Shown piece after piece: positions 1 to 64,000 of a stretch of DNA of 64,000 nt; within the stretch, counting starts at the first letter, position 1; each line of letters starts with the position of its first letter. A program made the position numbers and the translations under genes. Below the pieces are notes generated by a model, which had not been told where the DNA came from, made no database searches, and saw only the letters and a list, made by a program, of their open reading frames with translations. This DNA comes from Asterias amurensis (taxonomy: Eukaryota; Echinodermata; Asteroidea; Forcipulatida; Asteriidae), in the NCBI RefSeq assembly GCF_032118995.1, contig NC_092648.1:3239001-3303000 (forward strand), given 5' to 3'.

Positions 1-11
1 GGAGGTTGTTA

Positions 12-23210
<23,199 letters not shown>

Positions 23211-23243
23211 CTTGGATGCGGGAAGAACTTAGAGATGGTAGAT
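23211..23243 (-). other. KLC: KLC 5'UTR part of the first coding exon
   Basis: On the minus strand a pyrimidine-rich tract ends in CAACAG at 23244-23249, then 33 nt of leader, then the ATG. The acceptor implies at least one further upstream non-coding exon. Confidence 0.65.
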
Positions 23244-25025
23244 CTGTTGAGAGATTGAGATGGGGAAAACAATGAGAGAAAGTCTCCACAACCCTTACCC
23301 TCCTAAATCCAGGGCTCAAAATGGCTATTTTGTTCGAGTATGGATGGGTTTGTTTTGTCCTGTGTTTTAGAGACTTGGCAGAGTGCACTATCAAAAGACC
23401 CATCAAATCAAAGAGCAACTGGTCCCCTCTCATTTTTTCAGCTTGTGATACGTCTATTTGTATTGTATCTGGGGGTGTTCACGTAGACAGTGATTCATTT
23501 GAAATGTATTGCGTACAAAAATGTGCATTTTACACGCGCCCAACAAGCGATCAAACGTTTTTTTGACAGGCCTGTGTTCATTTTTGGTCAGCAAATGAGC
23601 GTTGATTCTAAGAGCTTCCCTTTGATTGGTTAACGACAAGATACGTCGCGCTGCCCATGATACAGAGGCTGATTGAAACACGGGATTTTTCATGTGACTG
23701 TGAACATGGCTTGGCATGGTGCACGTTGATAATGAACAGGTACGGTGCAGCATCTGTGCTTCATGTACACTATAAGCAAACTGCGAATATTTATTCAATG
23801 GCGTTTGTTTGTTACATGCACACATCTACATTGAGACAATCTCATTCGTAGGCAAAAGAAATTATGTTTCATTTCTAACGTTACTACATTGCACAATGTA
23901 CAATGTATACTGTGTACAATCAATACAGGTGAAGCATTAACCATTTTTAAACACTTGAACTTTTTTTCAAAAATCTACACAATTGTACAATGAAAATAAG
24001 TCATAATTATAGGAAGTATGCTGTCATCACAGAACAGTTTTGCGCAGTGTCCATATTATTCACATTTTATAGGCTAGATGCCAATACCCGAACAAAACGA
24101 AAAATGACAACAAACAAGAAAATGTTTGTGTGTTCGGACTGACATCAGTGTGAAAATTGTATAAATTGCTCACACCAACAGCTGTGAACATCTTCTATGT
24201 AAACGCATGTATTTGTCTACACAAAATACTGTATTTTATCAATTTATTTTTAGCATTCTCATTACAAAACCCAATCTAGATGTACCCTGACAAACACATA
24301 AATTATACAACTGCATGCACGATGCACTTGCTCAATTATCTGTTGAATTCGCGAAGCACGTTCAAGGTTTTGAAATATGTTAATTACACATGCACTACAG
24401 CGAATAACACCCGAGCATCTCGCACAAACGGACAATTTCCCACCACAAAAACCCATAGTCAAACACCAGTCGGTCAAGCAGTGGGTAGAGTCCCCTACAA
24501 TAACCCATCCTACCTGGTCAGTGTTGATATTTACAGCCAATTGTTCATGCACTGGTCACCCCATCCGCAACTACACTCTAAAATCATTACCACTCCCTCA
24601 TAAATGTGATGCAGGATCTAACAGTGGCTCCGTGCACTGCATGTAAAAAATACAGCATCAACCCACTGCTCTCATGCATACGGCTTCATGATTTTCACCT
24701 CCCGAGGTGGAAAAAAATACATCCTTGCAGTTGACGTCATCTGCTCTCTGATTCGTCAGAGAGGATGGCTTCGGGTCTTTTTACTTGGAATATTTATACT
24801 TAGTGTCTGTGAGCTCTTCTCTGTATGAGTGTGTGTGTGAATGTGTAGAGGATATTTAATGTCTGTGCATCAGTGAGGACCTCTTAGGGGGCCAGGGTGG
24901 AATTTATTAAAATACAATTTGTTTTGACTCTGTGGAATGAATATCTCCTCAGAAAATGCAGTGGTTTTTAACATTTTAATGCAAAACAGTTTGAATGCTA
25001 TCACAACAAACTTGTGTACAGTTAG

Positions 25026-25411
25026 TTAAAGGCAGTGGATACTATTGGTAATTACTCAAAATAATTATTAGCATTAAACCTTTCTTGGTAACGAGTAATG
25101 GGGAGAGGTTGATAGTATCAAACATTGTGAGAAACGGCTCCCTCTGAAGTAATGTTGTTTTCGAGAAAGAAGTAATTTTCCACGAATTTGATTTTGAGAC
25201 CTCAAATTTAGAATTTGAGGTCTCGAAATCAAGCATCTGAAAGCACACAACTTTGTTTTTATCAAGGGTGTTTTTTCTTTCGTTATTATTTCGCACTTTC
25301 GATGACCGATTTGAGCTCAAATTTTCACAGGTTTGTTAAAAGCATATGTTGAGATACACCAACTGTTTAGGCTAGTCTTTGACAATTACCATTAGTGTCC
25401 ATTGTCTTTAA
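25026..25411. mobile_element. Family A MITE, full length
   Basis: TTAAAGGCAGTGGATACTAT ... TTAGTGTCCATTGTCTTTAA, with the central hairpin GAGACCTCAAATTTAGAATT. Confidence 0.7.
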
Positions 25412-26740
25412 TTACATTAATAACAATTTAATAAGATCATTGTCAGACCTACATAATCTAATATGAATTGTACAATTATGTTTGTATAATTGTATAGTCT
25501 TGGTAGGATCTCTTCTTGATAAAAAAAAAACTTGACGACATAAACAGATTGATGATTAAATCGCAAACACGCTTATTCGTTTTAACTTTTTCCGTTCAAA
25601 GACTTCTCTTCAACCAACTGTCTTCTCTTTCATATGTTCATGTGCACCTCTCTTTATTTTATTCAAATTTTTGATATATTTGATATCTAATATTATTACT
25701 TATAAAAAGCAATCTCGCTTTGCAAGTCAGCTTGTGCATGCAGTGAATTAATTTTCATGTCACTACAGTATCTCCAACCAGGCAATTCCATTCAATGTTA
25801 TAAATTAGTATTCGTAGTACATGTATGACGCAACTCATGTACGTAACTTATAAATAAATTAAAGGTATGACTGCATCATTTACAGTCATGAATTAAATGT
25901 AATGGACCCTTCCCATGAAATACGCTAATTACATTCACGCATGCGTACAGACCCTGTTGGTTGGCAAACACCATAGAGTTGTGGACTAAGCAGACGCGCA
26001 ATCGCGTGTGCGTCATGCACCCATTAGCCATGTACAAAACAACGCGATGTTCCCTCATTTTGCCAACTAAAACGTTAGTGCGCACGCGCTATGTGCAATT
26101 TACATGGGAAGGGTCTATTCCAAGACTAACAAATAAATAACTTTAAAACCTAACTTAGCCAGTATATAGGCCTACTGCAAGTATCCTGGAATAAACTGTT
26201 TAGTGGATCTATAACCTAACGCAATTTTTTTGGAGATGAATTCATTTTCCATTAAATAATGAAAGTGAAAGTGAAAGTTGAGCAAAAAAATACAAGTCTT
26301 TCACTTTCAGAGTGAATTTGAAACATAGCTAACTTTAAAAATTTGAGGAATTTTAGCACCAGTAAAATTTAATGCTAATTGATTGGATAACATCAAAATT
26401 CAGATTTTAGATTTTGACAACAAATGCTTGATGAATTTGAATGAATTTCAATTCACAACACCTACATTGTAGGCCTTAAAATTAAATTAGAAACGGACCA
26501 TCCAAAACTAAGACAAGACTTCAATTAATTTGAAATAAAAAATAAAAACCTACCCATTTTGTTTCAGTTCAATTAGAAACGGACAATCCAACGATTAGAC
26601 AAGACTTCAATAAACTTGATAAAAAGTGAACAATTAAAAAGATTTTTTTATAAAATTCTCTAAACTCCAGACTGTGAGAGAGTCTCCAAAAGGTGACTGT
26701 GGCGGCTAGTTTACAGACGTCTGAACACATCATCACTGCT

Positions 26741-26842
26741 AGCCTTTAGTCAAGGCGCACGCAGCACCCCCACATGTTATGCTCGCGCTTGTCTTTTTTC
26801 ATGCATGATATCTGGGGGTGCCGCCTTGATTAAAGGCTACAT
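26741..26842. mobile_element. 100-bp palindromic element
   Basis: TAGCCTTTAGTCAAGGCGC and GCGCCTTGATTAAAGGCTA-type ends (right end GCCGCCTTGATTAAAGGCTA), with CACCCCCA / TGGGGGTG inner arms. Confidence 0.5.
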
Positions 26843-28398
26843 CACTGCCTGCCGGAGGCACTGTCTGTCCGAGTACAAACATGATGCAATATGCAATGAC
26901 TGCAGCCACTGGACTTAGACATTGAGTTTGACAGGCAATGCACGTAAAATGTAAGACACAAGAAGAGAGATGTTGTTTTGATCCACAAAAAAACATGGAC
27001 TCCCTGTACTGTGTAAATCCTCATTAACATCAAGACTGCAGGGCTTGTACATGTAGTACTGTAGCTCAAAATATTTACTGCATGTGTACAATTACTTATT
27101 CAATGAAATTCCAATGAGCTTCTGATAACTGTTTGATCGTGTACTGTGAAGTGGACCTGGTTTATGATTGACTTATCAACAGTACACTGTATTGTTTTAA
27201 CACACAACAGGACAACAGGACATGAGGGATCGTAAAGTTCTTGTAAGAATCCTCCCCTTCCCCTTCCTTTCCCCTTAGGCCCATTATTTCTTCGGCATCG
27301 GAGACCCAAGTCATTGCCTTGAGGAGTGTCTTTTGAAATGTCTATAAATTTAGATTTATTAACAGACTTTGGAGCACTAAATGTACATAGGTGGCAGCAG
27401 ACTTGCCAGGTAAATTTCCATTGTTTACGTATACATATTCTAAGCATGCTCACATTTCCAGAAAACCATAGTATTAGCGTGAGGGGTGTCCGTGTGTCTT
27501 TCGACAGCCAGTTCTTAAATTTCCAGCAAATTTTTACACCCTTTTACCTTGCAGAGAACAATTGATTACCTGTTCAGTCTGCTGCCACCCATTGTCCCAA
27601 AACATGCTCCCATTGCCTACATGGAGACTGAGCCCCTGTCTTTATCCGCAAGGGTAAAGACAGGTACCTGCTACTCAGATCCAGTGATTCCATTGGACAC
27701 AATGATATCATTGGATAAATGCAGTGACTAAAAGCTACCGTATCTGGGTTTGTTTTGATTGGTCTGAGGTCACCTTGGACGACCAATCAAATCACAGATA
27801 TGGAAAGCTTACTTTCGGTCGTCTGCTGCATGCTGTGAACGAATGCAAGTGCGTTGTATACAGTACATGTGTGCATGTGCATGTACATGTACATGTACAA
27901 TGTACTTGCCTGTAAATGTTGGTGTAGAATTTGACTGCGTATCTCCATGTGAAATGAATGTAGCTCAAAGGTGGATGTACACGCGCCGGCTAAAGGCCGG
28001 TCTCTGGCGGTATTCACAAGCCTTGATGTGTTACGTCAGATGTTCAGGCTACCCATTGCCTTGCCCATAGAGAATCATGCAGGCCAGGCACCCCCCCCCC
28101 CAAACTACCACCAGCACCACACCCACACACAGGGTGTTGTAAGTAAAAATGCTCACTGTTTTCTTTGTATTACATGTGTTGTTTACAATTTTATCGTTAC
28201 GTTAAAGCCGTCAAGTGTTGAAATAGACTAATCATTCACTTGAAGGCCAGAAATTGTAGGAATGTATTGTCAAAGCGAAACCAAAAGATTGTTTATATTA
28301 TCGATCAATTATAATTAAATTGGTTTGCTAGAGACACTCAAATCTTGCAGCACAGCAGCCGATTTACATTTGAATTCATTCAAATGTAACTCAACAAT

Positions 28399-28790
28399 TT
28401 AAAGGCAGTGGACACTAATGGTAATTGTCAAAGACTAGCCTTCACAATTGGTGTATTTCACATAAATGCATATTAAGATAACAAACCTGTGAAAATTTGA
28501 GATCAATCGGTCGTCGAAGTTGCGAGATAATAATGAAAGAAAAAACACCCTTGTCACACGAAGTTGTGTGCTTTTGGATGGTTGATTTCGAGACCTCAAA
28601 TTCTAAACTTGAGGTCTCGAAATCAAATTCGTGGAAAAATACTTCTTTCTCTAAAACTACGTCACTTCAGAGGGAGCCGTTTCTCACAATGTTTTATACC
28701 ATCAACCTCTCTTCCCATCACTCGTCACCAAAAAAGGTTTTATGCTAATAATTATTTTGAGTAATTACCAACAGTGTCCACTGAATTTAA
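28399..28790. mobile_element. Family A MITE, full length, inverted
   Basis: TTAAAGGCAGTGGACACTAA ... AACAGTGTCCACTGAATTTAA. Its inner sequence runs opposite to the copies at 15949 and 25026. Confidence 0.7.
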
Positions 28791-29016
28791 GAGTATAATC
28801 GATTGTGACGTACCTCATGCATAAATATTAAGAAAGGCGTATATATGAGGAAATTGTAAATTTCTCTTGGATCATTTCAATGGCACCACGACAATGGCCA
28901 GGGTCATGGAGGCAATCGCCATTGTTGCCTCCGTGAAGTATCACTATCAGGTCTGAAAATGGCAACAGCTAGTATTGTCAGTTTTTATTTTCTCATTGCG
29001 TACTTTACTAAAATTA

Positions 29017-29398
29017 TTAAAGACATTGGACACTATTAGTAATTGTCAAAGACCAGTCTGCTCACTTGGTGTATCTCAACATACATAAAATAACAAACCT
29101 GTGAAAATTTGAGCTCAATCGGTCGTCGAAGTTGCGAGATAATAATGAAAGAAAAAACACCCTTGCACACGAAGTTGTGTGCTTTTGGATGGTTGATTTC
29201 GAGACCTCAAATTCTAAACATGAGATCTCGAAATCAAATTCGTGGAAAATACTTCTTTTTCGAAAACTACGTCACTTCAGAGAAAGCCGTTTCTCACAAT
29301 GTTTTATACCATCAACCTCTCCCCAATACTCGTTACTAAGTAAGGTTTTATGCTAATAAACTTTTTGAGTAATTACCAATAGTGTCCACTGCCTTTAA
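29017..29398. mobile_element. Family A MITE, full length, inverted
   Basis: TTAAAGACATTGGACACTAT ... ATAGTGTCCACTGCCTTTAA, in the same orientation as 28399. Confidence 0.7.
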
Positions 29399-30084
29399 TC
29401 ATTCATTATCAAGATTTATGAAGAAGAAAATGATGGCTGAGATTTGTTTATAGTTTTTAACATGTGTGCTCTACCATCAACATTAGTTGACACTACGTAT
29501 TTAGGGGAAAAATTGGGAGGCAATGATGCAATATTTTAATTTGCTATAATTTTGCCCAACAAGACACCCAGCCATAAAAAAAAACCACAACAAAGATGTC
29601 AAAGTTGTTTTACAAAGGAGTACAGTTACTGAATAACCTGGGTCTAGGTTCAGATACATTTGGTGGTGACAGACTTAACAGGGGGCTAGCCCCGGAGGCC
29701 CTTGTCATTGCTCTGATAGGGCAGGCCTCAAATTTCACCAGGGCACCAAGGCCAAAAATGTGAAAATAGAAAAGGCACATAGGCCATTATCCATTACATT
29801 TTGAGTTGTAAAACAAAATAAACCCACATTTTACTTGATTTTACTAAATAATTATCGAGTTTTAGAGTGCCTAATCACCAGATGACAATCAAAATAAAAG
29901 ACAAATTTTCCGCACATCATTAACATTTCAGCTCATTCCACTCAAGACCAGAGCGTAGTTCTATCTTAAAAAATAAATAAATTACAGGCCTGAAGTTTAG
30001 TTTTAAAGGAGTAACTCGGCAAGAAACCAAATACAATAAAAATCCTTATTAAAATTATGCTGTATAACATTATTTAAAGCCATT

Positions 30085-30200
30085 ATATACAATTTTGGTA
30101 AACGTATTGTCCATGTCCCACACTTCTTGTATCACAACTTATAAATAAAATAACAAACCTGTGAAAATTTGGGCTCAATCAGTCATCGGAGTTGGGAGAA
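30085..30200. mobile_element. Family A MITE fragment
   Basis: AAATAACAAACCTGTGAAAA followed by a CTCAATCAGTCATCGGAGTT segment matches the family A left arm. It is diverged. Confidence 0.4.
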
Positions 30201-30545
30201 AATAACGGGAAAACCCATTCGGATAACTTTCCGTATGGCGCCACCACCTTTTCACTCATTATTACAAAAAGGGATATCTCATTGAGGTAAATAAAATAAA
30301 AATTAACAATAACAAAATAAAATAAATTATTTTTAGTTAAATAAAGTTAAAAATTATAGATTTAGGAAAAGTTATTAAATATTTAATTAAACATGATTAA
30401 TAATATTATTTTTGACAAGACAAACAAGCCAAGTGACAACAATACTCGTCAGGACTCGGAAACTTTCCCTAAATGCGAAAATGTTCAAGTCATATAAGTT
30501 ATCGTAAACATTTCGAATAATTAATTAACCTAACTTTACACTTAC

Positions 30546-30700
30546 CGCACTCACGCCCAACCTTCTGCCGCCCAGGCTGCTGGCTAAACTGACGGGGAGT
30601 GTTTCCCACGGTCGGCCCCGTTCCCCGTTGTTGAATATTTGAAGAGTTGAAATTCACCTGATGAAATTGCGAGTCCACGATAGCCAAAGACGGAATTTTC
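30546..30700 (-). other. Candidate non-coding first exon of KLC
   Basis: A strong minus-strand donor (TGCG|GTAAGTG) ends at 30546. It is the best donor I saw upstream of the KLC 5'UTR acceptor, 7.3 kb away. The upstream edge is not defined. An ATG at 30687-30685 opens a frame through the donor; if included and spliced to 23243 it would run past the KLC ATG in another frame, as an overlapping uORF. A GC box (GGGCGGGG, 31182-31189) lies about 0.5 kb further upstream. The link to KLC is inference. Confidence 0.35.
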
Positions 30701-33037
30701 GGTAGGAAATAACTGCAGAAAATGCAGTTAATTACTTAAGTCTGCCATCAGCGCTAACCTTCCAAAGGATAAAAAACAACGACCTAAAAAAAGGTGACAG
30801 ATGTATTTTTCCACGAAGCAATTTTCAGTCTCCACACCCGGCATGAAAAAATAACAAAGATGGCGGTTCCTAATTTTAATAATTGCAATGAATGATACCG
30901 ATTTCCAAATAATAGAAATAACCGAAACTCTAGCCGATTACTGGAGTCGAATATTTTAAAGAACACTAATTTTTGAAAAGGTAACGCTAATCTATAGGCA
31001 AAAGTGGCATAAAGATAACGAAAGTCGGAATCGATTCTGTAAAAGAGTCGGTTGTTTTTTGTTTCGGCAAGGAATGTCGATTAATTGCCAGGGTAGACTG
31101 AAAGTGTAAGAGATGTTTAACAAAAGAGGGCAGTATTCCAAATTAGTGGTTCGATTGTGTGCGCGACGGAAAAGAGTGAGTGGGCGGGGTTGCATTTTCA
31201 ACAAGCCCCTCAGTTAATCATCTGAGCCACATTCTGTATTGGCCTATTAATTGAACGTGACTTTTAATGTAACAAAGAAGAATTTGTTTGTAGTGGCGTG
31301 TACTGTTTTCTCAGGGATTATGGCTATAATAAAGGCTACCTTCTTCCTTCACACCGATCTGTATAATGATTCGAAACCAACAGAGGGCGCTATGCATACT
31401 TAACGGTCTCTTGCACGCACTGCTTTTTTTTAATGTCTGTGGTCCTTCACCCGCAGACAATAATAATGCCTACGAGCGTCATACAACATGCAAAGTTTAA
31501 TTTAACTGCCGGACAAATGACAACAAACCTGATTACGCTACATTTTGACTACTTTTCAAATTAATGGATTTTTTCCTGTGTGACTCGCCATGCTTTGGGC
31601 AGCAACATGGTTAAGGAAAACACACAAGTTTTCGGGAGGTTTTTTTGTAAACAACTTTATTCGTAATTTTACTTACGACGATAATCCCTTTCAAAAGTGG
31701 GCAGGTATGACATTTTAAAGGATTGTAAGTGCTTTAATAAGGGAATATACACAGGATTAACGTGTTTCGCTTGTCAAGTATGAGTACCAGTTTTGTTTAG
31801 GATGTTTATTGTCTTCTCACTCTCTCTCATCTGACTTTAGCTTCTTTAGGGAGCCACTTTCTGTATCATGGCCCCCGGGGTAATATTTTGTGTTCTCCTT
31901 GGGCGTTGGTCATTTTATCAACAGTGTTAACACATGATTCAATGTTATTTAACATAAATTAATTGGCAAGGTGGTATTTTGGGTACGTAGTTGAAGTCAT
32001 GGTGGCAAGTAGTCTTCAAATCGGACGTGAAATAAACGTTTTAAAATAATTATTCACTTATGCAAATCTTTAGTGTAACGTCACTTTACTTACTTTATGC
32101 AGTAATGGTTGGCTTTGGTTATTTTAAAACGTTTACTTCACGTCCGACTGCTGCAAGTTGCACACCATGACTTCAAATACGTACCCAAAATACCCCTTTG
32201 CCAAATTTCGGAACGGATAAATTATTTTTCAACAAGTATAATAGCCTACTGTAAAATAATGATAGACCAGCGTCCCTGAAAAATAATCACATTGAGCGGA
32301 TGTTACTCATATAACTCAGCCCCGGGAGCCACGAATCTCAAAGTGGCTCCCTGAAGAAGCTAAAGACAGGTAAGAGAAGTAAGTTTATCAGCAAGATGTT
32401 GAACCCCCCCCCCCCCCCCACCCTATCAAAAGGTGGTAAACATACCATTCTCGTCATACAGTTACATCGACTTTAGCTCTACAACATACTGATAATTGTT
32501 GCCTAACACAGTATATAATAAAAATATTATTTTGAAACTCTCGAGCTGTATGCAACGACCGTTCAAAACGGTACGGGGGCACAGTCACACATCGCTTGAA
32601 TTCGCCCAGTATGACCCCCCTCCTATCATTTGATAATTAATGAAGATTGATAAAGACGATCGCTAGCTTGGAAATAGCTAATGATCCCTTTGGCTGACTG
32701 TGAGCAGGTTTCGTTGCAGAAGAAAGCTGCAAGATAATATCTATCCCTCATGGTTTTTGTTGAATTGGTGGGAGAAAGGCCCGCATCATCAAGCAAACCC
32801 TATACTACTGAGATTTTGGATCATACAATGCTTATAATATCTCGGCACAACCCGCATATCCGTAGATTGCAATAACTATCCTATTACTAATTTAATAATA
32901 CTTGTAGCAACACAACTGTTGATAAATGAAAGTTTTATGATAAACAATATTTTTCCTTTGACAAAGTATACCTTTGTTTGGAACCATTCGACTATTACTG
33001 TATTCCTAATACACAATAAAGACCAAGATCTGAAAAC
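30701..33037. other. Intergenic region between KLC 5' end and DYNLL
   Basis: Contains AAAGATGGCGG (YY1-like, 30853-30863), a GC box at 31182, the large inverted-repeat element at 31834-32367 and a poly-C tract at 32405-32419. No protein-coding exon recognised. Confidence 0.4.
31834..32367. mobile_element. 534-bp element with nested inverted repeats
   Basis: The outer ends ACTTTAGCTTCTTTAGGGAG and CTCCCTGAAGAAGCTAAAG pair. Inside, arms of about 85 bp pair (GGTATTTTGGGTACGTAGTT...GAAGTCATGGTG at 31972-32002 with CACCATGACTTCAAATACGT at 32163-32182), around a loop near 32050-32110. No ORF. A non-autonomous DNA element is the simplest reading. Confidence 0.55.
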
Positions 33038-33043
33038 TTTATT
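33038..33043 (-). terminator. Polyadenylation signal candidate for DYNLL
   Basis: AATAAA on the minus strand, about 225 nt beyond the stop codon. It is the first canonical hexamer I see downstream. Confidence 0.35.
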
Positions 33044-33266
33044 CAAAGGATGGTCACGTTTTTTATGTCGAATAATCACTACAAAAAAGGGAGTAGCCTA
33101 CAGAATCTGTGACAAGCGTTACGCGGTGACGCTTCTCAGATTAAAATTAATGCCTTAAACTTTTCACGGAGATATTTTTACGTTAATGATAACCCAAGGT
33201 GTCTCTGAAATGTCTCTTTTGTGTGTCAATGGTTAAATGTCACAATTCATAATACGACGGCCACTT

Positions 33267-33539
33267 TTATCCAGATCTGAAGAGGAGAATCGCAATTTGA
33301 TCGAGGTAAAAGTAGATGAAATGCTTAGTCTCATGCGTGACGTAACTTCCGAAGTTTCTTCCCACAATGCAGTGCCAGGTCGGGTTATACTTCCGGTCAA
33401 ACTCCTTCTTGACGTAAGCTGCGATGTCTTTCTCGATGCTGAACTTCTCTATGCCCGTTCTAGCGCTGTAGATAGCGTCTTGTTGCATGTTGTCTGACAT
33501 GTCGGCATTCTTAACCAAGGCTTTCTTATGATCAGTCAT
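33267..33539 (-). CDS. DYNLL: Dynein light chain LC8-type (DYNLL family), 90 aa
   Basis: LC8 is a homodimeric hub and a light chain of cytoplasmic and axonemal dynein and myosin V. It binds short linear motifs in a groove formed by beta-strand exchange. The ORF is complete and uninterrupted. Residues 50-80 carry the family core ([20 protein letters not shown], then [16 protein letters not shown]) and the protein ends ILLFRSG. Human DYNLL1 has 89 residues. The N-terminal third is more divergent than LC8 proteins usually are: [15 protein letters not shown] where most have a sequence close to VECATQALEKYNIEK. YLDQ replaces the usual YLGQ. This suggests a second, faster-evolving paralogue. Upstream on the same strand a long pyrimidine tract ends in GCCCAGCAG, so the 5'UTR continues to an acceptor at 33560. 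A 5'UTR intron argues against a processed pseudogene. Confidence 0.94.
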
Positions 33540-34074
33540 GATTGTGAGATTGGTGAAGACTGCTGGGCGAAAGAAGGAAAAAGAAAGAAAAAAACACCCA
33601 TGTGAAGTGATGGTGACAGGCCTATCCCCATTGGCATGGCACACCTCTTGTAGTAGGGCCTAGGCCTAATGATTAAACACCGTTTTGTTTTGTCTTAGGT
33701 TATAGCACGACTAGAGTTTCATCATAGAAAGGGCAAGGCCATTCTATTGCAAAGGGCATGATCATTTGGAAAATCTTAAAGTCAACTGGAAACTTTCGAA
33801 GGGCACAAGGTCACAGGGACAACGGAGGCCGGCCATGGCTGATCCATGACCTGCGAGTAACTCCCCGTCCTGCTCAGTGCTCATACAGATAAGCAAAACT
33901 GTCCTGTTGACAACTCTGTCCAAGAACTTTCGACATCATTATGGGACGATCTTTTCCCCTATTGTTTTATTTTGTGTAAGCCAAATTTATTGAAACGTTC
34001 AATTGATACAGTTGAAACGATGGTTGCTGATTTTAACTGTTTTGTATGTCTAAACGTCCGATTTACAAACTCAC

Positions 34075-34300
34075 CTTTCTGCATATGTGGAATGAATTCT
34101 TTTTCATTGATGACAATGACGAGCTGTTATCTGGTGTTCCCCAAAACAGAATAATATCTGAGCTGAGTTATTTTTGTTTTTAATAAGTGATAAAACTTGA
34201 CAAATCTTTATTAATATTTTTCATTTTACGCGAGTGGGTGGGCTCGTGCGCTGATTGGTTATTGACTCGCAGGGCAGTCCGTGATTGGACAATAGTTCGT
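34075..34300 (-). promoter_or_regulatory. Candidate promoter and 5'UTR exon of the DYNLL gene
   Basis: Minus-strand donor AAAG|GTGAGT ends at 34075, about 0.5 kb upstream of the 5'UTR acceptor at 33560. Two minus-strand CCAAT boxes follow (34254-34258 and 34284-34288), about 30 bp apart. This spacing is typical of the region just upstream of a CCAAT-type start site. Start site and exon edge are inferred. Confidence 0.4.
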
Positions 34301-34573
34301 TTTGGTTGCGGTAGTTTGGTCTGGTCAAGATTCAGTGAGTGTGACAGCTACCCCATTACGGATTCTACAAAGGGTTAGAAAGTTTAGCGTTCTTTTACGG
34401 TCCGACGGACAAAGAAAATTTCAAGTAAACAACATTCCATCGGGTTCAGAATGAATAATGCAATGTTAAGGTTGAGTTATCACCAAACCTGTGGCTCGGT
34501 ACTGTCATACTTGTTTTGGTAGCAATTGTAGTTTAGGATACCTTTTTTCACCAACGACCAGTCTTGTTGACTC

Positions 34574-34795
34574 GAGTCGGTGACTTGGACTCAAGTCAGA
34601 CTCGAGTCAGCAATTTTGTTGACTTGCGACTTGGCTTGACTTGGACAAAAAATGACTTGTGATTTGACTTGACTTGAGCAAAAATGACCTGTGACTTGAC
34701 TTGACTTGGGCAGAACTGGCTTGTGACTTGACTTGACTTGAGCAAATTTGACTTGCGGCTTGACTTGACTTGAGAAAAAAAATGACTTGGTTACA
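34574..34795. repeat. Degenerate tandem repeat (GACTTGACTTGAGCA-like)
   Basis: About six imperfect copies of a roughly 32-36-bp unit built from GACTTGTGACTTGACTTGAC and a short A-rich spacer. Confidence 0.65.
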
Positions 34796-34865
34796 ACAAC
34801 ACTGCCAACGACATACGTGTTAGTTGCATTATGCATTCCTTATTTTTTTCGCAATATATTATTCA

Positions 34866-35314
34866 GACCTACCAAGTCTCACGCATTAGGCGTGAGACTC
34901 ACGCATTTGGTCTCTGTCTCACGCTCACACGCTCACACGCACAGTAACCATTTTCTCACGCTCCACTAGCGAAGACACAACAGGCAGAGGAAGTGAGCGG
35001 AGGATTTTGGACATCATTTTTAGTAAAACAAAATTTAGTTTGGAAGGAAATAATCTGACACAATCGTACCTCCACACTAACCATCAACATATTCTGTGTA
35101 CCTCATGTTAGTTTTAATTATTATGAAGAGGTTTTTGATGCATTTTGGAACACTTTTTTTGTCCATAATTAAATTGCTGTATTTTTTTATAACAGAAAAA
35201 GTTGGACGGCGATTTCGAAAGGCCTTCAAAAAATGGCAATGTTTTTTTCGGGATGGGGGGGTTGAGCTTTGAAAAATCTCACGCATAGCTAGCTGGACTC
35301 TAGACTTGGCATCT
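34866..35314. repeat. Left flanking repeat of the minisatellite block
   Basis: 35035-35314 is a direct copy of 38418-38707 (TAGTTTGGAAGGAAATAATC ... ATCTCACGCATAGCT ... GACTTGGCATCTCTG). The segment before it begins ACCTACCAAGTCTCACGCAT, roughly the inverted complement of the right end. So 34866-35314 may be one element with weak inverted ends. Confidence 0.55.
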
Positions 35315-35318
35315 CTGG

Positions 35319-35945
35319 AATTGTGTATGGTTGTGTAGTTTACCATTGACTTGTGTATGGTTGTGTAGTTTCCCATTGACTTGTGTATGGTTGTGTAGTT
35401 TCCAATTGACTTGTGTATGGTTGTGTAGTTTCCCATTGACTTGTGTATGGTTGTGTAGTTTCCCATTGACTTGTGTATGGTTGTGTAGTTTCCCATTGAC
35501 TTGTGTATGGTTGTGTAGTTTCCCATTGACTTGTGTATGGTTGTGTAGTTTCCCATTGACTTGTGTATGGTTGTGTAGTTTCCAATTGACTTGTGTATGG
35601 TTGTGTAGTTTCCCATTGACTTGTGTATGGTTGTGTAGTTTCCCATTGACTTGTGTATGGTTGTGTAGTTTCCCATTGACTTGTGTATGGTTGTGTAGTT
35701 TCCCATTGACTTGTGTATGGTTGTGTAGTTTCCCATTGACTTGTGTATGGTTGTGTAGTTTCCCATTGACTTGTGTGTGGTTGTGTAGTTTCCCATTGAC
35801 TTGTGTATTGCTGTGAAGTGTCCCATTGACTTGTGTATGGTTGTGTAGTTTCCCATTGACTTGTGTATGGTTGTACAGTTTCCCATTGACTGGTGTATGG
35901 TTGTGTAGTTTCCCATTGACTTGTGTATGGTTGTGTAGTTTCCAA
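35319..35945. repeat. 30-bp minisatellite array 1 (about 21 units)
   Basis: Unit TTGACTTGTGTATGGTTGTG + TAGTTTCCCA, 30 bp, with a few single-base variants. Because 30 is a multiple of 3, long stop-free frames run through it on both strands; these are not genes. Confidence 0.95.
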
Positions 35946-36451
35946 TGGGAGACTTTTTGAAAGCTCTGCCACTAGAGGGCAGCAGACCTACCAGGTAAGG
36001 GTGCACAACTCCTATAGCAAACAATGGTAAATGCTAAAAATTCAAAAATACTCAAAAAATATTTAGAAGTCTCTCAGCCCCTTGAAAATTAAATCAGATA
36101 CATTGTCATACAACTAAACTTCAGATTTCTCCTCAATTTTTGGTAGGTCAGCATTTTGGAATTTTTGCTAATTACCCTAAAAGAAACACTCCCAAAAACT
36201 CATGCACACCGTTCGTTATCATTGGGGAACTCGTGTCCAGTACGTCCTGTTCCAGAACAGTTTGGTTTATGCTGGCAATGTGTTATGAAAAACAAAATAC
36301 AGTTTGGCTAAATCTAAAATACAAAATCAAAAACACGCAAAACACAAGGTATTTGCTGTCAGTGACCGTCACTCATGCTTCTCCTATTCCTTAGTTGTTG
36401 ACATTACCTGGTGAAGAGCGCCCTCTCTTGGTGATTGGCACATAGTATAAA
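35946..36451. other. Unique spacer between minisatellite arrays
   Basis: Its ends are weakly inverted (CACTAGAGGGCAGCAGACCT..ACCAGGTAA near 35970 and TTACCTGGTGAAGAGCGCCC near 36405). No coding exon recognised. Confidence 0.4.
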
Positions 36452-38415
36452 GTTTCCCATTGACTTGTGTATGGTTGTGTAGTTTCCCATTGACTTGTGT
36501 ATGGTTGTGTAGTTTCCCATTGACTTGTGTATAGTTGTGTAGTTTACCATTGACTTGTGTATGGTTGTGTAGTTTCCCATTGACTTGTGTATGGTTGTGT
36601 AGTTTCCCATTGACTTGTGTATGGTTGTGTAGTTTCCCATTGACTTGTGTATGGTTGTGTATATTCCCATTGACTTGTGTATGGTTGTGAAGTGTCCCAT
36701 TGACTTGTGTATGGTTGTGTAGTTTCCCATTGACTTGTGTATGGTTGTGTAGTTTCCCATTGAGTGGTGTATGGTTGTGTCAATTCCCATTGACTTGTGT
36801 ATGGTTGTGAAGTGTCCCATTGACTTGTGTATGGTTGTGTAGTTTCCCGTTGACTTGTGTATGGTTGTGTAGTTTTCCATTGGCATGTGTATGGTTGTGT
36901 AGTTTTCCATTGGCATGTGTATGGTTGTTTAGTTTCCCAATGACTTGTGTATGGTTGTGTAGTTTCCCATTGACTTGTGTATGGTTGTGTAGTTTCCCAT
37001 TGACTTGTGTATGGTTTTGTAGTTTCCCATTGACTTGTGTATGGTTGTGTAGTTTCCCATTGACTTGTGTGTGGTTGTGTAATTTCCCATTGACTTGTGT
37101 ATGGTTGTGTAGTTTCCCATTGACTTGTGTATGGTTGTGTAGTTTCCCATTGACTTGTGTATGGTTGTGTAGTTTCCCATTGACTTGTGTATGGTTGTGT
37201 AGTTTTCCATTGGCATGTGTATGGTTGTTTAGTTTCCCCATGACTTGTGTATGGTTGTGTAGTTTCCCATTGACTTGTGTATGGTTGTGTAGTTTCCCAT
37301 TGACTTGTGTATGGTTTTGTAGTTTCCCATTGACTTGTGTATGGTTGTGTAGTTTCCGATTGACTTGTGTATGGTTGTGTAGTTTCCGATTGACTTGTGT
37401 ATGGTTGTGTAGTTTCCCATTGACTTGTGTATGGTTGCGTAGTTTCCCATTGACTTGTGTATGGTTGTGTAGTTTCCCATTGACTTGTGTATGGTTGTGT
37501 AGTTTCCCATTGACTTGTGTATGGTTGTGTATATTCCCATTGACTTGTGTATGGTTGTGAAGTGTCCCATTGACTTGTGTATGGTTGTGTAGTTTCCCAT
37601 TGACTTGTGTATGGTTGTGTAGTTTCCCATTGAGTGGTGTATGGTTGTGTCAATTCCCATTGACTTGTGTATGGTTGTGAAGTGTCCCATTGACTTGTGT
37701 ATGGTTGTGTAGTTTCCCGTTGACTTGTGTATGGTTGTGTAGTTTTCCATTGGCATGTGTATGGTTGTGTAGTTTTCCATTGGCATGTGTATGGTTGTTT
37801 AGTTTCCCAATGACTTGTGTATGGTTGTGTAGTTTCCCATTGACTTGTGTATGGTTGTGTAGTTTCCCATTGACTTGTGTATGGTTTTGTAGTTTCCCAT
37901 TGACTTGTGTATGGTTGTGTAGTTTCCCATTGACTTGTGTGTGGTTGTGTAATTTCCCATTGACTTGTGTATGGTTGTGTAGTTTCCCATTGACTTGTGT
38001 ATGGTTGTGTAGTTTCCCATTGACTTGTGTATGGTTGTGTAGTTTCCCATTGACTTGTGTATGGTTGTGTAGTTTTCCATTGGCATGTGTATGGTTGTTT
38101 AGTTTCCCCATGACTTGTGTATGGTTGTGTAGTTTCCCATTGACTTGTGTATGGTTGTGTAGTTTCCCATTGACTTGTGTATGGTTTTGTAGTTTCCCAT
38201 TGACTTGTGTATGGTTGTGTAGTTTCCGATTGACTTGTGTATGGTTGTGTAGTTTCCGATTGACTTGTGTATGGTTGTGTAGTTTCCCATTGACTTGTGT
38301 ATGGTTGCGTAGTTTCCCATTGACTTGTGTATGGTTGTGTAGTTTCCCATTGACTTGTGTATGGTTGTGTAGTTTCCCATTGACTTGTGTATGGTTGTGT
38401 AGTTTCCTATTGACT
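36452..38415. repeat. 30-bp minisatellite array 2 (about 65 units) with 870-bp higher-order repeat
   Basis: Same unit and orientation as array 1. The ordered series of variant units at about 36661-37520 recurs 870 bp (29 units) later: ATATTCCCAT at 36661 and 37531, GAGTGGTG near 36763 and 37633, and paired TTTTCCATTGGCATG variants. This is a higher-order duplication inside the array. Confidence 0.95.
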
Positions 38416-38417
38416 TT

Positions 38418-38707
38418 TTTAGTTTGGAAGGAAATAATCTGACACAATCGTACCTCCACATTAACCATCAACATATTCTGTGTACCTCATGTTAGTTTTA
38501 ATTACTATGTAGAGGTTTTTGATGCATTCTGGAACACTTTTTTGTCCAAAATTAAATTTCTATTTTTTTTTATTAAAAAAAAAAAAAGAAAAAGGGCGGC
38601 GAATTCGAAAAGCCTTCTAAAACTGGCAATGTTTTTTTTCGGGGGGAGGGGGGAGGTTGAGCTTTGAAAAATCTCACGCATAGCTGGCCTCTGGACTTGG
38701 CATCTCT
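38418..38707. repeat. Right flanking repeat of the minisatellite block
   Basis: Direct repeat of 35035-35314 with scattered differences and length changes in the A and G runs. It begins at once where the last minisatellite unit is broken (TTGACTTTTTTAGTTTGG). Confidence 0.7.
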
Positions 38708-39365
38708 GATTATTGATCCATAGTTTTATGCCTGGCGTTACAAAATACACAATAGGTCTAGCTACTATTTTTGCCGACAGTCTCAGTACAACATCCTTAC
38801 ACATTTCGGCGAACTGAATAACGTATGCCTAATGTAGTTGCCTAAAACTAGCAGAAGGCGCACCGGGAAGAATTGTTTTGTGAAACCGTATTTACTTCAA
38901 AGAACAAAGACCGAAAATGTATATATTTTATTTCAGAACGTATTCGATAGTTTCATTCCTATGAATTGCATTGAAGTCATTATATTTTGATATACACATA
39001 ATAAAAGAGCAGACTTTAGAATCGGGTTGGCGTGATGAAGTTTCAACATGAAACAATCCTTGCGGTTACTTTAAATGGGTGCTAGGATATGCACGATCCG
39101 ATTTTCTTTGGGAACAAAACACATTTTTTAACGAATTTTGTTTTTCTCAGAATGATTATTACAGATGAAGCTGGCTGCATGGCCACAAACTGGCCCTTGA
39201 AAAACTCGCACCCCATGACCCCTAAATCGGACATCACAATGCGAACCAACCTAGCAGTATCTAGCCGAAGAGGGCGCTGTGTAAATTCTCCAAAGAAAAC
39301 ACTCGTGTTGCTCTTCGGAAGACTTCCCAAACAAACTTGTCGTCCTTCTCGGGTCATTAAAAAGT
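38708..39365 (+). promoter_or_regulatory. Upstream region of the mitoregulin-like ORF
   Basis: No repeats or coding exons recognised. It is the probable promoter and 5'UTR of the downstream transcript by position only; no clear TATA box was identified. Confidence 0.3.
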
Positions 39366-39536
39366 ATGGCAGAAATCTCTGGAAAAGTCTTGGCAATATC
39401 TTTAACCGTTAGCTTTATGATCGGAACAGTAGTGGGCTATAGGTGCAATACGATATACAGGCAGTATCTACAGAACAAACGAGATCGTCTCAGGAGGAAA
39501 GCTGTCGAGATACAGACGAAATTGAATGTGTCGTAA
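39366..39536 (+). CDS. MTLN: Mitoregulin-like micropeptide, 56 aa
   Basis: A single-exon ORF of 56 codons. It begins MAEISGKVLAIS and ends VEIQTKLNVS. Compared from memory with human mitoregulin (56 aa), it aligns end to end without gaps, with about 19 identities. These include the MA..S start, F17, G20, G24, N28, R32, YL at 34-35, RL at 41-42, K45 and the Q.KL near the C-terminus. Layout is the same: a hydrophobic helix at about residues 8-25, then a basic amphipathic tail (RDRLRRK). Vertebrate mitoregulin sits in the inner mitochondrial membrane, binds cardiolipin and the trifunctional protein, and supports fatty-acid oxidation and respiratory complexes. The ATG has A at -3 and G at +4. A consensus donor GTAAGT begins at 39555, 18 nt after the stop. 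The call rests on similarity over a short protein; the gapless equal-length match makes chance unlikely. Confidence 0.8.
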   Translation: MAEISGKVLAISLTVSFMIGTVVGYRCNTIYRQYLQNKRDRLRRKAVEIQTKLNVS

Positions 39537-39554
39537 GATAAGAAAGTGCAAAAT

Positions 39555-40486
39555 GTAAGTCTGCTGTTTTGTTTACTTATTTGATGATTCATGTGTGCGT
39601 ACGGAGGAAGAGAAGGAGGACATTGTGTGCGTCTCCCCCTCTAGTCCTCCTAGAACTATGATGAGGTTTCATATAGTAGCGGGATGAACCTCAAACTCAG
39701 TTCAGTCAAACGTTCAAGATATTAAAATTTGTAAACAAAACCAATTCAACTGTGAGATTATTGAACTTACTTGTCAATCTGTCAATCTCTATGATCAACC
39801 GCGCTGCCCTATTGAATGATCAAATTAAGATCAGTTGGTCGCGTAGCAATCGGTCGACGCAATGACATCTTTGGGCAAACCGATTGCGCTACGAGTTTGT
39901 TCCCCGTTATCAGCGTATCGCGCAGGAAAGGCTTTGCGCGATCTACCAATCGTGCAGGAATGGGTTTGCGCGATCGACCGATAGTGCAGGAAAGGTTTTG
40001 CCCGATCAACCGATTGTGCAGGAAAAGTTTTGCGCGATCTACCGATCGTGTAGGAATGGGTTTGCGCTATCGGCCGATTGTGCAGGAATGGTTTCGCGCG
40101 TTCGACCGATCGTGCAGGTAAACTATTCCTTGGGGCGATTTCTCAAAGCAATAAAATTCATAGCAGGACAAATTTTCATTATCACCATAGTGATTTATAT
40201 AGTGACGTCACACATCAACCGATTGCGCAGATTGACCGATCGCGCCCAACAAAATACACACAAGACCTACTCCTTGCTATAATAATACTAGAAAAAAACT
40301 AGTAAAACTTAAAAAGCTCTCACTGGGTGGGAGCAATATAGTTTTAAGAAGTACAGAAGACCCGTACAAAGTTTCACTTCATGCTAAATGTCGACACAGC
40401 CAGAAGGCCTTAAGTGTTTTTTTTTAATAAATATTTAAAATGTGGTAGATTCAATAGCTTTTCCATAAATGTTTATGTTTATTCAG
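39555..40486 (+). other. Candidate intron joining mitoregulin-like ORF to ASRGL1
   Basis: Begins GTAAGT and ends with TTTATGTTTATTCAG, consensus donor and acceptor. It holds the 32-bp tandem repeat and AATAAA at 40150-40155, which could instead end a separate short mRNA. No other exon is recognised inside. Confidence 0.5.
39905..40125. repeat. 32-bp GC-rich tandem repeat (about 6-7 copies)
   Basis: Unit GCGCGATCGACCGATCGTGC + AGGAATGGGTTT, with 10-20% divergence between copies. Flanking remnants (CAACCGATTGCGCAG at about 40217) suggest a once longer array. Confidence 0.8.
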
Positions 40487-40498
40487 AATCCAGCAGGA

Positions 40499-43400
40499 AT
40501 GTCTTTCAATGAGGTTAATGGCGTGGGTGTGAATCCAGTCGTCTTGGTACATGGGGGTGCATGGGCGATACCTGATGATCTAGTTGAGGATAGTAAAGCA
40601 GGGGTGCAGAATGCAGCAAGGGCTGGGTACAGAACCCTGGAGGAGGCAGGAGGGACTGCCTTAGATGCTGTAGTGGCTGCAGTGTGTGTCTTAGAAGATG
40701 ATCCAGCATTTGATGCGGGTAAGCTTTAGCAGGGATAGAGGAATCTTGGAGAACCTGTCATTGGGCTTATAAACTTTAAAGGAACACGTTACCTTCGATC
40801 AGACGAGTTGGACTATAAAAAGAGCTTGTAACTGTTTTTTTTTTAAATGCATCATGGATAAAAAGATGTTTAAAAAGTAGAATACAATGATCCACACAAA
40901 TTTATATATAGATATAATAGTAGGGAGTTGCACATTTATTTTTTTCTAGATGAGGTTATTTTTAAAATAATTGTTGTTCTTACTTTGTAGGTACGGGTTC
41001 GGTGCTGAATGAAGAGGGTGAGGTGGAAATGGACTCTGTTGTCATGGAAGGACGGGAGCTGAAAGCAGGGTCCATCGCTTGCGTCAAAAACATTAAAAAT
41101 CCTGTTAAACTGGCAAGACTAGTCTTGGAAAAGGTTTGTTGGCCTTGTGTTAATTTGTTTTTTAGGGTTATGCATGTATACATTTGTTTTCTAAATGGTT
41201 AAACATAACTTGTGACTTTCGGTTCTAGTGAATTCTAATTCAAATTGAAAATGACTGATGCAGGGTTTCTAAGTTAACTGGTGTGGCAGGAGATAGACTT
41301 GATACAAGTCCCATTCTCATGTGAGAGGTAGTTAAACATATTACCCCAACTTACTATAAAACAACACATTGGGTGCTTACGGTCAAAATGTCCCGAGAAT
41401 GGGGAACAGGTTTTGGAATGCAGAGCATCACAAACTGTAGTTTCCTTGGGATGGCACGGGATTGGGACTTTGAGTCAAGTCTACTGTTGTGTGTACTTAT
41501 CCACACAATGCAAAGCTTCAAACATTTCATTTAATTTTTTTCATTTCATTTATTCCAAGAACCCAATAGAGAAAAGACAAGAAAGGAAGTTTCAGTTTTA
41601 CATGTGGGAGGAAAACCTCAGATAATTATTCCAGAGAACACCCACACAGTCAGGTAGGGACTGAAAACCCAGTCCACATAGTGCCCCGTTGTGATTTGAA
41701 CCAGGGTTTTAGAGGTGGAAGGCGAGGAGAGATGCACCTACACCAACCCGACCACTCAGTGCAAGATTGTTTTGCTTGATTATAACGAATGAACTAAAAA
41801 ATTGCCTTTGTTTCTACAGACAGATCACACTATGCTTGTCGGCGAGGGAGCCAATAAGTTCGCAAAAGCCATGGGGATGGATGAGGTACCGATGTCTACT
41901 CTTATAAACGCCAAGGCCATGGAAGATTTCCAGAACTTTAAAAAATTTAGAAAGGTTGTGGATCATTGTTTTCACTCGAGGTACGTTTAGGAGATTCGTC
42001 TTTATTTCTTAGTTAATTATATGTTAGAAAATACGTAACTTCATCGCCTTCCACCTCGAGAAACCTGAATCAAATCACACTTGGGCACGATTGGGTTTTC
42101 AGTCCCTACTACCTACCTGATTGCAGGGGTTTTCTCTCGAATATTTATCTGGGGTTTTCCTCAAAGATCTAAAATTGAAACTTCATTCCTTGTCATATCT
42201 CTATTGGGTTCATTATCGCCGTTTTGTAATTTTGAAAATGTGGCCCCAACAGGAAACTCCACGATGCAGTAGCTGAGTTTATTTGCTCTTCAAATAGATA
42301 AGAAGAAGAGCTTTAAAATAACACTTGATTAAGAAGTATTTCTCAACAATTACAATGTTCAAGACAACACATTACATTGATATCATGGCTGATGTTTAGG
42401 TGTCTTTGCTATTCACTAGTTCTGAGAAGTGCCATTTTTTTGGCCACGGAACATTCTACAATTGTTGCATGCTGTGACAGGGTCCATGTTGTTTTGTACA
42501 TCCGAGGGGAAAATGGCACCTGAGGCAAAGCGGAGGGTACCATTTGCCCCCAAGGGTGTACCAGTTTACAAAGCTCATGTTACCCTCCGCGCTGTGCAGC
42601 AATGGAACATGCATCTTTGTATCACATCACGTGATTGGTTCTGGATCAATAAAACTTCACAATTTGTTACCGAGGTATAACAACACAAAATGATGTGCTC
42701 TCTCAGAAGTGTGCCAAAAGGTCTAACAATGTAATGTTTGAAATAACAGTGTTTGCAAGAAGCGCTGACTCCTAGCAATTTCACCGGCTACTTGTCCTTT
42801 GTCGCGAGTGATTTTTTGAACTTTACAATTTTTTTATCCTGGCTGAAGGGTTGTTCATGATTGAATTTTGATTCTTGTGTATTTTCAGATCTCAAGGCCA
42901 CGACACAGTGGGTGCCGTAGCCGTTGACAGACACGGTAATGTAGCATGTGCCACATCTACTGGAGGAATCTCAGCTAAAATGGTTGGCAGAGTCGGTGAC
43001 AGTCCCATCATTGGTAAGGGCGCTGGAAATGTACTCTGTTTTTAAAAGAAAAACTTTGCCCCAAAATTTACAATTAGTGTTGACCATGTGCCCTTTGTGG
43101 GCATGATATGATTTGGTCAGTCCTTGGGAAATAAGTAGGAATATTTTATTGAGAACTGCAAGGGCCAATCTACATGTACATGGTGTAGGCTTTAAAATTC
43201 ACTTTTTATGCTATTGAATTATAATTTGTCTGATTTTCCCCAATGTCTAAGTATTGGAAATAAGACTAAAGTAGAAAGAATATCATACCTGTACTTTACA
43301 TCTGAACAGCCTTGTACTAAAATCTACCTGCCAGTGTGCAAACACATTGTGTTTTGCATAAATTTATGCAAAACATGATAGCACTTGCTCACTCATACGC

Positions 43401-44897
43401 CTCTCTTAATATTCATGCATGACGTCATAATTCTTACCCAAAAAGAGGTTATAGGGGCCTGTCCGCCACCACTTGCAGTTGCTGCGCCTAAAGCCTGGTT
43501 TTGGGTTAGAATTGTGATGTACTCTATGCATAAATATTAAAAGAGGTGTATATTCCCTGAATTGTCTCATTAAAATGTGCAATATGGCCAAATTCAATTC
43601 ACATATCTAAACCCAAACCCTGCAGGTTGATACAATGTCAAGATCTTTGTTTCTAATCTTAAAGGAAGTGGTGCATACTGTGATAATGCGTCAGGAGCAG
43701 CCTCCACCACAGGTCATGGAGAGTCCATCGTTAAAGTCACATTGGCAAGGCAGGTTCTGTACAACATGCAAAATGGTACGTAGCTGAAGTTTATCTTAAA
43801 GGTAGAGTCACAGATTTGTAAAACATCCAAAATTGGATGGACATAAAAACTTACTTGATGAAAAGCACTGCAGCTGTTGAAAGTATAAACAAATTTTGAG
43901 AAAGATTAATTCCCTTTCGAAGTAATATGGTTTGGATAGTTTTTCACCCCAAAGCATTTGAGTCTGAGAAATGATTCATGCATGAATTGTGTCTCAGTTT
44001 TGTGAGGGTTGGCTTTGATTTGTGAATGCAGTTGGTAACGGCTGTCAACTCGCTAGAAGTGGATGGATTCAACGTTCTTGTGAAAATACCATGGCAGGTT
44101 TTGCTATCTTCTCAGGAATAGACATGGTATTAATCTGGAAGTTTCACATGTGAATTTTATTGTACTTTTCTTGATAATTTTGCCTATAAATCAACATTTT
44201 TTCTTGAGGGTTATATTTTCCGTCGGCTTCATGGATAATAATATTTAAAATTGATGGGTCACTTCTGGAGTCATAGTTTTAAAGGCAGTGGACACTATTG
44301 GTAATTACTCAAACTAATTATTGGCATAAAACCTTTCTTGGTGGCAAGTAATGGGGAGAGGTTGATGGTATAAAACATTGTGAGAAATGGCTCCCTCTGA
44401 AGTGCCATAGTTTTCGAGAAAGAAGTAATTTTCCACGAATTTGATTTCGAGACCTCAAGTTTAGAACTTGAGGTCTCAAAATCAACCATCTAAACGCACA
44501 CAACAAATTATCTCACAACTCCGACGACCAATTGAGCTCAAATTTTCACAGGTTTGTTATTTTATGCATATGTTGAGATACAACAACTGTGAAGGCTAGT
44601 CTTTGACAATTATCAATAGTGTCCACTGCCTTTAATAATAACACTCAAGGCCGTCAACATTTGTATATTATATTATAACATTTTCTCCCACTAGGTGACA
44701 ACGCCCAGCAAGCTGCGGAAAGAGCCATCTCATACATGTCAAGCAGGGTGCACGGCTCAGGGGGAACCATTGCAGTGAGCAAAACGGGTGACATCGGGAT
44801 AAGCTTTAGTACAGAGCGTATGGCCTGGGCTTGGGCTAAGAGTGGTTCCATGCATTTCGGTATAAATCCAGGTGAAGATTTCACTGTAATCAGTTAA
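40499..44897 (+). CDS. ASRGL1: Isoaspartyl peptidase/L-asparaginase (six exons)
   Basis: N-terminal-nucleophile hydrolase that cleaves L-asparagine and isoaspartyl dipeptides after autocleavage into alpha and beta chains. Coding exons: 40499-40718 (exon opens at acceptor 40487), 40991-41133, 41820-41980, 42889-43013, 43665-43775, 44695-44897. Phases join to 320 aa; human ASRGL1 has 308. Landmarks: [14 protein letters not shown] at residues 11-24, [23 protein letters not shown], then [21 protein letters not shown]. Thr181 is the predicted nucleophile, released by cleavage after Asp180. [17 protein letters not shown] and [12 protein letters not shown] form the rest of the active site. Asp before the Thr resembles glycosylasparaginase; human ASRGL1 has Gly. 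No targeting signal is seen at this ATG. The ATG is 12 nt from the acceptor, so the transcript must have an upstream exon; the nearest plausible donor is the one just after the mitoregulin-like ORF. Confidence 0.95.
40780..40915. mobile_element. Family D MITE, half copy
   Basis: TTTAAAGGAACACGTTACCTTCGATC ... GTAGAATACAATGATCCACA matches the left arm of 12409-12800. In ASRGL1 intron 1. Confidence 0.6.
42460..42605. repeat. Inverted repeat related to 18430-18650
   Basis: GTTGCATGCTGTGACAGGGT..CATGTTGTTTTGTACATCC at the left and CTCCGCGCTGTGCAGCAATG at the right, with GGCACC..GAGGC/GGTACCATTTGCCCC in the centre. In ASRGL1 intron 3. Confidence 0.45.
44279..44635. mobile_element. Family A MITE, full length
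   Basis: TTAAAGGCAGTGGACACTAT ... ATAGTGTCCACTGCCTTTAA, 60 bp upstream of the last ASRGL1 exon. A short deletion lies after CACACAACA. Confidence 0.7.
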
Positions 44898-44914
44898 TTT
44901 TTTTTAAATCATTA

Positions 44915-44920
44915 AATAAA
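44915..44920 (+). terminator. ASRGL1: Polyadenylation signal of ASRGL1
   Basis: AATAAA lies 18 nt after the TAA stop, implying a very short 3'UTR. An A-rich tract follows. Confidence 0.5.
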
Positions 44921-45171
44921 TACAATACAAATACACACAATATGAACAATAAGTGTTAAATTTATATTTATTGTTAGGTTTTCTATGGACTGCAGCGGAA
45001 AAAAAAGAAAAAAAGAACCAGCCTTTCAAAATGGACATTTTACTTCATGAGATTTAGAACTGTTTTTATGGACTGCAGCTGAACAACCATATTAAAAAAA
45101 AAAAATGAAAGCCTTTCCAAATGGCATTTTACTTTATGATTTGTAAAACTGTAAATACGAAAATAACTAAT

Positions 45172-45521
45172 AATTATTAATAATAACAAATTCTTATGTA
45201 GCGCATTTGGCTTTAAACAGTATCAATGCGCTTTACATTAGTGCCCTGGTCATTAGGCCAATAACATCCCTTTTAATGTTTCTCAGCTCCCTTGGGAGTA
45301 TACAACCTGGGCAACAGTTTATATTGCTCCAAAGGCTTTTTCATTCACAATATCAACCTCTACCCTCACAGGTACCCATTTATACCCTGGGTGAAGAGAA
45401 GCAATATCAAGTATCTCGCTCAAAGATACAAGTGTCACAACCGGGATTCGAACCCACACTCCAGTGACTTAACCACCAGAACTTGAATTCGATGCTCTTA
45501 ACCGTCCGGCCATGACACTGT
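45172..45521 (-). mobile_element. tRNA-derived SINE, near full length
   Basis: Minus strand starts GTGTCATGGCCGGACGGTTA with B box GGTTCGAATCC, and ends at TAATGTAAAGCGCATTGATA plus an AT-rich tail, like 17816-18165. Confidence 0.7.
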
Positions 45522-45931
45522 GTACCAGGGGCGTGTCTGTGCTTTATTTGGACAAAGTGTTTTGAAATTTTACTCTCTGCTTTATCTTTCATAAAGCCCC
45601 ACTTTTGAACTGAGTCAACTTGTTAAGTTTTCAGTGTGATATTAGCCTGTATTCAGGGCCTTTGTGGCTTAGACAGGTTCGTAGAGCTGCGATCCATAGC
45701 GACCCACACTGACCCATGTATCTTCTGATTGGTTTGGAACTTTGCTACCGATTTGGTAGCAAAAGTTGAGATTTATAAAGAAAAACATAACAAACTGCAA
45801 ATGGGTTGTCAAATGCCCTTGTGCTGCGTCACTCAGTGCATGGTCTCTCCTCCAGTCACCTATGATAGCGGCTCTATGAAGCTGTCCGAGCCACGAAGGT
45901 CTTGACAAAAGGCTAGCTAGATATGGATACC

Positions 45932-46132
45932 AGGGCCCAATTTCTTAAAGCTGTTAAGCAGAAAATACTGCTTAGCAAATTTGTTTGAGAAGCAAAAATG
46001 AGTGGGACACCAGTTGGATCCATGGAAACCTTAGGGAACTTAAACTGGTAACCAGTTTCTGTAAAGCAAGATTTTGTATGTGCTTAGCAAATAATTTGTA
46101 TGCTTTACTTGCTTTATGAAATTGTGTCCAGC
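45932..46132. mobile_element. Family C MITE
   Basis: GGGCCCAATTTCTTAAAGCT at the left and TTTATGAAATTGTGTCC at the right, with GCTTAGCAAAT inner arms. Confidence 0.5.
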
Positions 46133-46341
46133 TCTGTTAATCCTGGCTATCTTACTAGTTGGTCACACTTTTTGAGAATTGTTTTCTCTTTTTTAGTTTA
46201 ATATGTTATTGGACTATCTTTTAAACCTGCTGCAGAAATGATCCTTGTTTTAATCTTGTAGAAAACCATATGATGCTGCAATAAAAGTTGTTTACACTAC
46301 ACATCTGATTTTGTAGCCATTTCTTATTATCCAGATTGCTT

Positions 46342-48586
46342 CTAGTACTGTGTAATTAGCAGTCCACGGTATCCCTTGAGTTGCAAAGCATTTAATGGTA
46401 TTGAATCTCTAAATTTAAGGCCTATTGGTTTTGGACGTCGCTGAATCAGCACAGGGCCACCCAGTCCATTTTGCTGGGAATGCTTGAGGGATTTTTGAGC
46501 AGTAGATTGTGCTGGCTTAGAGCCCAGTTGGTCACTGAGAGTTGATTCGTTGACCCAAGAGCTGAGCCGCTGATTCGACTGCAGCAAGCTTCCAATAGGC
46601 AGCAATGACGGTGTTTGAGGTCGATTGAGTCTCCCACATCCCTTGCACTGCAAGGCATTCAGTGGTATCGAATCTCTAAATGTTAGTCCAATCGGTTTTG
46701 GTTGCTTCTGAATAAATACAGGACTTCCATGTAAGTTGGTCTGTGTAGATTGCTTTGGCGAAACCGATCCAGTTGGTTTTAGAGCGCCTTCTTTCTGATT
46801 TGGTGCATGCCTTCTTGGTGGGCTGCACTGTGGAGACTGCTTAGGGTGTCCACTACCTAAAGATCTGTATCTAGCTGGTTGATGGGGCTTCTGAATAAAC
46901 ACAGGACTTCCATGTAAGTTGGTCTGTGAAGATTGCTTTGGCGAAACCGACCCAGTTGGTTTTGGAAGGCCTTCTTTCTGATTTGGTGCATGCCTTCTTG
47001 GCGGGGTGCATTGTGATGACTGCTTAGGGTGACCAGTTCCTAAAGATCTAGATGTAACAGGTTGATGAGGGCTCTGCAAAGGAGACCCTCCGGACACCTT
47101 GAGCTGTGAAGATGGCTGCAACTGAGACGATCTTCCAGGACTGATGATGCTGGAAGGCTGCTGTGGAATAGACTGGACAGGTTCATTGGATGCTGCTGAA
47201 AACTGCTGAGTTGGCAGTGATCTTCCAGATGCACACTGCACAAACTTATGCTGTTTCTTGGCATGTGCCTTTCTGGGGGAAGTTTCTCTTGAGTTGTCAT
47301 TGCTTGGCAGTTGGTTTGACTTGTAGATATCCAATGTTTGAGAAACTGGAAAAAAAAAATTCAAGAGTTCTTATAATGCATAATTTTAATGTTTAGGCCA
47401 AGGTACACATTTTTTGAGGCAACTTGGAGACAACCAACTGCACTGCATGCACAAGGACACTTTGGCAGCATGAGATACTCACTATTCTCAACAAAATATT
47501 GAGAAACTTAAATGTGGATGAGTTTTCTTATTGGAGATAGCCTGGAACAAGTTGCCTGTAATTTACTTAGTGTGATATGGCCTTCCGATTCTGCATTCCT
47601 AATGCCACAGATAATTTAGAAAGTTGATAGTTAGTTTGCTCTTTAAATATCTCAAAGAAGAACTGGTTGGACAAAAATTGAAGCAAAGCAAAACTAGATA
47701 CTTTTATAACTAGAGACTTTTATAACTAGAGACAAAACATTAAAAGCTCATCATACCTTGTGTAGTTTGTGACTGGATGACAGGTGGAAAACAATTTAGA
47801 GGATCAATCCATCTTTCAAAACTAGATTCTGCTCGTCGGTCAGGTGAACTTCTACTTCTAGTAGAGGGAGTTAAATACATGTTATGCTGTGTTAGTTACT
47901 GGACACAATTAAAGGCATCATTTAAAATGAAATGCAAAGGTATATTTTTGTATTTTTTGTTGTTGTGGTAAATATGATTAAAAAGAACAAACAAAACGTG
48001 TGATTAATACTTATTTTTAGAAACTTAAGGGCCCACGGGGAGCCTTTTAGTTTTAGTTTATATGAATTTACAGAAATATATAATACCTGGCAATCCTGGG
48101 GTGGTCTTGACGTCCAGTTTGCTTGGTTTGGAAGCTACTACATGGCGATTGGCTTGCCGGTCTTATCCAGTAAATAAACCCAAATAGGATTGCTGTGCAA
48201 AGGCACAAACCTGCCGAAATGAGGATGGTATTTTGGACATCATAACGCATCCAATGGAAGCCGCGGCTCTCTTTGATGTCTGTACCGGAGATTGTGCCTT
48301 GCTTGAAGAATACTATTTTAGGGTCTTCCAAGGATGATAGTGAGTTATACATATTGACTGAAGACAGTTCTTGGGTGTGGCATGCCTTATCAACCACAAA
48401 CTCGTTGGTGCTGTTGATGAACAAGACACTGTTGGGTGTCGACTGCTGCCAAGACGTGGAAGTTTCCCACACATCGGGCGAAGCAGCTGAAACGTTCCCA
48501 AACACCTCGCAACCGCTGGTCGGGCACACTAGGCCAAGGCTTACGCCGGTGACCAACAAGTTGATGAACTTCAAGGCAGAAGGCAT
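46342..48586 (-). CDS. Unrecognised single-pass membrane protein with repetitive tail, 534 aa
   Basis: Three exons join in phase: 48087-48586, 47757-47857, 46342-47345. I do not recognise the family. Residues 1-25 look like a signal peptide (FINLLVTGVSLGLVCPTSGC). An extracellular part of about 90 residues has possible N-glycosylation sites NVS (31) and NST (58) and few cysteines. A transmembrane helix spans about residues 120-141 (ILISAGLCLCTAILFGFIYW). The cytoplasmic tail of about 390 residues is rich in S, P, Q and K. It starts with RSRSSPDRRAESSFERW and WIDPLNCFPP, then carries two long near-copies of a unit containing HPKQS.QC.PPRRHAPNQKEG and SVSPKQS.QTNLHGSPVFIQK. The motif PKPIGL.FRDSIPLNALQ.KG occurs twice, the second time at the very C-terminus, suggesting a short binding motif. 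Topology and function are inference; the exon structure is well supported. Confidence 0.78.
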
Positions 48587-50596
48587 TTCTTACGAATTAT
48601 TCACGATGTTTTTCACTTTTCGAACGTGTATTGCAAACATTTGTCTGCCGACTCGTTTGAACGCAAGTTTTTTTTATGAGAAACGTGTTGCTATAAACAG
48701 AATTGGTTGTTATTAAACATGTGACCGGCGCTCGCGCCACGCAGCACCGGCGCATCGGCCCGCTGCACCGGCGCACAGCCAACTCTAATGCAGCCAAGAT
48801 GCATGGTTTTACAGCGTCACATAGGCGCGGTTGTTCTATACGGTGGGCGCGTTATAGTGCCCATAGACCTTATCGCAAATACCAATGCGCAAGCGCAGAC
48901 TGTTGAGTGAGGTGCATTGTGGGATAGATATGAATCAAATTTTGCTACCAGCTAGACCACAATGCATCTAATTCCAAGCTTTACGCGCGCGCCCCAGTAT
49001 TTGCGAAAAGGTCTATGTGCGTTGGCTTTGGAACAGATGGAAACGTTCACTCGACTGTACGCGCTCGCACGGCTCTCGGCCAATTAGAGCCCTTTGTGCG
49101 TGCACGTCATCAGCAACACCAGCCAATGCAATGAGTCTACTTTTATGAATGTACCGTAGATTTTTTCAGTCATATAAAAGCGCTCACATTACTTGCATTT
49201 AACTTTTTATGGTAAAATTCAAGTTGACCAATGCGTATGCCGCTGTGTGGAGTAGACCATGGTACAAGCTTTTTGGACTGGGCCGATCTACCGGGAAACT
49301 TAAAGCATTTACTTACACACGTGGCTTTTTAGGCCTATTAAATTGACAAATGAATTCAACATTGGAGGTGGGGCCTAGGCCTATACCTCATCTGGAAAAC
49401 AATTTGTTTTATACAGACAGCCGCTTGTGCCACAAATACACCATGTCTTTTATTATTGGTGTCCTATTTGTTTTAAAACCCAGTAGCCCCAACACCCTGA
49501 TAGAAAGGAGTATAATTGAAGAGTGAATCAGTTGCTGCCTATTGCCAGTAATTTATTTAAAAATAAAAATTAAAAAAAACACACACTACCTTCACCTTCC
49601 ACATCGTGATTTTCAAAAACTCAAGATCAGTTTTTTATGTAGTTTTTATGCACAGCTTTGCCCAAGCGAAATTGATTTTTTAAACAAAACAATCATGTAT
49701 GTATGTGACGCACTTTATTTGTGTACCTGTTTTACAGAAACGAAATCCATTTTCTGAGTGGTATACTTAGGAAAGTAGGAAGAAGGTATTTCGGTTTCTG
49801 CCCTTTAAGAAATGTCTCTAAAACGACGACGCTATAGTATTTTTTTCTCTTAGGGGGAGGAGTCCGAATTGCTCGCGTTTGACATTATGACTTCCAAAAA
49901 GGTCCCATTGGCGTGCATGGCTACGGCTGTTGCTAAGGGCGTTGGCTCAAAGAGGACGTAGGAACGTAGTGACGCCATGATGAAGCCGTAGCCAAAACCG
50001 CCGATTCGGGCACGACCTATTATGTTATAATTGTATGAATTCTGCTATGGCGACTCAAATGTTAAGATGAATCTTGAGATTTGAGAATAAAGCCTTTAAA
50101 AAGACTTTATTGTGGAAATAAGGGAATCAATGTGTGGCCAAGAGGTTTTCAACTAATGGTTTAATCCCAACGAGGCCTGGTTCTTGAAAATTTATTTTTA
50201 TTTCGCCTTGAGTCACGTGATGGTCACAATATTGCGGTACAGAGGCAGTGGGTTATAATTGTTTTATATAAACACTAAAGAAAACAACACAAAACCTCCC
50301 AGCACAGGGTTACCAATGTAAGGCAAGAACTTCCAAAGCTAACCTCCTTACTTTCAAGTTTTCTATTCAACGTTGACCACTACCCTTTTTAATTGTACCT
50401 TTATGGGCGATGTGAAGGAATTAGTTTCGGTCACTGCATCCCCCCTTTAAGGCCAAAACTAATGACGTCATCTTGGGTAGCTGCCAGACGACCGTTACCT
50501 AGACGTCGGTTGATACGTTATAAGACGCTATAGTAACCAGAAAATGTTTAGGTGCCCGACTAGCTATTAATTTAGGACGATCTATGCAAATCCAAC
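48587..50596. other. Intergenic/promoter region between two divergent genes
   Basis: Divergent spacer between the membrane-protein gene (minus) and the candidate first BTBD9 exon (plus). GC- and CpG-rich at 48720-48800, as expected for a promoter. It also holds the palindromic element at 48860-49020. From about 49100 to 50500 I see no coding signal. Confidence 0.4.
48860..49020. mobile_element. 160-bp palindromic element in a promoter region
   Basis: CATAGACCTTATCGCAAATAC and GTATTTGCGAAAAGGTCTATG pair, as do GAGGTGCATTGTGG and CCACAATGCATC. It lies about 270 bp upstream of the membrane-protein ATG. Confidence 0.55.
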
Positions 50597-50621
50597 ATGG
50601 CGACACAACAAACAGAACACG
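50597..50621 (+). other. Candidate first exon of BTBD9 (contains an upstream ATG)
   Basis: CCAACATGGCG followed by a strong donor (CACG|GTAAGT) at 50621/50622. Spliced to the acceptor at 56488 it gives a short uORF that stops before the BTBD9 ATG at 56663. The 5' edge is unknown, and it could belong to a different transcript. The ATGGCG context resembles a promoter-proximal start site. Confidence 0.35.
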
Positions 50622-52162
50622 GTAAGTTTAGAAACAACTGTGATGTTTCGTTCATTTTATTGATTTGTGGAGTGGGGTTAACCATCAAAGTGTACGTTTG
50701 TAAATGACATGGGTAATATAGACTTTCAGTGACATTTGTTGGGAATTGGTATCAAGTTTCTTAATCTAATCGCTATGTTTTGAGTTGGTGAAATCGGAAA
50801 ATCGAAGTTGTGAGGAGGATTGTGGGTGGGTGGGGGGACTGATCGCCGATAAACCACAAGATTTACTCCCCCTCTCCACGACCGATTCTTGAGCCTACAA
50901 AATGCAGCGTACAAAAAGACCAACATGTGTAAACCCGCTTTTTCCAAACGTGTCAAAGTCTCCCCTTCCTTTTATTGTATAAGTACAATAAGGATTAATA
51001 AATATTATTAAAAAGTACGGTTACAAATGCAGTAGAATGTGTAGCCCTGGTAGGACGTCAGTCCGTCGTGTTGCAAGCAACGGAGGAGTCCAACCTGGGC
51101 TGTAGAATGTGTGTTTTTTTAATTTTGTTTAATATGTTTAATATGTCATCATGTGTCAACAATTGTCAACTCAATGACCACGATCTTGTTTGTGTGTACA
51201 ACTTCAATCAGTCAAAAATAAGGGGCAGATTTGTTTATTTAAAATAGATTGTGCATTCTTCCACCACTTTTTCTGATATTTTTACCAAGGGAAATCTTAT
51301 TTGAGTATTAAAACAAGATAGTAATTTATCTCATGACACCTGAAAAAGTGGTGGCAGAACACAAAAAGAAAATGCTGTTTTTGTATTTATTTTTTATACT
51401 CATCATGTGGGTATGCAGATGAGACAATTTGCTATGCGGTGTATGTTGTCATGCACGACTCACGCACGCATCGCCTATATCTTTGTGTTGGTTCAACAGC
51501 GCCCTCTCTTTATTTTGCTTTTTGCAGTTAACCTTGTTGTCCCTTCCGACTCGGTGCAAAAACTCAAACTTCACACTCACACATCTGATAGGTGTGTGGA
51601 AGTTCGATCATCAAATCAAGTTGCTATAATGTCCACTTTGAACAGTGTCATTCCCGGCAAATTGAGTGTTGGTTCATATACTTTGCACATTTTGATCTTG
51701 TTTTGTCTACACAGATAGACTGGGTGTGTGGTGAAGAGAGTTCTAAAAAAATCCTAGGGCATTGTTTCTTGGGCAATGTTTTATCTTCCTTTTATAAGTT
51801 TGAGAATATCTGAAACACTGTCGTACCCTAACATTACTGGATCATTCTCCCTTAATTTCTCTCCAAGTCCAGCTGGCTTGTTCAGTGCTGAAAAGCATCC
51901 CTATTTCATTGGAAATCTGGACTGATGATGAAAAAGCTTACAGACCAGTGAATTGACATTTGACAGGCTAAGCTAGCTGATCCTGCTTGACAGCCACTGA
52001 AAAATAAAAGGGCAAACCACTGAACACTGTTGCATATTTCGATCACTGTAGTCTGAATAAGCCCTTTAAGAACAGCTGCAGTATCGCAGTCCCTTAGATG
52101 ACCATGGAAAGAAATACGATGATTAGGCCTATATAGGTTATGATTATCACAACCGCGTGAGG

Positions 52163-52359
52163 CCCAAATTCATAGAGCTGCTTTTTAAAGCATTAAGTAC
52201 TGCTTATCAGTTGTCTGCTTAGCAATAATAATGAGGATACCAACTACCTTTGGTGCATTTGGAATGGCACTTTGGACGGTAACCTTAAACTGGTAAGCAT
52301 CATTTCATTGTCCTAAGTATATTTTTGTGCTTAAGCAGCTCTATGAAATTGGGCCCAGG
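52163..52359. mobile_element. Family C MITE
   Basis: GGCCCAAATTCATAGAGCTG ... AGCAGCTCTATGAAATTGGG, with arms around a short middle. Confidence 0.6.
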
Positions 52360-52488
52360 CGTGAACTCACCTTCATAAATCAATTATGCACTTTTGCCAA
52401 AAGATGAAACACTCAATGCTTCCTTTTCACCAAACTTTGACCATTGAATTTGATGACATGGAGCATGGAGGTAGAATTCTATCCATGG

Positions 52489-52876
52489 TTAAAGGCAGTG
52501 GACACTGTTGATAATTGTCAAAGACGAGCCTTCACAGTAAGTGTATCTCAACATATGCATAAAATAACAAACCTGTGAAAATTTGACCCCAATCGGTCAT
52601 CAAACTTGCAAGATAATAATAAAAAAAAAAAGCACCCCTGCCACACGAAGTGGTGTGCGCTTAGATGGTTGATTTCGAGACCTCAACTTCTAAATCTGAG
52701 GTCCCGAAATCAAATTCGTGGAAAACTACTTCTTTCTCGAAAACTATGGTACTTGAGAGGGAGCCGTTTCTCACAGTGTTTTAATACCATCAAACTCTCC
52801 CCACTACTCATCACCAAGAAAGGTTTTGTGCTAATATCTAGTTTGTGTAATTACCAATAGTGTCCACTGCCTTTAA
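52489..52876. mobile_element. Family A MITE, full length, inverted
   Basis: TTAAAGGCAGTGGACACTGT ... ATAGTGTCCACTGCCTTTAA. Confidence 0.7.
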
Positions 52877-53629
52877 AGACTGCTATGCTTATTGAAAACA
52901 AGAGGATGTGAAATATTTCACTCTCTACCCACCCCCTTCTCCCCCCCCCCCCCAACAAACAAACGCAATGTCAATAATGTATACTCTTTGAAAAATAGCA
53001 CTAAGGTACATTGTATGTTAAATATTTCAATATAGCTTTTCTAAAAACCCTTAACTTTTCTAAAACCCTGGGAGACCTGGGAGAATCCTGACTCTATGTT
53101 CGTAACATTGACAATAACACAGCGTGAATCATATCCGGTAATTATCCCGATCCTATCAGTGTATAGTACACTGTGTTTAGTCGAACATGTACATGAACCC
53201 GCTGGCACTCTACATCCAGGGAACTATTTATTTAAAACTTTGATGAACACTTTTAAAGTTATTTTGTTGTTGTATATTAACCTACAGCACCAATCATTAG
53301 AATGACACACCCACCATGCCCAGCCACTTGAATCCATTCAACTGCACATCTTGTTTGGAGGTACAGTTGTGTGCAGTTGTGTTCTTTTTACATACACAGT
53401 GTACATGTTACCAGGGAAAAAAATATTTAAACTTGTTTTGTGCACACTGATGGCTAGTACTGGATTTTGTTAGAGTGAGGAAGGAACTCTTCTTTACTCT
53501 AACAAGAAGTGGCCATGACACGAATCCCCACTCACTGTGAACGAAGATGTTGTGGAAGTTTCAGCTTCATTAGTTGTCAAGTTTTGAGAGTCGCGTAAAT
53601 GCAGTGTACATTTGCTAAAATAATTCATT

Positions 53630-53780
53630 CCACTGAGATGAAAATTATTTTGGTGAAAGCGTTAACTCATTTCTAAAAAACTGCAGCGCCGCTGCAAGTA
53701 ATATTTTAAGGGAAGCTTTCTACCATCATTATCTTTTAACCGTGTAAGTCTAATGTAAATCTGTGGACGTTTATATTATA
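53630..53780. mobile_element. Partial copy of the palindromic MITE at 5914
   Basis: GGGAAGCTTTCTACCATCAT..TATCTTTTAACCGTGTAAGT and AAAAACTGCAGCGCC match one arm of 5914-6275. Confidence 0.5.
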
Positions 53781-53794
53781 CATGTATGTGTTGT

Positions 53795-54005
53795 GTAACG
53801 CAATTAAAAGAACCCAGTGCACTTATCGAAAAGAGAAGGGGTTCGCCCCGGTGTTCCTGGCTGTGGCTGCTAAATGCGCCTAAGGTGCTAACTAATTGGG
53901 TCTCAAAATTCATCACTACAATCTTTCTGAAAGTTTGTATATACTCAGCGCCTTGAGTACCTTGCTTGGTAGATACGTGCGCTATATAAGACGTCAATAT
54001 TATTT
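53795..54005. mobile_element. SINE-like repeat F, inverted
   Basis: GGGGTTCGCCCCGGTGTTCC ... TGAGTACCTTGCTTGGTAGA ... GCGCTATATAAGACGTC. Complement of 20458-20700. Confidence 0.5.
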
Positions 54006-54535
54006 TGTGTTACGTACAAAAAGTACTCAAACCCTTTAATGAAATGTTCACAGGTTTGGTTAGACGGTACAATTCATTAATGAAAACTAGAAGATTGGAT
54101 TGACACACTCCACCAAATTAATTACAGACTGCTCCTTTAACCACTAAACTGTAGACTAGAATCACTCAAAGCTTAATGCAACATATCCACAGGTGTGTCT
54201 CCTGGGTGGCTCATCAACTTGAACAGGACGTACTAATTGCACACTGTCTGGCAAGGACTTCCACTGGGGGTTTCTCTAACCATTGAAGTCCTTTCTCTGT
54301 GCTTTAACAATATGCAGTATCATTCGGTCTTGCTTTGTGAAACAATGCAATAAAATGCGTCATCTGGATGAGATGGTGGGGTGAGAAGCCATGTTCCGTA
54401 TTCATTGTTTGTTTAGATGATCTTCCTACAAGGGAATTTGGCAAAGCTCCCAAAGGGGGATATTACATTTATGTACATGAGAACTTGGCAAAGCTGCCAA
54501 AAGGGGAAATACATGTTCACGCCTATTTGGCAACT

Positions 54536-54803
54536 GCTAATCTCTCTCATACTCAAAATAATTATTAGCATAAAAACCTTACTTGGTAATGAGTAACGGG
54601 GAGAGGTTAATAGTATAAAACACTGGAGACAGGGAGACACAACTTCGTGTGACAGGGGGTGTTTTTTCTTTCACTATTATCTCGCAACTTCGATGACCAA
54701 TTGAGCTCAAATTTTCACAGGTTTGTTATTTTATGCATAGATACACCTAGTGAGAAGACTGGTCTTTGACAATAACCAATAGTGTACTGTCCACTGTCTT
54801 TAA
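54536..54803. mobile_element. Family A MITE with internal deletion
   Basis: CATACTCAAAATAATTATTA ... ACTGTCCACTGTCTTTAA. The central hairpin is missing. Confidence 0.55.
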
Positions 54804-55794
54804 CCTATGATTATGAACTGCAAGAATCAATAAATTGTGATTCAGTGTTCGACACAAGTAGACAACAAAAGTCATTGTGAACAGTAGTTGGTCAGATTCA
54901 AATTCACACTGATGCGATTCCAAGACCTGTGTAGTATGTAGTCAAATCACTGGACCATGGTGACTTTGGAAGTGTGTGTATTATCATCAGAATGGTCCGT
55001 TGTCCTTTTAACTCACTGAATTTGCATTTAGGGGACCCCGGAAACCTTCCTGAATCCTCCAAAATAGGCTACTAAACCGTTTACAATAACCCTGCCCAGT
55101 GCCCACAGTTGCTGCTACAAAAGCAGCAAGTTTTCCCATACAATGACTGAACACATTTCTATATTTGTGCAGCAAGTGGTATGTTCTCACCATCTCTCTG
55201 TCATTTTAAACATGCTAAATGCACCAAACTGAGTAATGTAAAATTTCCGGCGATATCTCAAAAACAGATTGAAACAGCTTTTTATATGGTGTCGGCTGCA
55301 TACACGTAGCACCTCTCAAATGTGTGAGGGTACAGGTCACATTAGTTCCATGCAGTTGGATGTGTCCTTGAAAGCTCCATACAAGATCCTGAAAAGGGGG
55401 ATTTGTTCAATTGTTATGCATGAACAATCACTCAAGAATGGGGCTGTTTTCATTGCAAAGCGAAAGTTACATGTACTTTAACAAAAGGTTCAAGGATTGT
55501 TGACATTTTACAAGTGTGATTTTGAATGTGATCGTTCTAACATGAAATTCCAGATTATAGTACATAGCGTACATTGGACGTGCAACATCCAAACAAGATG
55601 GCTGCTGTTGGATCTGTTAACAAACATCCAAATCGCCTAAGATTCAGGGTGGTCTTGGTTTTTTCAAAGAACTAGGAGGAGCAGGTGAAATCAAACAATA
55701 ATTGCAGGTGGTTGTAAATGGCTGCATTGCACATGTTGCACATACAAATTGGCTTTAAACATGGTATTACATTCAATTAAGCAGCAAATCTCTT

Positions 55795-56030
55795 CAATCC
55801 GCTGCATATAAATCATTTTCCTTAGCCGCTCCAGGACTGTGGAACCATCTTCCCATCACAATACGCACCTCAATTTTCAAGAAAGCTCTTAAAAAACATC
55901 TTTTTCCTTAGTATCTGTTTATTGCTTTATTGTTCATTTATTGTATTATCTGCATTGCTATTGTTTGTCTAAAGCGCTGTGGTCTAAATGAAATGGCGCT
56001 ATATAAAAACCCATTGAATTGTATTGTATT
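55795..56030 (+). mobile_element. LINE 3' end (CR1/L2-like)
   Basis: The frame reads KSFSLAAPGLWNHLPITIRT then FKKALKKHLFP and a stop, followed by a 3'UTR with AAAGCGCTGTGG..GGCGCTATATAAA and TTGTATTG-type short repeats. 5' truncated. Confidence 0.7.
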
Positions 56031-56084
56031 GTTTTGTAATTAAACTAATACCACATGTGTGTTGTTTGAAGCTTTGCATGGTGC

Positions 56085-56215
56085 AAAAACATTATTCCAA
56101 AGCGGGCAGAGTACATTGTTTGAAACGTCGAGACCACACCAGCTCTTTTCAGAGCCAGCACTCCCACATAAGAGATTTTATACATGGTTGTACCCAACAG
56201 TTTACTTATTGTTTA
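56085..56215 (+). repeat. Repeat shared with 14225-14335
   Basis: TTTGAAACGTCGAGACCACA..CCAGCTCTTTTCAGAGCCAGCACTCC..ACATGGTTGTACCC. 'GAAACGTCG' next to a hairpin resembles retroelement 3' ends; family unresolved. Confidence 0.4.
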
Positions 56216-56662
56216 TAATGAATTCTTATGACACCACTGTTTTCTATTTATTCAGGGCGCTGATGAGTGCAGTTATTTCTTGGAACGGGTGAGAGAGAAG
56301 AGAACCAGTGAGAGAAATTGACACAGGACTGCGTAAAAAAAACTAACATTGGAAATGCATCATGCGTCTGGATTTTGAGTCATTGAACATTAGCGATGAC
56401 TAAGACTGAGGTTCAAATGTTCATCGTGGTTTCGTAATGCACATCTGCAAAACAGTCAACATTCAATCGTTCTGAATATTTCCACAGCAGCGTCGTGTTG
56501 GATTTTCGAAGAGAGACCGAACTGTAGGGCTTTTTGTTTAACTGATTCTGATTGAGCGTTACTATCACATGGTACTATCACATGGTGAGACCGTAGTGTA
56601 AGGACTTTGTTTACTGATTCCGAATGAGGATTTCTATGGCGAGGTGAGATTCCCAATTCGTC

Positions 56663-59600
56663 ATGAGTGACAGTCATCGTCTGCGTCCAAAACTGCCGAT
56701 GGGAGAGGTGGAGCACGCTAACATTCTGTCCCAGGATATTGGGAACCTGTTTGCCAATGAAGACTACAGCGATGTGACGCTGGTGGTCGAGGACAAATAC
56801 TTCCATGCCCATCGGGTCATCCTGGCAGCAAGATGCCAGTATTTTAGGTGAGTAGAAATTGGGTGGGACTCAAACCGATGACTGTTGCATGGATTGACAT
56901 GCTAGAGCAGATGTCTTACCACTAGACTACCAAGCTAGCCTGGTGGCTAGAGGCAGTTCGAATTATTTTTGTTAGCAGCGGGTACTGCAACCATCCTGTT
57001 TAACTAGCCTTTTGGCCAGTGGACTACTGTTAGGGGGCGAACGCTGGATTGGAATAAATAGGTTAATCCCGCCTTACCCCTTCAAAGTTTGATAAATGCT
57101 GTGCTTAATTCCACCCATTGTCTTTACAGGGCTTTACTTTTTGGTGGAATGAAAGAGTCCGCCCCAGGTTGCAATGAAATCGAACTCCAAGACACAACGG
57201 CGCAGGCCTTCGAGGCTCTTCTGAAGTACATCTACACGGGCAGGATCAACCTCCTGGACCTCAAAGAAGACGTCCTCCTAGACGTACTGGGCCTAGCCCA
57301 CCAGTACGGCTTTGTGGATCTAGAGGGATCCATCTCGGACTACCTGAGAGCCATCTTGAGCATCCACAACGTTTGTCTGATTTACGACGTGGCGAGTTTG
57401 TACACGTTGGACGCGCTGAAGGAGACGTGCTACCACTTCATTGAAGCCAACGCTGGGGACGTTATGAACAGTGAATCTTTCCTCTCATTGTCCGAGGTAC
57501 TGGAAATAATTTATTGGACTTCACAAAACAATTACCATGTTCAGTGGTTTGTGGCAGGTTGTTGTCGAGCGGTGCAGCAGTTTTCACAAAACGCTAGGAT
57601 TCATCTTATCTCGAGTTAGGATGAGTAACTCGTCCTAACTTAGGATGGGTTCAATGCTCCCTAATGCTTATATGGATACGGAACTTAACTCCTCCTAAGT
57701 CCTAAGATTAATCCTTAGTGAGGAAGATTTTGATAAAATCAAAGGCAGGGCATCAGACTTAAGTTCTGGGCCGAATTTCATGAGTTGCTTTTAAGCATTA
57801 ATGTAGCTAAGCACAACAAAATTATGCTTACTGGATAAAGACACCTAGTCACTTGCCCCATTTTTTAACTGTTATCCTGCTCATTTCTGCTTTGCAGAAA
57901 ATTGTTAAGCATTTGTTTTCTTCTGAATCATTAGAGTTAGGGGTTTGATTCCGGCTCATAACACCTACCTTGACGAGGCACTTAACCATAAATGCTTCTC
58001 TTAACCTAGGTGTATAAATTGGAACCTAAGAGGGCAGAAATGGTATCGTGATGGGTTAAGCCCTTAAATTGGACACTAGTCTAAAACTGTTAAATCCTCA
58101 AATACATTGTTCTGGTGTTTACGTTTTCTCTTTTCATCATGAATCTTTCTCTTATAATTATTTTGCTAGAGCGCTTTAAAAGAAGTTATCACCAGGGACT
58201 CCTTCTACGCTTCTGAAATTGCAATCTTCAAAGCGGTTCAAGCCTGGACTCGTGCTAACAAAGACAGTAACTTCAGTGAGATCGCCAAGGCTATCCGGCT
58301 TCCCCTGATGACAATGAAGGAGCTGCTGAATGTGGTCCGACCAACAAAACTGCTTAGCGCTGACGACATCTTGGATGCAATAAAGATCAAGCAGGAAAGC
58401 CGGAATGTGGACCTTAATTTCCGAGGAGCTTTAGGTAAGCTGACTGCAGAGGGTTGCGACAAAAATAAATTCCTCAGCCTTGCTGCATCCTTTGGTTGGC
58501 GCGGTTGGCTTGTGCGTAAAGCGTTGCCTCTCACCAAGGTGACCCCGGTTTGTTTCCCGGCTAGGACCAGGGCCATAAGTGAGTTGAGTTGTGCGTTAGT
58601 TCTCTGCTGTGCCTCGAGGGTTTTTCAAAGCATCCGGTTTTCCTCCCTCCAGGAAAAATCAAACACTTTCGATCTTGGCTGTGCCCTGTGGTCATAATGG
58701 GTTGATGTGGCTGGCAGCCAGAGGCACCCTTGCATGCCTGCTTCTCGAACACGTTGTAGTCGCGTCCTTCGCAATTCAGCTCTTAGCTGCGAGTAAGGAT
58801 GATTAGCCCCCCAAATCATTATTATTATCCTATAAAAATGCTAACTCGACTATTCCAGACTTCGAGACAGGTACAAATTTGGCAATATTTTACACCCGTT
58901 TATTGTTTTACTGTTTCGTTCTTTATTTGTACGATTTATGATATGCTGTTTTCAAAGAATTCCCAGGGGTATAAATGGGCACCTGCGAGGGTTGATGTTG
59001 ACAAAGATTTCATGGTTGTTATTGGCTCAATGACCTGCAGCTGATTTCATGAAACGCTAGGATTAATTGTATCTCGAGTTAGGACGAGTAACTCGTCCTA
59101 ACTTAGGACTAATCTTAAGGTTTGCATGCTACAGTGCAGGGCTGGGACTCGTCCTAAGTCCTTTAGATTAACCCTAAGTTAGGAAGAGTTTGGTGAAATC
59201 GACGGCAGGGCACTAATGTAAAGTGCATTGATACATTGCACTATATAAGAACTAGGTGTTATTATTAAGGTTTGTATCAGACCCAACAAGTGTGGTTCAA
59301 CAATGTTATAATAAAGAGAAGAACACTCGCAGGTTATTTTGCAAGACTTTTGCAGTCTGTTTCCACATTGTCTGTTGTCCTGATCCACATTATCCTAGTC
59401 ACTGTTGTACGTTCAATCTCCATAGGACAATGGTGGGACTGGCAACCAGTCTATCAAACTAAGTGTGCATGCTGTGTTAAAGTGTTCATTATGATGGCTT
59501 TGGATAGTTTTGTGAAACTTTGCTCAATGTCTTTTTGTGGTTTTCTAATGAAACATTTAATGCTTTTTTGAAACATTTCCTGCCACTTGACTGCTGTTGT

Positions 59601-62600
59601 AACTTTAGTAATGTACAGTGTCCCTGTTTATGTGTGTCGCTTAGTCATTTAGTCCTTGAGAACGACTCTGCAAGGGTCGAAACATTAGGTCACCAACAAT
59701 TTCATGCATGTTTAGATGGTGTCTCCACCATGCAAACTTTCAAATCATACTTGAACAGTATTCTTTTCAAACTTTCAGTACTTAATGAAAACATCGCCAC
59801 TGCCAAGTACAATGCGGCCGTGACCAACGGTGACATGCGAGCGTCTCTACTAGATGGGGACTGTATGAACTATGACCTGGATCGAGGGTTCACCAGACAT
59901 CCCATCGAGGACACGGCCAAACCAGAAGGGATTGTTATAAAGCTCGGAAAGCCATCAATCATCAACAAGATCAAACTCCTACTATGGGATCGAGACATGA
60001 GGTAAAAAATGATTTTGGAAAACGGTGGAATCAGGGCCCAATTTCATACAGCTGCTAAGCACAAAAATTTCAAAAATTTCTTCCTCGATAAGAACAGGAT
60101 TACCAACCAAATGTCCATTTGTTGCATATTGCTTGTTACTGGTACTTGGCTATTGTTTGCTAATCCTGAAAATCACGTGGAAATTTGGTTGGTAATCCTG
60201 TTTTTATCAAGGAAGAAATTTCATGCTGAGCAAATTTTTATGCTAAGCAGCTCTATGAAATTGGGCTCTGGACTATTTCACTTGCTTGGTGAAATGGAAA
60301 TCCAGATTTCACAGAACGTGACAATGCAATACAAAATGCATTCAATGTAGTTTGATTTTATACAAATCTTCTTGGAGTGCCCCTCTTGCATCACACCTGG
60401 GGAAACTGCTTTTTCTCTTCGGTCCGGTCCTTCCCTATGGGACTCACTCCCCATCAAACTGAGAAAGGAGACTTTCTCACTTACATTCAAGAATTAACTC
60501 TCTTTCAATAAGATGTTTCAACTTCTGTTTATTTGCACAAGGTTCTCGGATATCAGTTTAGTGAAGGTCTTTCCTGCCAGGACAGTCATTCTGTGAGAGA
60601 CATGGCGTTTTTTAAGTCTCCATTATTAATACTATCTTTATTTTTATTTTTTCAAGGCAAAGAATACCTTTGGTTTTATGTAATGCTTGGTGTTTTTTAA
60701 ATATAAATGTAGATACATTTATTACAACCATTTTAAAGATCATTGACAATCTTGATGTGTCGTTTATTGTTTTCATCCTATAAAAGTCTCAGTCTCAATA
60801 GCTGATGCTGATTTCAATGTCTTTTCTCTAGGTCGTATTCTTACTACATTGAAGCTTCCATTGATGAACAGGATTGGGTGCGGATTGTAGATCATTCACA
60901 ATACCTATGCAGGTCCTGGCAGACGCTATTCTTCCCACCTAGGGTCTGTAGGTGAGTTACTATTAACAACATTTTAGCAACCCCTCCCCAGTATCGCTGT
61001 CTCTCACCACCACTTTCGAACCCACCCACCTACACAAGTGTGTAAACACCTGGGCCTAATTTCATGGCTCTGCTTACCGCCGAATTCTGCACTTTCGATC
61101 ACGATTCCCCGCTTACGTGCAAGCGCCGAATTTCAGCGCTAGCCTTGTAAGCGTAGAATGCCTAGTAACGTGGAGTAGGCACGCGCAGAAGCCAAACTTC
61201 GCTACTAACCCTTGAAATATGCTTGCCGTAAGCACAAAATTCCCTGCTTCCGTAAGCGCCGATTCTGTGCTTACGGTAAGCAGAGCCATGAAATTGGGCC
61301 CTGCAATCGTGGACCCTCCTTTGTTCAACTCTTTGCGATAGCAACCGTGGACCCCATTGTACTCCTTTGTGATAGCAACCGTGGAGCCATTGTCCCTTTT
61401 GTTATAGGTACCCGGTTTGAATGTGGATACAAACCCACCACCACCATCCCCGATCTCCACCACTATAACCTCTCCACCACCACCATCGCCACCATTACCA
61501 CCACCACTCCCTCTCCACAGCGGCCATAAACCCAAACCACCATCCCTTATCCCTGCCATTTAAACACATACTCTTGATTTTGAGCAGAACTTATGTCCGT
61601 TGCGTATATACATGTAAACTTCTGGTTGTCTTGTGTCATTGTGTATTAGCATAGCTCTTGTTTTTTGCGCCAGGAGTGTCATCATTGACAGACATGGCGC
61701 ACTAGAAATGGTCAACATTATTATTATTATTATTAATAAATGATTATTCCTCTTTGTGTAGGTATGTTCGCATTGTTGGAGTTCGTAATACAGTCAACAA
61801 GGTTTTCCATCTAGTCTCATTCGAATGCATGTTCACAGACAAAACGCTACAACTGGAGAAGGGCCTTGTCGGTAAGTTTTGAAAAAAATAAAGTTTTTTA
61901 TCACACGGGGTAATTTTAATATGCCACTTGGAGGCAGCCAACTGAAAAGCATCTAAAAGGAATACTGCTGTGCAGCAATGGAGACATCTGACCAGCCATC
62001 AAAACCCTTTCGACATGGTGGAAGGTTACGCTGCACCTACATATCACAGCTTATAGACGACCTCAACGCCATAGGCCTACAATACGATCAAGCTGTTCAA
62101 GCTGCCCTGGATCGGCCTGGATGGCACAGACAAATTTCTAACATTGGACAAACCTGTGGTCACCATGTCTTTAGCGGAGTTCGACTATATTATAGGAGAC
62201 ATGCTTACGACAGGAAACACAAACCAATAGCCAGGGTACAAAATTTGTACACTTTTGTTTTTGCTGTCTTATAGCAGTGTCTGATAATCTCCCCATAAAT
62301 TATGCTCAATGAAAATTGGAATGTGAATGTTTGTCCAGCCAGTAAATTATCTGTGTGACATGATCTTTTGTGTGCAATCTTCGTTTTAATAATTAAATAA
62401 TTATATGTTTATTGTTGGCAGGGGTCTGGCTGTACACATCTTAAGATGACAGTTTTCAAACTTTTCTGTCCTCTTTTGTTCAATGTATATTTGGTTTGCG
62501 GTAACACCATGTGTGTATCTACTTGCCAGGTAGAGTTTGTTCTTAGAGAACTGTCTTGCTTTACTCTACCACCACGGAGTAGATGTTCGGGGGTTCGGGA

Positions 62601-63936
62601 GACTTCTCAGTTCTGAAAAGAACTGTCCTACTGTTCAACTTGTATTTCTTGTGTAAACTTCTAAAGATTTAAAATAAATAATTTGCTCCATCCATACAGT
62701 GCCGAAGGAGAGTGTAGCCACCATCCAAGCCAGCGCTAGCGTTATTGAAGGAGTGAGTCGCAGTCGTAATGCTCTACTGAACGGTGATACAAAGAACTAC
62801 GATTGGGACTCGGGGTACACATGCCATCAACTTGGAAGTGGGTCCATAGTGGTACAGTTAGCCCAGCCGTACGTCATAGATTGTATGAGGTAAGAAGAAG
62901 AAGAAAAATATATTTTTATTTTGGCATCGATGCAATGCAAAATTTGTAATCGGTTTTTCACTATTCTCTCGTGACCAAGATGGCCGATCAATCTCAAACT
63001 TCTACAGGTTTGTCAGTTTATGTATATGGTGGATTACATAAAGTGCTTACACTGCCAGCAACTGTTTTTTTTTAGCAAAAACCAATTCTGTAATGTTCCT
63101 TTAACCCTGTTTTACTGTGTTTATTGTTGACATTTTATATGCTTCCTTAGCGCTTCAGTTTGATGTTTTGACCATTGTTGTATACTTTTTATGTGTACAT
63201 TTATTTGTATATTCTATTGTAAAATGGCCACATGATTGCCTTTATTGCTGGTGATGTTTGCTAACCAATGCTCTTTCTGTGTTTTTATTTTTGATATTGT
63301 ATGTGACTGAAGGAAATATACTTAGGACATTTCTATTTCAAATCCATAACATAATATTATATATCGTTGACTTATATTCTTGTTTCTATAATTTGTGTAC
63401 ATTTTGCTAGTATTATATTGTCAAAATGCCACATCATGACTGTTTAATTGCTTTTAGTCTTTGCTAAAATTATGTGGACATTCGACTATGAATGAAATAA
63501 ACATTATGACATTTCTATTTTACACCCTTGACCATATTTGACCTTTCCTTCTTGAACAAACAGAAAGTTCAAGTAGAAACATTATTTGTAATGGATCATA
63601 TTATTGGGTTTATGAGTACTTTTTGAATACAATTTTGATATAGTTTTTGTGTTTGTACTTAAGTGAATCTTTCTTTGTACTCAACCGTGTTCCATTTTCT
63701 AAGAACACTTACTGTCTAGTTATTATAATATCAATAATACTAATAATTGATTTTTGTATAGCGCTTAATCACAGCCCGATGAGTGTATCAAAGCGCCTCT
63801 GACATTAATTGGTTGTATTCTGTTTTAGAATGTTGCTTTGGGACTGTGATGCTAGGACCTATAGCTACTATGTGGAAGTGTCTACAGATCAGAACACATG
63901 GGTCAAGGTTGCTGATAAGACCAAGCAGGCTTGCAG
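56663..63936 (+). CDS. BTBD9: BTB/POZ domain protein BTBD9 (8 coding exons, 3' end beyond window)
   Basis: BTB-BACK protein with two discoidin-like (F5/8 type C) domains, thought to act as a Cullin-3 adaptor. In animals it is linked to sleep, iron and dopamine phenotypes (the human gene is a restless-legs locus). Coding exons: 56663-56847, 57130-57496, 58170-58434, 59779-60001, 60832-60951, 61762-61871, 62700-62889, 63829-63936. All junctions are in phase, giving 522 codons; human BTBD9 has 612. The BTB domain spans about residues 30-130 (EDYSDVTLVVEDKYFHAHRV, then ILAARCQYFRALLFGGM). BACK follows (SLYTLDALKETC, LLNVVRPTKLLSADDILDAI). The first discoidin domain contains LLDGDCMNYDLDRGF and YLCRSWQTLFFPPRVCRYVR; the second starts LLNGDTKNYDWDSGYTCHQL. 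The exon 2 acceptor is at 56488. The start matches the human N-terminus (MS.SH.LRP). The last stretch of the second discoidin domain and the tail are missing. Confidence 0.97.
56870..56945 (-). mobile_element. tRNA-like sequence
   Basis: Minus strand reads TAGTCTAGTGGTAAGACATC..(spacer)..GGTTTGAGTCCCACCC, like a tRNA A and B box. The long spacer and lack of clean stems make a SINE remnant likelier than a tRNA gene. Confidence 0.4.
57583..57748. mobile_element. Family B palindromic MITE
   Basis: TTTTCACAAAACGCTAGGAT at the left, GATTTTGATAAAATCAAAGG at the right. In a BTBD9 intron. Confidence 0.6.
57926..58090 (+). mobile_element. SINE body fragment
   Basis: GGGTTTGATTCCGGCTCATAACACC..CTTAACCTAGGTGTATAAATTGGAACC parallels the B box and body of 17816-18165, diverged. 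Confidence 0.45.
58492..58830 (+). mobile_element. Second tRNA-derived SINE family
   Basis: Starts TGGCGCGGTTGGCTTGTGCG..TAAAGCG (A-box-like) with CCCCGGTTTGTTTCCCGG (B-box-like). A body follows (TCCGGTTTTCCTCCCTCCAG) and an ATT-rich tail. Its body differs from the SINE at 17816. Confidence 0.5.
58965..59265 (+). mobile_element. SINE split by a family B MITE
   Basis: SINE body CCAGGGGTATAAATGGGCAC..CTGCAGCT ends near 59040. A family B copy (59040-59206, TGATTTCATGAAACGCTAGG ... TGGTGAAATCGACGGC) follows. The SINE tail ACTAATGTAAAGTGCATTGA then resumes. The MITE therefore inserted after the SINE. Confidence 0.6.
60032..60268. mobile_element. Family C MITE, best copy
   Basis: GGGCCCAATTTCATACAGCT ... 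AGCAGCTCTATGAAATTGGGC, with long arms AACAGGATTACCAACCAAAT / ATTTGGTTGGTAATCCTGTT. Confidence 0.7.
60390..60500 (+). mobile_element. LINE 3'-end fragment
   Basis: The frame reads ETAFSLRSGPSLWDSLPIKL then FSLTFKN and a stop, a 'LW.SLP' LINE C-terminus. Confidence 0.5.
61049..61301. mobile_element. Family C-related MITE
   Basis: GGGCCTAATTTCATGGCTCT..GCTTACCGCC at the left, GGTAAGCAGAGCCATGAAAT..TGGGCCC at the right, like 11039-11312. Confidence 0.6.
61978..62275 (+). mobile_element. LINE reverse-transcriptase C-terminal fragment
   Basis: The frame contains GGRLRCTYISQLIDDLNAIG then AVQAALDRPGWHRQI. This fits the 'RGR.R.TY.DQL.DD....A..DR..W' ending of LINE proteins. It lies in the BTBD9 intron between exons 61762-61871 and 62700-62889. 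Confidence 0.45.
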
Positions 63937-64000
63937 GTGGGTCCCCTTAAATTTTTATGTGTGCGTTTTTTTCGGTCGAAGAGGAGATCTTGCTCTTATA

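Follow-up and report, generated by a model that had tools for sequence, protein, structure and literature searches.

Mitoregulin (MTLN, LINC00116; also SMIM37) is a tiny mitochondrial protein that has been regarded as restricted to backboned animals. It has been described as carrying an N-terminal hydrophobic segment and a positively charged C-terminus (PMC11920140). The mammalian gene has NPHP1 and ZC3H8 as neighbours: LINC00116 is placed near NPHP1 in one report (PMC6458154), and ZC3H8, MTLN, and NPHP1 are tabulated together in buffalo in another (PMC10725422). Human bicistronic transcripts with a small ORF before a larger conserved ORF include STREMI-SLC35A4, MIURF-MIEF1, ASDURF-ASNSD1, and PYURF-PIGY; where the upstream microprotein is conserved, they demonstrate that an mRNA of this kind can be productive, and the small product of STREMI is mitochondrial (PMC13303939). 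The main text of that paper mentions LINC00116 twice and ASRGL1, MTLN, or NPHP1 not once. A narrow literature search on ASRGL1 and bicistronic transcripts returned other subjects, and the titles returned by one on polycistronic transcripts in echinoderms and sea urchins did not point to a pair of this kind. Either the pair itself or a mitoregulin from an invertebrate may nevertheless have been published.

Here we describe a mitoregulin ORF placed before a larger conserved ORF in the sea star Asterias amurensis. The window, that is, the whole stretch of 64,000 nt that was analyzed, corresponds to C1:3239001-3303000 in a genome of 491.5 Mb and 23 contigs. In it, the mitoregulin ORF lies directly 5' of ASRGL1 on the + strand, with the anatomy that an earlier note on this DNA had described. 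The human set was chosen on long-read and ribosome-footprint evidence; the sea-star pair fits it in the geometry of the sequence. We consider it an almost evenly balanced proposition that mitoregulin and ASRGL1 form one transcription unit in which some transcripts would be spliced at 39554^40487; two tightly packed genes are about as likely. The wider reading is more tentative: mitoregulin may predate the vertebrates and may be, in sea stars, the leading cistron on an mRNA that it shares with ASRGL1, both proteins being produced from one promoter, while in mammals it sits beside NPHP1.

The firmest new fact, as read from the genome, is that a full-length mitoregulin exists in an echinoderm. 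The ORF (39366..39536, + strand, 56 aa, ending in the TAA at 39534-39536) matched PF22002 with an E of 3.8e-13 and 49.5 bits, against a curated cut-off of 27, over residues 1-55 of 56. This upholds the mitoregulin-like identity that had been proposed for the micropeptide, and a match of that extent implies that the peptide itself is conserved. The human protein scored 106.8 bits against the same family. Like the sea-star form, vertebrate mitoregulin has 56 aa and aligns without gaps; identity to the human sequence was 34%, and the highest among the named vertebrate entries was 41%. The described layout was present too: the best 19-residue hydropathy was 1.67, from residue 6, and residues 25-56 had a net charge of +7.

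A protein search with the sea-star sequence alone gave a single candidate and match, a 56-aa relative (P0001) that was 80% identical. Searching with an alignment of the sea-star sequence, P0001, and human mitoregulin gave 94 proteins from 97 candidates; names were available for 78 of the 94, and every organism among them was a vertebrate as far as the truncated names show. The search requires shared five-residue words, so invertebrate mitoregulins could be missed. One relative, the Callorhinchus milii entry P0166, is a 56-aa mitoregulin named 'Nephrocystin-1-like protein', a name that may reflect a joint mitoregulin-NPHP1 transcript. Among solved structures, 13 chains were returned at E up to 10; the best (0.015) were complement regulators over about 17 residues, which we took as chance. 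In the 491-Mb genome the ORF was the sole match at E 0.001, and neither a second mitoregulin nor a junction-bearing retrocopy was found at that threshold; scans of viral contigs turned up neither relatives nor DNA of the junction. If it was not gained by transfer, an echinoderm mitoregulin would place the origin of the protein no later than the deuterostome ancestor, and the sea star would offer a mitoregulin system with one gene copy.

The ASRGL1 gene was modeled with six exons on the + strand: exon 1, the first coding one (40487..40718, ATG at 40499), exon 2 (40991..41133), exon 3 (41820..41980, also backed by a protein match), exon 4 (42889..43013), exon 5 (43665..43775), and exon 6 (44695..44897, to the stop). 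The introns measure 272, 686, 908, 651, and 919 nt. Exons 1 and 2 matched PF01112. The model equals the deposited A. amurensis isoform X2 (isoaspartyl peptidase/L-asparaginase-like), which starts in exon 1, except for the last six residues; these (THLYPG) end the coding part of an alternative last exon at 45372..45394, joined from 44871 (donor 44872). The enzyme gene model is therefore sound, and the ASRGL1 identity given in the earlier note holds. The presence of this alternative exon also suggests that the deposited record is probably RNA-driven. By alignment, exon 4 holds the Thr that opens the beta chain: residue 181 falls opposite the first beta-chain residue in solved structures, and T181 was invariant in 14 aligned rows drawn from 120 listed relatives plus the model. 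The whole protein could be aligned with animal ASRGL1, with 74% identity to a Patiria and an Acanthaster protein. No difference from the animal enzyme was seen; only the upstream neighbour differs.

Splice sites were scored with a matrix of generic vertebrate frequencies, checked on just the five donors and five acceptors of ASRGL1. The GTAAGT donor proposed for the junction is where it had been reported, 18 nt past the mitoregulin stop (39555..39560, + strand). Its score of 3.69 ranked 50th among 4130 GT sites on the + strand, and it outscored three of the five donors fixed for ASRGL1 and fell below the other two. Among 232 ORFs (ATG-started, at least 40 aa, both strands, minisatellite excluded), two, the mitoregulin ORF being one of them, had a donor of at least this strength no more than 18 nt from the stop. 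This counts in favor of a shared mRNA and indicates that the donor at 39555 probably works.

The candidate acceptor at 40486/40487 (TTTATTCAG followed by AATCC) was likewise present as described, 12 nt before the ATG at 40499. It is modest, with a score of 2.2 and rank 167 of 3499 AG sites. Of the five acceptors fixed for ASRGL1, one was weaker and the other four were stronger, each by more than 1 bit. Joined, the two ORFs are 30 nt apart and in the same frame, with one TAA and ten sense codons between them (...NVS TAA GAT AAG AAA GTG CAA AAT^AAT CCA GCA GGA ATG), just as had been claimed. We agree that a shared frame has a one-in-three chance and is unremarkable, as are ten codons without a second stop, for which simple arithmetic gives a chance of about 0.6. 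The size of the gap between the ORF and exon 1 (39555-40486, 932 nt) is near that of the larger ASRGL1 introns, which again favors a shared mRNA.

It had also been argued, from the acceptor so close to the ATG, that ASRGL1 needs an upstream exon. The need itself is inferential, since the unspliced sequence offers two in-frame ATGs before 40499, at 40469 and 40475; an exon starting upstream and read straight through is thus compatible with the sequence. The deposited protein begins at 40499 and not at 40469, which mildly favors splicing at 40487 and, with it, the shared mRNA.

Other sites in the gap point to a different arrangement. Four acceptor-like sites lie between the donor and exon 1, at 39645 (4.31), 39654 (4.88), 39914 (4.26), and 40118 (2.52), listed at or above the weakest fixed ASRGL1 acceptor. 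All four exceed the score of 40487 and are nearer to the donor, which counts against the putative junction. With the acceptors 39645, 39654, and 39914 and an AATAAA at 40150, a mitoregulin-only 3' exon may be drawn at 39645..40170 (+ strand), its end being put about 15 nt past the AATAAA by rule of thumb. A donor-like CAG^GTAAAC (40118..40123, + strand, score 3.59) could close an independent ASRGL1 5' exon; it was the only other donor scoring at least 3 across 39250-40480, while the remaining gap donors, at 39593, 39752, and 40327, were weaker (0.97-1.44). Given the donor at 40118 and the AATAAA at 40150, two separate genes could fit here, and both sites weigh against a shared mRNA.

Under such an arrangement, the mitoregulin donor would splice to a short 3' UTR exon ending near 40150, and ASRGL1 would have its own promoter in the gap, its 5' end being either an exon that stops at 40117 or unspliced sequence running through 40487. 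We consider this slightly short of an even proposition. The acceptor-like scores of 4.31, 4.88, and 4.26 against 2.2 at 40487 suit it well, yet all the ends must fit into 932 nt, of which 206 are a CpG-rich tandem array with a 32-bp unit (39917..40122, + strand), and the smallest intron it implies would measure only 90 nt, compared with at least 272 nt for those of ASRGL1. AATAAA occurred twice in the gap with 0.64 expected, which is not clearly above chance, and poly(A) signals were thus set aside as proof of separate ends.

Base composition bears on both arrangements. In invertebrates, methylated gene bodies lose CpG and promoters retain it. The observed/expected CpG ratio was 1.09 at 38801-39290, 1.10 at 39291-39554, 1.07 in the part of the gap before the array, 1.7 within the array itself, and 0.82 in the part after it; it was 0.30 in ASRGL1 exon 1 (4 CpG against an expected 13.2; uncorrected Poisson P 0.003) and 0.31-0.70 beyond. 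The probable first coding exon of a kinesin light chain-like gene was CpG-poor alike (6 seen, 17.8 expected; 0.34), and three other coding-start stretches, chosen by eye, had 11/15.9, 7/6.8, and 14/12.9 seen/expected (0.69, 1.03, and 1.09). The profile mildly favors a transcription start upstream of exon 1, though not specifically at mitoregulin. It supports a shared mRNA to that extent, and an exon 1 that is already depleted argues against two genes; a start of ASRGL1 at 40.1-40.4 kb would fit the profile equally. In 200-nt windows the gap was uneven (0.51 at 39601-39800, 1.56 and 1.59 in the array, 1.0 at 40201-40400), which counts against a shared mRNA.

A paralogue provides a further comparison. 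The genome search with ASRGL1 gave 12 exon-sized matches in three places on C1. At C1:28.23 Mb, the ATG of the paralogue lies 53 nt past an AG acceptor-like site (score 1.59), although the genome search returned no second mitoregulin. A 5'-leader intron therefore need not depend on mitoregulin, and having one does not establish that mitoregulin provides the leader. The first coding exon of the paralogue is also CpG-poor (4 seen, 10.9 expected), which makes first-exon depletion independent of mitoregulin. That the ATG of the paralogue likewise follows such a site without mitoregulin agrees with two neighbouring genes and tells against a shared mRNA. A further match, L013 (C1:24918696-24918800, minus strand), is a single-exon ASRGL1-like match of 63% over query residues 180-214 and is possibly a third family member.

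The earlier claim that one mRNA may encode both proteins therefore stands in part. One transcription unit is plausible and the donor is very likely real; the junction is a prediction, and the rival acceptor-like sites and donor in the gap, together with a paralogue leader that lacks mitoregulin, detract from it. On the shared-mRNA reading, the mitoregulin promoter would start one unit spanning both genes, and a subset of transcripts, spliced at 39554^40487, would carry the 56-codon mitoregulin ORF, the TAA, 30 nt, and ASRGL1. This joint mRNA may occur alongside mitoregulin transcripts with a 3' end of their own and an independent start of ASRGL1. Were the junction real, the animal mRNAs that code for a mitochondrial microprotein together with an unrelated protein would gain an invertebrate member.

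The two-ORF mRNA would yield mainly mitoregulin, because the ATG context of mitoregulin is stronger than that of ASRGL1: positions -3 and +4 are A and G in the former (AAGTATGG) and G and T in the latter. ASRGL1 would depend on reinitiating or leaking ribosomes. Upstream ATGs are few, a point in favor of a shared mRNA: the stretch from 39242 to 39365, before mitoregulin, is ATG-free, and the joined mRNA would contain two other ATGs before that of ASRGL1, both with T at -3. A strong start, a first ORF of 56 codons, and a step of 30 nt would pass on few ribosomes, and a first stop 5' of several junctions should invite NMD. The poor translation of ASRGL1 and the NMD thus expected count against a shared mRNA, as does the lack of out-of-frame ATG depletion, a mark of leaky scanning, in the mitoregulin ORF (1 seen, 1.26 expected).

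Were the two ORFs joined, mitoregulin would precede the enzyme ORF and could serve chiefly as a uORF that represses ASRGL1 or makes it respond to stress. The human STREMI-SLC35A4 uORF is described as both encoding a protein and regulating the next ORF (PMC13303939). We judge such a main role in the sea star improbable: the full-length family match means that the peptide itself is conserved, and the joined mRNA depends on a putative junction.

The same frame, the single stop, and the ten open codons had led to the proposal that read-through could add a membrane anchor to ASRGL1. TAA followed by G is among the tightest stop contexts. The mitoregulin stop reads TAA GAT, which is not a leaky context, and the frame match itself has the one-in-three chance given above. 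A fusion made by a stop-skipping splice would need the donor-like GTAAGA that overlaps the TAA (39533..39538, + strand), but this site is weak (matrix score -0.31) and, by hand count, would put mitoregulin out of register with ASRGL1. None of 120 ASRGL1 relatives (0/120, among the matches listed, of 3395) carried the mitoregulin domain PF22002, a result limited by the fact that annotation pipelines would seldom record read-through. We rejected both forms of the fusion on these grounds; a membrane-anchored enzyme of this kind is highly improbable, and the claim is unsupported.

Several other elements surround the pair. A minisatellite with a 30-bp unit and about 103 copies occupies 35321-38416, just 5' of mitoregulin, and its periodicity alone yields long open frames on both strands. 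An Rfam search of 38400-41200 gave nothing at gathering thresholds. A dynein light chain type 1 gene (33289-33540, - strand; PF01221, 134.3 bits) lies about 6 kb upstream of mitoregulin. Exons with TPR and coiled-coil regions occur at 4423-23228 on the - strand, one of them matching TPR families; they look like a kinesin light chain (KLC) gene, with a possible 5' exon, seen by eye, near 30.56 kb.

Downstream, open frames at 46345-48586 (- strand) may encode a membrane segment and contain a repetitive stretch rich in Pro, Ser, and Gln; they run head-on to ASRGL1, about 1 kb past the last exon of isoform X2, and two pieces searched gave no Pfam match at E 0.1. An interspersed repeat with inverted ends (AAAGGCAGTGGACACTATTGGTAATT...) was seen by eye at 44283-44640, in ASRGL1 intron 5, and downstream at 52490-52880; the same repeat occurs near the ASRGL1 paralogue (L014, about 540-910). 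Exons encoding BTB and BACK domains were found at 57062-58694 on the + strand.
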